Shown here one piece after another: positions 1 to 64,000 of a stretch of DNA of 64,000 nt (position 1 is the stretch's first letter; every line of letters starts with the position of its first letter). The translations under genes were made by a program, and so were the position numbers. The stretch lies in NCBI RefSeq assembly GCF_020532645.1, contig NZ_JAJAUZ010000005.1, positions 1 through 64,000 on the forward strand. The letters are read 5' to 3'. The DNA comes from Streptomyces bambusae. GTDB taxonomy: Bacteria; Actinomycetota; Actinomycetes; Streptomycetales; Streptomycetaceae. Under the pieces are notes generated by a model. It saw nothing but the letters and a program-made list of their open reading frames with translations, was not told the DNA's origin and ran no database searches.

Positions 1-96
1 GCCCGGCTGCGGCAGCTCACCGCCGCCTACCACTCGGCGGCGGCCGAGGCGTTCGCGGCGGCCGAGGGCGCCCCGCGGGTGGTGGGGTCCCCGTGA
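1..96 (+). CDS. C-terminal end of an unknown protein (cut by window edge)
   Basis: The first frame stays open from base 1 to a TGA at 94-96 and gives 31 residues ending in VVGSP, rich in Ala. Codon third positions are almost all G/C, as in neighbouring genes. The stop overlaps the GTG start of the next gene (GTGA), so the two are probably one operon. Too little is present to name a function. Confidence 0.6.
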   Translation, partial: ARLRQLTAAYHSAAAEAFAAAEGAPRVVGSP

Positions 97-665
97 CCGA
101 GACCGCCGCCACCCGCATCACCGACGGCCTGGAGCCCAAGAACTGGCTCCTCGCCGTCACCCTGCTCGTCGGCTGGCACGCGGACCGGATGACCGGCGTC
201 GCCTGGGGCCTGGTCGCCGGCGTGTTCTGCGCGGCGCTGCCGGCCCTGTGGATCGGCTGGGGCCGGCGGCGCGGCTGGTGGGGCGACCGGCACGTGCGCC
301 GGCGTCAGGACCGGCTGCTGGTACTGCCGGGGATCATGGCCTCGGTGGCGGCGGGGATCGCCCTGATCGTGCTGCTCGACGGGCCGTTCGAGCTGGTGGC
401 CCTGATCGCCGCCATGCTGGTGGCGCTCGTGGTGTTCCTGGGTGTCACCACCGTGTGGAAGATCTCGTTTCACACGGCGGTGCCGGCAGGCGCGATCACC
501 GTGGCGGCAGTGGCCTTCGGACCGTGGGCGCTGGCCGCGGTGCCGCTGCTCGCACTGGTGGGCTGGTCCCGCGTGGTGCTGCGGGACCACACCACGGCAC
601 AGGTGTGGGCGGGCGCCCTGCTCGGTGCGCCGATCGCCGGTTTCGTGTTCACCGGCCTCAGCTGA
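93..665 (+). CDS. PAP2-like integral membrane protein
   Basis: This 190-residue protein starts at a GTG that overlaps the previous stop. It has about five hydrophobic segments. The C-terminal half keeps traces of PAP2 (phosphatidic acid phosphatase type 2) motifs: a SFHT element at the place of PSGH, and SRVVLRDHTTAQ matching the SRx5HxxxD motif, with Q where the last D is usual. A basic RHVRRRQDR stretch stands in for motif 1. Family members remove phosphate from lipid phosphates at the membrane, often polyprenyl phosphates. The missing D makes activity uncertain, so it may be a divergent or inactive member. It ends 12 nt before the convergent lipoprotein gene. Confidence 0.6.
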   Translation: MTETAATRITDGLEPKNWLLAVTLLVGWHADRMTGVAWGLVAGVFCAALPALWIGWGRRRGWWGDRHVRRRQDRLLVLPGIMASVAAGIALIVLLDGPFELVALIAAMLVALVVFLGVTTVWKISFHTAVPAGAITVAAVAFGPWALAAVPLLALVGWSRVVLRDHTTAQVWAGALLGAPIAGFVFTGLS

Positions 666-677
666 CCGGCCCGCGGC

Positions 678-1304
678 TCAGGGGGTGAACACCTGGTCCA
701 GGGTGTCGATCGCCCCGTCCTTGCCCAGCCGGTACGTGAACACCAGGCCCGAGTCCGGGTGCGCCTCCAGCCAGTCGAGGAACTCCTGGACACCGATGGG
801 CTGGTTCTCGGTGCTCGCCACGATCGGGTCGGTGACGGTGATGTTCGCGGCCTGGTTCAGCGGGATGAACGTCTCCTTGCCGACCGTCTCGAACGGCGCG
901 CCGTCCGAGTCGGGCGTGCCGCAGCCCCAGTTGCCGTGCCTGACGATGAGGGAGAGGAAGCCGCCCTCGGGGGTGTAGCGGTAGACGGCGATCTCGTCCG
1001 GGGAGATCGGCATCTTGTGGTCGCAGGTGGACCCGGGCTTCGGGACCCCGGGCTTGACCGGCTTGGCGGCGGGCGGCGCCGGCTTCTTCGACGCGGCCGC
1101 CGTCGGCTTCTCTGTGGTGCCGCCCGCCGGAGTGGCGGCCGTCGGCTCGGCCGGGGCCGTCGTGGCCGTACTGCCGCCCTTGCCCGCACCGGATCCGCCG
1201 CCGGCGGACGGCGCCTGGGCGCTGTCCTCCCCGTTGTTGCAGGCGGTGAGTGCCAGGGCGCCGACCAGGGCAAGGGCGGCGGCGAGGGTGCGTCTGTGGG
1301 CCAT
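678..1304 (-). CDS. Secreted lipoprotein of unknown function
   Basis: The 208-residue protein begins with a short basic region, a hydrophobic stretch and a lipobox LTAC, so the Cys near residue 22 should be lipidated and anchored on the outer face of the membrane. A Gly/Thr/Ala/Pro/Lys-rich linker (about residues 25-90) leads to a folded domain of about 115 residues with two Cys (STCDHK and WGCGTP) that could form a disulfide. The ATG is preceded by GGAGGAG about 9 nt upstream. I do not recognise the folded domain. The gene is monocistronic and faces the PAP2-like gene. Confidence 0.7.
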   Translation of the reverse strand: MAHRRTLAAALALVGALALTACNNGEDSAQAPSAGGGSGAGKGGSTATTAPAEPTAATPAGGTTEKPTAAASKKPAPPAAKPVKPGVPKPGSTCDHKMPISPDEIAVYRYTPEGGFLSLIVRHGNWGCGTPDSDGAPFETVGKETFIPLNQAANITVTDPIVASTENQPIGVQEFLDWLEAHPDSGLVFTYRLGKDGAIDTLDQVFTP

Positions 1305-1412
1305 GGTTCCGTCTCCTCCGTGGGAAGTCCGGCGACACCGTAGCGCGGCGCGGACGGGACGGAGAACGGCCGGATCCCGTTCGTCACAGAGCCGGGATCA
1401 CGCTGTTGCCCG

Positions 1413-2417
1413 TCAGCGAACTCGTCCGCCCGGGACGGATTCGAGCAGCACGCTGCCGAGGGCCGTGATGGTGTGCAGGACGGCGCCGCCGCGCCGGTTC
1501 GTGGTGATGAGGTTGGCGTTGCGCAGCACGGTCGCGTGCTGGCTGGCCGCGGCCGGTGTGACGCCGAGCCGGCGGGCGAGTTCCGTGGTGTTGCAGCCGT
1601 GCACGGTGGCCCGCAGCGCGGCCGCCCGGGTGCGGCCCAGCAGCGCCCCGAGGGCCTGCTCGGGTGGTTCGCCGTCCTCCCACAGCCGGGCGGCGGCCAC
1701 CGGATCGGTGAGGGTGGGCACGGACAGCACGTGCGGGGCGGTGTCGTCGGACGGGTCCCAGTACACCTCCGCCTCGCGGCGGCTGAACACCGTCGGGACG
1801 AGGACCAGGCCGCGGCCGCCGAGGCGGATGTCCTTGTCCCGCGGGTGGTCGACTTCCAGGACCGGCGGCCGCCAGCGGATCAGCGGCACGCACAGGGTCT
1901 CCAGCACCCGTTCGACCCCGCCGTCCAGGAGGGTCCGGGCGACATCGGCGCGTACGGCGTCCAGATGGGCGGCGGCGCGCGGCCACCAGGGGGCGACGGC
2001 CGTGCGGTGGACGGCCCGCAGTGCGTGCGCGACCTCCTCCCGCGCCTCCCGGTCGCCGTCGGCGAACCGCTTCACCCAGGGCAGGTGGCGGGGGTCGAAC
2101 CGCAGGTTGCCCAGTTCCTCCCGCAGCCGGTGGGCGGGGGTCGCGAGCAGGGACTCCGCGGCCTCGTCGATGTTCCCGGTGTCGCCGACGAGGGTGAACA
2201 GGTCCACGGCCGGCCCGGACCGCGGCAGCAGGGCCAGCAGCGGGCGGACCTCGGGGCCCAGTTCACGCGCGACCCTCGTCCGCCAGGGCCGGAACGGCAG
2301 GGTCCGGTCGGGGCAGTCCAGCAGGGACAGCGCCTGGTACGTCTCGGCGGCCGCGCCGACGGTGGTGCCGACGCGGGTCCTGGCCAGGTCCTCCGCCGTG
2401 AAGTGGATCCGTATCAC
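1413..2417 (-). CDS. ArsR-type winged-helix transcriptional regulator (DUF5937-like)
   Basis: The 334-residue protein has a large N-terminal region typical of the actinobacterial DUF5937 family. A C-terminal ArsR-like winged helix follows (about residues 250-320), with TTELARRLGVTPAAASQH as the recognition helix-turn-helix and a wing near TNRRGGAVLH. It is a probable DNA-binding repressor; its ligand is unknown and no metal-binding Cys cluster is visible. The GTG start has GGGGAG upstream. It is divergent from the S8 protease gene across a 349-nt gap, so it could control that gene or itself, but this is inference from position only. Confidence 0.75.
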   Translation of the reverse strand: MIRIHFTAEDLARTRVGTTVGAAAETYQALSLLDCPDRTLPFRPWRTRVARELGPEVRPLLALLPRSGPAVDLFTLVGDTGNIDEAAESLLATPAHRLREELGNLRFDPRHLPWVKRFADGDREAREEVAHALRAVHRTAVAPWWPRAAAHLDAVRADVARTLLDGGVERVLETLCVPLIRWRPPVLEVDHPRDKDIRLGGRGLVLVPTVFSRREAEVYWDPSDDTAPHVLSVPTLTDPVAAARLWEDGEPPEQALGALLGRTRAAALRATVHGCNTTELARRLGVTPAAASQHATVLRNANLITTNRRGGAVLHTITALGSVLLESVPGGRVR

Positions 2418-2689
2418 CGTGGTCTCCCCCTGCTTTCTCGCCCCGAGTCTGCGGTCCGCGGGGACCGGCGTCTACGAGGGTTTCAGCCCAGACTTAACGG
2501 GATGTCGCGGGGGCCGGCCGCGCCGCACAGTGGGGACCGGCGTATCGGAGCGCCGCACTGCGGATCCGCCGCCCGCCCCACGGGGGTGGGCGGGTGGCGG
2601 ACCGGGGCGCAACCGGCAGGGAACGCCGGATTCCGTACAAGTGGTCCGCACGGCAAGGGTTTTCCCTGCTTCCCTTCCCCTGCACCGGT

Positions 2690-2719
2690 CTGACATCTTG
2701 CGTTCACCCCTTTTATTGA
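2690..2719 (+). promoter_or_regulatory. Possible promoter of the S8 protease gene
   Basis: CTGACA at 2690-2695 and TATTGA at 2714-2719 are 18 nt apart and resemble a vegetative -35/-10 pair. It would place the transcript start just before the leader hairpin. This is seen by eye only. Confidence 0.3.
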
Positions 2720-2724
2720 GACAG

Positions 2725-2755
2725 CCCGGCGGCGCCCTGTGCACCGCCGGGTTTT
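2725..2755 (+). promoter_or_regulatory. Leader stem-loop with T-run ahead of the protease ribosome binding site
   Basis: CCCGGCGG (2725-2732) pairs perfectly with CCGCCGGG (2744-2751) and is followed at once by TTTT and then by the GGAGGA ribosome binding site. It has the shape of a small intrinsic terminator lying inside the leader, or of a 5' stabilising stem. Confidence 0.5.
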
Positions 2756-2766
2756 CGGAGGACGCA

Positions 2767-4587
2767 TTGATACCCCACATATTCAGTCGGCTTCGAACCC
2801 CCGTCGTGGCGGCCACCGCGCTGAGCGCCGCCCTGGCTCTTGCGAGCAGCACCGCCTTCGCGGACACCAACCCGCCGGCCGGTCAGCCGGCGGCCAAGGC
2901 CGCCAAGGCTCCCGCGGCCGCCACCGCGTCCGCCTCGGCGAAGACGGCCGGCTGGGTCGCCGGCACCCGTGCCTACCTGGTGATCACCGCCCCCGGTGAC
3001 AGCACCGCGGTCCGCACGGCCGTCGCGAACAACGGCGGTACGGTCTTCGCGAACTACGACGCGATCGGCGTCATCGTCGCCCACTCCGCCTCGGCCGGCT
3101 TCGCCTCGGCGATGCGCGGCGTCAGCGGCGTGCAGCAGGTCGGTGCGACCCGTACCTCCGACGTGCCGGCGGACGCCTACAACCCGGCGCTGCCCGCGAA
3201 CCCGTCGCAGACGACGACCACGCTGACCGAGTCGAACCGCTGGGACATGACCCAGATCAAGGCCGACCAGGCCTGGGCGGTCACCACCGGCTCCGCCACC
3301 GTCAAGGTCGGCATCCTGGACACCGGTGTGGACGACCAGCACCAGGACCTGGCCCCGAACTTCAACGCCGCCGACTCGGCGTCCTGCGCCTACGGCAAGG
3401 CGGACACCCGGGCCGGTGCGTGGCGCGACGTCGGCACCCACGGCACCCACGTGGCCGGTACGGTCGCGGCCGCCAAGAACGGCAAGGGCGTCATCGGTGT
3501 CGCCCCGGGCGTGAAGATCTCCTCGGTGCGCATCGCCGAGCCGGGCAGCAGCCTGTTCTTCGCCGAGAACACCGTCTGCGGCTTCATGTGGGCCGGTGAC
3601 CACGGCTTCAAGGTCACCAACAACAGCTACTACACGGACCCGTGGCAGTTCAACTGCCCGGACAACGTGGACCAGGCCGCCATCATCGAGGGCGTCCGGC
3701 GCGCGCAGGTGTACGCGGAGAGCAAGGGCTCGCTGCAGGTCGCGGCCGCCGGCAACAGCAACTACGACCTGGCGAACAAGACGACCGACAGCGAGTCCCC
3801 GAACGACTCCACCCCGGTCACCCGCACCATCACCAACGCCTGCCTGGACATCCCGACCGAGCTGCCGGGCGTCGTGACCGTGGCCGCCATGGGCAACGGC
3901 AACGTCAAGGCCTCGTACTCGAACTTCGGCAACGGCGTCATCGACATCGCGGCCCCCGGCGGCGACGGTGCCTCGGGCGTCTACTCCACCCTGCCGGGCG
4001 GCAAGTACGGCAACATGAACGGCACCTCGATGGCGTCGCCGCACGTCGCCGGTGTCGCCGCGCTGATCGCCAGCACCAACCCCGGCTACACCCCGGCGGA
4101 CATCCGCACGGCGCTGGGCGTCCAGGCGAACGACACCGCCTGCCCGTCCGACAGCCGCTGCACCGGCACCACGACGAAGAACGGCTTCTTCGGCGAGGGC
4201 CAGACCGACGCCCTGAAGGCCGTCGGCAGCACCCCGCCGCCCGGGAAGTTCTTCGAGACCACCACGGACGTCACCATCGTCGACCGGTCGACGGTGGACA
4301 GCCCGCTGACCGTCTCCGGCGTCACCGGCAACGCCCCGGCGGCCCTCAAGGTCGGTGTGGACATCAAGCACACCTACCGCGGTGACCTGGTCGTCTCCCT
4401 GGTCGCGCCGGACGGTTCGGTGTACCTGCTGGAGGACTTCGCCAACAGCGACAGCACGGACAACGTCATCAAGACGTACACGGTGAACGCCTCCTCGGAG
4501 GTCGCCAACGGTACGTGGAAGCTGCGTGTCCAGGACATCGCGAACCAGGACGTCGGCAAGATCGACGCCTGGAACCTGACCTTCTAG
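2767..4587 (+). CDS. Secreted S8 subtilisin-like serine protease with C-terminal P-domain
   Basis: The TTG at 2767 is chosen because GGAGGA lies 5 nt upstream and a Sec signal peptide follows at once (cleavage near AFA-DT, residue 32). This gives 606 residues. A propeptide-like region (about 50-140) precedes the catalytic domain, with Asp185 in ILDTGVDD, His225 in THGTHVAG, oxyanion Asn330 in AAGNSN and Ser421 in NGTSMASPH. Residues about 495-606 form a P/homo-B domain (HTYRGDLVVSLVAPDG), usual in proprotein-convertase-type proteases and many Streptomyces extracellular proteases. It probably acts outside the cell in protein degradation. The gene is alone and ends in a strong hairpin. Confidence 0.93.
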   Translation: MIPHIFSRLRTPVVAATALSAALALASSTAFADTNPPAGQPAAKAAKAPAAATASASAKTAGWVAGTRAYLVITAPGDSTAVRTAVANNGGTVFANYDAIGVIVAHSASAGFASAMRGVSGVQQVGATRTSDVPADAYNPALPANPSQTTTTLTESNRWDMTQIKADQAWAVTTGSATVKVGILDTGVDDQHQDLAPNFNAADSASCAYGKADTRAGAWRDVGTHGTHVAGTVAAAKNGKGVIGVAPGVKISSVRIAEPGSSLFFAENTVCGFMWAGDHGFKVTNNSYYTDPWQFNCPDNVDQAAIIEGVRRAQVYAESKGSLQVAAAGNSNYDLANKTTDSESPNDSTPVTRTITNACLDIPTELPGVVTVAAMGNGNVKASYSNFGNGVIDIAAPGGDGASGVYSTLPGGKYGNMNGTSMASPHVAGVAALIASTNPGYTPADIRTALGVQANDTACPSDSRCTGTTTKNGFFGEGQTDALKAVGSTPPPGKFFETTTDVTIVDRSTVDSPLTVSGVTGNAPAALKVGVDIKHTYRGDLVVSLVAPDGSVYLLEDFANSDSTDNVIKTYTVNASSEVANGTWKLRVQDIANQDVGKIDAWNLTF

Positions 4588-4628
4588 GTCCGGTTCCGCC
4601 ACCGGCCATCACCGGTAACCCCCCACAG

Positions 4629-4673
4629 CACCGCCCCCGGGACCCCGCCGTTACGGCCGGGACCCGGGGGCGG
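4629..4673 (+). terminator. Transcription terminator of the protease gene
   Basis: A 13-bp perfect stem made from CACCGCCCCCGGG and its complement, extended inward by further pairs, begins 41 nt after the protease stop codon and is followed by a short T run. Like many actinomycete terminators it has no long U tract. Confidence 0.7.
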
Positions 4674-4688
4674 TGTTTCAATGCGGGG

Positions 4689-5063
4689 GTGACCGGATTC
4701 CTCAGACGCTCCCTCGGCCGCCCCGCCGCGCAGGCCGCGCCCGCCGCCCCGCCCGGGGTGCACTGCATGCTGCGGCGGACCGCCCTGGCCCGCCGCTGGC
4801 GCCCCGGCCGGCTGCTGACCGGGGCCGTCCCGCTGGGCTGGGCGCCGTCGTTCGGCCGCGGCAGCCTCCAGACCCTGCCCGCCGACCTGCGGCGTACCGG
4901 CGTGCGCGGCCCGACGGTCCGGGAGGGCATGTCGGTCAACCCCGGCTCGCGGATCGTGGAGTGCGGCTCCGCCGAGGGGCCGGTGCTGATCGCGGTGATG
5001 CCGGGCGACCTGGCTGCGGTACTGGCCGCGGTCCCGGAGGCGGCTCCTGCCGCGGACGGCTGA
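4689..5063 (+). CDS. Hypothetical basic protein (possibly DUF2550/PH-like)
   Basis: The GTG at 4689 opens 124 residues right after the terminator hairpin. The order of elements (MLRR...W..G.LLTG...LGWAPSF...PADLRRTGV..P...VNPGSRIVECG...VLIAVMPGDLAAVL) recalls the small PH-like DUF2550 proteins of actinomycetes, but the N-terminal membrane segment of that family is missing, so the link is weak. It is probably cytosolic. No ribosome binding site is obvious. It converges on the SAP-domain gene. Confidence 0.5.
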   Translation: MTGFLRRSLGRPAAQAAPAAPPGVHCMLRRTALARRWRPGRLLTGAVPLGWAPSFGRGSLQTLPADLRRTGVRGPTVREGMSVNPGSRIVECGSAEGPVLIAVMPGDLAAVLAAVPEAAPAADG

Positions 5064-5087
5064 GGCCGCCGCTCCTCCCGGCCGGGG

Positions 5088-5741
5088 TCAGTGTCGCGGC
5101 CGGGCCCGGTGGGTCTGCCAGGCGGCGAGCGCCTCGGCCCGGCCGGCCCCGGGGTGCGCCGCGTGCCAGTCGCGCAGGAAGCGGTTGAGCTCGAACTGCT
5201 CGCCGATCTCCTGCGGGCGGGCCGCCTCGTCCCGGGTCTCCCGCCAGTGCCGGGCCGCGTCCGCGAGGGTGCGGCCGGCGTTCCCGGCGATGTAGGCGCG
5301 CATGAACGCGTCGAAGTGGAAGGCGGGTCCGAGTTCCTCGCGGAACCATGCCCGCAGCACCTGGCTGCAGCGCTGTCCCTCGGGGATGACGCTGGTGCCG
5401 TCGACCGGAGCGGTCAGCTGGCGGGCCGAGGGGCGGCGGGGCGCGGCGTCACGGGCGGGCAGCGGCCTGCCGTCGAGAGCGGCGGCGAGGCGTTCCGTCA
5501 GCGCCGCCTTGCCGCCTCCGACGGGTACGGCGAGCAGCCGGGCGAGTCCGGTGAGTTCGGCCAGGGTCCAGTACCAGCGGAGGAGTTCGGTGCCGGTCAG
5601 GGCGGCCGTCAGAGCGGGCCGGGCCGGGTCGCCGGGCCTCACGCGGGGCCGCTGTCGAACCGGCTGCGAGCCGTGGACATGCCAGAGGATCTCATCCAAT
5701 GATCGTAACCCGGGCGTTCCCGGTCTCCGCCGGGCCGGCAC
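5088..5741 (-). CDS. SAP-domain/DUF6434-type cytoplasmic protein
   Basis: The core (ALTGTELLRWYWTLAELTGLARLL...GGGKAALTERLAAALDG) matches the SAP-like module of DUF6434 proteins. It is followed by a second domain containing TSVIPEGQRCSQVLRAWFREELG and HFDAFMRAYIAGNAGRTLADA. The role is unknown; SAP folds often bind DNA. The open frame starts at GTG 5741 with GAGG upstream, but its first 33 codons include TTA, TCA and TTG and lack the usual GC bias. The GTG at 5642, giving 184 residues, may be the true start. If the long form is real, the TTA at 5706-5708 would make it bldA-dependent. Confidence 0.65.
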   Translation of the reverse strand: MPARRRPGTPGLRSLDEILWHVHGSQPVRQRPRVRPGDPARPALTAALTGTELLRWYWTLAELTGLARLLAVPVGGGKAALTERLAAALDGRPLPARDAAPRRPSARQLTAPVDGTSVIPEGQRCSQVLRAWFREELGPAFHFDAFMRAYIAGNAGRTLADAARHWRETRDEAARPQEIGEQFELNRFLRDWHAAHPGAGRAEALAAWQTHRARPRH

Positions 5742-5757
5742 GGCCTAACCTCGGGGC

Positions 5758-6213
5758 ATGACCGACAGCAACGACGCAGCGCAGCTCGACGGGCTCGCCT
5801 TCCTCCGCGCCATCATCGACGGCCGGATCCCGCAGCCCCCCATGTCGAAGACCCTCGGATTCCGGCTGGTGAGCGCGGAACCCGGCACGGCGGTGTTCGA
5901 GGGCGAGACCGGCGAATACCTGTACAACCCGATGGGAACGGTGCACGGCGGCTACTTCGCCACCCTGCTGGACTCGGCGCTGGGCTGCGCGGTGCTCACC
6001 CGGCTGCCGGCCGGCGTGGGCTACACGACGGCCCAGCTCAACCTGAACCTGCTGCGGCCGGCCACGGCCGCCACCGGCAAGCTGCGGGCCACCGGCACCG
6101 CACTGCACATCGGCCGGACGCTGGCCACGTCGGAAGCCCGGCTGGTGGGCATCGAGGACGGCAAGCTCTACGCCCACGCCACCACGACCTGTGCGGTCTA
6201 TCCGGCCTGCTGA
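5758..6213 (+). CDS. PaaI-family hotdog thioesterase
   Basis: The 151-residue protein has the hotdog signature NPMGTVHGGYFATLLDSALG (about residues 60-80), with the HGG and D residues used by PaaI-type acyl-CoA thioesterases to hydrolyse CoA thioesters in the cytosol. Its length fits the family. The substrate is unknown; an aromatic or medium-chain acyl-CoA is usual. There is no good ribosome binding site in front of the ATG, only CGGGGC. The gene is divergent from the SAP-domain gene and its last 16 bases overlap the 3' end of the convergent DUF6158 gene. Confidence 0.88.
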   Translation: MTDSNDAAQLDGLAFLRAIIDGRIPQPPMSKTLGFRLVSAEPGTAVFEGETGEYLYNPMGTVHGGYFATLLDSALGCAVLTRLPAGVGYTTAQLNLNLLRPATAATGKLRATGTALHIGRTLATSEARLVGIEDGKLYAHATTTCAVYPAC

Positions 6214-6449
6214 ACGGCGCCCCGGGCCCGGGCACCGGCCCGGGTGCGGCTCGGGGAGGTGGCCCGCCGGGGGTGCCGGCGCAGGTACTCGTCCTCCAGC
6301 TCGGCCATCCTGTGACTGTGCGTGTCCAGGGCCTCGTCCGAGCCGTGCAGCAGGGTCTCGTGCCGGGTCCGGTGGATGGCCTCCAGCTCCTTGAGCAGCC
6401 TGTCCTCGGCAAGCTCTCCCGGCGGTACGCCTTCGTGGTGATCGGGCAT
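6198..6449 (-). CDS. DUF6158-family small protein
   Basis: The ATG at 6449 is chosen because GGAGGAG lies 6 nt upstream; this gives 83 residues. The protein is helical and charged (ELAEDRLLKELEAIHRTRHETLLHGSDEALDTH) and has a basic C-terminus. It matches my memory of the Streptomyces DUF6158 family, whose function is not known. The stop (TAG, 6198-6200) lies inside the end of the PaaI gene, so the two transcripts overlap tail to tail. Confidence 0.7.
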   Translation of the reverse strand: MPDHHEGVPPGELAEDRLLKELEAIHRTRHETLLHGSDEALDTHSHRMAELEDEYLRRHPRRATSPSRTRAGARARGAVQQAG

Positions 6450-6676
6450 CGCTGACTCCTCCCGGAATCCGTCTCCCCCGACCAGCATGTGCCCCGTCGC
6501 CCGGCCCGGCATCCGGACTGCGGAGGCGGCCCGCTAGCGTGTGCGAAACCCGGAGCGGACGCTCGCCGTCCGCTCCGGAAAAATCTTCGGCGGATTTCCG
6601 TTATCGCGCGGGCGCCCCGGGGTCTCCCAGGTGTTGGGCAACATCGTCGTCCGGGACAGGCAGGGTTGATCGGAAC

Positions 6677-8275
6677 ATGGGCATACAGCAGGGAACGGCA
6701 CTGGTCGTGGCCGCTCAGGGCGGCGACATGCGGGCGCAGGACGAACTCGTCGGCGCGTACCTGCCGCTCGTCTACAACGTGGTCGGCCGGGCGCTGAACG
6801 GCCATGCCGACACCGACGACGTGGTGCAGGACACCATGCTGCGGGCCCTGGACGGTCTGGGCGGCCTGCGGACGCCCGAGAGTTTCCGCTCCTGGCTGGT
6901 GGCGATCGCCATGAACCGGGTACGGGCCCACTGGCAGGACCGCCAGGCCCGGCAGGCGGCCACCGGCGCGACCGGACTGGACTCGGCGTACGACGTCGCC
7001 GACCCGGGGGCCGATTTCGTGGACCTGACGGTGGTCCGGCTGAACCTGACCGGGCAGCGGCTGGAGACCGCCGAGGCGACCCGCTGGCTGGAGCCCGACG
7101 ACCGGGCCCTGCTGTCCCTGTGGTGGCTGGAGTGCGCCGGTGAGCTGACCCGCACCGAGGTCGCGGAGGCGCTGGAGCTGTCCCCGCAGCACGCGGCGGT
7201 GCGGGTGCAGCGGATGAAGGCGCAGCTGGAGTCCGCACGGGTGGTCGTGCGCGCCGTGCAGGCGCAGCCGCCGTGTCCGGCGCTGGCCTCGGGTCTGGAG
7301 ACGTGGGATGGCGTGCCGAGCGCCCTGTGGCGCAAGCGAATAGCCCGGCACGCCCGGGACTGCGTCCGCTGCTCGGGGCTGTGGAGCGGACTGTTCCCCG
7401 CCGAGGGGCTGCTGGCCGGGCTGGGCCTGGTCGCGCCGGCGGCGGGCCTGATCGCCGCCACCCGGGAGTCCGCGGCGGCCGGCATGGCCTCGGTCGGGTA
7501 CGGCACGTCGGTGGCGGCGGGCGCCGGGTCCCGCGGGGCCCGGCGGGCGCTGCAGCGGCGCCGCGGCCGGCGCCGGGCGGTGGCCGCCGGTGCGGTGGCC
7601 GTGGTCGCGGTGTCGGGCGGCGCGTTCTGGCTGTTCGGCGGTGACGAGGAGCAGGCCGAGCGGTCCCGGCCGCTGGCGGCCCCCGCCGAGCCGGTGTCGG
7701 ACCCGGCCCTTCCCTCGCCGTCCGCCTCTCCTTCCGCTTCGGCTTCGCCCTCCGCGTCGCCGTCGCCGAGCGCGACCCGCTCGCCGAGCCCGTCGGCGAC
7801 GACCCGTACGCCCACGCCCGCCCCGAAGCCGGCGAAGACGACGGCGAAGCCGCGCCCGGCCGCGACCCGCGCCCCGGGGGGCTCCGGCGGCGCGACCGGG
7901 ACGGCCGGGAAGGTCATATCGCTCGTCAACAAGGAACGCGCGGCGGCCGGCTGCGGCCCGCTGACGTCCAACTCCAAGCTGACGGCGGCGGCCCAGGGCC
8001 ACTCGGACGACATGGCCGCGCGGGACTACTTCGACCACACCAACCCGGACGGCGACGGCCCCGGCGAGCGGGTGACGGCCGCCGGCTACCGCTGGTCGAC
8101 GTACGGGGAGAACATCGCGCGGGGCCAGCAGTCGGCGGCGGACGTGATGGACTCGTGGATGAACAGCTCCGGGCACCGGGCGAACATCCTCAACTGCTCG
8201 TTCAAGGAGATCGGCATCGGCATCCACTCCGGCTCGGGCGGCCCCTGGTGGACGCAGGTCTTCGGCGCGCAGTGA
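6677..8275 (+). CDS. ECF sigma factor fused to zinc-anti-sigma-like motif, membrane helix and extracellular CAP domain
   Basis: From the ATG at 6677 there are 532 residues. About 10-80 is sigma-70 region 2 (DDVVQDTMLRALDGL, then FRSWLVAIAMNRVR). About 135-190 is region 4 with its helix-turn-helix (EVAEALELSPQHAAVRVQRMK). His225, Cys229 and Cys232 form the Hx3Cx2C signature of zinc-binding anti-sigma domains. Near 300-320 lies one transmembrane helix, then a Ser/Pro/Thr-rich spacer. Residues about 412-532 are a CAP/SCP domain (GHSDDMAARDYFDH, YGENIARG, SGHRANIL). Inferred role: a membrane-tethered sigma factor controlled by its own anti-sigma part and an outside sensor. The gene is monocistronic and convergent with the roadblock operon. 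Confidence 0.88.
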   Translation: MGIQQGTALVVAAQGGDMRAQDELVGAYLPLVYNVVGRALNGHADTDDVVQDTMLRALDGLGGLRTPESFRSWLVAIAMNRVRAHWQDRQARQAATGATGLDSAYDVADPGADFVDLTVVRLNLTGQRLETAEATRWLEPDDRALLSLWWLECAGELTRTEVAEALELSPQHAAVRVQRMKAQLESARVVVRAVQAQPPCPALASGLETWDGVPSALWRKRIARHARDCVRCSGLWSGLFPAEGLLAGLGLVAPAAGLIAATRESAAAGMASVGYGTSVAAGAGSRGARRALQRRRGRRRAVAAGAVAVVAVSGGAFWLFGGDEEQAERSRPLAAPAEPVSDPALPSPSASPSASASPSASPSPSATRSPSPSATTRTPTPAPKPAKTTAKPRPAATRAPGGSGGATGTAGKVISLVNKERAAAGCGPLTSNSKLTAAAQGHSDDMAARDYFDHTNPDGDGPGERVTAAGYRWSTYGENIARGQQSAADVMDSWMNSSGHRANILNCSFKEIGIGIHSGSGGPWWTQVFGAQ

Positions 8276-8283
8276 CCGTGCCC

Positions 8284-8317
8284 CGCCGGGCCGGCTCCCT
8301 CGTGGGGCGGCCCGGCG
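8284..8317. terminator. Bidirectional terminator between sigma-CAP and roadblock genes
   Basis: CGCCGGGCCG (8284-8293) and CGGCCCGGCG (8308-8317) form a perfect 10-bp stem with a 14-nt loop. It lies 8 nt beyond each of the two convergent stop codons. Confidence 0.65.
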
Positions 8318-8325
8318 GCTCCGGG

Positions 8326-8700
8326 TCAGACCTCCAGTTCGGCCTCGATGCTCCGCAGCTGGTGGCGGGCCATCGCCAGGTTGGCGCGGTTCTTGTCCAG
8401 GGCCAGGTAGAGGAAGAGCCCGTTCGTGTTGCGCGACTTGAGCAGCCGGATCAGGTGGTACTGGCTTCCGAGCGTGATGAGGATGTCCTCGATCTCGTCG
8501 TTGAGCTTGAGCATCTCCATGGTGCGGACCTTGGCGCGGACCACGTCGGTGTTGCCGGCGGCCGCGATGTTCAGGTCGAGGTCCTTGCCGCCGCCGAGCA
8601 GGCCGAGGGCCATGCCGCTGGTGTAGTCGACGAGGGCTACTCCGATCGCGCCGTCGATGGCCGTCATTGCTTCTTTGAGGGCGGTTTCGGTGTTCGCCAT
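8326..8700 (-). CDS. Roadblock/LC7-domain protein
   Basis: The whole 124-residue protein is one roadblock/LC7 domain (IDGAIGVALVDYTSGMALGLLG, then DLNIAAAGNTDVVRAK, then ILITLGSQYHLIRLL). Such proteins form dimers and in bacteria usually partner MglA/Ras-like GTPases, or act as CvnB in Streptomyces conservons. It is the last gene of a four-gene minus-strand set whose other members are two more roadblock proteins and a DUF4388-like protein. No GTPase is present nearby. Rho-independent-type hairpin 8284-8317 follows. Confidence 0.85.
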   Translation of the reverse strand: MANTETALKEAMTAIDGAIGVALVDYTSGMALGLLGGGKDLDLNIAAAGNTDVVRAKVRTMEMLKLNDEIEDILITLGSQYHLIRLLKSRNTNGLFLYLALDKNRANLAMARHQLRSIEAELEV

Positions 8701-8754
8701 GAGGGTTGTTCCTTTTCTGGTGTGCGTCGTGATGTGACGGTGGTGCGTGTGGGG

Positions 8755-9162
8755 TTACGGGGTGCGGATGCCCGGGCCTTCGCGGCGGGCGAGCGCGCCG
8801 TCGACGAGTTCGCCGATGCGGGCGCTGGAGCGGCGCGCCTCCAGGTGGAGGCGGCCCACGTTGATGCGCGGTTCGGCCAGCAGGGTCAGCACCGCGGAGC
8901 GGCCCGCGGCGTAGGTCGCCACGTAGCCGTCCTCACCTCGGACGAGCAGTTCACGGAAGCCGCCCTGCCCGGTGAGGTCGGTCAGCCGCTGGGCGACGCC
9001 CAGTGCGGAGGCGGTCAGCGCGGCGACACTCTCGGCCTCTCCCGCCGAGGTCTCGCGCGCGAGCACCAGCCCGTCCACACTGGCGGCCAGGGCTCCGGTC
9101 AGCTGCGGCAGGCGCGCCCTTAAGCGGCGGAGCTCTCCGAGCACTTCAGGCTCTGCCGTCAT
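8755..9162 (-). CDS. Roadblock/LC7-domain protein with a TTA codon
   Basis: The ATG at 9162 has AAAGGAG 7 nt upstream and gives 135 residues with a roadblock fold (LTGALAASVDGLVLARE, EDGYVATYAAGRSAVLTLLAEP). Codon 14 (plus-strand taa at 9121-9123) is TTA, the rare Leu codon read by the bldA tRNA in Streptomyces. Its translation should therefore rise late, during morphological differentiation. It lies between the DUF4388-like gene (115 nt upstream) and the last roadblock gene (54 nt downstream). It could regulate an unlinked small GTPase. Confidence 0.82.
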   Translation of the reverse strand: MTAEPEVLGELRRLRARLPQLTGALAASVDGLVLARETSAGEAESVAALTASALGVAQRLTDLTGQGGFRELLVRGEDGYVATYAAGRSAVLTLLAEPRINVGRLHLEARRSSARIGELVDGALARREGPGIRTP

Positions 9163-9277
9163 CAGCTGTCTCCTTTCGTCGAGGCTCCGGCCGGCCGTCT
9201 TCCCCGTGCGCTGGCGCATCGGGAGCCTCATGACGGCGTACACGCAGCCTGGCCGGCGGAACGGGGGGAGAGCACGG

Positions 9278-10051
9278 TCACAGGGTTGCCTCCAAGGCGT
9301 CACGGAGCCGACGGAGCAGGGCGATGTCCGGGGAGTCGACGTCGGTTACCCAGCCGGGAAGGGTGGTCGGGGGTATCGGGGTGGGGTCGCGCGGGGTCTC
9401 GACCAGTCCGGTCGCGGCCAGACGGCGTACTTCCAGCAGGGTGTGGAACGCGGAACGTCCCATGTCCCAGGCGAGCTGGGCCGGGGTGCGCAGGCCGTCG
9501 GCCCGGTGCAGCAGGGCGCGCTGCCGGGGCGTGACGGTCTGGCCGGGGGCCGCCGGGCGCGGCACGACGGGGGCGGAGTCGACGACCGGGTACGGCCAGA
9601 CGCTGTCGAGGAGTTCCCGCCGGCGTACGGTCTCGCGTTCGACGGCGGCCGCCGATACGGAGCGCAGGGAGCCGATCCAGTGGGTGGCGCCGCGTCGGAA
9701 CCGGGTGGGGCCGCTGCCTGGCCCGAGGGCGAAGAACGCGGCGTCGAAGACCGCGCCCAGGTGGCAGATCTCCAGTTCGCCGCCGCCGACCCGGCCGCTC
9801 TCGACGAGGAAGCGGCCCACCTGCCGGTGCGGGCCGGCCCGGTCGACGGCCTCCTGCCAGCTGGAGCGGGGCAGCCGCCCGCCGGCGGTCAGCAGCACGT
9901 CGAGGCCGGGCGTGGCCGGGCTCTCCGCGTGGACGATCCGGCCGTCCTCCAGGAACAGCGTGCCGTGGTCGCGCAGCAGGGCGCCGGTGGCGCGTTCGGC
10001 GGCGAGCCGCAGGAGCATGGAGGAGACGGCGACCGCCGCGTGCACGCTCAT
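9278..10051 (-). CDS. DUF4388-like/winged-helix protein in the roadblock operon
   Basis: The ATG at 10051 overlaps the stop of the upstream roadblock gene (ATGA), which fixes the start; 257 residues. The N-terminal half (ATGALLRDHGTLFLEDGRIVHA..., FLVESGRV, LEICHLGAVFDAAFFAL) resembles DUF4388/PATAN effector domains of bacterial signalling. The C-terminal half (QRALLHRADGLRTPAQLAWDMGRSAFHTLLEVRRLAATGLVE) is a winged helix often found beside them. PATAN and roadblock proteins are known partners in other bacteria. DNA binding is possible but unproven. Confidence 0.7.
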   Translation of the reverse strand: MSVHAAVAVSSMLLRLAAERATGALLRDHGTLFLEDGRIVHAESPATPGLDVLLTAGGRLPRSSWQEAVDRAGPHRQVGRFLVESGRVGGGELEICHLGAVFDAAFFALGPGSGPTRFRRGATHWIGSLRSVSAAAVERETVRRRELLDSVWPYPVVDSAPVVPRPAAPGQTVTPRQRALLHRADGLRTPAQLAWDMGRSAFHTLLEVRRLAATGLVETPRDPTPIPPTTLPGWVTDVDSPDIALLRRLRDALEATL

Positions 10052-10440
10052 CCCAGGACCAGCTCCCCGGCGAGGTCCCGGAGTCTTATCCGGGCGAGGG
10101 CCAGGTTGCCGGCGGAGCGGTCGAGCCACAGGTGGAGGAAGACGCTGCTGTCGAAGCTGGTCTCCACGAATCGCAGGACGTGGTATCCGTTGCGGGTGGT
10201 GACGATGACGTCCTCGAGGGGCGGGCCGTCGTCGGCCGGTCCGGGCCCGGGCGCGAAGGACTCGTACTCGGCGGCGGCGCGGGCGAGTTCGGCGGTCTCG
10301 GCGGCGGTGGTCTCGTGGTCCCCCACCGGCGACTCCCCGGCCGTTCCCAGTGCCAGACCGCTGCTCCAGTCCACCAGCGAGGCCCCGAGGGCGCCCGGCA
10401 GCGCCATGGCCTCGAACAGGCATTCATCGATCCCGGGCAC
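10048..10440 (-). CDS. Roadblock/LC7-domain protein, first gene of the operon
   Basis: The GTG at 10440 is preferred to a longer frame because GGGAGGGGAG lies just upstream; 130 residues. The fold is roadblock-like (IDECLFEAMALPGALGASLVDWSSGLALG, then VIVTTRNGYHVLRFV, then FLHLWLDRSAGNLALARIRL). The end is close in pattern to the last gene of the set, so the two may be paralogues that heterodimerise. Its stop overlaps the start of the DUF4388-like gene, so the two products are probably made in equal amounts. Confidence 0.8.
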   Translation of the reverse strand: MPGIDECLFEAMALPGALGASLVDWSSGLALGTAGESPVGDHETTAAETAELARAAAEYESFAPGPGPADDGPPLEDVIVTTRNGYHVLRFVETSFDSSVFLHLWLDRSAGNLALARIRLRDLAGELVLG

Positions 10441-10656
10441 GCGGGCTCCCCTCCCTGCCGGCCGTGCGGGTGGGTCACGTAACGGCGGCGACACAGAACG
10501 CTACTCAACATCCGTGTGGAGTAAGTGTGTTCGGGCACATTCCATCGGAACATGCCGAAAAACAGCGGCCCTCGGCCGGAAGAGGATCTTCCGGCCGTCG
10601 GCGGTGACCGTACGACGATCGGTTGAGATCACTTCCGACGGGTTCGGGAACGCCGA

Positions 10657-10682
10657 AGGCCCCGGCGAAACCGCCGGGGCCT
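10657..10682 (-). terminator. Terminator of the surface-protein gene
   Basis: AGGCCCCGGCG and CGCCGGGGCCT form a perfect 11-bp stem with loop AAAC, beginning 17 nt after the stop codon at 10699. It also separates this gene from the roadblock operon promoter region. Confidence 0.75.
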
Positions 10683-10698
10683 CCGCAGCGAGCCGGAA

Positions 10699-12285
10699 TC
10701 AGCCCTCGTCGCCCACCGCACCCGCGGCCCGGCGCCGGCGCGCCGCATAGAGCGCCCCGGACCCGAGCAGCAGCGCGCCGACCGCACCCGCCGCAGCCGG
10801 CCAGGCCGCCCCGGCACCGGTGTTCGACAGGTTGCCCCCCGTCCCGGCCGTGGTCCCGTACGAGGGCGACGGCGAGGCGGTGGCACTGGCGGACCCGCTC
10901 GGCGTGGGCGACGCAGTGCCCGACGGCGTCCCCGAGGGCGTGGCGCTGGGCGAGGGCCCGGGCGTGACCGCCAGGTAGACCGGCGCCTTGTTGTCGGCGG
11001 GGTTCACCTCGCCGTTCGCAGGCTCGCTCCCGAGCACGAGCTGCCCGCGCGCCCCCTTCACCTCCTTGAGGATCCGCAGCCGCAGCACCGCCTTCCCGGC
11101 GGCTTCGCACGACACCTGCTGGTACTCGTTCAGCCCGCAGTACCGCACCCCGGGCCGCCCCTCGCCGGGCCCGGGCAGCTCCAGCTCGGTCCCCTCGGGC
11201 AGGTCCACGCGCACGAACGACGGCCGCGGCCCCTCGGGCACCACGGCCGGGTTGGGCACGTCGGTCTCGACCACGTCACCGACCCGCCCCCGCACGGTGA
11301 TCCCCTGGACCGTCCAGTCGGCGCCCTGCTCGTAGTCCTCGGACTGGAAGGAGTACTGCCCCTCCCCGCTGAGCGTGTCGGCCGGCACGGACACGAGCCC
11401 GAGCGGCTGCCCGGTGCCCCGGACCAGCTTCCGGTAGCCCCGGTCGTACTCGGGCAGCGCCCCGAGCGTCTCGATGCGGTACTCGTACCCGCCCTTCATC
11501 TGGTCGTGCACGGTCCGCGCCGTGAACGGCTTCTCCGTCCGGAACGCGGTCCCCGGCTTCAGCCCGCCGGCCTTCGGGAACGCGCAGTAGAAGTACGTCG
11601 TGTCCCGCTGCTGCGGATAGAAGCAGTTCGAGTACCGGGGCCCGGTGAACACGGCCTCCGCGGCCCGCACGTACAGCAGCACCCCGCGCGGCGCCGCGAC
11701 CTGTCCCTCGTTCCCGAAGGCGGGGGTCAGCGGCGGGGCGGCCCGCCGCTGCGCCACGGGGATCCGGTACGCCGGGTGCGCCCCGAGCGCCGCCTTCGGC
11801 TTCCCGACGAACACCCGCGTGTCATGCGTGAAGGCGCCCGCGTTCGAGCTGGAGAACCGGGCCCGGACGGTGCCCGCCTCCCCCACCGGCACGCCCGCGA
11901 CGCTCACCATCGTGAACGGCACGACCTCGGTCCGCTGGTAGAAGTCCCCCCGCCGGCAGGTCACCACGTAGTCCACGGCGGTGCACCCGACACCCAGCCC
12001 CGACAGGGTGACCTTCCCCTTCAGTTCCGAGGCGTCGAACTCGGCGACGACGTCCTCGGCGTTGATCTCGTCCCCGCTCGCCGTACGCCCCTTCGCGTAC
12101 AGCACGGACTCGAACCGGTTCCCCGCGTCCGGCCCGCCCTCGGGCGCCACGAAGTGGAAGTCCTGCGGGGCGTACAGGGCGAGCTCGGGCCGGTCCGCGG
12201 CCTGCGCCGGGGCCGTGCCACCCAGCCCCAGCAGTGCGGCGGCCAGCACGGCCCCTCCCCCTCGCCTGCGTCGGCTCACGCTCAC
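10699..12285 (-). CDS. Large secreted surface protein with sortase-like (LSNTG) anchor
   Basis: The GTG at 12285 follows a purine-rich site and starts a clear Sec signal peptide (AVLAAALLGLGGTAPAQAA). The 528-residue protein has a long body of unknown fold with paired Cys, then a Ser/Pro/Thr-rich wall spacer (about residues 450-485). It ends with LSNTG, a hydrophobic helix and an RRRR tail, the layout of sortase substrates; Streptomyces class E sortases favour LAxTG, so LSNTG is an acceptable variant. The protein should be linked to peptidoglycan. The body may carry immunoglobulin-like modules, as in other Streptomyces LPXTG proteins, but I cannot assign them. Monocistronic. Confidence 0.75.
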   Translation of the reverse strand: MSVSRRRRGGGAVLAAALLGLGGTAPAQAADRPELALYAPQDFHFVAPEGGPDAGNRFESVLYAKGRTASGDEINAEDVVAEFDASELKGKVTLSGLGVGCTAVDYVVTCRRGDFYQRTEVVPFTMVSVAGVPVGEAGTVRARFSSSNAGAFTHDTRVFVGKPKAALGAHPAYRIPVAQRRAAPPLTPAFGNEGQVAAPRGVLLYVRAAEAVFTGPRYSNCFYPQQRDTTYFYCAFPKAGGLKPGTAFRTEKPFTARTVHDQMKGGYEYRIETLGALPEYDRGYRKLVRGTGQPLGLVSVPADTLSGEGQYSFQSEDYEQGADWTVQGITVRGRVGDVVETDVPNPAVVPEGPRPSFVRVDLPEGTELELPGPGEGRPGVRYCGLNEYQQVSCEAAGKAVLRLRILKEVKGARGQLVLGSEPANGEVNPADNKAPVYLAVTPGPSPSATPSGTPSGTASPTPSGSASATASPSPSYGTTAGTGGNLSNTGAGAAWPAAAGAVGALLLGSGALYAARRRRAAGAVGDEG

Positions 12286-12409
12286 CTGGCGCCCCTCTTC
12301 CCGGCCGGTCGGCCATGGTGGTTCACATACGTCTGCACCCACAAGACACACGAGAACCACGAAGGGTTGTACGCCCGCAGAGACTTTTTCCGCCGGTCCG
12401 GCGGACCGG

Positions 12410-13339
12410 TCACACCTCGATGATGATCTTCCCGGCCGCCCGCCCCGTCTGACTGAACTCGAACGCCTCGGCGAGCGCCCCCAGCGGGAACGTCCGCGCC
12501 ACCGGCACCGTCAGCTTCCCCTCCCCCGCCAGCCGCGCCAGCTCCTCCAGATCGCTCCCCACGGGCCGCACCCACATCCACTGCCCGCCGGCCCCGAGCA
12601 CGGACGCGTCCGCGACGGACGCATGCCGCCCGCCCTCCTTCAGCACGGCCGTGGTCACGTCGAGCACTCCGCCGACGAAGTCGGCCACCACGCTCACCCC
12701 TTCCGGCGCGATCTCGTGCACCCGGTCGGTGAGTCCCTCCCCGTACTGCACGGGATCCGCCCCGAGTTCCCGCAGCCGCTCGTGGTTGCGCGGCGAAGCC
12801 GTCCCGACGACCCTCGCGCCCAGCGCCCGCGCGATCTGCACCCCCAGCGACCCGACCCCGCCGGCCGCCCCGTGCACGAGCACGACGTCCCCCGGCCCGG
12901 TCCCCAGCCGCGTCAGCAACTGGTACGCGGTCAGCCCCGCGAGCGGCAGCCCGGCCGCCTGCTCCCAGCTCATCCCGGCCGGCTTGTGCGCGAGCGCCCG
13001 CACCGGCACGGTCACGTACTCCGCGAACGTCCCGCCGTGCACGTAGTCCTTCCGCGCGTACGCGAACACCTCGTCCCCGACGGCGAACTCGGGCACGTCG
13101 ATGCCGACCGCCGCCACGGTCCCTGCCACGTCCCATCCGGGCACCACGGGAAACACCACGTCCATGAGCGCGTCGAGATGCCCGCCCATGATCTTCCAGT
13201 CCACCGGGTTCACGGCGGCCCGGTGCACGCGCACGAGCACCTCGCCGGGGCCGTACTTGGGGCGCGGCACGCGGGTGTCCCGGAGCACCTCGTTCCCGCC
13301 GTACTGCTCGTATGTCATCGCCCGCATGTCCTCGGCCAT
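12410..13339 (-). CDS. NAD(P)-dependent medium-chain oxidoreductase (quinone-reductase-like)
   Basis: Translation is placed at ATG 13339 behind GAAGGGCAGGGA; 309 residues, usual for the family. It has the N-terminal GroES-like domain (GPGEVLVRVHRAAVNPVDWKI) and a Rossmann domain with the nucleotide motif HGAAGGVGSLGVQIARALGA (about residues 142-161). Catalytic zinc Cys are absent, so it belongs to the zinc-free quinone oxidoreductase branch of the MDR superfamily, which reduces quinones or enones with NADPH. The true substrate is unknown. It is separated from the surface-protein gene by 124 nt. Confidence 0.85.
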   Translation of the reverse strand: MAEDMRAMTYEQYGGNEVLRDTRVPRPKYGPGEVLVRVHRAAVNPVDWKIMGGHLDALMDVVFPVVPGWDVAGTVAAVGIDVPEFAVGDEVFAYARKDYVHGGTFAEYVTVPVRALAHKPAGMSWEQAAGLPLAGLTAYQLLTRLGTGPGDVVLVHGAAGGVGSLGVQIARALGARVVGTASPRNHERLRELGADPVQYGEGLTDRVHEIAPEGVSVVADFVGGVLDVTTAVLKEGGRHASVADASVLGAGGQWMWVRPVGSDLEELARLAGEGKLTVPVARTFPLGALAEAFEFSQTGRAAGKIIIEV

Positions 13340-13592
13340 TCCCTGCCCTTCGCTCGGCCCTGCCCCCCTCTCGGCGCGGCCCATCCCATCACACGGCCCC
13401 GACCCGTCCGCTGCGCTCGGCCTGCGCGTGTCGCGGGGTCCCGGGCACCACCCGTGATGCAGGTGTCAAGAAGTGGCCTTGAGCCGTTATTCCTGGCAAA
13501 TCAGCCGCTGCCGGTGATGCACGCAAATCCGTTGCTACGTTCTGCGCGTCGTGACAGCGGCACGGGCCGCCGTCCTTGCAGGGAGGGCATGC

Positions 13593-14375
13593 ATGAGCAT
13601 CGGAGAACGGCAGTCGAGTCGGCGCGGTCTGCCATGGCAGGCACGGAGCGGTGAGGCGGCCGGCGCCTTCCGCAGGGCGGGAAGAATCCGTACCGGCACG
13701 GCGGTCGCCAGAGGCAGAATCGCGGCGGTGATCGGGGCCGTCGTCCTGATCGCCACCGCGATGATCACGGGCACGGCGGGCACGGCCGCCGCTGCGGAAC
13801 GGGGAGCCCGGGCCGCGACGTCCGGGTGGGCCTGCTCCGGGACGCCCGTTCCGGCCGGGTACGTCATCACCGACTACAACCGCAGCCTCTGCAACGGCCA
13901 GGGCGCCTGGTACCAGCAGCCCGTCTACGACGGCGTGTGGGCCTGCACGGGCTCGCCCATCGTGCCCGGATACGTGATCACCGACCACAACCGCAACCTC
14001 TGCAACGGCCAGGGCGCCTGGTACCACGCCCAGCCCCGCAACGGCACCTGGGCGTGCTCCGGCTCGCCCATCGTGCCCGGCTACGTCATCACCGACCACA
14101 ACCGCAACCTCTGCAACGACCGCGGCGCCTGGTACCACGCACCGGCCCGCGACGGCATCTGGGCCTGCTCCGGCTCGCCCATCGTCCCCGGCTACGTCAT
14201 CACCGACCACAACCGCAACCTCTGCAACGGCCAAGGCGTGTGGTACCACCAGCTCGCCCGTGAGGGCCTGTGGACCTGCTCGGGCTCACCCATCCCGTCC
14301 GGCTTCCGGACCACCAACGACAACAACCGCAACGGCTGCAACGGCCAGGGCTCGTGGTACCTCGTGCGCACCTGA
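13593..14375 (+). CDS. Secreted protein with five tandem 37-residue Cys-containing repeats
   Basis: The ATG at 13593 has GGGAGG 6 nt upstream; 260 residues. After a basic, long N-terminus comes one hydrophobic segment ending in GTAAAAE, a probable signal peptide with a late start. The mature part is five repeats with Trp at 13827, 13938, 14049, 14160 and 14271, exactly 111 nt apart. The unit reads WACSGSPIVPGYVITDHNRN, then LCNGQGAWYH. Each repeat has two Cys, fitting one disulfide per unit. I do not recognise a named family; binding to sugar, wall or partner cells is only a guess. A strong hairpin follows. Confidence 0.8.
   Translation: MSIGERQSSRRGLPWQARSGEAAGAFRRAGRIRTGTAVARGRIAAVIGAVVLIATAMITGTAGTAAAAERGARAATSGWACSGTPVPAGYVITDYNRSLCNGQGAWYQQPVYDGVWACTGSPIVPGYVITDHNRNLCNGQGAWYHAQPRNGTWACSGSPIVPGYVITDHNRNLCNDRGAWYHAPARDGIWACSGSPIVPGYVITDHNRNLCNGQGVWYHQLAREGLWTCSGSPIPSGFRTTNDNNRNGCNGQGSWYLVRT
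13827..14372 (+). repeat. Five tandem 111-bp coding repeats
   Basis: The unit boundaries stay exactly 111 nt apart through five copies. Copies 2 to 4 are nearly identical at DNA level (for example the stretch ending in GGCGCCTGGTACCA), while copies 1 and 5 diverge more. This suggests recent internal duplication or gene conversion. Confidence 0.9.
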
Positions 14376-14403
14376 CGTTCCCCCAGGGGGCGGCCGGGCT
14401 CTC

Positions 14404-14430
14404 GTCGGCGGCCCATGTCCGGCCGCCGAC
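14404..14430 (+). terminator. Terminator of the repeat-protein gene
   Basis: GTCGGCGGCC (14404-14413) and GGCCGCCGAC (14421-14430) form a perfect 10-bp stem with a 7-nt loop, 28 nt after the stop. Confidence 0.7.
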
Positions 14431-14505
14431 CGGCCCGGTGGCCGCCGGGCGGGGGCGACTGCGCAGCGGTCGGAGGCGCGGGCTCCGCCCGCACCCCGCC
14501 CCCCA

Positions 14506-15192
14506 TCACCTCCCCCGCCCCCGGCCCCTCAGCACGCAATCCCCGCAGTACCCCCCGCCCTCCACCCGGTAGTACAGGCAGCAGCTGTTGCGCATGAACG
14601 CGAAGCCCAGGCCCTGCTCGTGGATGAAGGTGCCCGTCCCCGCCAGGGGGCCGGTGTCCAGCAGGGAGGCCGCCAGCGGGACGGGGTCGTGAGGTGTGCC
14701 GGGGAGCGCTCCGGTGAGGACCCTCAGGGCCCCCACCAACGCGGATGCGGAGTTGCCGCGCAGGACCTTCGGCGAGATCCCGTACCCGCCTCCCCGCAGC
14801 GCCTCGTCCAGAACGTTCAGGTTCGCTTCAGCCACCGCCGTCAGGCCGTCCCCCACCGGCCCCGGCAGCGCCACCGGCTTCGGCAGGGCCAGCACCAGTG
14901 AGCCGCCCGTCGGCACCCGCCAGTGGACCCGCTCCGGTGACAGGTCCGGGACCTGCCCCGAGAGGGCCGCGGCGCCGAGCGCGAGCGACCACAGCCGGGA
15001 GGCGATGCCCAGGTGCGCGGTCGAAGCGGCCACCTTGTCCGGCCCGGTGCCGATGCGCAGCCCGACCTGGGCGACGTACCCGGCGAGCCCGTCCCCGTAC
15101 AGCTCGGTCAGTGGCCGGTACCCCTCCCCCTCGCCCGCATCGGCAGTGAAGAACGGCCCGACGGCCGCGAGCGCGCGCATGATCTCTTCCAC
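14506..15192 (-). CDS. FhuF-like [2Fe-2S] protein
   Basis: The 228-residue protein ends with NSCCLYYRVEGGGYCGDCVL, the CCx10Cx2C motif that binds the [2Fe-2S] cluster in FhuF-type ferric-siderophore reductases. Upstream there are helices and a HLGIASRLWSLALGAA segment typical of this family. It probably reduces ferric siderophores in the cytosol to release iron. No siderophore transporter is adjacent, although a FepB-like binding protein lies far downstream at 63120. The start is GTG 15192 with a weak ribosome binding site; the ATG four codons later is an alternative. Confidence 0.82.
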   Translation of the reverse strand: MEEIMRALAAVGPFFTADAGEGEGYRPLTELYGDGLAGYVAQVGLRIGTGPDKVAASTAHLGIASRLWSLALGAAALSGQVPDLSPERVHWRVPTGGSLVLALPKPVALPGPVGDGLTAVAEANLNVLDEALRGGGYGISPKVLRGNSASALVGALRVLTGALPGTPHDPVPLAASLLDTGPLAGTGTFIHEQGLGFAFMRNSCCLYYRVEGGGYCGDCVLRGRGRGR

Positions 15193-15238
15193 ACCCAGAA
15201 GTATCCAGGCACGGGCATGCCCTCAGCCGAGGGTCCCC

Positions 15239-16261
15239 TCACCCGGCCACCGCCACCGGCGACGACCCGCCCGGCACGAGGATGCGGGCCTTCCCCGTCC
15301 CGTCCGCAGGAACAGCCCACACGTCCGGGGTGCCCTTGCCCATCAGCGCGTACGCCACCGTCCGCGCGTCCAGCCAGGCCGCCTGGTCGTCGACGCTGCG
15401 GGTCTCGGCGAGCGGAGTCTCCCGCATGGTCCGCAGGTCGAGTACGTGCAGCCGCCAGGGCCGGCCGGCGTCGCCGGACACCTTCTTCTTGAAGGCGATC
15501 CTCGTACCGTCGGGCGACAACGAAGGGCACTCGACGTTCTTCCGCAGCGCCTTCGCCGACCACTTCCGCACGTCCCCTTCAACGAGGTACGTCCGCCCCT
15601 TCGTGGCGACGGTCGCATAGAAGCGGTTGTCGTCGCGGGCGAAGGTGACACCCCAGTAGTTCACGTCGGGCGCATGGTGGCGACGCCCGTCCACGGACAG
15701 CGGGATCTGCTCGATCGACGTCACGAGGTACCCGGTCCGCAGGTCCAGGACGCCCGTCCGGGTCGAGAACCCTCCCCTCGCGTACGAGTCCCCGGACGCG
15801 AACACGGTCCACGACAGCATGCGCCCGGAGGCCGACACCCGGGCCCGGTTGGGAACCCCGGGCACCGTCACCCGCCGTACCTCCCGCATCCGCCGGTCCA
15901 GCACGAGCACGTGGGTCCTCGGCGCCGAGAGCCCCGGCGCCGCCCGCAGGCACACGGCGGTCCCGGCCGCGGCGTGGAACCGGTCGCACCGGGGCCCGCC
16001 ACGGTGGCGCCCCGTCCGGCTCACGCCCCCGCCCACGTCCCCGTACGCCACCCGCCCCGTCCCCGCGTCGCGGAAGTACAGCGCCGGCCCGCTCAACCGG
16101 AACCCACGGTCTTCCGGCTGTTCCCGCCCGGCCGCCCCCTCCGCTCCCCGGACCACGGCCCCCACCGCCACCACGGCGAGCACGACCAGCCCGACCACGA
16201 GAGCCACGGCCCGCCCCCGTGCACCCAACGGCAGCGCAGACGCCTCCCCGCCCCCGCCCAC
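15239..16261 (-). CDS. Membrane-anchored TolB/beta-propeller-like protein
   Basis: The GTG start lies 1 nt after the stop of the upstream metallophosphatase gene (TGA-C-GTG), so the two are translationally linked. One N-terminal transmembrane helix (ALVVGLVVLAVVAVGAVV) anchors a 300-residue extracellular part. That part holds repeated beta-propeller blades, including HVLVLDRRMREVRRV, GVLDLRTGYLVTS, LSPDGTRIAFKKK and HVLDLRTMRETPLAE, of which the third is a classical TolB/WD40-like element. The function is unknown; such proteins usually act as binding scaffolds. Confidence 0.72.
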   Translation of the reverse strand: MGGGGEASALPLGARGRAVALVVGLVVLAVVAVGAVVRGAEGAAGREQPEDRGFRLSGPALYFRDAGTGRVAYGDVGGGVSRTGRHRGGPRCDRFHAAAGTAVCLRAAPGLSAPRTHVLVLDRRMREVRRVTVPGVPNRARVSASGRMLSWTVFASGDSYARGGFSTRTGVLDLRTGYLVTSIEQIPLSVDGRRHHAPDVNYWGVTFARDDNRFYATVATKGRTYLVEGDVRKWSAKALRKNVECPSLSPDGTRIAFKKKVSGDAGRPWRLHVLDLRTMRETPLAETRSVDDQAAWLDARTVAYALMGKGTPDVWAVPADGTGKARILVPGGSSPVAVAG

Positions 16262-16262
16262 G

Positions 16263-17609
16263 TCAGTGGCACCCGTACGCCGGGCTGGTGTCCTTCGCCT
16301 TGCCGTCCACCCCGATGTAACTCCAGCTGAAACCGGCGTCGTTGAAGTCCAGCTTCACCACCCCGTACCCGCCGCTGATCCGCTTCTGGCTGTTGGGCCG
16401 AACGTTCTCGATCGGATAGGGATCGGCTCCTCCCATCCCGCCCACGATCTCCGTGATGCCGTCCGCCGCGGCCCGCCCGTCGGGGTCCTGCGGCGCGAAC
16501 CGCTCGTAGTGGTGGTCGTGCCCGTTCAGCACGAGGTCCGCCTTCGCCCCGTAGAGGATCTTCCACACGGGCTTGCTCACCGGGTCGTTGCCGTGTCCGC
16601 CGGAGGAGAACAGCGGGTGGTGCCAGTAAGCGGCGATGCATGTGCGGGTGTTGGCGGCGAGGTCGGCCTTCAGCCAGTCGATCTGGGCCTTCTGGTCGAA
16701 GGAGTTGGAGTCGAGGGCGATGAAGTGCCAGTTGCCCTCGTCGTAGCTGTAGTAGCTCTTCCCCTGCGGGTAGGCGAGGGCGCCGAAGTACGCCTTGTAG
16801 CCGGCGAGCGGTCCGGCGGGGTCGTACGTCTCGTGGTTGCCGGGCGTCGGGCGGGTCTTGGCCTTGAAGGTGCCCCAGGTCTTGTCGTAGTAGGCGCGGA
16901 AGTCGGCGAGCCGGGCGTCGTCGTACTGGTTGTCGCCCATCGTGAGGTAGAACTTCGGGTTGATCTGGCGGGCGAGGGCGGCCGTCTTGGGGTGGGCGCA
17001 CCCGCTGTCGGAGGCGGTGCACTGGGCGGCGATGTCGCCGGCCGCGACGACGCTGAAGGCGCCGGTGGGCGGGGTGCCGCCGTCGAGGGTGCCGTAGACC
17101 TCGGCCTCGTACAGCGAGTAGCCGTAGGCGGTTCCGCGGGCGGTGCCGTACATCCGCAGGTAGCGGCCGGTCCCGGAGAGCGAAGTCCACTCGTCGGTAC
17201 CGCCGTTGCCTGCGGTCTCCTGGGCCAGTGTGGTCCAGGCGGCGCCGTCGGCGGAGATCTCCAGCCGGTAGGCCTTGGCGTACGCGGCTTCCCAGCTGAG
17301 CTTCACCCGGCTGATCCGGGCGGTGGCGCCGAGGTCGACGCGGAGCCACTGCGGGTCCCGCCCCTCCTCGCTCGCCCAGCGGGTGGCGGGGTCCCCGTCG
17401 AAGGCCTTCTCCGGCCCGAAGGCGGAGGTCTCCACGGACGAGGAGGCGGCGGGCTTGCCGCGCGACACGAGCGGATCGGCCGCCGCCCCGGCCCGTGCGG
17501 AATGACTGAGGAGCAGCCCCGCGACCAGGGCCGCCACGACGACCAGCAGCAGAACCACCCGCGACGGACGCAACCCCGACGCCTGCGACAACGGAACAGA
17601 TCCACGCAT
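16263..17609 (-). CDS. Secreted metallophosphatase with N-terminal discoidin (F5/8C, CBM32-like) domain
   Basis: The ATG at 17609 lies behind AGGGG and gives 448 residues with a signal peptide (VVLLLVVVAALVAGLLL...ARA). Residues about 40-150 are a discoidin/F5-8-type carbohydrate-binding domain (AFDGDPATRWASE, WLRVDLGATARISRVKLSW). Residues about 165-430 are a calcineurin-like metallophosphatase with GDI, GDNQYD, GNHE, WHHPLF and GHDHHYER, all metal ligands present. It probably cleaves phosphate esters outside the cell, held on a glycan. It is the first gene of an operon with the TolB-like protein. A near-palindrome TAGGAAA-C-TTTACTA lies at 17668-17682. Confidence 0.88.
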   Translation of the reverse strand: MRGSVPLSQASGLRPSRVVLLLVVVAALVAGLLLSHSARAGAAADPLVSRGKPAASSSVETSAFGPEKAFDGDPATRWASEEGRDPQWLRVDLGATARISRVKLSWEAAYAKAYRLEISADGAAWTTLAQETAGNGGTDEWTSLSGTGRYLRMYGTARGTAYGYSLYEAEVYGTLDGGTPPTGAFSVVAAGDIAAQCTASDSGCAHPKTAALARQINPKFYLTMGDNQYDDARLADFRAYYDKTWGTFKAKTRPTPGNHETYDPAGPLAGYKAYFGALAYPQGKSYYSYDEGNWHFIALDSNSFDQKAQIDWLKADLAANTRTCIAAYWHHPLFSSGGHGNDPVSKPVWKILYGAKADLVLNGHDHHYERFAPQDPDGRAAADGITEIVGGMGGADPYPIENVRPNSQKRISGGYGVVKLDFNDAGFSWSYIGVDGKAKDTSPAYGCH

Positions 17610-17667
17610 CCGAGAACCCCTGACCGAGAGTCTTTCAGGACGACGACACGGCCCGGATGCTAGCGAA

Positions 17668-17682
17668 TAGGAAACTTTACTA
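17668..17682 (-). promoter_or_regulatory. Candidate operator upstream of the metallophosphatase gene
   Basis: TAGGAAACTTTACTA is a palindrome with 6 of 7 pairs around a central C, 58 nt upstream of the metallophosphatase start. From memory, TAGGAAA/TTTCCTA boxes occur before other Streptomyces secreted hydrolase genes; the regulator is not known to me. Confidence 0.4.
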
Positions 17683-17771
17683 CCAGTCCCTGAACGGGAT
17701 CCGGACCCTCGGAATCCTCCATCCACGCACCCGTCGGAATCCTCGTCGCCGGGTTCCCGCCCGCGCGCCCT

Positions 17772-18479
17772 TCAGCCTCCTGCCCGCCCCAACTCCCCCT
17801 CCGCGCTGTCCAGCAGCATCTCCAGCGCCACCGGATACGCGCTGTCCTTCATCCGCGCCGCCAGCAGCGGGGCCGTGGCCGCGATGTGGGGATAGGCCTC
17901 GGCCGGCAGATGCGCGTACGTCGTCTCCCACAGCCCCTCGTCCGCCTCCCGGGTCTCCGCGGCGAGGGCCAGCGAGCCTGCGTCCAGGGCCGCGAACGCC
18001 AGGCTCTGGTCGATGAACGCGTGGTAGATCCGCACGGCCGCCCCGTCCGGGAACCCGGCCCGGCGCAGCACGCCGAGCACCGCCTCGTCCGCGGCGATCT
18101 CGCGGGGGCGGCCGGTGACCCGGCTGGCCGTGAGGACCGCGGCCTGCGGGTGCGCGAGGTAGGCCCGGTGGATCCGCAGCCCGAGGTCCCGCAGATCGCT
18201 CCGCCAGTCCCCGCCGGGCCGCCAGCCGTCGAGCGCCCGGCCGGTCAGCTCCTCGCCGATGGCCCGGGTCAGCTCGTCCATGCCGCCGAAGTACCGGTAC
18301 AGGGTGCTGGGGTCGGCGCCGAGCACCGCACCGAGGCGACGCGCGCTGAGCCCGGCGCTCCCGTGCTCGCGCAGCATCCGCAGCGCCGTCTCGACGATGA
18401 GCGCCTCCGAGAGCACCGTTCCGCTCCGCGTCGGCCGGCGCCGCCGGCGCGCAGCCTCGGACACCACGGGCTTGGCCAT
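17772..18479 (-). CDS. TetR-family transcriptional regulator
   Basis: The ATG at 18479 follows AAGGGG; 235 residues. The N-terminal helix-turn-helix is clear (LIVETALRMLREHGSAGLSARRLGAVLGADPSTLYRYFGGMDELTRAI, about residues 28-75). The C-terminal ligand-binding half is of the TetR_C type with LRDLGLRIHRAYLAHPQAAVL. It lies back to back with the saccharopine-dehydrogenase-like gene, which it probably represses. The ligand is unknown. Confidence 0.88.
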   Translation of the reverse strand: MAKPVVSEAARRRRRPTRSGTVLSEALIVETALRMLREHGSAGLSARRLGAVLGADPSTLYRYFGGMDELTRAIGEELTGRALDGWRPGGDWRSDLRDLGLRIHRAYLAHPQAAVLTASRVTGRPREIAADEAVLGVLRRAGFPDGAAVRIYHAFIDQSLAFAALDAGSLALAAETREADEGLWETTYAHLPAEAYPHIAATAPLLAARMKDSAYPVALEMLLDSAEGELGRAGG

Positions 18480-18558
18480 GGCACACCCCTTCCCCTCCGC
18501 CACGGAGGGCATTGACACCACTACACTCCGTGCGCACATGCGCCTTATGCCAACACCA

Positions 18559-18588
18559 TTGACGTTATCGCGGCCCCGCGGGTTACAT
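18559..18588 (+). promoter_or_regulatory. Possible promoter of the saccharopine-dehydrogenase-like gene
   Basis: TTGACG (18559-18564) and TTACAT (18583-18588) lie 18 nt apart in the 162-nt divergent gap, 53 nt before the start codon. A weak -35/-10 match seen by eye. Confidence 0.3.
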
Positions 18589-18641
18589 CACCCTCCAAGG
18601 CGCCCCACCGGTCACATCAGCACAAATCGTGAGGTACTCCC

Positions 18642-19889
18642 ATGCGTGTTCTCCTCGTCGGTGCCGGCGGTGTCGGTACGGCCATCACCCGGATCGCCGC
18701 CCGCCGCTCCTTCTTCACCCGCTTCACCGTCGCCGACTACGACCTGTCCCGGGCCGAGGCCGCCGTGTCCTCGGTCGCCGGGGTCACCCCGCCGGGCGGC
18801 ACGACCGCCCCCTCACCCCGCTTCGACGCCGTCCGCGTCGACGCCTCCGACGAGCCCGCGGTGACGGCCCTCCTCGCCGAGGGCGGCTACGACGTTCTCC
18901 TGAACGCGACCGACCCCCGGTTCGTGATGCCGCTGTTCCAGGCAGCGCTCGCGGGAGGCGCGCACTACATCGACATGGCGATGTCCCTGTCGTACCCGCA
19001 CCCGGAGCGGCCGTACGAGCTGACCGGGGTCAAGCTCGGCGATGCGCAGTTCGAGCGGGCGGCGGACTGGGAGAAGGCGGGCCGGCTGGCGCTGGTCGGC
19101 ATGGGCGTGGAGCCGGGGCTGTCGGACGTGTTCGCCCGCTACGCGGCCGACGAGCTGTTCGACGAGATCGAGGAGGTCGGCATCCGCGACGGCGCGAACC
19201 TCACGGTCGAGGGCCACGACTTCGCCCCGTCGTTCAACATCTGGACCACCATCGAGGAGTGCCTGAACCCGCCCGTGGTCTACGAGGCGGACCGCGGCTG
19301 GTTCACCACGGAGCCGTTCAGCGAGCCCGAGGTGTTCGACTTCCCCGAGGGCATCGGGCCGGTGGAGTGCGTGAACGTCGAGCACGAGGAGGTCCTGCTG
19401 GTGCCGCGCTGGGTGGACGCCCGGCGGGTCACGTTCAAGTACGGCCTGGGCGCCGACTTCATCGACAAGCTCAAGACCCTGCACGCGCTGGGCCTGGACC
19501 GTACGGAGCCGGTGACGGTCCGCACCGGTGAGGGCCCGGCCCGGGTGGCGCCGCGCGACCTGGTGGCGGCGGCGCTCCCGGACCCGGCCACGCTCGGCGA
19601 CCGGATGACCGGCAAGACGTGCGCCGGCACCTGGGTGAAGGGCGTCAAGGACGGCCGGGCGCGCGAGGTGTACCTGTACCACGTGGTCGACAACCAGTGG
19701 TCGATGGCCGAGTACGGCTCCCAGGCGGTGGTCTGGCAGACGGCGGTGAACCCGGTGGTCGCCCTGGAGCTACTCGCCGACGGCCGCTGGGGCGGCGCGG
19801 GCGTGCTCGGCCCGGAGGCACTCCCGCCCCGCCCCTTCCTCGACCTGCTCACGGCGTACGGGTCGCCGTGGGGAATGCGCGAGCAGTAG
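18642..19889 (+). CDS. Saccharopine dehydrogenase-like NAD(P)-dependent oxidoreductase
   Basis: The 415-residue protein opens with a Rossmann motif MRVLLVGAGGVGTAITRIAA and continues with the saccharopine dehydrogenase pattern: VLLNATDPRFVMPLFQAAL, then HYIDMAMS, then GMGVEPGLSDVFARYAADEL, plus a C-terminal catalytic/dimerisation domain. Family members act on amino-acid conjugates such as saccharopine or carboxynorspermidine. The exact substrate here is unknown. GAGG lies 8 nt before the ATG. Its divergent TetR neighbour suggests inducible expression. Confidence 0.85.
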   Translation: MRVLLVGAGGVGTAITRIAARRSFFTRFTVADYDLSRAEAAVSSVAGVTPPGGTTAPSPRFDAVRVDASDEPAVTALLAEGGYDVLLNATDPRFVMPLFQAALAGGAHYIDMAMSLSYPHPERPYELTGVKLGDAQFERAADWEKAGRLALVGMGVEPGLSDVFARYAADELFDEIEEVGIRDGANLTVEGHDFAPSFNIWTTIEECLNPPVVYEADRGWFTTEPFSEPEVFDFPEGIGPVECVNVEHEEVLLVPRWVDARRVTFKYGLGADFIDKLKTLHALGLDRTEPVTVRTGEGPARVAPRDLVAAALPDPATLGDRMTGKTCAGTWVKGVKDGRAREVYLYHVVDNQWSMAEYGSQAVVWQTAVNPVVALELLADGRWGGAGVLGPEALPPRPFLDLLTAYGSPWGMREQ

Positions 19890-19900
19890 ACGCCGGGCGG

Positions 19901-20872
19901 CTACCGCGCCCCGGACCCGCCCGGCCCGCCCGGTCCGCCGGGTCCGCCCGCCGGCGGGAACGGGATCTCGGCGAGCACCGGGATCAGGGACTCCTCCTCG
20001 TAGTCCAGGTGGGCGGTCAACTCCCTGGCCATCCGGTCGAGATCGGCGAGGAACGGCTCCGCTTCGCTCTCCGCGATGCCCCCGAGCAGGGCCAGCAGCT
20101 CCGCCTTGATCCGGGCGACCGTCCGGTGCTCCTCCCGCAACCGGGCGAGCGGCGCCGCGAGATGGGCGTACTGCGCCTCCAGCGCGGGGAAGACGTGTGC
20201 GTCCTCCGCGGTGTGGTGGAACTCCAGCGACTCGCAGAAGGCCAGGCAGTGCTGGCGCAGTTGGAGTCCGAGACCCGGCGCGGGCGGGGCGCCCTTCCCC
20301 CGGTGCGCGGCGCGCGCGGCGAAGTGGGCCGTCGCCTCGTCCCGTACGTGCCCCAGCTGGGCCCGCAGCCAGCCGTGGATCTCGACGAGCTTCTCGGCCA
20401 TGTTCGTGGCTGCGGCCTGCGCCTGCACCCCGGCGCTCTGCAGCATCACCACCGGCAGGACCCGCCGGGTCTGCCGCTGGTAGTCGCCGTAGCCGGGGGC
20501 GGTGCGTACGGCCGCGGCGAACAGCCGGGCGTGCTGCTCGCCCTCGGCGGGCACGGCGACGGCCTCGAACTCCTCGGTCCCGAGCTCGACCCGGACCATC
20601 GGGTGGGCGAGGAGGTTGTGGTACCAGGCGGGGTGCCGGTCGGCGCCGCCCGCCGAGCCGATGACGAAGAGCACGCCGCCGTCCCGTACGTAGCCGAGCG
20701 GGACGGTGTGTTCGGTGCCGGAGCGGGCTCCGACGGTGGTGAGCAGCAGCAGGTCGCCGCCTTCGAAGGGGCCTCCGACCTTTCCTCCGCCCGCGCGGAA
20801 TTCTTCGATGACGCGCTGGTTGAAATCGGCGAAGGCGGGGTCGGGGGATTCAGTGGACACGGAAGAGGACAT
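19901..20872 (-). CDS. Deazaflavin (F420)-dependent nitroreductase-like domain fused to hemerythrin
   Basis: From the ATG at 20872 there are 323 residues. About 10-140 is the DDN/F420-dependent nitroreductase split-barrel (LLLLTTVGARSGTEHTVPLGYV, WYHNLLAHPMVRVELG). About 155-310 is a hemerythrin HHE helical bundle with metal ligands in LEFHHTAEDAHVFPALE, LREEHR and HLDYEEESLIP. The first part suggests F420H2-dependent reduction of quinones or nitro compounds, the second di-iron oxygen or redox sensing. The fusion recurs in actinomycetes. The C-terminal Gly/Pro repeat (GGPGGPGGPGG) is low-complexity. It converges on the saccharopine-dehydrogenase-like gene, 11 nt away. Confidence 0.85.
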   Translation of the reverse strand: MSSSVSTESPDPAFADFNQRVIEEFRAGGGKVGGPFEGGDLLLLTTVGARSGTEHTVPLGYVRDGGVLFVIGSAGGADRHPAWYHNLLAHPMVRVELGTEEFEAVAVPAEGEQHARLFAAAVRTAPGYGDYQRQTRRVLPVVMLQSAGVQAQAAATNMAEKLVEIHGWLRAQLGHVRDEATAHFAARAAHRGKGAPPAPGLGLQLRQHCLAFCESLEFHHTAEDAHVFPALEAQYAHLAAPLARLREEHRTVARIKAELLALLGGIAESEAEPFLADLDRMARELTAHLDYEEESLIPVLAEIPFPPAGGPGGPGGPGGSGAR

Positions 20873-21127
20873 GACGGTGGAAGTCTCCGGACTCGTGTGA
20901 GGAATGGCGCCGGCACGTCCGGACGGACGCGCGCACGGCGGCAGATGAGAATGAAGCGGGACGGCACGGCGCTCCAAGACGCTCGTGCCGTGCACGCTGG
21001 ATGTCGTACGCGCCGAATGCCGCGGGCTTCGCGGCTACGGGCAGCGCAGCAAGGCGGTTGCACCACAAGGCAACCGGGCGGCTACGCGGCTAGGCGGAGT
21101 GAGTACTCATGACATCGCCCCCTGTGT

Positions 21128-21192
21128 GAAAGGTGCTTGCCCGACGACCGGCCGGCCCACTGCTCTTTGGCCGGTGCCACACAGCACCTTTC
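21128..21192. repeat. Nested inverted repeat (possible structured RNA or operator)
   Basis: GAAAGGTGCT (21128-21137) pairs with AGCACCTTTC (21183-21192), 10 bp, and inside it ACCGGCC (21147-21153) pairs with GGCCGGT (21169-21175), 7 bp. The internal loops are 9 and 7 nt. It does not look like a terminator. Confidence 0.5.
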
Positions 21193-21238
21193 CCCATACA
21201 ACCCTCAACGGCCCGGCGTGTCAACGCCGGTTCTCCCG

Positions 21239-21259
21239 GGCCCCGGTCACCCCGGGGCC
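21239..21259 (-). terminator. Terminator of the VOC gene
   Basis: GGCCCCGG (21239-21246) and CCGGGGCC (21252-21259) form a perfect 8-bp stem with a 5-nt loop, starting 4 nt after the stop codon of the VOC gene. Confidence 0.65.
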
Positions 21260-21263
21260 GGGC

Positions 21264-21758
21264 TCACTCCCCGTCGTACGCCTTCTGCAGTGCGGCGATG
21301 TCGAACTTGACCATCTTCAGCATGGCGGCGGTCGTGCGGGCGGCCCGCTCCGGGTCCTCGTCGCCGATCAGGTCGACGACGATGCCGGGCACGACCTGCC
21401 AGGACACTCCGTACTTGTCCTTGAGCCAGCCGCAGGCCACCCCCTGACCGCCGTCCGCGGTGAGCCGGTCCCAGTAGTGGTCGACCTCCTCCTGGTCGGC
21501 GCAGTGGATCTGGAACGAGACGGCTTCGTTGAACGTGAACTCGGGTCCGCCGTTGATCGCGACGAACTTCTGGCCGTTGAGCGTGAATTCCACGGCGAGT
21601 ACCGAACCGGCCGGTCCCGGACCCGCTTCCGTGTAGCGGCCGATCCGGCCCAGCCGGGAATTCTCGAAGATCGACAGATAGTGGGCGGCGGCTTCCTCGG
21701 CCTGCCCGTCGAACCACAGACAGGTGGTGAATCCGTCACCGGAATTCCCGAGGGTCAT
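21264..21758 (-). CDS. VOC-family (PhnB-type glyoxalase fold) protein
   Basis: The 164-residue protein has the PhnB/3-demethylubiquinone-methyltransferase-like VOC fold: TCLWFDGQAEEAAAHYLSIF, VLAVEFTLNGQKFVAINGGP, FQIHCADQEEVDHYWDRL and a C-terminal WQVVP motif. VOC proteins bind metal or small molecules and range from dioxygenases to resistance proteins, so the role is unresolved. AAGGAG precedes the ATG by 7 nt. A 9-bp direct repeat GCATCGTTC occurs twice just upstream of the ribosome binding site. Confidence 0.85.
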   Translation of the reverse strand: MTLGNSGDGFTTCLWFDGQAEEAAAHYLSIFENSRLGRIGRYTEAGPGPAGSVLAVEFTLNGQKFVAINGGPEFTFNEAVSFQIHCADQEEVDHYWDRLTADGGQGVACGWLKDKYGVSWQVVPGIVVDLIGDEDPERAARTTAAMLKMVKFDIAALQKAYDGE

Positions 21759-21940
21759 GATTCTCTCCTTCGCATCGTTCGCATCGTTCCTGTAGCGGTC
21801 TTATCGGGATGGACCGCCCGGCGGCCGGAAACACGTCCGCACCCACTCGTATGGCCCCGCCGCTGCTCACATACCGGACGGCGGGCTCCGCATTCAGGGT
21901 CGATTTCCGGCCGGGCGGTGAATTGGAGAGGATGGGGCCC

Positions 21941-22474
21941 ATGACCGAGATCTACACCCCCCGTCTCCTGCTCCGCCGCTGGCGCGAGGAGGACGTGACC
22001 GCCATGGCCGAGATCCACGCCGACCCCGCAGTCATGCGCTGGATCCGCGACGGTTCCGTCCTGGACGTGGACCGGACCGCGGAGGCGATCGAGCGGTGGG
22101 AGGAGGAGTGGGACGACGAAGGTTTCGGGCTGTTCGCCGTCGAGCTCCTCGGCTCGGGCGAGCTGGCCGGCTTCACCGGCCTGTCGGTGCCGCACTTCCT
22201 CCCGGAGCTGAGCCACGAGGTCGAGATCGGCTGGCGGCTCGGCCGCCCGTTCTGGGGCCAGGGCTACGCCTCCGAGGCCGCGCACGCCTCGCTGGAGTTC
22301 GCCCTGCAGGACCGCGGCCTGGAGCGCCTGGTCAGCATCTGCAACCCGCAGAACACCGCCTCCCTCAACGTCATGCGCAAGCTCGGTCTGGCCCTGGAGC
22401 GCGAGACGGTCCACCCGGAGTACGGCCACCCGCTCCTGGTGCACGGCATCGACCTCACCGAATACGCGGCCTGA
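21941..22474 (+). CDS. GNAT-family acetyltransferase (RimJ/RimL-like)
   Basis: The ATG at 21941 lies behind GGAGAGG and starts the usual TPRLLLRRWREEDV motif of RimJ/RimL-type N-acetyltransferases; 177 residues. The acetyl-CoA region is seen in EIGWRLGRPFWGQGYASEAA (about residues 92-111), followed by NPQNTASLNVMRKLGL. Such enzymes acetylate N-termini or small amines. The substrate is not predictable. An ATG three codons earlier (21932) is too close to the ribosome binding site. Confidence 0.88.
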   Translation: MTEIYTPRLLLRRWREEDVTAMAEIHADPAVMRWIRDGSVLDVDRTAEAIERWEEEWDDEGFGLFAVELLGSGELAGFTGLSVPHFLPELSHEVEIGWRLGRPFWGQGYASEAAHASLEFALQDRGLERLVSICNPQNTASLNVMRKLGLALERETVHPEYGHPLLVHGIDLTEYAA

Positions 22475-22578
22475 CCGGCCCGCCCGCACACCACCCCTCG
22501 CAGCACCCGCACCACCCACCCCCGCGTCCGACCCGCACGTCGCGCACCACCCCCACCCGCAGGAACGAGGCACGACGC

Positions 22579-22968
22579 ATGACCATCGAGTGGCGCTACA
22601 CCACCCAGCAGGGCCTGGGAGTCCTCTCGCTGGCCGGATATCTCGGCCCGGACGCGACCGGACGGTTCACCGGAGCGGTGGGCTGGGCCCTGGCCCGCGG
22701 CACCGGCCCGGTCGTCCTGGACCTGACCGAGCTGCGCGGCTGGTCCGCGGGCGGCCGCACGGCCGTCGCCGAGGCGGCGCGGCGGCTGGCCGCCGGCGGC
22801 CGGGCCCTGGAGCTGGCCGCGGTGCCGGCCGAGGGCGCGCTCGCCCCGGACGGCTCGCACCCGCCGATCCCCGTCCACCGCGACCTGGAGTCGGCCCTCG
22901 CCCGCCACGGGGACCCGTCCGGTGCCGCCCGCGAATGGCGCACGGACGCCTGGCCCACCGGCAGCTGA
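22579..22968 (+). CDS. STAS-domain protein (anti-anti-sigma-like)
   Basis: The 129-residue protein has STAS topology (LGVLSLAGYLGPDATGRFTGAVGWAL, then GPVVLDLTELRGWSAGGRTAVAEAARRLAA). The usual D-S-[ST]-G phospho-site is replaced by GWSAGGR, with a Ser in the right place. It could be a phospho-regulated sigma-factor antagonist, the class of target expected for the SpoIIE phosphatases at 45404-56696. CGAGG precedes the ATG by 8 nt. It lies 104 nt after the GNAT gene. Confidence 0.75.
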   Translation: MTIEWRYTTQQGLGVLSLAGYLGPDATGRFTGAVGWALARGTGPVVLDLTELRGWSAGGRTAVAEAARRLAAGGRALELAAVPAEGALAPDGSHPPIPVHRDLESALARHGDPSGAAREWRTDAWPTGS

Positions 22969-23010
22969 CCCCGCCGGGCGGCCCGCCGCCTCGCCCCGCC
23001 CCGCCCCCTC

Positions 23011-23070
23011 ACGTCCCGTCACGTCCCGTCACGTCCCGTCACGTCCCGTCACGTCCCGTCACGTCCCGTC
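23011..23070 (+). repeat. Tandem repeat, six copies of ACGTCCCGTC
   Basis: Six perfect copies of a 10-bp unit lie between the STAS and sirtuin genes, in the leader or promoter region of the sirtuin. No open frame uses it with good codon bias. Confidence 0.95.
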
Positions 23071-23118
23071 CCGGAAAACCCTTTCGCTCCCGCCCCTCCG
23101 CCTCCTTACCCTCCCGCC

Positions 23119-23850
23119 ATGGGCAAACCTCTTGTCGCCATCCTCAGTGGAGCCGGCATCTCCACGGATTCGGGCATCCCGGACTACCGCGGACCGAACG
23201 GCCTGTGGCGCCGTGATCCCGGCGCCGAGAAGCTGGTGACGTACGACGCGTACATGGCGGATCCCGAGGTGCGCCGCGCCTCCTGGCAGCTGCGGCGCGA
23301 GGTCGGGGCGCTGGCCGCGCAGCCGAACGCCGCGCACCGGGCGGTGGCGGCGCTGGAGCACAGCGGGGTCGCGGTCCGGGTGCTCACCCAGAACGTGGAC
23401 GGACTGCACCAGCTGGCCGGCGTGTCCGAGCGCAAGGTGCTGGAGCTGCACGGCACCGCCCGTGCCGTGACCTGTACCCGGTGCCACGCCCGGTCCCCGA
23501 TGGCGGAGGCGCTGGACCGGGTGGCGGCCGGCGAGGCGGATCCGGCGTGCCGGGCCTGCGGCGGGGTGCTGAAGGCGGCGGTGGTGATGTTCGGCGAGCG
23601 CTTGGACCCGGTGGTGCTGGGCCAGGCGATGGCCGTGGCGAAGGGCTGCACCGTTTTCATCGCGGTCGGTACGACCCTCCAGGTGCAGCCCGCCGCCTCG
23701 CTGGCGGGCATTGCGGCGGACGGCGGGGCGCGGCTGATCATCGTGAACGCCGATCCCACGCCGTACGACGATCAGGCCGCCGAGGTGATCCGGGAGCCGA
23801 TCGGCACGGCGCTGCCGGCGCTGCTGGCCCGGCTGACAAGCGAGGCCTGA
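23119..23850 (+). CDS. Sir2-type NAD-dependent protein deacylase
   Basis: The 243-residue protein contains all sirtuin motifs: GAGISTDSGIPDYRG for NAD binding, TQNVDGLH, the catalytic His in ELHGTARAVTC, a zinc site formed by CTRC and CRAC, and GTTLQVQPAA. It removes acyl groups from protein lysines in the cytosol using NAD. There is no clear Shine-Dalgarno sequence in front of ATG 23119; the leader is pyrimidine-rich and preceded by a tandem repeat. The last 79 bases overlap the 3' end of the convergent SIS gene. Confidence 0.93.
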   Translation: MGKPLVAILSGAGISTDSGIPDYRGPNGLWRRDPGAEKLVTYDAYMADPEVRRASWQLRREVGALAAQPNAAHRAVAALEHSGVAVRVLTQNVDGLHQLAGVSERKVLELHGTARAVTCTRCHARSPMAEALDRVAAGEADPACRACGGVLKAAVVMFGERLDPVVLGQAMAVAKGCTVFIAVGTTLQVQPAASLAGIAADGGARLIIVNADPTPYDDQAAEVIREPIGTALPALLARLTSEA

Positions 23851-24893
23851 TCCGCGAGGGATTCGTGGGCGGCGGCCGGCGGGGTGTCCTCCTTGGTGTC
23901 GGTGTGCCGGAAGACGGACGAGCCGACGGGGATGCCGCGCTCGGCGCCCAGCTGGGCGGCGAGTTCCTGGAGGACCACCGCTTCCAGGACCACTCGGGGT
24001 GCCTCGGCGGCACCGGGCAGCCGGACGGTGAAGAGGTGCTCGGCGGGTTCGACGCGGGCGGTGGTGATCAGCAGGGTGCAGTGGCCGGCGGCGGCGAGGG
24101 AGCGGGCGAGGGGGATCTCCCGGCCCGCGCCGATGATCACGTGCAGGGTGTTCCCGGCGGATTCCATGGAGCCGTGGAGGTAGTTCCGGGTGGCGGCGGC
24201 GGTCGCTGCCATCCGGGCGACCTCGCGCAGCAGGAGCGCGCCTTCCTCGGCGGAGGCCCGGGAGGTGCCGGCGGCGACCACGTCGGCGGCGATGCACTGC
24301 GCGGCGCGCCGGCGGAGGCCGGTGACGACGGCTGCGGCGTGGCGGCGGACGGCGTCGGTGCGGGCTGCGATGTGCGCCCAGCCGTCCTCGTGCCGGGGCC
24401 GGCCGGTGAGGGCGCCGGTGATCAGGTCGAGGGCGACGAGGGTGCCGGTGTAGCCGACGGTGGAGGCCAGCGAGTCGGGTTCGCCGCCGAGGTGCACGAC
24501 GCGGTCGGCGAGCCGGCCCAGCGGTGAGGAGGCCGCGTTGACGACGGCGGTCTTCGTCTCGTCGGGTGCGCTGCGGAAGGCGGCGAGGGTCTCGGAGCTG
24601 CGCCCGCCCTGCGAGATGGCGATCAGTGCGTCGGTGTCGAAGCCGCGGGGGCCGTCACCGATCTCGCTGGCGAGCACGCGTTGGGCGAACACGCCGTGCC
24701 GGCGCAGTTGTTGGACGGGCAGGGCGAGGGCGGCGTACGAGGCTCCGATGCCGGTGAACAGGGGGCGGCGGGCGGTGCGCAGCCTGGCCATGCCGGGTTC
24801 GGCGAGGGTGCGGCGGACCCGGGCGGTGATGCGTTCCAGGGCGGCGCCCTGGCCGGCCTGGCCCTGGAGGAACGTGATGCGGGATCCGGACAT
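23772..24893 (-). CDS. SIS-domain protein (AgaS/GlmS-like sugar isomerase family)
   Basis: The ATG at 24893 has AAAGGAA upstream; 373 residues with two SIS domains. The first has FTGIGASYAALALPV and ISQGGRSSETLAAF (about residues 45-110); the second includes VVAAGTSRASAEEGALLLREVARM and HVIIGAGREIPLARSLA. SIS domains bind phosphosugars; family members isomerise or deaminate amino-sugar phosphates. Lacking a glutaminase domain, it is not GlmS. The last 26 residues, low in structure, are encoded opposite the end of the sirtuin gene. Confidence 0.82.
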   Translation of the reverse strand: MSGSRITFLQGQAGQGAALERITARVRRTLAEPGMARLRTARRPLFTGIGASYAALALPVQQLRRHGVFAQRVLASEIGDGPRGFDTDALIAISQGGRSSETLAAFRSAPDETKTAVVNAASSPLGRLADRVVHLGGEPDSLASTVGYTGTLVALDLITGALTGRPRHEDGWAHIAARTDAVRRHAAAVVTGLRRRAAQCIAADVVAAGTSRASAEEGALLLREVARMAATAAATRNYLHGSMESAGNTLHVIIGAGREIPLARSLAAAGHCTLLITTARVEPAEHLFTVRLPGAAEAPRVVLEAVVLQELAAQLGAERGIPVGSSVFRHTDTKEDTPPAAAHESLADQASLVSRASSAGSAVPIGSRITSAA

Positions 24894-25317
24894 GCGGTTT
24901 TCCTTTCGGCAGCGCGGACTTCGGGCAGCGGTCGGCTGTGCGTAGGGTCCGACGATGACGCAGGGCAGGTCCGGGCAGTAGGGGTGCGGGCGGTCGGGTT
25001 GGAGCATGTGCGGGGCGAGTGACACGCGAACATGCCGGGACCCGGGACCCGGCGGGCCCCGGGTCCCGGGCATCACCGGCCTCACCTGGCCGTCTTGTCC
25101 CGCGTGGGTCGCGCAGCCGTGCGCCGCGCACGCTCCCGCCCGTGCTCCCGGGCGCCGGTCCGCCCGCCGTCGCGCGGGCCGGAGCGAGCCGGAACGGGCC
25201 GGCGGGCAAGGTCCTGCCCTGCATCACCCCAAGAGAAGGAAAAGCGGGCAACCTGCGGCGCCTGATCGACATCTTCAGGACGGAACCCGAAGAAGCACAG
25301 TCCGGAGCAGTCAGAAG
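24894..25317. other. 424-nt divergent intergenic region
   Basis: It separates the SIS and esterase genes and must hold both promoters. The main visible element is a 12-bp perfect inverted repeat (25035-25069). Frames through it are not coding by codon bias; AAGAGAAGGAAAAG near 25229 looks like a ribosome binding site but leads to no good frame. Confidence 0.45.
25035..25069. repeat. Perfect 12-bp inverted repeat in the divergent region
   Basis: CCGGGACCCGGG (25035-25046) and CCCGGGTCCCGG (25058-25069) are separated by 11 nt. Each arm is itself built from GGGACCC/GGGTCCC, so the element could form a very stable hairpin or bind a regulator. Confidence 0.75.
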
Positions 25318-26454
25318 ATGTCGTACGCACCCCACGGCGCACCTCAGGGCGCACCCCACGAGCACCGGCCCGAGGGCCGCCGCCCCCGCCGCGCTCGGCG
25401 CTGGGTGATCGCCGGCGCCGCCACGGCCGCCGTCGGCGTGATCGCCTGGCAGGTGATGGCGTACTACGAGATACCCCCGTTCACCGACAAGGGCGACCCG
25501 GTCTCGTTCGGTGCCCCGGCCGACCGGACGCACACCGGCCCCCCGAAGACGGGCGGCGGCGGGAAGCAGCCGGGGCGGAAGTCGCAGGTGCTGATGCCGA
25601 CCGGGCCGGCCGCCGACTTCAAGAACTCGATGACGCTGCCGGACGGCACGCACGTGGCGGTGACCACGTTCGACGGCAAGAAGTCCGGTTTCAAGGGCAA
25701 GGTGTGGGTCTGGGCACCGAAGGAGTACGGCGAGAAGGAGTTCGCGAACAGCGGCTTCCCGGTGATGATCGCCCTGCCCGGCGGCCCCGGCTTCCCGAGC
25801 AACTACTGGATGGGCACCGACCTGGGCCTCCAGACGAGCATCTCCCGGTGGTACTCGGAGGGGAAGAGCAAGCCGTTCCTGCTCGCGATGCCGGTGCTCA
25901 ACCCGGCGCCCGACGACAACGGCATCTACTGGGATGGCTCGGACATCCCCGGTCAGCCGAAGATGGGCACCTGGCTGACCGAGGACGTCCCGGACCTGAT
26001 GCGGGAGAACTTCCGCACCATCGACTCGCGTGACGGGTGGGCCTTCATGGGCTCCTCCACGGGCGGGTTCGCGGGCCTGAAGGCGGTGCTGAAGCACCCG
26101 GACAAGTTCAAGGCCGTGATCGCCTCCGGCCCGGACATCGTCCCGGACTCCCCGCTGTGGAAGGGCCACGAGCAGGAGAAGGCGGCGAACAACCCGGAGC
26201 TGCTGGCCAAGGAGCTGATCGCCCGCAAGGGCCCGGACGTCTACCTCGCCTTCCAGGTCGGCACCAACGAGAGCAATGCGAACACCCTGCCGAACGTGAA
26301 GAAGTTCATCGCCACCTACGGCAAGGGCCCGGTCCACACCCACCTGAACGTGATCCAGGGCGGCCGGCACAACGCGAAGACGTACGTGCCCGCGATGGGC
26401 GAGGGCTCCATCCAGTGGATCAGCAGGCACATGGCGGGCCCGGTCTCCGACTGA
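25318..26454 (+). CDS. Membrane-anchored alpha/beta-hydrolase (esterase D/mycolyltransferase-like)
   Basis: The ATG at 25318 follows GGAG by 10 nt; 378 residues. A basic N-terminus and one transmembrane helix (WVIAGAATAAVGVIAWQVMAY) place the enzyme outside the cell. The catalytic part is of the putative-esterase fold, with VMIALPGGPGFPSNYWMG, nucleophile Ser in GSSTGGFAG, and His near the end in GGRHN. This fold includes feruloyl esterases, esterase D and mycobacterial antigen 85. The substrate is not predictable. It converges on the carboxylesterase gene. Confidence 0.85.
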   Translation: MSYAPHGAPQGAPHEHRPEGRRPRRARRWVIAGAATAAVGVIAWQVMAYYEIPPFTDKGDPVSFGAPADRTHTGPPKTGGGGKQPGRKSQVLMPTGPAADFKNSMTLPDGTHVAVTTFDGKKSGFKGKVWVWAPKEYGEKEFANSGFPVMIALPGGPGFPSNYWMGTDLGLQTSISRWYSEGKSKPFLLAMPVLNPAPDDNGIYWDGSDIPGQPKMGTWLTEDVPDLMRENFRTIDSRDGWAFMGSSTGGFAGLKAVLKHPDKFKAVIASGPDIVPDSPLWKGHEQEKAANNPELLAKELIARKGPDVYLAFQVGTNESNANTLPNVKKFIATYGKGPVHTHLNVIQGGRHNAKTYVPAMGEGSIQWISRHMAGPVSD

Positions 26455-26506
26455 CCCCGCCCAGCGGTCCGGGTGCGTGCGGGGCGTGTGCCCGTACCCG
26501 GGCCGG

Positions 26507-28000
26507 TCAGACGAGCACGTCGTCCGCGCCGGAGGCGGTGCCGGCCGGCGGGCGGGTCGTGCCGGCCGGTCCCTGGCCGGACCGCCGGCCCCGCACCGGG
26601 GCCGCGTCGAAGCGGTACGGGCGCTCCGCGGAGTCCCAGGCCGGCCAGCCGGGGTCGCCGTCGGTGGCGAACCGCACCCAGGCCGCGTGCATCCGGTCCG
26701 CGAGCTCCTGCGGCGCCTCCGGCCCGGCCAGCCAGGACGACTCGGGCACGTCCAGGGTGTCGAAGACGAACCCGAGCTCCAGGGCGTGGCAGGCGCCCAT
26801 GCCCTCGACGCCGGACGTCCAGGCGAACTCGTACACGTGGCAGGGCGTCCCGGTCCGGGAGCGGGCCAGCTCGCGCAGCGGATCACGCAGCAGGTGGTCG
26901 GTGAGCAGCTGCCCGATCACGTCGCCGGCTCCCTCGCCGGGCTGGGCCGCGCGCCGCGCGCGCACCTCGGCGAGGCTGCGGCCGGAGCGCAACATCCCGA
27001 ACCCGAGGGTGAGCGGGCCCAGCCGGTTCAGGCGGGGCAGCAGCCCGGTGGGCGCCAGCCAGAGCCGGTACTCCTCGGTGGTCCAGCCCAGCAGAAGCGG
27101 GATCCCCTCGGCGGCCCGGCCGGCCGCCAGCGCGGTCCGCGGGTCCTCCGGGAGCACGTCGCCGTCGACGACGATGCCGAAGGCCGGGCCGCCGATCAGC
27201 GGGCCGGAGCGGCGCAGGGCGGCGGCCTGGGCGGCGAGCACGGCGCCGCGGTCGGCGGCGGCGAAGGCGGCGGCGGTGGCGGGCACCTTCAGGCTGCCGG
27301 CCATCCGGCGGACCATGGCGCGGACGGTGTCGCGGGGCAGTGCCTCGGGGGCGCCGCTCTGCAGGACCGCGCGGGCGTAGAGGCCCCGGGCGCGGGGGGC
27401 GGCCAGCAGGGCGCCGATGCTGATGGCGCCGGCCGATTCGCCGAACAGGGTGACGCGGGCGGGGTCGCCGCCGAAGGCCGCGATGTTGTCGCGGACCCAT
27501 TCGAGGGCGGCGATCTGGTCGCGCAGGCCGCGGTTCTGGGGTGCGTCCGGGAAGACGCCGAAGCCCTCGACGCCCAGCCGGTAGTTCACGGTGACCAGCA
27601 CGACCCCGTCGCGGGCGAAGGCCCGGCCGTTGTAGACGGGCACCGCGGAGGAGCCTCGGGTGAAGGCGCCGCCGTGGATCCACACCATGACCGGCAGCCG
27701 GGCGCCGCGGTCCGGGGCGGGGGTCCACACGTTCAGGTTGAGGCAGCCGTCGCCGGGCACGGACGGGTCGGGCAGCAGGCCGTCGTACGGCGGGGTGTGC
27801 GGGACCTTGGGCGCGGTGGGTCCGTAGACGGCGGTCTCGCGGATGACCTCCCAGGGCTTGGGCGGTACGGGTGCGGCGAAGCGCAAGGGGCCGAACGGGG
27901 GAGCCGCGTACGGGATGCCGCGGAAGACGGCGATGCCGTCCTCGGTGCGGCCCCGGACCCGGCCGTGGGTGGTCGTGACCTCGGGCTGCGCGTTCTCCAT
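26507..28000 (-). CDS. Type-B carboxylesterase/lipase
   Basis: The ATG at 28000 follows GGGAG; 497 residues, the usual size. Family marks are FRGIPYAAPPFGPLRF, CLNLNVWTP, VWIHGGAF (oxyanion hole) and the nucleophile Ser near residue 187 in FGESAGAISI; GWTTEEYRLWL follows and an acidic and a His residue near the end complete the triad (ACHALELGFVF). There is no signal peptide, so it is probably cytosolic. It hydrolyses carboxylic esters of unknown kind. Confidence 0.92.
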   Translation of the reverse strand: MENAQPEVTTTHGRVRGRTEDGIAVFRGIPYAAPPFGPLRFAAPVPPKPWEVIRETAVYGPTAPKVPHTPPYDGLLPDPSVPGDGCLNLNVWTPAPDRGARLPVMVWIHGGAFTRGSSAVPVYNGRAFARDGVVLVTVNYRLGVEGFGVFPDAPQNRGLRDQIAALEWVRDNIAAFGGDPARVTLFGESAGAISIGALLAAPRARGLYARAVLQSGAPEALPRDTVRAMVRRMAGSLKVPATAAAFAAADRGAVLAAQAAALRRSGPLIGGPAFGIVVDGDVLPEDPRTALAAGRAAEGIPLLLGWTTEEYRLWLAPTGLLPRLNRLGPLTLGFGMLRSGRSLAEVRARRAAQPGEGAGDVIGQLLTDHLLRDPLRELARSRTGTPCHVYEFAWTSGVEGMGACHALELGFVFDTLDVPESSWLAGPEAPQELADRMHAAWVRFATDGDPGWPAWDSAERPYRFDAAPVRGRRSGQGPAGTTRPPAGTASGADDVLV

Positions 28001-28192
28001 AGGACACTCCCTGCTCTCCTGCGTACTGCCGTGCCGCCCATCCCAGCATCCCGCGGCCGGTGCCGCCAGTTGCCCCAACGGGTGACGTGGCGTGACCTGC
28101 GTCCGGACGGGTGGTTGAGCCAAGGGCGGCCGGGTGCCGGTCCGCCGTCGGCAGCGCCGATCCCCCGATCCCACGGACACCGCGAGGCTTCC

Positions 28193-28498
28193 ATGCGTTT
28201 CCACACCACCCTCCTGCTGGCTGCGGCGGCCGCCGCGGCGGGCGCCGCTCCGGCCCATGCCGCCGGTCCGGAGTTCCAGTACCTGGGGACCGACGACAAG
28301 GTCCACGTCGTGCGGACGACCGAGGGCTGCGTGCCCGCATCGGGCGGCGCGGGGCAGGGCGTGGTGAACCGGACGGGGCGGCCGGCGGTGCTGTACGCGA
28401 CGCCGGACTGCAGCGGTTCGCCGGTCGCGGTGGTGGCCGCCGGGGGCAGCCGGATCGTGCCCGGTTTCGGCTCGGTGGAATTCCCCGTCACCAGGTAG
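28193..28498 (+). CDS. Small secreted protein with two Cys
   Basis: The ATG at 28193 has GAGG 5 nt upstream. The 101-residue product has a textbook signal peptide (TTLLLAAAAAAAGAAPAHA, cut near residue 23) and a mature part of about 78 residues with one Cys pair (EGCVPA and PDCSGS), ending in GFGSVEFPVTR. I do not recognise the family. It is 95 nt upstream of the chaplin gene on the same strand and could be a surface-associated partner. Confidence 0.72.
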   Translation: MRFHTTLLLAAAAAAAGAAPAHAAGPEFQYLGTDDKVHVVRTTEGCVPASGGAGQGVVNRTGRPAVLYATPDCSGSPVAVVAAGGSRIVPGFGSVEFPVTR

Positions 28499-28593
28499 GA
28501 CCAGCGGCCGTGACCATGAGGCCGCGGCTGCGTTGTATGCCATGTCAACGCCGCGGGTTCCCCGCGGTTCTTCAGCTCTCAAGGAGATACTCG

Positions 28594-28866
28594 ATGTCGC
28601 GTATCGCGAAGGCGGCGGCCGTCACCGCTGCCGCCGGTAGTGTTCTGGCCGCCGGCGCCGGTCTGGCCGTTGCCGATGCCGGAGCGCACGGCGCTGCGAT
28701 CGGCTCCCCCGGCGTCGGCTCGGGCAACGTCGTTCAGGTCCCGGTCCACGTCCCGGTGAACGTGTGTGGCAACGCGATCAGCGTGATCGGCCTCCTGAAC
28801 CCGGCCTTCGGCAACAACTGCGCCAACGTCTCGGACCACGACGAGAAGGCCGCCTACGGCGACTGA
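28594..28866 (+). CDS. Short chaplin with C-terminal extension
   Basis: The ATG has AAGGAG 7 nt upstream; 90 residues. After a signal peptide (AVTAAAGSVLAAGAGLAVADA) comes one chaplin domain, GSPGVGSGNVVQVPVHVPVN, then VCGNAISVIGLLNPAFGNNCAN with both Cys of the usual disulfide. Chaplins assemble into amyloid-like fibrils that coat aerial hyphae and spores. The domain is close to ChpH of S. coelicolor, but here a charged 11-residue tail (VSDHDEKAAYGD) follows the second Cys. A perfect 16-bp terminator lies 25 nt downstream. Confidence 0.93.
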   Translation: MSRIAKAAAVTAAAGSVLAAGAGLAVADAGAHGAAIGSPGVGSGNVVQVPVHVPVNVCGNAISVIGLLNPAFGNNCANVSDHDEKAAYGD

Positions 28867-28890
28867 TCGCCGGCTGACGGATCACGTCGT

Positions 28891-28925
28891 ACGGCCCCCC
28901 TCCGCAGCCTGCGGAGGGGGGCCGT
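28891..28925 (+). terminator. Terminator of the chaplin gene
   Basis: A perfect 16-bp stem (ACGGCCCCCCTCCGCA with its complement) and a 3-nt loop GCC; it can serve both the chaplin gene and the convergent melC operon. Confidence 0.88.
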
Positions 28926-28958
28926 TCCGTCTGCGCCGCGGGCGGGGGCCGCGGGCGG

Positions 28959-29822
28959 TCAGACCTCGTACCGGTAGATGCCCTTGTGGCTCATGAGCTG
29001 GGCGGGGGTGACGTTCCACGGGGGCATCGGGTCGTCCCGGGTCAGCACGCGGCCGCGCTGGCGGTCCCAGCGGTCGAGCGGGGCGGCGGGCAGGTAGCCG
29101 GAGCCCGGGTGGCGGGCCTGCCAGCGGTCCCAGATCAGGTCCACGAAGGCGTGGTGCAGCCAGAACACGGGGTCGTTGGGGGCGGTGCCGCCGGTCATGT
29201 GGCCGCCGATCCACTGGTGGACCTTGTTGTGGTTGCTCCACCGCTCGGCGCCGTTGCGGGCCCAGCCCTCCAGCTTGTTGCGGAAGCTGCCGGAGGCCCG
29301 GGAGTCCCACGGGGAGACGTCGTACGCCGGCTCGTCGATCGCCCACTTCAGCTCTTCGGCCGTGGGCAGGGTGATCGGCTTGTGCGGGCGGCCGAGGTTG
29401 CGGGTCAGGTAGCGGGCCTCGGTGACGCCGACGGTGATCTCCCAGTTGCCGCGGTCGTGGGCGAACGGGCCGGTGTCGACCTTGCGGTCGGGTCCGCGTC
29501 CGGTGCCGCCCATGAAGTCCTCGCCCCACAGGGAGGAGGCGGGGCTGCGGTCGGTGGTCCAGTCCCAGTACGGGACGGACACGGTGGGGTCCAGGTCCCG
29601 GAGGGCCCGCTCGAAGTCGAGCAGGTAGCGGCGGTGCCAGGGGAAGAACGACGGGGACATGTGTCCCACCCGCAGGCCGTCTTCGTCGTCCGGCACGAAG
29701 TACCGGTCGTGGGTGCGGACGAACTCGTCGTAGGTGCCGTTGCGCTTGAGTTCCAGGACGGCGGCGACGAAGCGTTTGCGCTGGGCGCTCGTGAGGTTCT
29801 TCTGGTTCTGGCGGGTGTACAC
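28959..29822 (-). CDS. melC2: Tyrosinase
   Basis: The GTG at 29822 follows AAGGGGAA; 287 residues. The type-3 copper centre is complete: CuA His38, His54 and His63 (RTHDRYF, VGHMSPSFFPWHRR) and CuB His198, His202 and His224 (NHNKVHQWIGGH, FWLHHAF). It oxidises tyrosine to DOPA-quinone, giving melanin. There is no signal peptide; Streptomyces tyrosinases are exported in complex with the MelC1 caddie protein, encoded 45 nt upstream. The gene is the distal member of a two-gene operon. Confidence 0.96.
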   Translation of the reverse strand: MYTRQNQKNLTSAQRKRFVAAVLELKRNGTYDEFVRTHDRYFVPDDEDGLRVGHMSPSFFPWHRRYLLDFERALRDLDPTVSVPYWDWTTDRSPASSLWGEDFMGGTGRGPDRKVDTGPFAHDRGNWEITVGVTEARYLTRNLGRPHKPITLPTAEELKWAIDEPAYDVSPWDSRASGSFRNKLEGWARNGAERWSNHNKVHQWIGGHMTGGTAPNDPVFWLHHAFVDLIWDRWQARHPGSGYLPAAPLDRWDRQRGRVLTRDDPMPPWNVTPAQLMSHKGIYRYEV

Positions 29823-29867
29823 GCGGGCGGTTCCCCTTGCGGCCGTGGTGTCGGGTGGCGGCTGTGT

Positions 29868-30293
29868 TCAGCCGTGGTGGGCGGGTGCGGCGGCGAGGCG
29901 GACGGATCCGAGCTCGTCGACGGCGGCGCGCGCGAGGTCCAGCGGGCTGTCGAAGGACTCGAAGTGGTTGACCCCGCTGAGGTAGCTGCCGTCGGCGCGG
30001 CGCATGACGTGCAGGGGCCGGCCGTCGATCCGTACGTCGAGCCCGCCGCGGGAGCCGTCGGCGGCCGGGGCGGCGCTGATGTGCCGGCCCCGGTAGGTCT
30101 CCTCGAAGAGCGGGGCGGGCCGCGGGCCGGGGGTGGCGGCGGGCGCCACGGTGCGCCGCGAGCGGAACACGGGCGCGAGGGCCGCCGCGGTGGCCGAGAC
30201 CACGCCAGCCGTGAACACGGTGCGCAGCACCGCGCGGCGGGTGAGTACGGCCGCGGCGGTGCGCGGGTTGCACCGGGTGGGGTACGGGCGCAT
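29868..30293 (-). CDS. melC1: Tyrosinase cofactor (caddie) protein
   Basis: The ATG follows GAGGAG by 7 nt; 141 residues. The N-terminus has a twin-arginine motif (TRRAVLRT) and hydrophobic core, so the MelC1-MelC2 complex is probably exported by Tat. The mature part carries the conserved ETYRGRHI and IDGRPLHVMRRADGSYLSGVNHFESF; His in VNHFESF and neighbouring residues deliver copper to apo-tyrosinase. A 7-bp inverted repeat lies at 30318-30334, just upstream. Confidence 0.95.
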   Translation of the reverse strand: MRPYPTRCNPRTAAAVLTRRAVLRTVFTAGVVSATAAALAPVFRSRRTVAPAATPGPRPAPLFEETYRGRHISAAPAADGSRGGLDVRIDGRPLHVMRRADGSYLSGVNHFESFDSPLDLARAAVDELGSVRLAAAPAHHG

Positions 30294-30317
30294 GGGTTCT
30301 CCTCGGGTCGCGTCGTT

Positions 30318-30334
30318 GACCGCCTCTGGCGGTC
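30318..30334 (-). promoter_or_regulatory. Inverted repeat upstream of melC1
   Basis: GACCGCC-TCT-GGCGGTC, a perfect 7-bp repeat, lies 25 nt before the melC1 start. It could be an operator or a 5' leader hairpin. Confidence 0.45.
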
Positions 30335-30375
30335 TAACGCGGCGGTGGACCCGAGGTCACCGGCCGGCGGTCCCG

Positions 30376-30408
30376 GGCGCAGCCGGACGGAGTCGGGCCG
30401 GCTGCGCC
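30376..30408 (-). terminator. Terminator of the acyl-CoA dehydrogenase operon
   Basis: GGCGCAGCCGG (30376-30386) and CCGGCTGCGCC (30398-30408) form a perfect 11-bp stem, 7 nt after the TAA stop of the last gene. Confidence 0.8.
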
Positions 30409-30415
30409 GTGTGGG

Positions 30416-31534
30416 TTACGCGCGGGGGCCGGGGAGGTCGGCGAGGGCGGCGATGCGGGTGCGGTGGTGGCCGGGGGTGCCGAAGGCGAGGGCGTCGGCC
30501 TTGGCCCGCTTGAGGTAGAGGTGGGCGGGGTGTTCCCAGGTCATGCCGATGCCGCCGTGCAGCTGGACGCACTCCTCGGCGGCGTGGACGGCGGCGGTGG
30601 AGCAGGAGGCCTGGGCGACGGCGACGGCGAGGGCGGTGTCGGGGGCGCAGGTGGCCAGGGCGTCGGCGGCGTTGCGGGCGGCGGCGCGGGCGCCGGCGAT
30701 CTCCAGCCAGAGCTGGGCGAGGCGGTGTTTGAGGGCCTGGAACGAGCCGACGGGGCGGTTGAACTGGTGACGGCCGCGGACGTGCCGGACGGTCTCGGCG
30801 AGGCACCACTCGGCGAGGCCGAGCTGTTCGGAGGCGAGGAGACCGGCGCCGGTGGTCAGGGCCCGGTCGAGGGCGGCGCGGGCGGTGGCGGGTCCGGCGA
30901 GCAGGTCGCCGGGGGTGCGGTCGAGGGTGATGCGGGCGAGCGGGCGGGTCAGGTCGAGCGGGGTCTGCGGGGTGATCGCCGCGTCCCGGGTCCGTACGGC
31001 GTACAGGCCGGTGTCGGCGGGGACGAGCAGGACGTCGGCGGCCGCGCCGTCGGCGACCGCGGAGACGGTGCCGGTGAGGCGGCCGTCGACGGTGGTGACG
31101 GCCGACGGGTGGGGCGCGCCGGGGCCGAGGGTGAGCGGTACGGCGAGCACGCACAGGGTGCTGCCGGCGGCGAGGGGACGCAGCAGGCCGGCCACGGCGG
31201 GCTGCGCGGTGTCGCAGCCGAGGAGGGCGGTGGCGGCGGTGACGGGGCCGGTGAGGTAGGGCAGCGGGGCTGCGGAGCGGCCGAGTTCTTCGAGGACGAC
31301 GGCGGCTTCGCGGGGGCCGGCGCCGTGGCCGCCGAGGTGTTCGGGAACGAGGAGTCCGGCGGCGCCGATGCCGGTGGCGAGGGTGTGCCAGAGGGCGGGG
31401 TCGTGGGGGCTGCCGGCCTCGGCGCGGGCGAGGGTGGCACCGTGGTCGGCGGCCTTGGTGTCGAGGAGGGCGCGGACGGCGGCGCGCAGGTCGTCCTCGG
31501 CGGCGGTGTAGAGGAGGTCGGGGGTGGCGGTCAT
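30416..31534 (-). CDS. Acyl-CoA dehydrogenase (third gene of the operon)
   Basis: The ATG overlaps the previous stop (ATGA at 31534-31531). The 372-residue protein has the ACAD layout: helical N-domain (GIGAAGLLVPEHLGGHG), a short beta domain, and a C-terminal bundle with RHVRGRHQFNRPVGSFQALKHRLAQ and the cofactor signature ECVQLHGGIGMTWEHPAHLY. The beta domain is less well conserved than in its partner. Paired unequal ACADs in actinobacteria often form heterotetramers that act on steroid or other large acyl-CoAs; that is inference here. It probably uses FAD and hands electrons to ETF. Stop is TAA. Confidence 0.88.
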   Translation of the reverse strand: MTATPDLLYTAAEDDLRAAVRALLDTKAADHGATLARAEAGSPHDPALWHTLATGIGAAGLLVPEHLGGHGAGPREAAVVLEELGRSAAPLPYLTGPVTAATALLGCDTAQPAVAGLLRPLAAGSTLCVLAVPLTLGPGAPHPSAVTTVDGRLTGTVSAVADGAAADVLLVPADTGLYAVRTRDAAITPQTPLDLTRPLARITLDRTPGDLLAGPATARAALDRALTTGAGLLASEQLGLAEWCLAETVRHVRGRHQFNRPVGSFQALKHRLAQLWLEIAGARAAARNAADALATCAPDTALAVAVAQASCSTAAVHAAEECVQLHGGIGMTWEHPAHLYLKRAKADALAFGTPGHHRTRIAALADLPGPRA

Positions 31535-32727
31535 CGGGCCAGGTCCTTCCAGGGCAGGTCCTTGTCGTCGCGCGGCTCGGCGGGCAGGCCGAGGACTCGT
31601 TCGGCGACGATGTTCAGGAGGATCTCGCTGGTGCCGCCCTCGATGGAGTTGCCCTTGGAGCGCAGGTAGCGGTAGCCGGCGTCGCGTCCGGTGAAGTCGA
31701 CGAGTTCGGGGCGGCGCATGGTCCAGTCGTCGTACAGGAGGCCCTCCTCGCCGAGGAGTTCCACTTCGAGGCCGCTGATCTCCTGGTTGAGGCGGGCGAA
31801 GGTGAGCTTCATGCCGGAGCCTTCGGGGCCGGGGCGGCCTGCGGCGAGCTGCTGGCGGAGCCGTTCGCCGGTGAGGCGGGCGACTTCGGCCTCGACCCAC
31901 AGCTCCAGGAGCCGCTGGTGCAGGGCGTGGGTGCGCAGGGCGGGGCGGTCCCGCCAGACGGCGGCGAGCGGGGCGATCATGCCGCCTTCGCGCGGGAGCC
32001 GCATGCCGCCGATGGAGACGCGTTCGTTCATGAGGGTGGTGCGGGCGACCTCCCAGCCCTGGCCGACGGCGCCGAGGCGGTGCCGGTCGGGGATGCGGAC
32101 GCCGGTCAGGAAGACCTCGTTGAACTCGGCCTCGCCGGTGATCTGGCGCAGCGACCGGACCTCGACGCCGGGGTCGGTCATGTCGCAGAGGAAGTAGGTG
32201 ATGCCCTGGTGTTTGGGCAAGGCGGGGTCGGTGCGGGCGACGAGGATGGCCCAGCGGGCGAGGTGGGCACTGGAGGTCCACACCTTCTGGCCGTCGACGA
32301 TCCAGTCGCCGGTGTCCTCGTCGCGGACCGCTCGGGTGGCGAGGGCGGCGAGGTCGGAGCCGGCGCCGGGCTCGCTGAACAGCTGGCACCAGACTTCCTC
32401 GCCGGTCCACAGGGGGCGCAGGAAGCGCTGCTTCTGCTCCTCGGTGCCGTAGGCGAGGATCGTGGGGGCTGCCATGCCGAGGCCGATGCCGATGCGGCGG
32501 GGGTCGTTGTCGGGGGCGCCGGCGGCGCCGAGGACGCCGTCGACTTCGGTCTGGAGGGTGCGGGGGGCGCCGAGGCCGCCGAGGCCTTCGGGGAAGTGCA
32601 CCCAGGCGAGGCCGGCGTCGAAGCGGGCGCGCAGGAACGCGGTGCGTCCGGTGCGGGCGGGCGGGTGTGCGGCGAGGAACTCCTCGGTGCGGCGGCGCAG
32701 GGCGGCGGCGTCGGGGGCGGCGCTCAT
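31531..32727 (-). CDS. Acyl-CoA dehydrogenase (second gene of the operon)
   Basis: The ATG overlaps the stop of the quinone-reductase gene (ATGA). The 398-residue protein is a canonical ACAD: CQLFSEPGAGSDLAALATRA and VDGQKVWTSSAHLARWAILVART (flavin/substrate site), ERVSIGGM and a C-terminal SKGNSIEGGTSEILLNIVAERVLGLP. The last element, with IEGGTSEI, is typical of large-substrate actinobacterial ACADs. With the following gene it may form a heteromeric dehydrogenase; both are co-translated. Confidence 0.92.
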   Translation of the reverse strand: MSAAPDAAALRRRTEEFLAAHPPARTGRTAFLRARFDAGLAWVHFPEGLGGLGAPRTLQTEVDGVLGAAGAPDNDPRRIGIGLGMAAPTILAYGTEEQKQRFLRPLWTGEEVWCQLFSEPGAGSDLAALATRAVRDEDTGDWIVDGQKVWTSSAHLARWAILVARTDPALPKHQGITYFLCDMTDPGVEVRSLRQITGEAEFNEVFLTGVRIPDRHRLGAVGQGWEVARTTLMNERVSIGGMRLPREGGMIAPLAAVWRDRPALRTHALHQRLLELWVEAEVARLTGERLRQQLAAGRPGPEGSGMKLTFARLNQEISGLEVELLGEEGLLYDDWTMRRPELVDFTGRDAGYRYLRSKGNSIEGGTSEILLNIVAERVLGLPAEPRDDKDLPWKDLAR

Positions 32728-33692
32728 CGGGCGGCCTGCTGCGGGAGGACGGCGATGCGGCCGGTGGTGGTGCCGTCGGCGAGGCGCTGGACGGCGTCGG
32801 AGGCTGCGGCGAGCGGGACGCGTTCGCTGACGAGGGGGCGGATGGCGCCGGTGGCGGCGAGCCGGGTGAGTTCGTCGTGGCAGGTGCGGACGGCGGCCGG
32901 GTCGTGGGTGGCGTAGAGGCCCCAGTGGAGGCCGACGATGGCGTAGTTCTTGATCAGGGCGTGGTTGAGGGCCGGGGTGGGGACGGTGCCGCCGGCGAAG
33001 CCGACGACGAGGATGCGGCCTTCGAAGGCGATGCACTTGGCGGAGGCGGCGTAGGCGTCGCCGCCGACCGGGTCGTAGACCACGTCGGCGCCGCGGCCGC
33101 CGGTGAACTCCTTGACGCGGGCGGCGATGTCCTCGGTGGTGCGGTCGATGACGAGGTCGCAGCCGAGTTGTTCGGCGACCCGGGTCTTGTCCTTGCCGCC
33201 GGCGACGCCGATGACGGTGGCGCCGGCGGCCTTGCCGAGCTGGACGGCGGCGCTGCCGACGCCGCCGGCCGCCGCGTGCACGAGGAGGGTTTCGCCGGGC
33301 TGCAGCCGGGCCCGGCGGTGCAGGCCGAACCAGCCGGTCTGGTAGCCGATGTGGAGGGCGGCGGCCTCGGCGTCGTCGAGGGAGTCGGGGGCGGGCAGCA
33401 GGGCGGCCGCGTCGGCGGTGGCGTATTCGGCGAAACCGCCGTGCGGCAGGCGGGGGTTGGCGATGACCCGGCGGCCGTCCTCGGTCTCGCCGCAGATCTC
33501 GACGCCGGGGGTGAACGGGAGCTCGGGCCGGATCTGGTACGTCCCTCGGACGAGGAGGGCGTCGGGGAAGTTGACGTTGGCGGCGAGGACCCTGAGCCGG
33601 ACCTCGCCGGGTCCGGGGTCGGGCGCCGGTACCGTGTCGAGGCGCATCGCCGCGCGGGGTTCGCCGTGGGTGTGTACTCGCCAAGCCTGCAT
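32724..33692 (-). CDS. Zinc-free NADPH:quinone oxidoreductase (MDR family), first gene of operon
   Basis: The ATG at 33692 follows GGAGG by 6 nt; 322 residues. It has the GroES-like half (GEVRLRVLAANVNFPDALLVRGTY) and a Rossmann site HAAAGGVGSAAVQLGKAAGA, with VIGVAGGKDKTRVAEQLG and an ending GRIAVLPQQ. The VNFPD motif is shared by quinone reductases and some acrylyl/enoyl reductases. Co-translation with two acyl-CoA dehydrogenases suggests that it acts in acyl-CoA breakdown. A TetR-like palindrome lies 45 nt upstream. Confidence 0.88.
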   Translation of the reverse strand: MQAWRVHTHGEPRAAMRLDTVPAPDPGPGEVRLRVLAANVNFPDALLVRGTYQIRPELPFTPGVEICGETEDGRRVIANPRLPHGGFAEYATADAAALLPAPDSLDDAEAAALHIGYQTGWFGLHRRARLQPGETLLVHAAAGGVGSAAVQLGKAAGATVIGVAGGKDKTRVAEQLGCDLVIDRTTEDIAARVKEFTGGRGADVVYDPVGGDAYAASAKCIAFEGRILVVGFAGGTVPTPALNHALIKNYAIVGLHWGLYATHDPAAVRTCHDELTRLAATGAIRPLVSERVPLAAASDAVQRLADGTTTGRIAVLPQQAAR

Positions 33693-33736
33693 CCGGGGCC
33701 TCCAGCCGCCGTCGAGGGACCGCACTCGGCGGCATA

Positions 33737-33752
33737 CTAAGCGGTCGCTTGG
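33737..33752 (-). promoter_or_regulatory. Candidate TetR-type operator before the acyl-CoA dehydrogenase operon
   Basis: CTAAGCG-GT-CGCTTGG is a near-perfect 16-bp palindrome (AAGCG...CGCTT core). AAGC/GCTT palindromes are typical operators of TetR-type regulators of acyl-CoA catabolism in actinobacteria. No regulator gene is adjacent. Confidence 0.55.
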
Positions 33753-33819
33753 CCTCAGGGGAACAGGGGGTGTCCCTCGCGGGGGCGATACCGCGCCGGA
33801 TCCGGCCGGAAAGCGGTTG

Positions 33820-34065
33820 ATGATGTTCCGCCCCGTTCTGCCCGGACACAGGGCACCATGTTCGACGCACACCGTTGTGCAACATCCGTACTGGCCGGGC
33901 TCCGGCCCGATGCTCGGCCTGCCGCGGCCGGCCGCGACCGGCGCCTCGGGCGCCGAGGCGGTCTCCGACAGCGACCGCGTCGGCGGCTACGCGGTGAACG
34001 CCAAGGGTGTCCGCAAGGCCGTGGTGTGGACCTGCGCGAGCAAGCAGGCGTACCTGCCGGGCTGA
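33820..34065 (+). CDS. Doubtful small open reading frame or gene remnant
   Basis: Two ATGs in a row (33820, 33823) with GGAAAG upstream open 81 codons. The second half (residues about 45-81, ending in GVRKAVVWTCASKQAYLPG) has strong coding-type GC3, the first half does not. This could be a small protein, or the 3' remnant of a larger gene whose start was lost. It lies in the 426-nt gap between the quinone reductase and SDR genes. I do not recognise it. Confidence 0.35.
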   Translation: MMFRPVLPGHRAPCSTHTVVQHPYWPGSGPMLGLPRPAATGASGAEAVSDSDRVGGYAVNAKGVRKAVVWTCASKQAYLPG

Positions 34066-34118
34066 TGCGGGCCGGCGCGACCATGGCCTTCTGGGCCGGT
34101 GCGCGCTATCGATGGCGC

Positions 34119-35045
34119 ATGACCGAGCCTCCGCAGAGCCAGCACCGCGCCGCGTCCGGCCCGCCCGGACTGCCCGCACCGCCGCCGCCCGGCACCAGCG
34201 CCCTGCCCTCCGGTACGTACGAGGGGCGGGTGGTGCTGGTGACGGGCGGCGGTTCCGGGCTGGGCAAGGCCATCGCGGCGGAGTTCGCCCGGCTGGGCGC
34301 CGATCTGGTGATCGCCGGGCGGACGGCCGGCCGGCTGGACGCGGCCCGGGCCGAGCTGGCGGCGATCGGCGGCGGGCGGGTGGCGGCCGCCGTGTGCGAC
34401 GTCCGGGACCCGGAGCGGGTGGCGGCGGTGTTCGACGCCGCCGAGGCGGCCTGCGGGCTGCCGGACGTGCTGGTGAACAGTGCGGCCGCCAACTTCCCCT
34501 GCCCGGCCGAGGACCTGTCCCCGAACGCCTGGCGGGCGGTCGTCGACATCACCCTGACCGGCACCTGGTTCGCCACCCGCGAGTTCGGCCGCCGCCACCT
34601 CGCCGCGGGCACCCCCGGCTCGGTCCTCAACGTGGGCGCCTCGTACGCCTGGACGGGCGGGCCGGGGTTCGCGCCGAGCGCGGCCGCCAAGGCGGGGGTG
34701 AAGAACCTGGTGGAGACCCTCGCCGTCGAGTGGGGCCCGTACGGGATCCAGGTGAACGGGCTGGTCCCGGGCCTGTTCCCGCACGCCGACCTGCCCGCGG
34801 GGATCCGGGCGGGCCTGGCGGCGGCCGGGCCGGATCCGGCCGGCGCCCGGCAGCCCGCGCTGCGGGTGGGCCTTCCGCGGGAGCTCGGCTGGGCGGCCAC
34901 CTTCCTGGCCTCGCCGTACGCGCGGTTCATCACGGGGCACACGCTGGTGGTGGACGGGGCGAACTGGCAGCGGCGGGCGGTGGTGGCGCCGGCTGCCGTC
35001 CCGGTGCGCGAGCAGCTGGGGCGGGGGCCGTTCGCGGGCCCGTGA
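34119..35045 (+). CDS. SDR-family reductase, 2,4-dienoyl-CoA-reductase-like
   Basis: From ATG 34119 there are 308 residues with a disordered Pro-rich N-terminus. The Rossmann site is VLVTGGGSGLGKAIAAEFAR, followed by AGRT for the NADP phosphate. At the usual YxxxK site the sequence is FAPSAAAKAGVKNLVE, with Ser instead of Tyr; the same change marks mitochondrial-type 2,4-dienoyl-CoA reductases, and AVEWGPYGIQVN also fits. It may reduce 2,4-dienoyl-CoA from unsaturated fatty acids with NADPH. It converges on an enoyl-CoA hydratase gene, 6 nt away. No clear ribosome binding site. Confidence 0.78.
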   Translation: MTEPPQSQHRAASGPPGLPAPPPPGTSALPSGTYEGRVVLVTGGGSGLGKAIAAEFARLGADLVIAGRTAGRLDAARAELAAIGGGRVAAAVCDVRDPERVAAVFDAAEAACGLPDVLVNSAAANFPCPAEDLSPNAWRAVVDITLTGTWFATREFGRRHLAAGTPGSVLNVGASYAWTGGPGFAPSAAAKAGVKNLVETLAVEWGPYGIQVNGLVPGLFPHADLPAGIRAGLAAAGPDPAGARQPALRVGLPRELGWAATFLASPYARFITGHTLVVDGANWQRRAVVAPAAVPVREQLGRGPFAGP

Positions 35046-35051
35046 GGGCGG

Positions 35052-35897
35052 TCAGCGGCCGCCGAACTCCGGGGGCCGGCGGGCCGCCTGGGCCCGGTAG
35101 CCTTCGGCGCAGTCCTCCGAGGTGAGGGTGAGCGCGGCGGTCATCGCGGTGCGTTCCAGCGCGGCCGCCAGCCGGTCGTCGGCGAAGGCGTCGACGGAGC
35201 GTTTGATGCCCTGCACGGCGAGCGGCGCGTTGGCGGCGATCTCCGCGGCGACCGTGCGGGCCTCGCCGTCGAGCGCGGCGGGCGGGACCAGCAGCTGGAC
35301 GAGGCCCAGCCGGTGGGCGGTGGCCGCGTCGATGCGGCGGCCGGTGAGGGCGAGGAACTTCGCCCAGCCCGCGCCCGCCTCCCGGGCGATCCGCAGGTCG
35401 CCGCCGGCGTCCACGGCGACGCCCAGCCGGGCTTCGGGGAGGGCGAACACGGCGTCCTCGGCGGCCACCCGGACATCGGCCATCAGGGCGAGCTCGAAGC
35501 CGAAGCCCAGGCAGTAGCCCTGGACGGCGGCGACGACGGGCTGCGGGAGCCGGGCGAGGACGGCGAACCGCTCGTGCGCCCAGCGGACGCCCTCGTAGTA
35601 GTTGCGGGTGCGGGCGGCCGGGGAGTCGCCGGTGATGCCGCCGCCGGGCGCGGTGACGTCGATGCCGGCGCAGAACGCCCGGCCCTCGGCACGCAGCAGG
35701 ACCACGCGGACCGCCGGGTCGAACCGGATCCGGTCGGCGAGCAGGCCGAGTTGCCGGGTGGACTCCCAGCTCCAGCCGTTGAGGGTGGCCGGGCGGCAGA
35801 GGGTGAGGACGGCGATGCCGTCGTCGCCGACGTCGAGGCGGATCCGCTCCTCGCCCTCCGCGATGTCCGTGCCGATGGTGTCGATCACCGCACCCAC
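35052..35897 (-). CDS. Enoyl-CoA hydratase/isomerase-family protein
   Basis: The 281-residue crotonase-fold protein has the CoA-binding and oxyanion elements GRAFCAGIDV and AAVQGYCLGFGFELALMAD. The catalytic Glu region is FALPEARLGVAVDAGG, with one of the two usual Glu residues of hydratases, so isomerase or another crotonase activity is possible. It acts on acyl-CoA. The GTG at 35897 is only 3 nt from AGGAG; the GTG at 35888, three codons later, has better spacing and may be the real start. A perfect palindrome lies at 35904-35918. Confidence 0.85.
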   Translation of the reverse strand: MGAVIDTIGTDIAEGEERIRLDVGDDGIAVLTLCRPATLNGWSWESTRQLGLLADRIRFDPAVRVVLLRAEGRAFCAGIDVTAPGGGITGDSPAARTRNYYEGVRWAHERFAVLARLPQPVVAAVQGYCLGFGFELALMADVRVAAEDAVFALPEARLGVAVDAGGDLRIAREAGAGWAKFLALTGRRIDAATAHRLGLVQLLVPPAALDGEARTVAAEIAANAPLAVQGIKRSVDAFADDRLAAALERTAMTAALTLTSEDCAEGYRAQAARRPPEFGGR

Positions 35898-35903
35898 CCC
35901 CTC

Positions 35904-35918
35904 CTGACGATTCGTCAG
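35904..35918 (-). promoter_or_regulatory. Perfect 15-bp palindrome before the enoyl-CoA hydratase gene
   Basis: CTGACGA-T-TCGTCAG, 7 bp on each side of one central base, lies across the ribosome binding site region of the enoyl-CoA hydratase gene. The form is that of a TetR-family operator, so the gene is probably repressed in the absence of an acyl-CoA type ligand. Confidence 0.6.
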
Positions 35919-35933
35919 AATAGGGGGGCCGGG

Positions 35934-36674
35934 TCAGCGGGGGAAGAGTTCGAAGGGGACGGCGGGCCGGCCGCCGAACCGGGCCGCGGTGCGGTCGGCG
36001 ACGCCCGTGAGGAAGGTGCGGCAGTACGCCTCGGGGTCCTCGTCGGTGAGCGCCTCGATGTAGGCGCGGTGCGCCAGCAGCGACTGCACGGAGCGCTCCA
36101 GGCCGGCGGTGGCGTCGGCGGCGTGGGTGGGGGTCGGGGAGTTGGCGACGGCCACCCAGCGGACCCCGTCCCAGGGCTCCAGGCCCTGCTCGCGGAGTTC
36201 GGGGAAGATCCAGCGGTTGCCGGCGTCGGCGGCCGCGTCGAGGACGGCCCGGCCCACGGCGCGGTGGTCGGGGGTGTTCCATCCCTGTCCGGGGCCGGGG
36301 CCCCAGGTGTCGCGGTGGTTGAGGGTGACGACGAGTTCGGGCCGGTGGCGGCGGATCGCGGCGGCGATGTCGCGGCGCAGGGCGGTGCCGTACTCGATGA
36401 TGCCGTCGCGGTGGTCGAGGAACTCGACCGCGTGCACGCCGACCACCGCCGCGCTCGCCCGCTGCTCGGCCTCGCGGAGCGGGGCGCAGGCGTCGGGGTC
36501 CAGGGTGTCGATGCCGGCCTCGCCGCGGGTGGCGAGCAGGTAGGCGATCTCGCGGCCGCCGTCGGTCCAGTCGGCGATGGCGGCGGCGCAGCCGTATTCG
36601 AGGTCGTCGGGGTGGGCGACGACGGCGAGGGCGCGCTGCCAGTCGGTGGGCATGGGTTCCAGCTGGTCGGTCAT
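35934..36674 (-). CDS. PIG-L-family (LmbE-like) deacetylase
   Basis: The 246-residue protein has the zinc motif AHPDDLEYG (about residues 21-29) and the second ligand set in NTPDHRAVG, typical of LmbE/PIG-L enzymes that remove acetyl groups from GlcNAc-linked substrates. In actinomycetes the family includes MshB and Mca of mycothiol metabolism. This protein is shorter and cannot be given that role by sequence, but its neighbours fit thiol or detoxification chemistry. It is divergent from the MBL gene across a 118-nt gap with two palindromes. Confidence 0.85.
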   Translation of the reverse strand: MTDQLEPMPTDWQRALAVVAHPDDLEYGCAAAIADWTDGGREIAYLLATRGEAGIDTLDPDACAPLREAEQRASAAVVGVHAVEFLDHRDGIIEYGTALRRDIAAAIRRHRPELVVTLNHRDTWGPGPGQGWNTPDHRAVGRAVLDAAADAGNRWIFPELREQGLEPWDGVRWVAVANSPTPTHAADATAGLERSVQSLLAHRAYIEALTDEDPEAYCRTFLTGVADRTAARFGGRPAVPFELFPR

Positions 36675-36692
36675 GATCGCACCCTAGGTCAT

Positions 36693-36732
36693 GCCTGCCC
36701 ATGGGCAGGCGAACTGTCCGCTCAGCGGGCAG
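36693..36732. promoter_or_regulatory. Two palindromes in the PIG-L/MBL divergent promoter region
   Basis: GCCTGCCCATGGGCAGGC (36693-36710) is a perfect 18-bp palindrome. CTGTCCGCT-C-AGCGGGCAG (36714-36732) has 8 of 9 pairs. They lie 3 nt apart, between the two divergent start codons, and share TGCCC/TGTCC half-sites. Confidence 0.6.
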
Positions 36733-36792
36733 ACTTGACGGCGGCGTGCGGCCGGCCGGGGCGGACCCGGCCGGAGGAAGGGGGGAGCCGGG

Positions 36793-37587
36793 ATGGCCGT
36801 GGATCTTGAGGTGGTCGCCCTGGTGGATGCCGCGGGGACGTTTCCCGAGCCGGCCCGGCAGGCGTTCCCGAACGCCTCGGAGGCCGACTGGGAGCGGGCC
36901 GCCGCGGCCGATCCGGGGGCGTTCGGGCCGGCGGACGGCTGGCGGCTGGACTTCCGGTGCTTCGCCGTGCGGCGGCCCGGCGGCCGGGTGGTCCTGGTCG
37001 ATGCGGGGGTCGGCGGGCCGGGCAGTCCGGCCGCGGACTGGGCACCGGTCCCCGGGCGGCTCCCGCAGGCGCTCCGGGAGGCGGGGATCGCCGCCGCCGA
37101 CGTGGAAGCGGTGGTGCTGACGCACCTGCACAACGACCACACCGGCTGGGCGGTCGGGCCGGACGGCGCACCGTTCTTCCCTGGGGCGCGGTACGTCGTC
37201 CAGCGCGCGGAGACGGCGGCGCTGGCCGCGGAGGCGGCCGTGCAGGAGCACGTCGTACGGCCGCTGCGGCGGGCCGGGGTGCTCCAGGAGGTGGCCGGCC
37301 GGCACCGGCTGTGCCCGGGAGTGGAGCTGCTGCCCACCCCGGGCCACACGGCCGGGCACCAGTCGGTGCTGGTCACCGCTGCCGGGCAGGAGACGCTGCT
37401 GACCGGTGACGTGCTGGTGCACGCCGTGCAGTGGGTCAACCCGGCCGTGCGCTACCTCTACGAGGACGATCCGGAGCGGGCCCGGGAGACCCGCGAGGCA
37501 CTGCTGGCGCGGGCCGCGGCGCGCGGGCAGGTGCTGGGCACACCGCACCTGACCCGCGCGTTCGTCCGCGCGTTCGTCCGCCCGTAG
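36793..37587 (+). CDS. MBL-fold metallo-hydrolase
   Basis: The 264-residue protein has the di-zinc motif THLHNDHTGW (about residues 111-120), a later ligand region LLPTPGHTAGHQSV, and LLTGDVLVHA. It belongs to the glyoxalase II/lactonase branch of the beta-lactamase fold. Hydrolysis of a thioester or lactone is likely; beside the mycothiol-dependent dehydrogenase, an S-formylmycothiol-type substrate is a possibility. GGGGGAG lies 6 nt before the ATG. Shares its promoter region with the PIG-L gene. Confidence 0.86.
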   Translation: MAVDLEVVALVDAAGTFPEPARQAFPNASEADWERAAAADPGAFGPADGWRLDFRCFAVRRPGGRVVLVDAGVGGPGSPAADWAPVPGRLPQALREAGIAAADVEAVVLTHLHNDHTGWAVGPDGAPFFPGARYVVQRAETAALAAEAAVQEHVVRPLRRAGVLQEVAGRHRLCPGVELLPTPGHTAGHQSVLVTAAGQETLLTGDVLVHAVQWVNPAVRYLYEDDPERARETREALLARAAARGQVLGTPHLTRAFVRAFVRP

Positions 37588-37606
37588 GGGCAGCCGCCGG
37601 CTCGCG

Positions 37607-38911
37607 TCAGAGTTCGTCGTGGACGAGCGCGAGGAGGCGGTCGAGGACGCGGGGGCCGCCGGCGCGGACGCCGTCGTGCTCGAACTCGTCGGTGACCCAG
37701 GTGCGCAGGCCGCGGACGGCCCGGGCGGTCTCCAGGGAGTGCGCGGTGTCCACGTACATGTCGTCGTGGTACACGGCCGCGGCGACCGGCACCTCGTTGG
37801 CGCCGAGCCGGGCCGGGTCGTACAGCGGCTGCCAGCCGGTGCGCTCGGCGAGGAGGTGGGCGGTCTCGCGGAGCGGGGCGAGCGCGGGGTCGGTCTCGAA
37901 GTGCCAGGGGTGGATGGTCTCGCCGCCGAAGAGCACCGGGTCGTCGCCGGCGAGGGCCTTGGCGGCGTCGAAGCCGGGGAACTCGGCACGGACCCGTTCC
38001 GCGGCCCAGCCGGTGGGGCGGGCCGGGTCCTGGGCGTAGATGGCCTCGTGCAGGACGGCGTAGAGCGGGTTGGCGGCGAACGACAGCTGCGCCTGGACGG
38101 CTTCCAGGAAGGCGTCGGAGAGTTCGGTGCCGGCCGGGGTGCGGACGAAGGCGTTCTCCAGCAGGTAGTGCAGGTGGTGGCTGCCGTCGCCGGAGCCGAG
38201 CAGCATGCCGAGGGACTGGAAGGCCTCGGGGGTGAGCCGGTGGCCGTTGCCGAGGACGGCGGGCCGTTCGGCGAGGTGGGCGGCGATCCGGCGGGCCCGC
38301 TCGACGTCCATGGGGTACCGGCGGTAGTGGGCTTGGTTCTTGCGGGCGATGCGCGGGTACGCGGCCCGGTAGACCTCGTCGGCGGTGGCGTGCAGCGAGG
38401 GCAGGCCGCCGGTGATCAGGGCGGCGCTCAGGCCCTCGGGGGCCGTGGAGAGGTAGTGGGTGGTGCAGAACCCGCCGAAGCTCTGGCCGAGCACGGTCCA
38501 CGGCGCGCCGCCGGTGAGGGTCTTCCGGATGCTCTCGCAGTCGCGGACGATCGCGTCGGCGCGGAAGTGTGCGAGGTAGCCGGCCTGTTCGGCGGGGGTG
38601 CCGCGGAGCGGGAGGGTCTGCCGGTTCGCCGGAGTGGAGCGGCCGGTGCCGCGCTGGTCGAGCAGCAGGACGCGGTGGTCGCGGACGGCGCGGCCCAGCC
38701 AGGCCTGGCCGCCGACGAAGCGGCGGGCGGCGCAGCCGGGGCCGCCCTCCAGGTACACCAGCCAGGGCAGGCCCGACGGGTCCTTGCCGGCGGCCACCAC
38801 CTCGCGGGCGTACAGCTCGATCTGCTCCCCGGCCGGGTTCCGGTGGTCCAGGGGGACGGTGAAGTGGTGGTCGGTGAGGACGACTCCGGGCTGGCGGTAG
38901 CTGCTCGTCAC
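37607..38911 (-). CDS. Peptidase S33/proline-iminopeptidase-like alpha/beta-hydrolase
   Basis: The GTG at 38911 follows AGGGG; 434 residues, the size of the longer S33 peptidases. It has YLEGGPG (equivalent to HGGPG at the oxyanion hole), LLLDQRGTGRST, the nucleophile in GQSFGGFCT and a late His region. Such enzymes remove N-terminal proline or hydrolyse other amides and esters in the cytosol. It converges on the MBL gene, 19 nt away, and lies 117 nt downstream of the mycothiol dehydrogenase gene on the same strand, but a strong terminator separates the two. Confidence 0.87.
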   Translation of the reverse strand: MTSSYRQPGVVLTDHHFTVPLDHRNPAGEQIELYAREVVAAGKDPSGLPWLVYLEGGPGCAARRFVGGQAWLGRAVRDHRVLLLDQRGTGRSTPANRQTLPLRGTPAEQAGYLAHFRADAIVRDCESIRKTLTGGAPWTVLGQSFGGFCTTHYLSTAPEGLSAALITGGLPSLHATADEVYRAAYPRIARKNQAHYRRYPMDVERARRIAAHLAERPAVLGNGHRLTPEAFQSLGMLLGSGDGSHHLHYLLENAFVRTPAGTELSDAFLEAVQAQLSFAANPLYAVLHEAIYAQDPARPTGWAAERVRAEFPGFDAAKALAGDDPVLFGGETIHPWHFETDPALAPLRETAHLLAERTGWQPLYDPARLGANEVPVAAAVYHDDMYVDTAHSLETARAVRGLRTWVTDEFEHDGVRAGGPRVLDRLLALVHDEL

Positions 38912-38992
38912 GGGTGTTTCCCCTGAGGTGTCGGCGGTGCGGCGGTGGCACGAGTGTATGCAGCACCGGCCGAGCCCCCGCGGGGGCCGTGT

Positions 38993-39023
38993 CCCGGCGC
39001 GGAGCGGGAGGCTCCGCGCCGGG
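38993..39023 (-). terminator. Terminator of the mycothiol dehydrogenase gene
   Basis: A perfect 13-bp stem CCCGGCGCGGAGC with its complement and loop GGGAG, 5 nt after the stop codon. A second palindrome GCCCCCGCGGGGGC lies at 38974-38987. Confidence 0.85.
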
Positions 39024-39028
39024 GCGGG

Positions 39029-40120
39029 TCAGAGGACGACGACGGAGCGGAGGACCTCGCCGCGTTCCATGCGGGCGAAGGCCTCCTCGATCCCGTCGAG
39101 CGGGATGGTCTCGGAGACGAACGCGTCGAGGTCGAGGCGGCCCTGGAGGTACAGGTCGATGAGCATGGGGAAGTCCCGCTCGGGCAGGCAGTCGCCGTAC
39201 CAGCTGGACTTCAGGGCGCCGCCGCGGCCGAACACGTCGAGGAGCGGCAGTTCCAGCTGCATCTCCGGGGTGGGGACGCCGACCAGGACGACGGTGCCGG
39301 CGAGGTCGCGGGCGTAGAAGGCCTGGCGGTAGGTCTCGGGGCGGCCGACGGCGTCGATGACGACGTCGGCGCCGTTGCCGTCGGTGAGGGCCTGGACGGC
39401 CTTGACGACGTCCTCGGAGCGGCCGTTGACGGTGTGGGTGGCGCCGAGGCCGCGGGCGAGCTCCAGCTTGCGGTCGTCGAGGTCCACCGCGATGATCTTC
39501 CCCGCGCCGGCCAGCCGGGCGCCGGCGACGGCGGCGTTGCCCACTCCCCCGCAGCCGATGACCGCCACCGAGTCGCCGCGGCCGACGCCGCCGGTGTTGA
39601 CGGCGGCGCCCAGTCCGGCCATCACCCCGCAGCCGAGGAGGCCGGCGGCGGCCGGGGCGGCCGCCGGGTCCACCTTGGTGCACTGGCCGGCGGCGACGAG
39701 GGTCTTCTCGGCGAAGGCCCCGATGCCGAGGGCGGGCGCGAGCGGGGTGCCGTCCTCCAGGGTCATCCGCTGGGTGGCGTTGTGGGTGGCGAAGCAGTAC
39801 CAGGGGCGGCCGCGCCGGCAGGCCCGGCAGCTGCCGCAGACGGCACGCCAGTTGAGGATGACGAAGTCGCCGGGGGCGACGTCGGTGACGCCGGCGCCGA
39901 CGGACTCGACGACGCCGGCCGCCTCGTGGCCGAGGAGGAACGGGAACTCGTCGTTGATGCCGCCCTCGCGGTAGTGGAGGTCGGTGTGGCAGACGCCGCA
40001 GGCCTGGACGCGGACGAGCGCCTCCCCCGGGCCCGGGTCCGGCACCAGGATGGTGGTCAGCTCCACCGGCGCGTTCTTGGCGCGCGCGATGACTCCGCGA
40101 ACGTGATGCGTCACAGTCAA
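39029..40120 (-). CDS. S-(hydroxymethyl)mycothiol dehydrogenase (zinc alcohol dehydrogenase)
   Basis: The 363-residue protein is a classical zinc MDR: catalytic site [14 protein letters not shown] and GHEAAGVVE, structural zinc in [15 protein letters not shown], and NAD site [18 protein letters not shown]. The block [20 protein letters not shown] followed by THNATQRMT and [11 protein letters not shown] is characteristic of mycothiol-dependent formaldehyde dehydrogenase (MscR type). It oxidises S-hydroxymethylmycothiol from formaldehyde, or reduces S-nitrosomycothiol. The TTG at 40120 lies too close to AAGGCGG; the GTG two codons later is a good alternative start. Confidence 0.92.
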
Positions 40121-40162
40121 CCGCCTTGATTCGTCGTCAGACCAGGGCTTCCGAACGTAGCA

Positions 40163-40191
40163 GCCCGGACGGCGGTGTGCGCCGTCCGGGC
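40163..40191 (-). terminator. Terminator of the Ser/Thr kinase gene
   Basis: GCCCGGACGGCG (40163-40174) and CGCCGTCCGGGC (40180-40191) form a perfect 12-bp stem with loop GTGTG, 21 nt after the stop. Confidence 0.85.
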
Positions 40192-40212
40192 CGACGCCGT
40201 GTCAGCTCGGGA

Positions 40213-41970
40213 TCAGTCGACGACCCGGATCACCTTGCAGTCCATGTCGGCGTACACGTATCCGCCGCGGCCGTAGGCGTCGCTGTAGTACGGGCGCACC
40301 GACGGGTCGTTGGTGCCGTCGAAGACGAACGGCTCGACGATCAGGTAGCGGGAGGTGGGCTTGGTGACCCCGAGTTCCTTCTGCGAGCGGGTGAGCAGGG
40401 CGGGCAGGGCCTCCCACTTGACCTTGCTCATGTCGATCAGGTTGCCCTGGTCCTTGACGATGCCGCCGGGGCCGCGGTTGGTGACCTTGCCGTTGCGGTA
40501 CTCCCACTCGTCGGCGACGCCGGCGTCCTTCGTGGGGACCGAGGCGAAGGCGTACTCGGGGTAGATCTTGAGGTCGACGAAGACGGTGGTTCCGGTCTTC
40601 TTTCGGAAGGCCTCGACGACGGCGCGGGCGCCGGCCGTGGTGAGCAGGTCGTCGGGGGCCTCGGCCTCGTCGCCGGAGTCGGTCCCGCCGCTCGCGTCGC
40701 CGGCGGCGGGCCCGGGGCCGCCGCTCTCCGTGTCGGTGACCTTGTGCGTGGCGCTGCCGTTCGGGCCGGCGGAGGTGCTGGTGTCGCCGCCGTTCGCCCC
40801 GGTCTTGCCGCCGTCGTCGCCGGGGAGCAGCTTGACGACGCCGAAGGTGCCGCCGACGAGGGCGGCGGCGACCAGCAGGCCGGTGAGCGCGTTGGTGCGG
40901 GCGCGGCGGGGGCGGACCGGCTCCGGGTAGGGCACCGGGGTGGTGGCCGGGGGCACGAAGGCGCCGGGTGCCGGGGCGCCGCCGGCGGGGTGTGCGGCGT
41001 ACGGGTTGGAGGCCGCGTACGGGTTGGCGGGGCCTGGCGTGTGGGGGTAGCCGTAGCCGGGTGCGGGCGTGGCGGCGGCCGGCGGGACGGTCGCGGGGCC
41101 GGGCACCGGGGCGGCGGGCGGGGCGGTGCCGTCGCCGCCGGCCGCCTGCAGGAGGCGTTCCAGCTGCTCGCCGTCGGGCCGGGCGGCCGGGTCGCGGACC
41201 AGCAGCCCGGCCAGGACGGGGGCGAGCGGCCCGGAGCGCACCGGGTACGGGATCGGCTCGTCGAGGACGGCGACCACGGTGGCGAGGCTGGTGGCGCGGC
41301 GCAGCGGGTGGGTGCCCTCGGCGGCGACGTACAGCATCATGCCGAGGGACCAGAGGTCCGAGGCGGGGTTGCCCTCCTCGCCGCGGACCCGCTCGGGGGC
41401 GATGTACTCGGGCGAGCCGATCAGGTCGCCGGTGGCGGTGAGGCTGGTGGACTCGCGGAGGGCCGCGATGCCGAAGTCGGTGAGGACGGCGCTGCCGTTG
41501 GCGCGCAGCAGCACGTTGGCGGGCTTCACGTCACGGTGCTGGACGCCCTCGGCGTGCGCGGCGCGGAGCGCGGAGAGCACTTCCAGGCCGAGCCGGCGGA
41601 CCTCGGCGACCGGCATCGGGCCCTGGACGAGGCGGTCGTAGAGGGAGCCGCCCTTGACGAACTCCATGACGATCCACGGGTGGGAGCCGTCGGCGGGTTC
41701 GACGATGTGGTGGATGGTCACCACGTGCGGGTGGGAGAGCCGGGCGAGGGCGCGGGCCTCGCGGACGGCCCGCTGGCGCAGCTGGACGGCGAGGTCGGGG
41801 CGGGCCTCGGCCAGCGCGGGGTCGGGCGGACGGACCTCCTTGAGGGCGACTTCGCGGTCGAGCGCGATGTCGCGGGCCCGCCACACGGTGCCCATGCCGC
41901 CGCTGCCGAGCGGGGAGATCAGTTCGAAACGTCCGTCGACCAGCCGTCTGCCGGCCTCACTGGTGTCCAT
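40213..41970 (-). CDS. Membrane Ser/Thr protein kinase (PknB-like)
   Basis: The ATG at 41970 is used (a TTG three codons earlier is possible); 585 residues. The kinase domain (about 12-275) has LGSGGMGTVWRA, Lys in VALKEV, HRDVKPANVLL, DFGIA and GSPEYIAPERV, so it should be active. A Pro/Ala/Tyr-rich linker follows, then one transmembrane helix (ALTGLLVAAALVGGTFGVV, about 355). An acidic Gly/Ser-rich spacer and a 150-residue extracellular domain (VEAFRKKTGTTVFVDLKIY..., ending ADMDCKVIRVVD) come next. There are no PASTA repeats, so the outside signal is unknown. Monocistronic. Confidence 0.93.
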   Translation of the reverse strand: MDTSEAGRRLVDGRFELISPLGSGGMGTVWRARDIALDREVALKEVRPPDPALAEARPDLAVQLRQRAVREARALARLSHPHVVTIHHIVEPADGSHPWIVMEFVKGGSLYDRLVQGPMPVAEVRRLGLEVLSALRAAHAEGVQHRDVKPANVLLRANGSAVLTDFGIAALRESTSLTATGDLIGSPEYIAPERVRGEEGNPASDLWSLGMMLYVAAEGTHPLRRATSLATVVAVLDEPIPYPVRSGPLAPVLAGLLVRDPAARPDGEQLERLLQAAGGDGTAPPAAPVPGPATVPPAAATPAPGYGYPHTPGPANPYAASNPYAAHPAGGAPAPGAFVPPATTPVPYPEPVRPRRARTNALTGLLVAAALVGGTFGVVKLLPGDDGGKTGANGGDTSTSAGPNGSATHKVTDTESGGPGPAAGDASGGTDSGDEAEAPDDLLTTAGARAVVEAFRKKTGTTVFVDLKIYPEYAFASVPTKDAGVADEWEYRNGKVTNRGPGGIVKDQGNLIDMSKVKWEALPALLTRSQKELGVTKPTSRYLIVEPFVFDGTNDPSVRPYYSDAYGRGGYVYADMDCKVIRVVD

Positions 41971-42107
41971 GGCGGGCAATCGTATGAGGCGAGGATCGGC
42001 TGCTCCAGCCGGGTGGTCCCCAGCCGGTGCCGAGCGTGCCGCAGGCCGCGGCGCGGCTGCCGGACGCCCTTGTAGAGCACAGGACCAGTGGAGCTACTGG
42101 AGGTGCG

Positions 42108-43538
42108 ATGAACGACGGAGGCACGGACCACGGGCCGAGCCGGCGGGACGTCCTGCGGACCACGGCCGGGGTGGCCGGCACCGCGGGTCTCGGGCTCGGG
42201 GCCGCGGGCGGGGCACCGGCCGCGGCGGCCGGGCCGGGGGCGGCGGCCCGGGGCGAGGGGGCGGCCGGGGGCGACGGGACGGAGGCGCGCCGGTATCCGA
42301 CGATGGCGGGGGTGCCGTTCGAGGGGCGCAGCACGGTCCGGGTCGGGATCGTGGGCCTGGGCAACCGGGGGGCGCTGATGACGGACCTGTTCCTGCTGCT
42401 GCCGGGGGTGCGGGTGGTGGCGGTGTGCGACCCGGTCCGGGCGAAGGTGGAGCGGGTGGCCGCGAAGGTGGTGAAGGCGGGTCAGCCGGCGCCGGGGGCG
42501 TACGCGGCGGGCGAGGAGGACTACGCGAACCTGTGTGCGCGGGGTGATCTCGACCTGGTGTACGTGGCGACGCCGTGGGAGTCCCATGTCGAGGTGGCCA
42601 GGTCGGCGATGCTGCACGGCAAGCACGTCGGGGTGGAGTGCCCGCTGGCGATGGAGGTCGCCGAGCTGTGGGAGCTGGTGGACCTGTCGGAGCGGACCCG
42701 CCGGCACTGCATGCAGCTGGAGAACTGCTGCTACGGCCGCAACGAGCTGCGGGTGCTGCGGATGGCGCACGCGGGCCGGTTCGGCGAGCTGCTGCACGCG
42801 TCCGGCGCCTACCACCATGATCTGCGGGAGCTGATGTTCTCGCCGACGTACTACGAGGGGCCGTGGCGCCGGCAGTGGCACACCCGGCTGCGCGGTGACC
42901 TGTACCCGACGCACGGGTTCGGGCCGGTGGCGAACTACCTGGACGTGAACCGGGGCGACCGGGCGGTGTCGATCAGCAGTTTCGGCACGCAGGCGCTGGG
43001 GCTGGCGGAGTACCGGGAGGCGAACACCCCGGCGGGCGACCCGAGCCGCGGGGAGACGTACGTGGGCAGCGACCGCACGGTCAGCCTGGTACAGACGGCG
43101 CTGGGGCGGCTGATCCGGCTGGAGCACGACGTGTCGACGCCGCACCCGTACAGCCGGGTCAACAGTCTGGGCGGCACGCGGGGGGTGTTCGAGGACTATC
43201 CGGCCCGGATCTACCTGGAGCCTGACCACAAGGACGAGAAGTGGGGCGACTTCGCGGCGTACGCGAAGGAGTACGACCACTGGCTGTGGAAGGAGCACGC
43301 CAACCCGCCGGGCGGGCACGGTGGGATGGACTACATGATGCTGTTCCGGCTGGTGCAGTGCATGCGGCTGGGTCTGGTGCCGGACTTCGACGTGTACGAC
43401 GCGGCCACCTGGTCGGCACCGGTGCCGCTGAGCCATGCGTCGATGCGGGCGCAGGGTGCGCCGCAGCCGATCCCCGACTTCACGCGCGGGGCGTGGCGTA
43501 CCGCGCGCCCGGGCATCGACGCGCCGAAGCCGGTGTGA
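42108..43538 (+). CDS. Tat-exported GH109-like oxidoreductase/glycosidase (Gfo/Idh/MocA family)
   Basis: The ATG at 42108 follows GGAGG by 5 nt; 476 residues. The N-terminus has SRRDVLRT and a hydrophobic core, a Tat signal. The NAD site [14 protein letters not shown] starts near residue 78. The segments [35 protein letters not shown] and [15 protein letters not shown] follow GH109 enzymes, which use tightly bound NAD to split alpha-N-acetylgalactosamine. Tat export fits a folded, NAD-loaded enzyme. It converges on the PNGase A gene, so both may act on glycoproteins outside the cell. Confidence 0.86.
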
Positions 43539-43542
43539 ACGG

Positions 43543-43574
43543 CCCGGGCCCGGGGGGCGTGCCCCGGGCCCGGG
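43543..43574. terminator. Bidirectional terminator between GH109 and PNGase A genes
   Basis: CCCGGGCCCGGGG (43543-43555) and CCCCGGGCCCGGG (43562-43574) form a perfect 13-bp stem lying in the 43-nt gap between the convergent stops. Confidence 0.8.
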
Positions 43575-43581
43575 GCGGCGG

Positions 43582-45201
43582 TCAGCAGCGGCGGCGGTCC
43601 TGGGTGACGGTGCCCTGGGCGGTGCTCACGGTGCGGTCGTGGCAGCCGCCGGAGCCGTACGCGCGGTAGCGCTCGGTGGTGGTGCCGACGGCGTGCCGCT
43701 GGTCGCGCGGGACGCCGGTGGTGTACGTGGCGTCGCCGCTGTAGCGGTGGTCGCGGCGGTGCCGGGCGGTGGGGTGGCCGGCCCGGTGGGTGGCGGAGTC
43801 GATGCGGTCGCCGAGGGTGAGGACCGTGCGCAGCCGGGCGTCGGCGCCGAGGACGGTCTCGCCGTCCATGGTGTAGGTGCGGTCGGTGTGGGTGGTGGTG
43901 CGGTCGGTGGTGACGGTTTCGCGGTCGGTCCAGGCGGCGGTGAGGGCGTCGCGGTCCTCGCCGTCGGTCCAGCGGTGGGCGGAGGTGTGGGCGAGGGTGC
44001 GGGTGACGGTGGTGGTGACCCGGCCGTGCGAGGTGTCGAGGTGGCCGGCGGTGGTGAGCCGGTGGCCGGCGCGGGTGTCGACGCGGTGGCCGGTGCCGGG
44101 GGTGTGGACGGAGGAGTTGGCCGGATCGCTCTGTTCGTGGCGGGTGAGGGCGCCGGTGACGACGGTCCGGCCGTGGTCCTGCCAGAGCAGGAGGTTGGCG
44201 GGGGTGCTCCAGCCCGCCTGGCCGGCGGGCACGCCCGCGACGGACACTTCGATGCGGTGCGGGCGGCCGTCGTTGAGGACGGCGGCGAACGGGGTCAGGT
44301 CGTAGACGACGGGTTCGACGTCGAAGGCGCGCGGGGCGGGGGTGACGTACCAGAGGAAGGGGTTGGACCAGCCGCCGGTCCAGACGGTCGGGAAGGGGGT
44401 GGCGATGCCGGCGAGGCGGCCGTCCACGGAGATCTGCACCTCGCGGTTCGGGCCGCCGGCGGCCTTGCAGGAGTAGGGGGCGGGGTCGGGGACGGTCAGG
44501 TACCAGTACTCCTCGCAGCCGCCTCCGGAGCCGGTGGCGTACACCTCGGCGAGGATCCGTTCGGCGTTGCGCGGGGTGGTGAGGGCCTCGCCGGTGACGG
44601 GCAGCACCCGGTCGGGGGTGTCCGCGGCTCCGGTGCGGCCGCCGGTGGCGTAGAAGGTGAGGGTGACGCGGACGTCGATGACTCCGGTGTAGGTGTCGTT
44701 GACGACGTTGCCGATCAGCATCTCGACGGGCTGGGGGCGGCCGAGGGTGTCGCGGTAGCGGGTGACGTCCTTCTCGACGGACCAGGTGATGCCGTCGGGC
44801 GAGGGCTGGGGCGTGGAGGTGCGGAGGATTTCGACGCCGCCGACGGCGAGGTGGCCGAGCCGGTCGTACTGCCGTCCCTTGACCTTGCCTTCGAGGCGCA
44901 GCACCACCTTGCTCCAGGCGGTTCCGCAGCCCGTGGGCGGGGTGTAGCCGCCGCGGTACGGGGTGAAGTCGCGGAACTGTGCGGCGGCGAGGGTGACTTC
45001 GCAGGAGCGGGTGGCGGGCCGGGTGACGGGCGGGGCGGCGGTGAGCGGATCGTGCCAGTCGGTGCCGAACTCGGCGGGAGGGGTGGTGCCGCCGGTGCGG
45101 GGGACGGCTGCGGGTGCGGCCGCGGCGGGTCCCGCGGCGGCCAGCAGGCCCGCCGCGAGCACCAGCCCGCCGACCGCCCTCATGATCCTCTGTCGTGTCA
45201 T
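43582..45201 (-). CDS. Secreted peptide-N4-asparagine amidase A (PNGase A)-like protein
   Basis: From ATG 45201 (a second ATG at 45183 has GAGG just upstream) there are about 539 residues with a Sec signal peptide (GGLVLAAGLLAAAGPAAAAP). The N-terminal two thirds match the PNGase A family: WSKVVLRLEGKVKGRQYDR, GVEILRTSTPQPSPDGITWSVEKDVTRY and YTGVIDVRVTLTFY. The enzyme class releases whole N-glycans by cutting the Asn-GlcNAc amide. The C-terminal third (from about residue 350) is rich in Thr, His, Arg and Asp and looks degenerate or repeat-like. The secreted product may feed on glycoproteins. Confidence 0.82.
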   Translation of the reverse strand: MTRQRIMRAVGGLVLAAGLLAAAGPAAAAPAAVPRTGGTTPPAEFGTDWHDPLTAAPPVTRPATRSCEVTLAAAQFRDFTPYRGGYTPPTGCGTAWSKVVLRLEGKVKGRQYDRLGHLAVGGVEILRTSTPQPSPDGITWSVEKDVTRYRDTLGRPQPVEMLIGNVVNDTYTGVIDVRVTLTFYATGGRTGAADTPDRVLPVTGEALTTPRNAERILAEVYATGSGGGCEEYWYLTVPDPAPYSCKAAGGPNREVQISVDGRLAGIATPFPTVWTGGWSNPFLWYVTPAPRAFDVEPVVYDLTPFAAVLNDGRPHRIEVSVAGVPAGQAGWSTPANLLLWQDHGRTVVTGALTRHEQSDPANSSVHTPGTGHRVDTRAGHRLTTAGHLDTSHGRVTTTVTRTLAHTSAHRWTDGEDRDALTAAWTDRETVTTDRTTTHTDRTYTMDGETVLGADARLRTVLTLGDRIDSATHRAGHPTARHRRDHRYSGDATYTTGVPRDQRHAVGTTTERYRAYGSGGCHDRTVSTAQGTVTQDRRRC

Positions 45202-45403
45202 GGCCAGGCAGTGAAGCGCCCGGTCCGGCCCCGCACCAGAGCGGTCCGGCGGCCCGCGGCCGAAAACCGATGCGGTGCGCACGGGCTGCGGCACCGGGTG
45301 GTCCGGGGGCAGCATGGAAGGAGCAGTGGGAGGGGACCCGGTGGCGGGCCCCGGATCCGGCGTGCGGGCCCGTGCCCCGGTGCGGCGGCGGAGGGAGTGA
45401 CGG

Positions 45404-47470
45404 GTGACAGCCGAATCCTTCCGGGCGGAGGACGGTGGCCCGGGCGCGCCCCTGCCCCCGTGGGGCCTGCTGGACGTGCTCGGCATCGCGGCGGTGGTGC
45501 TGGACGCCGAGGGCCGGATCGTGTTCTGGAGTCCGCAGGCCGATGCCCTGTTCGGGTACACGGCCGCGGAGGCGCTGGGGCGGTTCGCGGGCCCGCTGCT
45601 CACCCATCCGGAGCACCTGGGGCTGGTGATGCAGCTGTTCGCCGGGGTGCTGGGCGGCGGCGACAGCTGGTCGGGGGCGTTCCCGGTCCGCCACAGGGAC
45701 GGCAGCACCCGGGTGGTGGAGTTCCGCAACATGCGGCTGCTCGACTCGTACGGGGACGTGTACGCGCTGGGCATCGCCGCCGATCATGCGGCGGTACAGC
45801 GGGTGGAGACGGACCTGGCGCTGTCGGAGCGGCTGGTGTCGCAGTCCCCGATCGGACTGGCGGTCCTGGACACCGACCTGCGGTACGTGCTGGTGAACCC
45901 GGCGCTGGAGCGGATCAACGGGATGCCGGCGGAGGAGCACATCGGGCGGCGGCCGGGCGAGATCCTGCCGGAGCTGGAGGCGGAGTCGCTGGAGGCGGCG
46001 CTGCAGCAGGTGCTGGATTCGGGGGTGCCGGTCCTCGACCACTACACGGTCGGCCGTACCCATTCGGATCCGGAGGTGGAGCGTGCCTGGTCGGTGTCGT
46101 TCTTCCGGCTGGAGGGGCCGCGGCAGCGGGTGCTGGGGGTGGCGGCGTCCGTGGTGGACGTCACCGAGCGGCACAGGGCCACCACGGAGGCGGACCGCAG
46201 CCGGCGGCGGCTGGCGCTGATCGCGGAGGCTTCGGCGCGGGTGGGGACGACGCTGGAGGTGGACACGACGGCCCGGGAGCTGGCGGAGGTGGCCGTGCCG
46301 GAGCTGGCCGACATCGCCGCGGTGGACGTGCTGGACTCGGTGCTGTCCTGGCGCCGGCCGGGGGCGCCGGACTCCGGCCCGGAGCTGTTCCGGGCGCTGG
46401 CGGTGGCGGCCCGGGCGCCGGAGGAGGCGCTGGAGGCGGCCGACCCGGTCGGCGGGATGGCGATGTACGGGGCGGACCGGCTGGTGACCCGGTGCGTGCA
46501 CACCGGCCGGCCGGTGCTGGTGCCGGAGGTCGGGCCGGACGATCTGCGGGACATCGCGCGCAGTGCGCGGGCCGCCGAGCTGCTGGCCCGGTCGGGGGTG
46601 CATTCGTACCTGGCGGTGCCGCTGATCGCGCGCGGCGAGGTGCTGGGGGCGCTGGACCTGAAGCGGATCGGGAATCCGCTGCCGTTCGACGCGGACGACG
46701 TGGTGCTGGCGTCGGAGCTGGCGGCGCGGGCCGGGGTGGCCATCGACAACGCCCGCTGGTACCAGAGCGTCCGCAACGACGTGGTGACCCTGCAGCGCAG
46801 TCTGCTGCCGGGCCGGCCGTCTCAGCCTGCGGGGCTGGAGGTGGCCTCCCGCTACCAGCCGGCGCTGGCGTCGACGGAGGTGGGCGGGGACTGGTACGAC
46901 GTGATCCGGCTGACCGGCGACAAGACGGCCCTGGTGGTGGGCGACGTGATGGGCAGCGGCATCGACGCGGCGGCCACGATGGGCCGGCTGCGGACCGCGA
47001 CCTGCGCGTTCGCGGACCTGGACCTGGAGCCTGCGGAGGTGCTGCGGCACCTGGACCGGATCACGGAGGGGCTGGAGCACTACATCGCCACCTGCCTGTA
47101 CGTGGTGTACGACCCGGCCCGGTCGCGCTGCCGGCTGGCGAACGCGGGTCACCTGCCGCCGGCGCTGGTGCGGGCGGACGGCCGGGTGTCGCTGGTGGAC
47201 CTGCCGACGGGGGCGCCGCTGGGGGTGGGCGGGGTGCCGTTCGAGGCCACGGACATCGTGTTCGGGCCGGGCGACCAGCTGGTGCTGTACACGGACGGGC
47301 TGGTCGAGACGCGCGACGATCCCATCGACGAGCGGCTGGAGGTGCTGCTGGGGCTGCTGGACGATCCGCGGCGGCCGCTGGAGGAGACGTGTGATCTGCT
47401 GCTGACGGCCCTGCGGCATCCCGGTGATCCCGACGACGTCGCCCTGCTGGTCGCCCGGGGGCTGCCGTGA
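45404..47470 (+). CDS. PAS-PAS-GAF-SpoIIE/PP2C phosphatase
   Basis: The GTG at 45404 follows GGAGGGAG; 688 residues. PAS domains lie at about 20-140 (VVLDAEGRIVFWSPQADALFGY) and 145-260 (LAVLDTDLRYVLVNPALERING); GAF at about 274-452 (VHSYLAVPLIARGEVLGALDL). A SpoIIE-type PP2C domain follows from about 470 with [40 protein letters not shown] and DDVALLV, all metal aspartates in place. It should dephosphorylate a STAS antagonist in response to a PAS or GAF ligand. The stop overlaps the next gene (GTGA), so they are translated together. Confidence 0.93.
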   Translation: MTAESFRAEDGGPGAPLPPWGLLDVLGIAAVVLDAEGRIVFWSPQADALFGYTAAEALGRFAGPLLTHPEHLGLVMQLFAGVLGGGDSWSGAFPVRHRDGSTRVVEFRNMRLLDSYGDVYALGIAADHAAVQRVETDLALSERLVSQSPIGLAVLDTDLRYVLVNPALERINGMPAEEHIGRRPGEILPELEAESLEAALQQVLDSGVPVLDHYTVGRTHSDPEVERAWSVSFFRLEGPRQRVLGVAASVVDVTERHRATTEADRSRRRLALIAEASARVGTTLEVDTTARELAEVAVPELADIAAVDVLDSVLSWRRPGAPDSGPELFRALAVAARAPEEALEAADPVGGMAMYGADRLVTRCVHTGRPVLVPEVGPDDLRDIARSARAAELLARSGVHSYLAVPLIARGEVLGALDLKRIGNPLPFDADDVVLASELAARAGVAIDNARWYQSVRNDVVTLQRSLLPGRPSQPAGLEVASRYQPALASTEVGGDWYDVIRLTGDKTALVVGDVMGSGIDAAATMGRLRTATCAFADLDLEPAEVLRHLDRITEGLEHYIATCLYVVYDPARSRCRLANAGHLPPALVRADGRVSLVDLPTGAPLGVGGVPFEATDIVFGPGDQLVLYTDGLVETRDDPIDERLEVLLGLLDDPRRPLEETCDLLLTALRHPGDPDDVALLVARGLP

Positions 47471-50178
47471 CGGCCCGGGCGCGCAGCGTCGCCGGCCAGG
47501 TGTTCGCCCTGATCGCCCTCATCGTGGTGGTGCTGGTGGCGGCCGCCGTGCTGGCGCTGGTGCTGCAGGCCCGCAGTGACAGCGAGCAGGACGCGCGCAA
47601 CCGGTCGCTGGCGGCGGCCGAGGCGTTCGCGCAGGCGCCGGGGCTGGCGGCGGCGCTGCGCGCACCGGATCCGACGGCCGTGCTCCAGCCGCGGGCGGAG
47701 GCGGCCCGGCGGGCGTCGGGCCTGGACTTCATCGCGGTGATGACCCCGGACGGGGTGCGTTGGACGGACTCGGAGCCGGAGCTGATCGGCGAGCGGGCCA
47801 CGGGCGACATCGCGCGGGCCGCGCGGGGCGAGTCGTTCACGGAGGTGTTCCGGGGCGAGCCGAGCGATGCGGTGCGCGCGGTGGTGCCGGTGCGGGACGC
47901 GAGTGGTGCGGTGGTCGGGCTGGTGGGCACGGGCATCGAGGTCGGCAACGTGGGCGATGCGGTGGAGGGCCGGCTGCCGCTGCTGATCGGTGCGGCGGCG
48001 GGCGCGCTGCTGCTGGGCACCGGCGGGGCGGCGCTGATCAGCCGGCGGCTGCGGCGGCAGACCCGCGGGCTGGACGCGGCGGCGATGGCCCGGATGAACG
48101 AGCACCACGAGGCGGTGCTGCACGCCGTCCGCGAGGGCGTCCTGATCATCGGCGCCGACCGGCGGCTGCTGCTGGCCAACGACGAGGCGCGCCGACTGCT
48201 GGACCTGCCGGCGGACGCCGAGCAGCGGCACGTCACCGAGCTGGGGCTGGACCCGCGGACGGCGGAGCTGCTGGCGTCGGGGCGGGTGGCGACGGACGAG
48301 GTGCACCTGGCGGGTGACCGGCTGCTGGCCGTGAACGTGCGGCCGACGAAGCCGTACCGGGGTCAGGAGTCGGGCACGGTGATGACGCTGCGGGACACCA
48401 CGGACCTGGCGGCGGTGTCGGGGCGGGCGGAGGTGGCGCGCGGCCGGCTGGAGCTGCTGTACGACGCGGGCGGGCGGATCGGGACCACGCTGGACGTGGG
48501 GCGTACCGCGGAGGAGCTGTCGGAGGTGGCGGTGCCGCGGTTCGCGGACTTCGTGACGGTGGAGCTGCTGGAGCCGGTGCTGCGCGGGGAGGAGCCGCGG
48601 GGTGGTTCGTACACGGAGATGCGGCGGGCGGCGCTGACCGGGATCCGGGCGGCGCATCCGCTGCAGCCGGTGGGCGATCTGATCCGGTTCGAGGTGGCGC
48701 AGACGCCGATGGCGGAGGCGCTGGCGGCCGGGCACGGGGTGCTGGAGGCGGATCTGACGACGGCGGAGGGCTGGCGGGCGCAGGATCCGGCGGGGACGAC
48801 GGAGGCGCTGCGGTACGGGCTGCATTCGCTGGTGGCGGTGCCGCTGCAGGCCCGCGGGGTGGTGCTGGGGATGGCGAACTTCTGGCGGGCGGACACGGTG
48901 GAGCCGTTCGGCGAGGACGATCTGGCGTTCGCGGAGGAGCTGGCGGCGCGGGCGGCGGTCTCGATCGACAATGCGCGGCGGTTCACGCGGGAGCACGCGA
49001 TGGCCGTCACGTTGCAGCGGAGCCTGCTGCCGCGGGTGCTGCCGGACCAGAGCGCGGTGGAGGTGGCGTACCGCTACCTGCCGGCGAAGCCGGGGGTGGG
49101 CGGCGACTGGTTCGACGTGATCGCGCTGCCGGGTGCCCGGGTGGCGCTGGTGGTGGGCGACGTGGTGGGGCACGGGCTGCACGCGGCGGCGACGATGGGC
49201 CGGCTGCGGACGGCGGTGCACAACTTCTCGACGCTGGACCTGCCGCCGGAGGAGCTGCTGGGGCATCTGGACGAGCTGGGCGGCCGGATCGACGCGGACG
49301 GCGGTCCGGAAGGCGGCGCGGACGGCGACCGGTCGGGCATCACGGGTGCCACCTGCCTGTACGCGATCTACGATCCGGCGTCCGGGCGGTGTGCGGTGGC
49401 GAGTGCGGGGCATCCGGGGCCGGCGGTGGTGCATCCGGACGGGCGGGTGGAGTTCCCTGAGCTGTCCACGGGACTGCCGCTGGGGGTGGGCGTGGGCGGG
49501 ATCCCGTACGAGTCGACGTCGCTGGAGCTGCCGGCGGGCAGCCGGCTGGTGATGTTCACGGACGGGCTGCTGGAGGACCGGGACCGGGACTTCGACACGG
49601 GTCTGGGGCTGCTGCGGCGGGCGCTGGACCGGCCGGGCGGCCGGACGCCGGAGCAGACGTGTGCGGACGTGCTGGCCGGGGTGCTGGTGCCGGCGCCGGG
49701 CGACGACATCGCGCTGCTGGTGGCGGAGACCCGGCGGCTGCCGGCCGACCGGATCGCCGAGTACGAGGTGCCGGCCGATCCGGCGGCGGTGTCGCGGGTG
49801 CGGAACGCGGGGACGGCGCAGCTGGGCGTGTGGGGGCTGGACGCCATCGCGTTCAACGCGGAGCTGGTGCTGAGCGAGCTGGTGACCAACGCGATCCGGT
49901 ACGGGGCCGAGCCGATCCGGGTCCGGCTGCTGCTGGACCGCACCCTGATCTGCGAGGTCGCGGATGCCGGGAGCACGTCGCCGCACCTGCGGTACGCGGC
50001 GACGACGGACGAGGGCGGGCGGGGGCTGTTCCTGGTCGCGCAGTTCGCGGACCGGTGGGGTACGCGGTACGCGGAGCGGGGGAAGGTGATCTGGGCCGAG
50101 CTGCCCCTGACGGCGGACGCGGCCGTCGAGTCGGCTGCCGAGCCGGACCTCGACGCGTTCGAGGACCTGGCCTGGTGA
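47467..50178 (+). CDS. Transmembrane sensor-PAS-GAF-PP2C phosphatase fused to HATPase (RsbW-like) domain
   Basis: The 903-residue protein begins at a GTG overlapping the upstream stop. Two transmembrane helices (about 8-34 and 171-191) enclose a CitA/DcuS-like sensor (LDFIAVMTPDGVRWTDSEP, GRAT-type end GTGIEVG). PAS is at about 210-300, GAF at 331-504 and SpoIIE PP2C at about 515-755 (VGGDWFDVI, GDVVGHGLHAAATM, FTDGLLEDRD, DDIALLV). The C-terminal 765-880 is a HATPase with ELVLSELVTNAIRYG, DAGSTSPHLR and GGRGLFLVAQF. So one protein holds both the opposing activities of a partner switch. It senses an extracellular signal. Confidence 0.93.
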   Translation: MTARARSVAGQVFALIALIVVVLVAAAVLALVLQARSDSEQDARNRSLAAAEAFAQAPGLAAALRAPDPTAVLQPRAEAARRASGLDFIAVMTPDGVRWTDSEPELIGERATGDIARAARGESFTEVFRGEPSDAVRAVVPVRDASGAVVGLVGTGIEVGNVGDAVEGRLPLLIGAAAGALLLGTGGAALISRRLRRQTRGLDAAAMARMNEHHEAVLHAVREGVLIIGADRRLLLANDEARRLLDLPADAEQRHVTELGLDPRTAELLASGRVATDEVHLAGDRLLAVNVRPTKPYRGQESGTVMTLRDTTDLAAVSGRAEVARGRLELLYDAGGRIGTTLDVGRTAEELSEVAVPRFADFVTVELLEPVLRGEEPRGGSYTEMRRAALTGIRAAHPLQPVGDLIRFEVAQTPMAEALAAGHGVLEADLTTAEGWRAQDPAGTTEALRYGLHSLVAVPLQARGVVLGMANFWRADTVEPFGEDDLAFAEELAARAAVSIDNARRFTREHAMAVTLQRSLLPRVLPDQSAVEVAYRYLPAKPGVGGDWFDVIALPGARVALVVGDVVGHGLHAAATMGRLRTAVHNFSTLDLPPEELLGHLDELGGRIDADGGPEGGADGDRSGITGATCLYAIYDPASGRCAVASAGHPGPAVVHPDGRVEFPELSTGLPLGVGVGGIPYESTSLELPAGSRLVMFTDGLLEDRDRDFDTGLGLLRRALDRPGGRTPEQTCADVLAGVLVPAPGDDIALLVAETRRLPADRIAEYEVPADPAAVSRVRNAGTAQLGVWGLDAIAFNAELVLSELVTNAIRYGAEPIRVRLLLDRTLICEVADAGSTSPHLRYAATTDEGGRGLFLVAQFADRWGTRYAERGKVIWAELPLTADAAVESAAEPDLDAFEDLAW

Positions 50179-50188
50179 GGCCCCGGGG

Positions 50189-50240
50189 GCAGATCAAGCC
50201 GGTCCGGCGTTTGAGGAGCGGGGGTCCGGGGGCGGAGCCG
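50189..50240 (+). repeat. Streptomyces-type intergenic repeat motif
   Basis: The stretch with GGTCCGGCGTTTGAGGAGCG followed by a GGGGTCCGGGGGCGGAGCC block is a form I recall as dispersed in many Streptomyces genomes near 3' ends of genes. Here it lies between the two PP2C genes and supplies the last codons and stop of the next gene on the minus strand. Confidence 0.5.
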
Positions 50241-52278
50241 CCGTGACGGTACGGGCCATCAGGACGGCCACGTCGTCCTGGGGCTCGCACGGGAGGAGGT
50301 CGGCGAGGACCGCGTCGCAGAGGCGGTCGAGCGGCCGCCCCGCGGGGACCAGCGCGCGCGCCAGCCGGCGCATCCCCTGGTCCAGGTCCCGGTCACGCGC
50401 CTCGATCAGCCCGTCCGTGTAGAGCACCAGCAGATCGCCGGCGGGCAGCGGCACCTGCTCGGTCCGGAAGTCCTGCCCGCCCGTCCCCAGCGGCGTACCC
50501 GACGGCCCGTCGAGGAACGAGACCCGCCCCGCCCCGTCCACCACCGCCGGCGGCGGATGCCCGGCCCGGGCGACGACCGCCCCGCCGGCCGCCGGGTCGT
50601 GGACGGCGTAGACGCAGGTTGCCATCTCGTCCTCGCCGAGGTCGGCGACGACCGCGTCGAGGGAGCGCAGCATGTCGGCCGGCGGGATGTCGTGCCGGGC
50701 GAGCGTACGGACGGCGGTGCGCAGCTGCCCCATGACGGCGGCGGCGTGGATCCCGTGCCCCATCACGTCGCCGATGACCAGCCCGGTCCGGCCGCCGGGC
50801 AGTGCGATGACGTCGTACCAGTCCCCGCCGACGTCGTGATCGCTCGCCGGCAGGTAGCGTCCGGTCAGCTCCAGCCCGGGCACCTCCGGCAGCGCGTGGT
50901 TGGCGAGGCTCCGCCGGAGGGTGAGGGCCGCGGCCCGCTGGTCGGTGTACATGCGCGCGTTGTCGATGTTGAGCGCGGCGCGGGCGACGACCTCGTCGAG
51001 GAGGACGCAGTCCTGTTCGTCGAACGGCTCGCGGGTCCGCAGGCGGGTGACGGCGACCGCGCCGAGCACCTTGCCGCGGGCGGCCAGCGGGATCAGCCGG
51101 GCCGAGCCGATCTCCTGCATCAGGTACGTGCGCAGGGCGTCGGCCCGCGGGTCCTTGATCAGGGCGGGGACGTCGGACTGGTACAGGTTGACGGGCCGCC
51201 CGTCGGCGATGATCTGCTCGTACACCGAGCCCGGTGGTATCCGCAGGGTCTGGCCGACGGCGAGCCTCGCGGTGGGGGCGGCCGGGTCGGGGAAGGAGGC
51301 GGCCAGCCGGCGCAGCACGCCCTGGGTGGAGGCGGCGGATTCGTCGGGGTCGAGGACGGATTCGAGCATCTGGACGTCGGCGGAGTCGGCGAGGTGCGGT
51401 ACGAGCACCTGCACCAGCTCGTCGGCCGTCTGCCGCAGGTCGAGCGTGGTGCCGATGCGGGTGCCGGCCTCGGCGAGGAGCGCGAAGCGGGCGCGGGCCC
51501 GTTCCGCTTCGACCTGGGCGCGCTGGCCCTCGGTGATGTCGATGATGGAGGCGATCAGGCCCAGGCGGCGGCCGGAGCCGTCGAGCAGCGGGGCGTACGA
51601 GCAGGACCAGGTGCGGTCGTGGTCGGGGTCGTCGGGGGTGCGGCCGGTGCGGCGGGCGTCGACGACGGCGGTGCCGCGGTCGAGGGCGTGCTGCATGGTG
51701 GCTTCGAGGGCGGCGGCGTTGATCCCGGGCACCACCTCGGTGAGGCGGCGGCCGAGGTGGTCGGCGGCCGGTACGCCGTTCATGCGGGCGAGGGCGGGGT
51801 TGACGCGCAGGAAGCGGAGGTCGGGGCCGAGGGTGGCCAGGCCGATGGGCGACTGGGTGAACAGGCTCTGGAGGGCCGCCAGGGAGTCGCGCATGTGCAG
51901 GACCTCGGAGGTCTCCACGGCGATCAGCAGTGCGCCGGCGCGGCCCTGCGGGTCGGTGGCCGGCACGATCCACATCTCCATGGTGACCTGGTGGCCGTCG
52001 CGGTGCCGGACGGGCAGCGTGCCGACGACGGTCTCGCCGGCCTGGACGCGGCGGGTGAGCTGGTCGGCGAGGTCGCGGTTGCTGTCGGGGACGAGGGAGG
52101 CGGAGGCGGGGCGGCCGAGCAGTTCCTCCGGGCGGTAGCCGAGCAGGTCCTGGGCGGCGAGCGACCATTCGACGACCCGGCCCTCGGCGTCCTCCCGCCA
52201 CAGGGCGATGGGCAGCAGTTCGCGGAGCACTCCGGCGTACCCCATTGCCGGTGCGGGCTGCGACCGGTGTGTGTCCAA
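50194..52278 (-). CDS. PAS-PAS-GAF-SpoIIE/PP2C phosphatase
   Basis: The TTG at 52278 with GAGG 8 nt upstream gives 694 residues; ATG 52245 is an alternative. PAS domains lie at about 15-130 (LPIALWREDAEGRVVEWS) and 136-255 (IGLATLGPDLRFLRVNPALARMNG), GAF at 269-443 (ARLIPLAARGKVLGAVAVTRL) and PP2C from about 460 ([54 protein letters not shown]). The layout mirrors the phosphatase at 45404, so the two are probably paralogues. It faces them tail to tail. Its C-terminal Pro/Ser tail is encoded by the dispersed repeat at 50189-50240. Confidence 0.92.
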   Translation of the reverse strand: MDTHRSQPAPAMGYAGVLRELLPIALWREDAEGRVVEWSLAAQDLLGYRPEELLGRPASASLVPDSNRDLADQLTRRVQAGETVVGTLPVRHRDGHQVTMEMWIVPATDPQGRAGALLIAVETSEVLHMRDSLAALQSLFTQSPIGLATLGPDLRFLRVNPALARMNGVPAADHLGRRLTEVVPGINAAALEATMQHALDRGTAVVDARRTGRTPDDPDHDRTWSCSYAPLLDGSGRRLGLIASIIDITEGQRAQVEAERARARFALLAEAGTRIGTTLDLRQTADELVQVLVPHLADSADVQMLESVLDPDESAASTQGVLRRLAASFPDPAAPTARLAVGQTLRIPPGSVYEQIIADGRPVNLYQSDVPALIKDPRADALRTYLMQEIGSARLIPLAARGKVLGAVAVTRLRTREPFDEQDCVLLDEVVARAALNIDNARMYTDQRAAALTLRRSLANHALPEVPGLELTGRYLPASDHDVGGDWYDVIALPGGRTGLVIGDVMGHGIHAAAVMGQLRTAVRTLARHDIPPADMLRSLDAVVADLGEDEMATCVYAVHDPAAGGAVVARAGHPPPAVVDGAGRVSFLDGPSGTPLGTGGQDFRTEQVPLPAGDLLVLYTDGLIEARDRDLDQGMRRLARALVPAGRPLDRLCDAVLADLLPCEPQDDVAVLMARTVTAAPPPDPRSSNAGPA

Positions 52279-52572
52279 GGCAACGACCTCACGCCGTACC
52301 GGGCATTTCCTACCGAATCACCCTATCCGAGGACCCGCCCCCAAGCGCTGCGTCCCACCGCCGTCCGGCAGGTGCGGACTGCGGCCCCCGCCGGACGGAC
52401 GCCTGCCCCGCCGGCGGTCCCCGTGGTGGTTACGCGCTGACTGTTGTACGAGCCCGGTCCCCCGATGGGATGGCGTGCGCGGCCCGTGTCCCTCGGGCGG
52501 GTGAGCACGGCCCGGACCCCGCCGGCCGCCCTGCCATGATCACCATCGACCGGCCCCCACCAAGGAGCTTCG

Positions 52573-53481
52573 ATGATGGATCCGTCCACGACCCGCCGCG
52601 CCCGCCGACAGCTGGCGGTGCGCTGCCGGGCCGTCACCGAGGATCCCGCCTTCGCGATCCTCGTCTTCGCACTGATCCTTTTCAACGCGGCCCTCCAGGG
52701 AGCCGAGACCTACCAGGGGCTGGCGGCGCAGTACCGGGAGGCGCTGCACGCCGCGGAGGTCTGCTGCCTGGTGCTGTTCACGGGGGAGATCGCGCTCCGC
52801 CTCGGTGCGCACGCCGACCGGCCGAAAGCTTTCTTCCGGGACCCCTGGAACGTGTTCGACCTGCTGGTGGTGACCGCCGCGTTCCTGCCGTCGGTGCAGG
52901 AGAACACGACCTTGCTGCGGATCCTGCGGCTGGCCCGGGTGCTGCGCAGCGCCCGGTTCCTGCCGCAGCTGCGGGTGCTGCTGCTGGCGGTCGGCCGGAG
53001 CCTGCCGGGGACGGTCAGCTTCCTGTTCGTCGGCGCGCTGGTGGTCTACGTGTACGCGATGGTCGGCTGGCTCTGCTTCGCGGAGTCCGACCCCCAGCAC
53101 TACGGGTCGGTCGGCCGGGCCGCGCTGACCCTGTTCCTGCTGACCACGCTCGACGGCTTCGGCGACGCCGTCCACGCAGGTCTGGCGATCTCCCGCTTCA
53201 CCCTTCTGTACTACGCCTCGTACGTGCTGCTGGCCTCGTTCGTGCTGGTCAACGTACTCATCGGGGTGGTCCTGACCTCGCTGGACGAGGCCCGGGAGAC
53301 GGAGAAGGAGGCCGAGGCCCAGCGCCGCCTGACCGAGGGCGGCGACCCTCTGCTGGAGGTCCGCCGCCGGATCGCCGCGGCCCGCGAGGCCCTGGACGAG
53401 GTCGAGGCGGGCCTCCGTGGCGTCGGCGACGCTCCGACGCCTGCGGCTGCCCGCCCGCTCGAAACGGCCCGGCGCTCCTGA
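52573..53481 (+). CDS. Voltage-gated ion channel-like protein (NaChBac-type fold)
   Basis: AAGGAG lies 5 nt before the ATG; 302 residues. Six transmembrane helices are visible. S4 (about residues 114-139: LLRILRLARVLRSARFLPQLRVLL) has Arg at every third position, a voltage sensor. The pore segment ALTLFLLTTLDGFGDAV carries TLDGF at residues 192-196, where bacterial sodium channels have TLESW. A charged C-terminal helix (DEARETEKEAEAQRRLTE), probably a coiled coil, should drive tetramerisation, followed by a variable tail. It is a cation channel whose selectivity cannot be told. It ends 10 nt before a small convergent gene. Confidence 0.88.
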   Translation: MMDPSTTRRARRQLAVRCRAVTEDPAFAILVFALILFNAALQGAETYQGLAAQYREALHAAEVCCLVLFTGEIALRLGAHADRPKAFFRDPWNVFDLLVVTAAFLPSVQENTTLLRILRLARVLRSARFLPQLRVLLLAVGRSLPGTVSFLFVGALVVYVYAMVGWLCFAESDPQHYGSVGRAALTLFLLTTLDGFGDAVHAGLAISRFTLLYYASYVLLASFVLVNVLIGVVLTSLDEARETEKEAEAQRRLTEGGDPLLEVRRRIAAAREALDEVEAGLRGVGDAPTPAAARPLETARRS

Positions 53482-53491
53482 GGCCCGGGGG

Positions 53492-53647
53492 TCACCAGCG
53501 GTACCACCGCCCGTCGCCCGAACGGGCTGCGAATCCGAGCAGCCAGACCACGAGCAGCGCCAGGGCGATCCACCACAGCACGTCGACGGCGAATCCGGCA
53601 CCGAACAGGACGAGCACGACCAGCAGAACGATGATCAGCGGAATCAT
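53492..53647 (-). CDS. Small hydrophobic membrane protein
   Basis: The ATG at 53647 has GGAGG 8 nt upstream and gives 51 residues, almost all in two transmembrane helices (LIIVLLVVLVLFGAGFAVDVL and WWIALALLVVWLLGFAA), with the tail SGDGRWYRW. Near-identical short hydrophobic proteins ending in RWYRW are common in Streptomyces and often sit among stress genes. The function is unknown; a phage-shock or membrane-protective role is a guess. Confidence 0.85.
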   Translation of the reverse strand: MIPLIIVLLVVLVLFGAGFAVDVLWWIALALLVVWLLGFAARSGDGRWYRW

Positions 53648-53695
53648 GAACCCCACCTCCGCCCTGGCGTCTGCCCGGCAGTCCGCCGCGCACAC

Positions 53696-54175
53696 CTAGG
53701 GCCCGCCGCCCGGGCGTGTCGGTGCGGGGCGGCCCGGGGGGCACGTGCGGAGGGGGACGGTGGCGCGGATGCGTTTGCCGTCGCCCGGCAGGAGGGTGAC
53801 CGTCACCTCGGCGGACAGCAGGTGCACCAGGGGCCAGCCGAAGCCGCCGTGCGCTCCGGCCGTACGGGGTTCGGCGACGTGCGGGAGTTCGGTGCTGGCA
53901 TCGCTCACGGTGATGCGGACCGCGGCGCGGTCGAGCTCGACGGCGAAGCCGGTGAGCCCGCCCCCGTGCCGGTAGGCGTTCGAGACCAGCTCGGAGGCGA
54001 CCAGCAGGGCGTCCGTCAGGGCGGCGGCCCCGACGTCCGGGCCGCCGGCCGCGGCCGCCTCGCCGAGGACGGTGCGCACCCTGCGGCGGGCTTCGGCGGC
54101 CCCGCGCGGGACTCCCGGCTGCACCCCCTGCGGTGCCCGCCCGGGCCTTTTCGGTGCCCGCTCGGATGCGGCCAC
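53696..54175 (-). CDS. HATPase-domain protein (RsbW-like anti-sigma kinase)
   Basis: The 159-residue protein is a single GHKL ATPase domain with N-box DALLVASELVSNAYRHGGG (about 55-75), DASTELPHV for the G1 region and GGFGWPLVHLLS for the lid. It belongs to the serine-kinase anti-sigma type that binds sigma factors or phosphorylates STAS proteins. The N-terminal VRTVLGEA helix also fits. No STAS or sigma gene is adjacent on this strand, so the partner is elsewhere, perhaps the sigma factor at 59781. Confidence 0.85.
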   Translation of the reverse strand: MAASERAPKRPGRAPQGVQPGVPRGAAEARRRVRTVLGEAAAAGGPDVGAAALTDALLVASELVSNAYRHGGGLTGFAVELDRAAVRITVSDASTELPHVAEPRTAGAHGGFGWPLVHLLSAEVTVTLLPGDGKRIRATVPLRTCPPGRPAPTRPGGGP

Positions 54176-54276
54176 GGCCCCTCATCTCCGGCCCGTGCAC
54201 GGGCGTCCGGTGTCCTGCGCCCGGCACGAGTCCGCTCGGCGGGCGGCTACCCCCGACCCCGCCCACCATGCCCGGA

Positions 54277-54282
54277 TAGAAT
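54277..54282 (+). promoter_or_regulatory. Possible -10 box of the ANTAR-PP2C gene
   Basis: TAGAAT matches the -10 consensus well, 65 nt before the start codon; no good -35 box is seen. Confidence 0.3.
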
Positions 54283-54347
54283 GCGAAAAACGCTGATACG
54301 TCACGCTGTGCCGTGCCGCGCACGGTCCGATGCCATCCGGAGCCGAC

Positions 54348-56696
54348 ATGACCGAGCCCGCACGCGCACCGGGCCGGGATGCCGCCGCTCCCCCGCCCGG
54401 CTCCGGGGCCGGGCGGCCCGTCCCGGACCCCGGCCCGTCCGCAGCCGCCGAACCGGACCCCGAGCTGGTCGCCGCCGTCCGTGCCCTGACGCGGGAAGTG
54501 GCGGAGCTGCGGGCGGACCGGGCGGAGCGGCACCTCCAGGACCTTGCCGTGGGGGTGCTGGTCGGGCAGCTGGGGCTGCGGCCCGGCGAGGCCGAGGACC
54601 ACCTGGCCGGGTTGGCCTCGCGCACGCAGGCCGGTCCGGCGGACATCGCCGCCGACATCGTCAACGCCGCCGCCGGCTCCCCCGACGCCGCACCCGGTGC
54701 GCCTTCCCCGGACGGTGCGCGGGCGGCGCGGCTCGCGCGGCGGACCGAGGCGGCCGTGGCGACCGCCACCGGCGCGCAGCAGGCCGCCGCCGCTCTGCTC
54801 GACGGCGGGCTGCGCCGGCTCGGCGCGACCGAGGTGTGGCTGTGGCGGCGGACCGCCACCGACTGTCTGAGCCTGGCCGCGTACGACGGCGGCGACGCCA
54901 TGCAGGCGACGCACTGGCAGTGGCTGCCGGGCCACGTGCCGGGCCCGCTGCACACGGCCGCCGCCACCGGCACCCCCCTCTGGCTGCCGGCCGGCCCGGA
55001 GCACCGGCAGCCGCTCCCGGGGCCGGCCGGCAGCGCCGCCAGGGCCGTGCTGCCGCTGCGCCGGCACGGCATGATCACCGGGGTCCTGCTGGTGGTCTGG
55101 CCGCACGGCCCGGTCGCCTTCGACCGCCTGGTCCGGCACGCCGTCGAGGGCATCGGCGAGACCGCCGCCCGCATCCTCGACGAGGACCCCGCCCCCCGGG
55201 GCCTGCCCGCGACCCCCATCGCCACGGTCCCCGGCGTCCTCGGCTCGCTCCTGGACAACCTGATCCACGCCGCACTGGTGCTCACCTTCGACGAGAGCGG
55301 CACGTCGTGGCGGATCAGCCACGCCAATCCGGTGGCGGCCCGGCATGTGGCCGACGTGCCCGAGCCGGCCGGCCGGACCCTGGCCGAGGTGCTGCCCGCC
55401 CACGCGGTGCCCCTGTCCCGGCTGCTGGCCCAGGCCCGGCAGGCGGCCGCACCGGTCCGCGCCGACCGGATCGCGGACCGCCACGGGAACGCGCTGCTGA
55501 ACGTCCGGGCACTGCCCGTCGGCCCGGGCCGGGCCGTGCTGCTGTGGCACACCGCCGCCGAACCCGGGCTGCTGCTCCCGCAGGTGCTGGACCGACTGGA
55601 CCACCTCGCACTGTTCGAGGACGACCTGGTCTCCGGGGTCTCGCGCTGGAGCGAGCGGGCGTACACGGTCTTCGGAATGCCGCTGACGGCCGTGCCGGTG
55701 CCGCTGCAGGAGCTGGCGCCCCGGGTGCACCCCGAGGACGCGCCCGGCCTGGCCGCCCTGCTGGAGGCGCTGACCGTACGCCGGGAGGGCGCGCAGACCG
55801 TGCTGCGGGTGGTCCGGGAGGACGGCGGGCTGAGGCGCGTCCGGATCGCCGCGGAGCCGCTGGTCCAGGGCACCGAGACGGTGTCGGTGACGGGCATCTA
55901 CCAGGACATGTCCGCCCAGTACCGCACCGAGGTGGCGCTCGGGGCCACGTACGACCAGCTCACGGCGCTGGAGGCGCAGGCACTGGTGCGCCACCAGCTC
56001 GTGCTGGGACTGCAGCGGGCGATCATGCCCGAGGAGCCGGAGTCGGCGCAGACCGCGGGGCTGGAGGTCGCGGCCCGCTACCGGCCCGCCGCGCAGGGGT
56101 ACCGGGTGGGCGGCGACTGGTACGACGTGCTGCCGCTCCCGGACGGCCGGGTGCTGCTGGCGGTCGGCGACATCGCCGGGCACGGCGTGGAGGCGGCCAC
56201 CGCCATGGTGGGGCTGCGCAACGCGCTGCGCGGACTGGCGGTGACGGGGCGCTCGGCGGCCCGCCTGCTGGGCTGGCTGAACGAGGCGGCCCTGGTCACC
56301 GCCGGCCAGCCCACGGCCACGGCGGTGTGCGCGCTGTACGACCCGGCCCGGCGGATGCTGCGGTGGGCGAGCGCCGGGCACCTGCCGATGCTGCTGGCCC
56401 GCGACGGGCGGGTGGCGCCGCTCGACCCGCCGCACGACCTGCTGCTGGGCGCGCTGCCCGGGACCGCGTACACGGAGGTGGAGACCCCGCTGCACCCCGG
56501 TGACCTGCTCGTGCTCTACACCGACGGGCTCGTCGAACGGCGGCACGGGATCCTGGACGCGGGGCTGGCGGGCCTGGCGCGGGCGGTGGAGCGGGGGGCG
56601 GCCGACGGCCTCGCGGCGCTGGCGGACGGGCTGCTGGCGGAAGTGCACGGGGACACGGACGACGACACCAGTCTGGTGCTCGTCGAGGTGCGGTGA
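54348..56696 (+). CDS. ANTAR-like/GAF/PAS/SpoIIE-PP2C phosphatase
   Basis: The ATG at 54348 (GGAG 6 nt upstream) is preferred to 54330; 782 residues. About 45-107 resembles an ANTAR or response-regulator output helix bundle ([20 protein letters not shown], then [13 protein letters not shown]). GAF lies at about 124-281, PAS-like at 300-400 and 405-545, PP2C from 560 ([55 protein letters not shown]). The ANTAR-like part suggests RNA binding, or it may only be a coiled region. The stop is 1 nt from the convergent hybrid kinase stop. Confidence 0.88.
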
Positions 56697-56697
56697 G

Positions 56698-59625
56698 TCA
56701 GCGGAGCCAGGTGCGCAGGCGGGCTGCCAGGTCGGCGGCGTCCACGGGTTTGGTGACGTGGTCGTCGGCGCCGGCGGCCAGGGCCTTGTCCCGGTCCCCG
56801 GGCATCGCCTGGGCGGTGACGACCACGATCGGCACGTGTGCGTGGGCGGGCATGCGGCGGATGGCCTCGGTGGTGGCGTAGCCGTCCATGCCGGCCATCA
56901 TCACGTCCATGAGGACCAGGTCGACCTCCCCGTGCGCGGCGAGCACCTCCAGACCGGACCGGCCGTCCTCGGCGCGCAGGACCCGCACCCCTTCGGCGCG
57001 GAGGATCTCGGTGAGGGCGAACACGTTGCGCGGGTCGTCGTCGACGACGAGCACGGTGCGGCCCGCCAGGCCGGCCGCGGGGCCGTCGGCCGGGTCGGCC
57101 GCAGGGGTACCGGACCCGGTGGCCGCCCCGGCCGGGTGCGCGGCCGGGGTGGCAGGGCCGGCGCGGCGCACCGGGAGGTAGAGGGTGAACACGCTGCCCT
57201 CGCCGGGCACCGATTCGGTGCCGATCTCCCCGCCGAGCAGGCCGGCGACCTCGCGGCTGATGGACAGGCCCAGGCCGGTGCCGCCGTAGTGGCGGCTGGT
57301 GGAGCCCTCGCCCTGCTGGAAGGCGGCGAACACGGAGTCCAGCCGGTCCGCGGCGATCCCGATGCCGGTGTCGGAGACCCGGAAGGCGAGCACCCCGCCG
57401 GTGTCGTCGAGTCCGGTGGGGACCTCCTCGGGGCCGGCCCGCTCCACCCGGAGTTCCACGTGGCCCTGTTCGGTGAACTTGAGGGCGTTGGCGATGAGGT
57501 TGCGCAGCACCTGCCGGAGCCGCGCCTGGTCGGTGTGCAGTTCCTCGGGCAGCCCCGGGCCGGTGTGGATGCGGAATTCGAGGGCGCGGGCGGCCGCCAC
57601 GGGCTGGAAGGTGGCGTCGCAGTACTCGACGAGCTGGCGCAGCGGGAAGGGGGCGACCTCGACGTCCATCTTGCCGGCCTCCACCTTGGACAGGTCGAGG
57701 ATGTCGTTGATCAGCTGGAGCAGGTCGGAACCGGCGGAGTGGATGACCTCGGCGTAGTCCACCTGCTTCTCGGTGAGGTTTCCGTCGGGGTTCTGGGCGA
57801 GCAGCTGGGCGAGGATCAGCAGGCTGTTGAGCGGGGTGCGAAGTTCGTGGCTCATGTTGGCCAGGAACTCGGACTTGTAGAGCGAGGTGCGGGACAACTG
57901 CTGGGCGCGGACCTCGAGTTCCCGGCGGGCCTGCTCGATCTCCAGGTTCTTGCGCTCGATGTCGCGGTTGCGGTCGGCGAGCTGGGCGGCCTTCTCCTCC
58001 AGTTCGGCGTTGGACCGCTGGAGTTCGCCCTGCCGGGCCTGGAGCTCGCCGGAGCGGGCGCTGAGTTCGGCGGTCAGGTCCTGGGAGCGTTCGAGGAGTT
58101 CGTCGGTGCGGGCGCTGGCGATCAGCGCGCTGACGCTGAGCCCGATGGTCTCGACGACCTGGTCGAGGAAGTCGCGGTGGATGGTGGTGAACGGGGTGAG
58201 GGAGGCGAGTTCGAGGACGCCGAGGACCTGGTCCTCGACCACGATCGGCAGCACGACGAGGGCGGCGGGTTCGGCGCGGCCGGCTCCGGAGGCGATGGTC
58301 GCGTAGCCGGGCGGCAGCCGGTCCACGGACAGGACGCGGCGGGTGCCGGCGCACTGCCCCACCAGGGACTGGCCGAAGCGGAAGCTGCGGGGCGGTTCGG
58401 TGGGGTCGTCGGGTGACCCGTACGCGGCCCGCAGGACCAGGTACGGGCCCCGGTCGTCGGTCTCGGCGAGGAAGAAGGCCCCGTACTGGGCGCCGGCGAG
58501 CGGGGACACCTCGTTGGTGATCAGCTGGGCGAGGGCGGTGAGGTCGCGGGTGCCCTGGAGGAGGCCGGAGATCCGGGCGAGGTTGGTCTTGAGCCAGTTC
58601 TGCTCCTCGTTGGCGCGGGTGGTCAGGCGCAGCGACTCGACCATCGCGTTGATGTTGTCCTTGAGTTCGCCGACCTCGCCGGGGGCCTCGACGGTGATGG
58701 AGCGGGTCAGGTCGCCCTCGGCGACGGCGCTGGTCACGGCGGCGATGGCGCGGACCTGCCGGGTGAGGTTGCCGGCGAGCCCGTTGACGTTCTCGGTGAG
58801 CCGCTTCCAGGTGCCGGAGACGCCTTCCACCTCGGCCTGGCCGCCGAGTTTGCCCTCCGTGCCGACCTCGCGGGCGACCCGGGTGACCTCGGCGGCGAAC
58901 GAGGAGAGCTGGTCGACCATGGTGTTGATGGTGGTCTTGAGTTCGAGGATCTCGCCGCGGGCGGAGACGTCGATCCTGCGGGTGAGGTCACCGCCGGCCA
59001 CGGCCGTGGTGACCTGGGCGATGTTGCGGACCTGGTTGGTGAGGTTGTCGGCCATCGAGTTGACGTTGTCGGTGAGGTCCTTCCAGGTGCCGGAGACGCC
59101 CTGGACGGTGGCCTGGCCGCCGAGTTTGCCCTCGGTGCCGACCTCGCGGGCGACCCGGGTGACCTCCTCGGCGAACGAGGACAGCCGGTCGACCATCGTG
59201 TTGATGGTCTCCTTCAGTTCCAGGATCTCGCCGCTGGCCTCGACCCGGATCTTGCGGGTGAGGTCGCCGTTGGCGACGGCGGTGGCGACCTGGGCGATGG
59301 AGCGGACCTGCGAGGTCAGGTTGTCGGCCATGGTGTTGACGCCGGTGGCGAGCTCCTGCCAGATGCCGCTGACCCGGTGGACCCGGGCGTGGCCGCCGAG
59401 CAGTCCCTGGCCGCCGACCTCCCGGGCCACCCGGGTGACCTCGGAGGTGACGAGGGAGAGCTGTTCGACCATGCCGTTGTAGACGGTGCCGATCTCGCCG
59501 AGCAGGCCGCCCTGGCCCTCCGGGAGCCGGATCGTGAAGTCTCCGTCGCGCACGGCCGTGAGCCCGTCCAGCAGCCTGCGCAGTGCCTCGTCGTTCAGGT
59601 CGGGCTTGCGCCCCGGTCCGTCCAT
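56698..59625 (-). CDS. Soluble hybrid histidine kinase with HAMP repeats, GAF, HisKA, HATPase and receiver
   Basis: The ATG at 59625 has GGAGG 6 nt upstream; 975 residues, without transmembrane helices. Residues about 10-340 are a HAMP array with a 92-residue period ([18 protein letters not shown], then GDLTRRI). GAF is at 345-510, a coiled coil at 510-580, HisKA at 582-650 with His in [11 protein letters not shown], HATPase at 690-805 ([35 protein letters not shown]) and a receiver at 855-975 ([26 protein letters not shown]). Group III fungal Nik1-type kinases and OsaA of S. coelicolor have this plan and act in osmotic stress. A separate response regulator is not seen. Confidence 0.94.
58700..59620 (-). 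repeat. Coding repeat of about 276 bp in the HAMP array
   Basis: The string CCAGGTGCCGGAGACGCC occurs at 58807 and 59083, exactly 276 nt apart, and the surrounding blocks are nearly identical. The full array extends to the N-terminus in more divergent copies, making four 92-residue units. Confidence 0.8.
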
Positions 59626-59724
59626 GCCGGTCCTCCGCCTCCACTCTGGCACGGGGCCGGTCCCCGGACATCCCGGCCCCGCGTCCCGTTCACCCGGCGT
59701 GCCCGGCCGGCTCCGGTCCGCACT

Positions 59725-59750
59725 GCTTGGACCCTCTCGGAAGCGGGTAT
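59725..59750 (+). promoter_or_regulatory. Sigma-B-type promoter of the sigma factor gene
   Basis: GCTT at 59725-59728 and GGGTAT at 59745-59750 with 16 nt between match the published Streptomyces sigma-B consensus GNNT-N14-16-GGGTA(C/T). This implies that the sigma factor transcribes its own gene. Confidence 0.65.
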
Positions 59751-59779
59751 TCCATTTGGGGGATCTCCTAAGAGGGTCC
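59729..59779 (+). repeat. 9-bp inverted repeat flanking promoter and ribosome binding site
   Basis: GGACCCTCT (59729-59737) and AGAGGGTCC (59771-59779) are perfect complements. The left arm sits between -35 and -10 and the right arm covers the ribosome binding site and ends 1 nt before the ATG. Confidence 0.75.
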
Positions 59780-59780
59780 G

Positions 59781-60692
59781 ATGACCAGACACCCGAGCAG
59801 CACCCAGGAATCCGTCCGTACCGGCACGGTCCGCGCAGGCGGCGGCCGCCCCGCCGCGCCACCGGCCCTGGCCGGCCTCCCCGAGATCGCCGACCCGCTC
59901 GCCCTGAGCACGGCCGACGCGCGCGCGCTGTCCCCGGCGCTGTTCCGGCGGCTGCGGATGCTGGACGAGGGCACCGCGGAGTACTCGTACGTACGGAACA
60001 CGCTCGTCGAGATGAACCTGAGCCTGGTGAAGTACGCGGCGGCCCGGTTCCGGCGGACCAGCGAGCCGCTGGAAGACCTCATCCAGGTCGGCACGGTCGG
60101 TCTGATCAAGGCGATCAACCGGTTCGACCCGGACCGCGGGTGCGAGTTCACGTCCTTCGCGCTGCCCACCGTCCTGGGCGAGATCAAGCGGCACTTCCGC
60201 GACGCGACCTGGGCGGTACGGGTGCCCCGGCGGCTCCAGGAGCTGCGCATCGACCTGGCGAAGGCGGGCGACGCCCTGGAGCAGGAGCTGGGCCGGCCGG
60301 CGACCGTGCCGGAGCTGGCCGAGCGGCTGCACGTGACGCCCGACGAGGTCGACGAGGGGCGGCTCGCGGCGAACGGCTTCGCCGGGCACTCCCTGGATCT
60401 GCCGCCGGGCGAGGAGGCGGAGGGCGGCGGGCTGCCGGACCGGTGGCTGGGGTCCGAGGACACCGGCTTCGAACGGGTCGAGGACCTCGAATCCCTCAAA
60501 CCGCTGCTGACGGAGCTGAGCGAGCGCGACCGGACGATCCTGTCGCTGCGGTTCGGCGCCGAGCTGACGCAGGCGGAGATCGGCGCCCGGCTGGGCATCT
60601 CCCAGATGCACGTGTCGCGGCTGCTGGCCCGCATCCTGGGACAGCTGCGCACGGGTCTGACCGGGCCCGGGGCGCACGTCCGGACGGGCTGA
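59781..60692 (+). CDS. Sigma-B/SigF-type stress sigma factor
   Basis: From ATG 59781 there are 303 residues. Regions are in the order of the SigB/SigF/SigG group: region 2 at about 70-140 (EPLEDLIQVGTVGLIKAINRFD, FTSFALPTVLGEIKRHFRD), region 3 with VRVPRRLQELRIDL, and region 4 at about 235-290 (LSERDRTILSLRFGAELTQAEIGARLGISQMHVSRLLARI). Streptomyces has several SigB paralogues for osmotic, oxidative and developmental stress; which one this is cannot be told. Anti-sigma and anti-anti-sigma genes face it head-on from the right. Confidence 0.95.
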   Translation: MTRHPSSTQESVRTGTVRAGGGRPAAPPALAGLPEIADPLALSTADARALSPALFRRLRMLDEGTAEYSYVRNTLVEMNLSLVKYAAARFRRTSEPLEDLIQVGTVGLIKAINRFDPDRGCEFTSFALPTVLGEIKRHFRDATWAVRVPRRLQELRIDLAKAGDALEQELGRPATVPELAERLHVTPDEVDEGRLAANGFAGHSLDLPPGEEAEGGGLPDRWLGSEDTGFERVEDLESLKPLLTELSERDRTILSLRFGAELTQAEIGARLGISQMHVSRLLARILGQLRTGLTGPGAHVRTG

Positions 60693-60695
60693 ACC

Positions 60696-60711
60696 GACGG
60701 CCGCGGCCGTC
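60696..60711. terminator. Palindrome between sigma factor and anti-sigma genes
   Basis: GACGGCCGCGGCCGTC is a perfect 16-bp palindrome in the 17-nt gap between convergent stops. With no loop bases it is a weak hairpin but may terminate both transcripts. Confidence 0.4.
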
Positions 60712-61216
60712 AGCCGCCGGTGGCCGGAGACGGGTCCGGCACTGGAGCGGCGACCTCCATCCAGACGGACTTGCCGGTCCCCCTGGGGGTGACGCCCCAG
60801 GCGCGGGCCAGCCGGTTCAGCACCATCAGACCGTGTCCGCCGGGCCGGCCCGGGGGGCCCGGCGGACGCTCCACCGGGAGGTCCGGGCTGGCGTCGCTCA
60901 CCTCGATGCGCAGGTCGCCCGAGGCTCCCGGCCGCCGGGGGTCGGCCGGGGCCAGGGTGATCGCGAGTTCGGTGGGACCGCCGCCGTGCAGGCTGGCGTT
61001 GGTCACGGCCTCGGAGACCAGCAGCAGCACGTCCTCGACGGCGGCCGCGCAGTCCTCGTCGGCGGGCCCGCCGGGCTCCCCGCAGCCGGGCCAGCCCCAG
61101 TCGGCGAGCGCCGCCCGGCAGAAGTCCCGGCACCGGCCGGTCTGCCCGGAGCGGCCGTACAGGCCGAGCCGCCGGGTCTGGCCGGCGGACCGCAGGGCAT
61201 CGGTCACCGCGGGCAC
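60710..61216 (-). CDS. HATPase-domain anti-sigma factor (RsbW-like)
   Basis: The 168-residue protein has a GHKL ATPase core with VEDVLLLVSEAVTNASLHGGG (N-box, about 62-82), EVSDASPDLPV and GGHGLMVLNRLARAWGV. Serine-kinase anti-sigma factors of this class hold a SigB-type factor inactive and phosphorylate the STAS antagonist. It lies 19 nt downstream of the STAS gene in the same operon and faces the sigma factor gene. The N-terminus has three Cys (GRCRDFCRA, GCGE), unusual for RsbW, possibly redox-sensitive. The start GTG 61216 could also be GTG 61207. Confidence 0.9.
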   Translation of the reverse strand: MPAVTDALRSAGQTRRLGLYGRSGQTGRCRDFCRAALADWGWPGCGEPGGPADEDCAAAVEDVLLLVSEAVTNASLHGGGPTELAITLAPADPRRPGASGDLRIEVSDASPDLPVERPPGPPGRPGGHGLMVLNRLARAWGVTPRGTGKSVWMEVAAPVPDPSPATGG

Positions 61217-61235
61217 CGCCGCTCGGGCCGGGGGC

Positions 61236-61631
61236 TCACGGCTCCTCCCCCGCCAGGCCGGGCGGCAGCTCCGGGTGGACCGTGAAGAGGTCCCGGGCGC
61301 CCGTGACGGCGAAGATGCGGTCCACCGGGGGCCGCAGCGCGGCGAGTTCCACCCGGCCGCCGGCCTCCAGCGCGGCCGCCCGGGCCTTCAGCAGGATGTT
61401 CAGGCCGGTGGAGTCGCAGAACGCCAGCCGCGCGCAGTCGACGACGATCCGCGGGGTGCCGTCGGAGAGGGCGTCCGCGAGGGCCGTACGGAGCGGCTGC
61501 GCGGTGTCCTGGTCCAGTTCGCCGGCGAGGACGACGACCGCCGCGGCCGGCCCCCGGCGCAGGACGGCGCTGAAGCCCCTGCCGGCACCGGGCTCCGGTC
61601 CGGTGCGGCCGCCGGCATCGACTGGTGCCAT
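61236..61631 (-). CDS. STAS-domain anti-anti-sigma factor (RsbV-like)
   Basis: The 131-residue protein has a STAS fold: VVVLAGELDQDTAQPLRTAL, IVVDCARLAFCDSTGLNILL (with Ser of the DSTG motif near residue 74, the usual phosphorylation site) and a final ARDLFTVHP. When dephosphorylated by a PP2C enzyme it would bind the HATPase protein and free the sigma factor. GGAG precedes the ATG by 6 nt. It is the first gene of a two-gene operon. Confidence 0.93.
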   Translation of the reverse strand: MAPVDAGGRTGPEPGAGRGFSAVLRRGPAAAVVVLAGELDQDTAQPLRTALADALSDGTPRIVVDCARLAFCDSTGLNILLKARAAALEAGGRVELAALRPPVDRIFAVTGARDLFTVHPELPPGLAGEEP

Positions 61632-61729
61632 CCGCGACTCCGGCTTCTGCTCCGGGGCAGGTCGTTCCGACCGCTCTCACCGGCGACGATACGCCGCCCG
61701 GCACGACGACGCGCGCGGTGACGACCCTC

Positions 61730-62536
61730 CTAGCGGGAGCGGCGCGGCTTGCCCTGGCGGGTGCCCTTGGCGCCGCCGGCGCCCGAGCCGCCGCGGCCCT
61801 TGCCGCCGGAGGTCCTGCCGCCGGCCGGCTTGCCGCCCGAGCGGGCCGGAGTACGGGCCCCGGCCTTCGCGGCGGGCTTGCGGGCGTCCTTCGCCTTCTT
61901 CTCCTGGTCGGCGGGCTGGGCCCGCCGGCCGCGGGAGCTGTTGACGGTCCGGCCGCGGACGATGCCGATGAACTCCTCCACCAGGTCGGTGGTCTCGTCC
62001 TCCAGCCAGGACAGCGCCACCCGCGACTCGGGCGTGCCGGTCACCGGCCGGTACGTGAGGTCCTTGCGGTGGTGCAGGCGGGCCAGCGACTGCGGCACGA
62101 CCAGCAGGCCCACGTTGGCCGCGACCAGCTCGATCGCGTCCGCGGTGGTCGCGGGCCGCTCGAACGCGGGGCGGCCGGGCGGCTGCTCCCAGTCCAGGGT
62201 GTCGTCCAGCGGGTGGAAGAAGACCTCGTCGGCGAGTTCCTCCACGGCGACCTCCTCGACCGCCGCCACGACGTGGTCCTTCGGGACCACGACCACGGTG
62301 GTCTCGGTGTAGAGCGGGATCGCGCTGAGACCGTCGCGGTCCATGGGGAGCCGCAGCAGACCCGCGTCGGCGCCGCGGTCGCGGAGCAGTGCGGGGCCGT
62401 CCGCCGGATCCACCGGCACGAGGGTCAGGGGCACGTCGGGGAGGCGCTCGTTCCAGACCCGGACCCACTTGGTGGGCGTCACGCCGGGGACGTACGCGAG
62501 CCGGAACGACGACGGGGTTTCTGCAGGGCCTGTCAC
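61730..62536 (-). CDS. LysR-type substrate-binding domain without DNA-binding domain, with histone-like tail
   Basis: The GTG at 62536 opens 268 residues. Residues about 10-190 match the periplasmic-binding-like ligand domain of LysR regulators (LTLVPVDPADGPALLRDRGADAGLLRLP, TTVVVVPKDHVVA, IELVAANVGLLVVPQSLARLHH). No N-terminal helix-turn-helix is present and none is encoded just upstream. The last 75 residues are Lys/Arg/Ala/Gly-rich (QEKKAKDARKPAAKAGARTP and GGKGRGGSGAGGAKGTRQGK), like bacterial histone H1-type tails, and may bind DNA without sequence preference. Divergent from the DUF5997 gene. Confidence 0.88.
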   Translation of the reverse strand: MTGPAETPSSFRLAYVPGVTPTKWVRVWNERLPDVPLTLVPVDPADGPALLRDRGADAGLLRLPMDRDGLSAIPLYTETTVVVVPKDHVVAAVEEVAVEELADEVFFHPLDDTLDWEQPPGRPAFERPATTADAIELVAANVGLLVVPQSLARLHHRKDLTYRPVTGTPESRVALSWLEDETTDLVEEFIGIVRGRTVNSSRGRRAQPADQEKKAKDARKPAAKAGARTPARSGGKPAGGRTSGGKGRGGSGAGGAKGTRQGKPRRSR

Positions 62537-62594
62537 CCGCCCAGGTTACCGGGCGTGGTCAGAGGTCGTGCACATGCTCGATACCCTTGACGGT

Positions 62595-63005
62595 ATGAAG
62601 TCGCACCAGACCTCCCAGACGATGAAGCCCGCGACCGCGGCGAAGAAGCTGGGTGTGTACCTCGAAGCCACCCCTGCCGAGTTCCGGGAGGGCACCGTCT
62701 CCCGCAGTGAGCTCAACGCCCTCCAGGCCGAGCCGCCGCAGTGGCTCACCGACCTCCGGCGCACCGGCCCGCACCCGCGGCCCGTGGTGGCGGCGAGGCT
62801 CGGCGTCTCCATCGCCGGCCTGGCCCGCGGCGGGGTGACCGAGGCGCTCACCACCGACGAGATCGAGGCGCTGAAGCAGGACATGCCCGAGTGGCTGCAG
62901 AAGGAGCGCGCCACCCAGGCCGAGGTCCGCAAGGAGTCGGCGCGGATCAAGGAGCGGAACGCGGTGCGTGCCGCGAAGACCGCCGCCCGCGGGCCGCAGG
63001 CCTGA
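62595..63005 (+). CDS. DUF5997-family protein
   Basis: The ATG at 62595 starts the conserved block TMKPATAAKKLGVYLEATPAEF; 136 residues (ATG 62574 is an in-frame alternative with GAGG upstream). It continues with SRSELNALQAEPPQWLTDLRRTGPHPR and ends in a basic helix (EVRKESARIKERNAVRAAKTAARG). It matches the actinobacterial DUF5997 family, of unknown role. The N-terminal AAKKLGVYLEATP looks like a small helix-turn-helix. It is divergent from the LysR-domain protein, a pairing that I believe is conserved. Confidence 0.85.
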   Translation: MKSHQTSQTMKPATAAKKLGVYLEATPAEFREGTVSRSELNALQAEPPQWLTDLRRTGPHPRPVVAARLGVSIAGLARGGVTEALTTDEIEALKQDMPEWLQKERATQAEVRKESARIKERNAVRAAKTAARGPQA

Positions 63006-63119
63006 CCTTCCCGTCGTGGTTCCGCGGCGCACCCTTGCGCGCGTGCTCACCGCCGATTCAAGGTGGAAGGCAGTAATCCGGACACTGTCCGGGGGAGCCG
63101 GGCGAGGGGGCGGGTCTGC

Positions 63120-63995
63120 ATGGCAGTCGCTGGGACATGGCGGTTCACCGACGACCGGGGCGTGACGGCGGCGGGCCGCCGCCCGTTACGGGTGGCGGCC
63201 TACGTACGGGCCGGGGCCGCGCTGGCGGACCTGGGCGTACGGCCGGTCGCGGTGTACGGGTCGGGGCACGACGGAGCCGGGCTGGACCCGGCCAAGGCGG
63301 GCGGGCTGGCCGCCGGGACCGCGTACGCGGGGGCCGGGCCGGCGCTGGACGAGCGGGCGCTGCGGGACGCGGCGCCCGATCTGATCGTGGACGTCACCTA
63401 CGACGGTGAACGGGCGTACGCCCTGCCGGACGGGGTGGGCGAACGGCTGGACGTACCGGTGGTGGCGCTGTCCGTGGCCGGTGACCGGCCGCTGGACGGG
63501 ATCCTCGAACGGTTCGCGGGGCTGGCAGCGGCGCTGGGCGCGCCGGCGCCGGCGGCGGGTACGGAGCTGGCGGCGGCGGAGGAGGCCGTACGGGTGGCGG
63601 CCGGCGGGGCCGGGCCGCTGCGGGTGCTGGCGCTGTCGGCGGCCGGGGGCGACCGGGTGCACCTGGCGCGGCCGGCCACCTGGCCGGATCTGCGGCGGCT
63701 GGCCGGGCTGGGCGTGCGGCTGGTCGGACCGGAGGCGGGGACCGGGATCAACTGGGCGACCGGCGGATGGGCGGATACCGTCGCCCTGGACGCCGATCTG
63801 GTGCTTGCCGACTGCCGGGGCAGCGCTGCACAGCCGCATGATCTTGCGGGGGTGGCCGGATGGCGGAGCCTTGCCGGGCGGGCCGTCGTCGAGGCGTGGA
63901 ATCCTGAGATCCCGTGCAGCGCGGTGGCCTGTGCGGAGTTCTTCGTACGGGTGGCCGAGGCGGTGGAACTGCTCGGGGCCAAACGGGCCGGCTGA
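63120..63995 (+). CDS. FepB-like (iron-siderophore type) substrate-binding protein, no signal peptide, TTA codon
   Basis: The ATG at 63120 opens 291 residues that match the two-lobed PBP fold of the helical-backbone FepB/BtuF class: VAAYVRAGAALADLGVRPVAVYGS, AAPDLIVDVTY, VPVVALSVAGDRPLDGILERFAGLA and VALDADLVLADCRG. No signal peptide or lipobox is present, unlike classical siderophore-binding lipoproteins, so it may act in the cytosol or be exported with a partner. Codon 23 (63186-63188) is TTA, pointing to bldA control. No permease or ATPase is seen before the window end. Confidence 0.82.
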   Translation: MAVAGTWRFTDDRGVTAAGRRPLRVAAYVRAGAALADLGVRPVAVYGSGHDGAGLDPAKAGGLAAGTAYAGAGPALDERALRDAAPDLIVDVTYDGERAYALPDGVGERLDVPVVALSVAGDRPLDGILERFAGLAAALGAPAPAAGTELAAAEEAVRVAAGGAGPLRVLALSAAGGDRVHLARPATWPDLRRLAGLGVRLVGPEAGTGINWATGGWADTVALDADLVLADCRGSAAQPHDLAGVAGWRSLAGRAVVEAWNPEIPCSAVACAEFFVRVAEAVELLGAKRAG

Positions 63996-64000
63996 GCGGC

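Follow-up and report, generated by a model that had tools for sequence, protein, structure and literature searches.

Described systems closest to the repeat protein

The beta-propeller lectins of the tectonin and tachylectin-2 kind are built from tandem units rich in aromatic residues. The chaplins and other coat proteins of Streptomyces are small, exported and often multi-copy, and some of them carry paired cysteines. The 64,000-nucleotide stretch of Streptomyces bambusae DNA analyzed here (the window) encodes a predicted secreted protein that resembles both: its array is tandem and aromatic-rich like that of the lectins, and the repeat family to which it belongs recalls the coat proteins in size, apparent export, copy number and cysteines. 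It differs from the lectins, to which no significant match was found, in the two cysteines of each unit, in its distinct end units and in the presence of 4 to 6 units per protein. It differs from the coat proteins in that no chaplin is among the four Pfam families returned at E <= 10, and no common repeat was seen.

A further likeness is to an exported-looking 'hypothetical protein' encoded on pHALHY02 of Haliscomenobacter hydrossis (WP_013769094.1), which contains a repeated C-x4-I-P-x-G-W motif and a second Cys region. This protein was found with the 41-residue paralogue of the window protein (E = 6e-9) and with the 38-residue type (E = 4e-9), and was not matched by the window protein itself at E <= 1. 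It differs in its longer units, additional Cys-Cys pairs and G-L-P-x-G linkers, and is about 27% identical. MbtH-like proteins (PF03621), which are cytosolic partners of adenylation domains, also have a short P-x-G-W motif followed by hydrophobic residues. The 41-residue-type protein L095 reaches 28.5 bits to MbtH solely as a sum over its repeats. Profile-profile comparison (hhalign) led us to reject a relation: the probability was 0.2% for the 37-residue, 9.1% for the 41-residue and 4.7% for the 38-residue units, over 3 to 12 aligned columns. The comparison set comprised three MbtH proteins of the window genome, its fourth sequence, L113, having been taken from the wrong strand and being no MbtH.

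We searched curated libraries with the window protein and its relatives. The initial annotation had assigned the protein to no recognized family, and this held: Pfam-A gave nothing above curated cut-offs, NCBIfam gave no family at E <= 10 for the window protein and nothing above cut-off for 9 relatives, and the PDB gave no match to the single sequence or to an 18-member profile. The best Pfam score was for ColA_N, with 20.3 bits for the whole protein and 22.8 for the repeat region against a cut-off of 27. When 18 members were scanned singly, weak matches were scattered over 53 families. In two other relatives the totals were just over the cut-off (28.5 against 27 for L095 with MbtH, 28.7 against 27 for L101 with Zn_ribbon_bTOP1) and contained no stretch that passed by itself. 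Such weak totals arise because repeat proteins sum weak matches. ColA_N, Sushi, Yop-YscD and the other Pfam matches were all rejected, being below cut-off or having no passing stretch. The Sushi/CCP module (PF00084) has four cysteines; the window protein has two per 37 residues and scores 8 to 11 bits to it against a cut-off of 20.7.

PADLOC returned no hit for the repeat protein. PHROG totals to families of unknown function were as low as E = 7.4e-11 for a 41-residue relative and 7.3e-7 for the window protein, again with no passing stretch. A phage origin was rejected: phage records contained no match, and viral contigs no confirmed relative. Twenty further regions, drawn from the matched places of the Streptomycetaceae sample, were inspected by eye for fused catalytic domains, and the long open frames in several of them were taken as stop-to-stop length. 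No description of the repeat family was seen in the literature covered, which included PMC4757070 and had most subscription papers outside its scope. As far as sequence comparison goes, the repeat family is no described domain of the curated libraries searched.

Anatomy of the gene and of the repeat array

The host genome comprises 8.30 Mb in 168 contigs. The repeat gene and the features around it are as follows.

13464 to 13592, + strand: upstream region (promoter, leader), alike along with the gene in relatives, the flanks not (blastn, 5-sequence alignment)
13580 to 13587, + strand: AGGGAGGG, ribosome-binding-site-like (sequence)
13593 to 14375, + strand: ORF for the predicted secreted two-cysteine repeat protein, 260 residues (sequence, ATG at 13593)
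13593 to 13796, + strand: signal-peptide-like region (sequence, cleavage point placed by eye)
13827 to 13937, + strand: unit 1, first-unit class, 37 residues (unit alignment, class comparison)
13938 to 14048, + strand: unit 2, middle class, 37 residues (unit comparison)
14049 to 14159, + strand: unit 3, middle class, 37 residues (unit comparison)
14160 to 14270, + strand: unit 4, middle class, 37 residues (unit comparison)
14271 to 14372, + strand: unit 5, last-unit class, 34 residues (position, short tail, gapped alignment)
14376 to 14457, + strand: strong hairpin after the stop codon, terminator-like, without a T tract (RNA fold)

The initial annotation described a secreted-looking tandem repeat protein, and the ORF, its hydrophobic N-terminal segment, the array of 111-bp period and the two cysteines in each of the five units bear this out. 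TRF reports the array at 13827-14361, with 4.8 copies, 82% matches and a score of 638. The signal-peptide-like region comprises a long, Arg-containing basic N-region followed by a hydrophobic core and an Ala-rich end, and other family members have a comparable layout; judged by eye, this suggests export. Inspection by eye revealed no sortase signal, lipobox or other anchor in the repeat protein. In an alignment of five sequences, AGGGAGGG is unchanged in L029, L030 and L012 and one base off in L028. Elsewhere in the window, a 276-bp unit occurs in three tandem copies at 58637-59472 (TRF score 984), and a near-perfect 10-bp tandem repeat, CCCGTCACGT, in 6.6 copies at 22995-23073.

The array begins at residue 79 with four 37-residue units, followed by a 34-residue last unit whose loop has one residue more and whose tail is absent. 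Of the five 37-residue units first reported, the number is therefore right, and the length applies to four. Units 2, 3 and 4 share 30/37 residues and 91-98/111 nucleotides pairwise, and unit 1 shares 23-24/37 residues with each of them, so that the copies are not 'exact' as had been stated. The best identity between units in 1000 codon shuffles was 9/37, compared with the 23-30/37 observed among units 1-4. The repeats are regular, far above chance, yet inexact. Two motifs once ascribed to every unit are also more restricted: GYVITDHNRN is confined to units 2-4 and GAWYH to units 2 and 3, its counterparts being GAWYQ in unit 1, GVWYH in unit 4 and GSWYL in unit 5.

Across 126 distinct 37-residue units of the family, C3, G11, V13, C22 and W28 are invariant, and W1, P7, Y12, G21, G24 and G26 almost so. 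The patterns used to select members and units demanded a C, a P, a G followed by an aromatic or similar residue, and a second C. The constancy of C3 and G11, and in part that of Y12 and C22, is thus built in by the selection; that of V13 and W28 is not. Outside this set, unit 1 of L029 has L in place of G11. The two cysteines of the 37-residue units are 19 residues apart, and this fixed spacing makes one disulfide per unit plausible. The window protein conforms to the family pattern, W-x-C-x3-P-x3-G-Y-V-x-T-x(6)-C-x-G-x-G-x-W behind a signal-like N-terminus, with a short last unit that in most members ends near R-A. Family composition is 5.5% Trp, 6% Tyr and 9% Asn.

We compared the units by their position in the array. 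Eighteen loci were set aside, namely duplicates (of the window gene and others), the 41-residue and short types, and sets that were broken or cut. Units of odd length were excluded as well, which left 175 units and 35 proteins with complete unit sets, of which 20 have four units, 14 have five and one has six; the window protein and L028 have five units each and L012 six. In 360 divergent protein pairs, mean identity was 0.60 between first units, 0.57 between middle units and 0.56 between last units, as against 0.50 for first with middle, 0.43 for middle with last and 0.42 for first with last units. Divergent pairs were defined as those with first-first and last-last identity both below 0.7, a filter biased against the end classes. 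Middle units were 0.609 and 0.595 identical at the same index and 0.578 and 0.597 at another index (four- and five-unit proteins, respectively); by this measure their likeness is independent of index, that is, they are interchangeable. The nearest neighbor lay in the unit's own class for 37/39 first, 39/40 last and 95/96 middle units. The sole last unit with middle-unit neighbors is unit 5 of the window, since its extra residue shifts the ungapped comparison; a gapped alignment places it among the other last units. The array thus very probably has a first-unit class, interchangeable middle units and a last-unit class as its architecture. We infer an open, capped row from these end classes, and selection at the termini for reasons besides stacking could also make end units distinct.

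Distribution, surroundings and promoter

A match was found in 11 of the 295 genomes of a genus sample at E <= 1e-5 and in 69 of 394 Streptomycetaceae genomes at E <= 1e-4, the window genome being counted in both. In the latter sample 7/17 genera were positive, with at least 7 matched places in the top genome; both searches scored only 6 to 8 candidates per genome, so that the number of places in a genome is a minimum. A profile search of a class sample matched 7/296 genomes at E <= 1e-3, with one strong match in another family (G761), and a profile of the diverged types matched 2 of the 396 genomes of a phylum sample at E <= 1e-6, both of the same genus and the window genome among them. Most relatives thus belong to Streptomycetaceae. 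Among named genomes, a search restricted to close relatives found them in Streptomyces huiliensis, S. cinnamoneus and S. sp. SAJ15, and a further relative lies on a megaplasmid of Embleya sp. NBC_00888.

The window genome has a second array at C136:123037-123771 (L009, L024), consisting of five units of about 41 residues (CSFSPIPPGWVVT...) whose subtypes alternate. It also encodes, at C56:61545-61787 (L119), a small exported-looking protein of two diverged units with a G-L-P-V-G linker that resembles that of the Haliscomenobacter protein. In profile-profile comparison the 37-residue units matched the 41-residue units with a probability of 97.2% and the 38-residue units with one of 97.6%. A profile built without the window protein or its 41-residue paralogue, and with one member of the 37-residue type (L063), recovers both. 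The diverged 38- and 41-residue versions and the Bacteroidota plasmid protein have a common core, C...P-x-G-[YW]...C. Several repeat genes of the 41-residue type adjoin each other in two Streptomycetaceae genomes (L093, L094). At L030:5788-6406 a gene copy is broken by a frame change, and a run of N lies within the repeats of L029 at about 6308-6404; the repeats of both loci may be misassembled.

The family could be imagined as structural, the units self-associating and cross-linking by disulfides into a layer on hyphae or spores, in the manner of chaplins though unrelated to them. Small, exported-looking repeats rich in Cys, Gly, Asn and aromatic residues would suit such a coat or matrix, as would the several related genes of some genomes. 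We consider this unlikely: a distribution as patchy as 11/295 genomes ill suits a general coat component, the even number of cysteines per unit favors internal disulfides, and the Pfam search mentioned above brought up no chaplin. As for a transglutaminase-linked matrix, PF09017 had no match in the window genome nor in any control genome.

We compared 25 neighborhoods of the repeat genes, of which those of L029 and L072 are the same region. Genes were taken from a simple caller, which left the repeat gene itself uncalled in L028, L029, L072 and L084. The most frequent neighbor is an ABC-transporter family, present in 6/25 (L028, L029, L030, L072, L076 and L085), and the remaining shared families are common to 2 or 3 neighborhoods. 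That no neighbor family exceeds 6/25 fits a protein acting alone. It also bears on the idea of an antagonism or defense factor, an exported inhibitor or antimicrobial with diversifying units, directed at competitors, grazers or their enzymes. Patchy, sometimes multi-copy and relocating genes, middle units alike by lineage, and Cys-rich exported-looking repeats would all agree with such a role, but no conserved neighbor offers itself as an immunity gene in the 25 neighborhoods and PADLOC and phage records are without match. We give it the same low chance as a coat function.

The similarity of the window (12001-16000, blastn) to its relatives starts at 13464 with L028, L030 and L070 and at 13531 with L029, and with each of the four the rightmost alignment extends as far as 14376, directly behind the stop codon. 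The relatives share about 55-75 nucleotides of further likeness with each other behind the stop. The gene seems to relocate along with its own promoter. RNA folding of 14373-14470 gave -72.6 kcal/mol (z -3.67), and hairpins also follow the stop in L028 (z -5.74) and L012 (z -3.26); a T-tract scan found none at the window hairpin. Next to the gene, at 14506-15192 on the - strand, lies a neighbor with an FhuF 2Fe-2S C-terminal domain, which has a match in 24/31 genomes including the window genome. No empty site was seen within flanks of about 1.5 kb, an ADH gene standing beside the FhuF-like gene only in the window genome.

An EM search of 34 upstream regions revealed a box like TTTCSGGMCAAGTT about 135 nucleotides before the start, TAGGGT about 70 nucleotides before the start, and a third motif just before it. 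The initial run mainly recovered the start codon region, and in rounds two and three the sites of earlier motifs were overwritten with random letters. Motif scores were 154, 124 and 117, as against 59-68 in shuffled sequences. The first two motifs occur mostly in members of genus g14, presumably Kitasatospora. The window matches the TTTCSGGMCAAGTT-like box more weakly (7.4, compared with up to 15) and has no TAGGGT motif (score -0.8). Read as its reverse complement, the box may correspond to the AdpA consensus, with agreement at 9/10 positions.

Evolution of the middle units and proposed function

Silent sites were compared between units. Units 2-4 of the window differ from each other at 3-5/28 silent codons, where codon usage by itself would give about 10. 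Between the window and L028, middle units differ at 7-11 of 22-27, about the codon-usage expectation, whereas the two first units differ at only 1/26. The window middle units are nearer to unit 1 of L028 (4/20, 6/23 and 2/21) than to most of its middle units, and differ from the window's own unit 1 at 3-4 of 21-22; given this closeness to both first units, a copy resembling unit 1 may have served to rebuild the middle of the window array. Units 2 and 3 of L028 are identical at 111/111 nucleotides and units 3 and 4 of L012 at 109/111, and in L033 and L034 the middle units are alike at the protein level. From the silent-site and nucleotide identities, the middle would thus be homogenized or re-expanded within lineages and the first unit inherited.

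The recent expansion proposed in the initial annotation stands for the middle, whose units are mutually alike at silent sites in the window and whose number varies among relatives; it does not extend to the whole array, as end classes conserved across the family show that this is no recent burst. A recent, lineage-specific expansion in which unit number has no distinct function would explain the near-identical middle units of L012 and L028, the silent-site likeness in the window and the protein-level likeness in L033 and L034. It sits poorly with a widespread family that conserves its end classes, spacing and residues, and we regard it as improbable, somewhat more so than the coat and antagonism readings.

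AlphaFold2 gave no usable fold for the five-unit model (six rows, pLDDT 33.8) and a weak model for a two-unit construct (ten rows, pLDDT 55.5). The latter, of low confidence, has short strands at Y-V-I, W-Y-H and W-A-C, and a Foldseek search of the PDB with it gave nothing at E <= 0.001, the best match having E 3.2. A tectonin-like beta-propeller lectin, with the units as blades of a closed ring, is the least probable reading: an Azospirillum protein (L032:3965-4915), the second match among plasmids, looks tectonin-like by eye and can be aligned along 171 residues (24% identity) with similarly spaced D-G-x-I-W...G-T-P, but its E of 0.06 is not significant, and units of only 37 residues, 4, 5 or 6 in number and with distinct ends, suit an open row better.

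The reading that we favor, tentatively, is a stand-alone gene for a capped array of disulfide-pinned modules that acts as a multivalent extracellular binder. The sequences show its layout: a signal-like N-terminus, a first unit that we take as an N-cap, between 2 and 4 middle units that are interchangeable, and a last unit that we take as a C-cap. Each unit would fold as a small beta module pinned by a single Cys3-Cys22 disulfide, the units would stack into an open, capped row, and conserved positions occupied by Trp, Tyr, Arg and Asn would form a repeated binding face; units, row and face together would make for multivalent binding outside the cell. The ligand would most likely be a repetitive surface one, for example a polysaccharide or cell-wall glycan, of the producer's own hyphae or of its neighbors'. 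Sugar binding is proposed from composition and by analogy. Gain or loss of middle units would then tune avidity.

Beyond the single gene, it is conceivable, if a little less likely than the binder role itself, that these proteins represent a superfamily, so far undescribed, whose P-x-G-[YW] arrays are capped and pinned by disulfides. Its genes would relocate between Streptomycetaceae genomes as self-contained promoter-gene-hairpin units with a middle homogenized by lineage, and its products would be natural modular binding scaffolds that grow or shrink as middle units are added or lost.

Repeat proteins that are exported form a familiar class, but this repeat family is without an entry in the curated libraries searched. 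It is spread through well-studied antibiotic producers, some of whose genomes carry several copies. Should the units indeed be a small capped module, the family would provide a bacterial binding scaffold that is simple and open to testing, and would allow the evolution of repeat number between fixed end caps to be studied cleanly.
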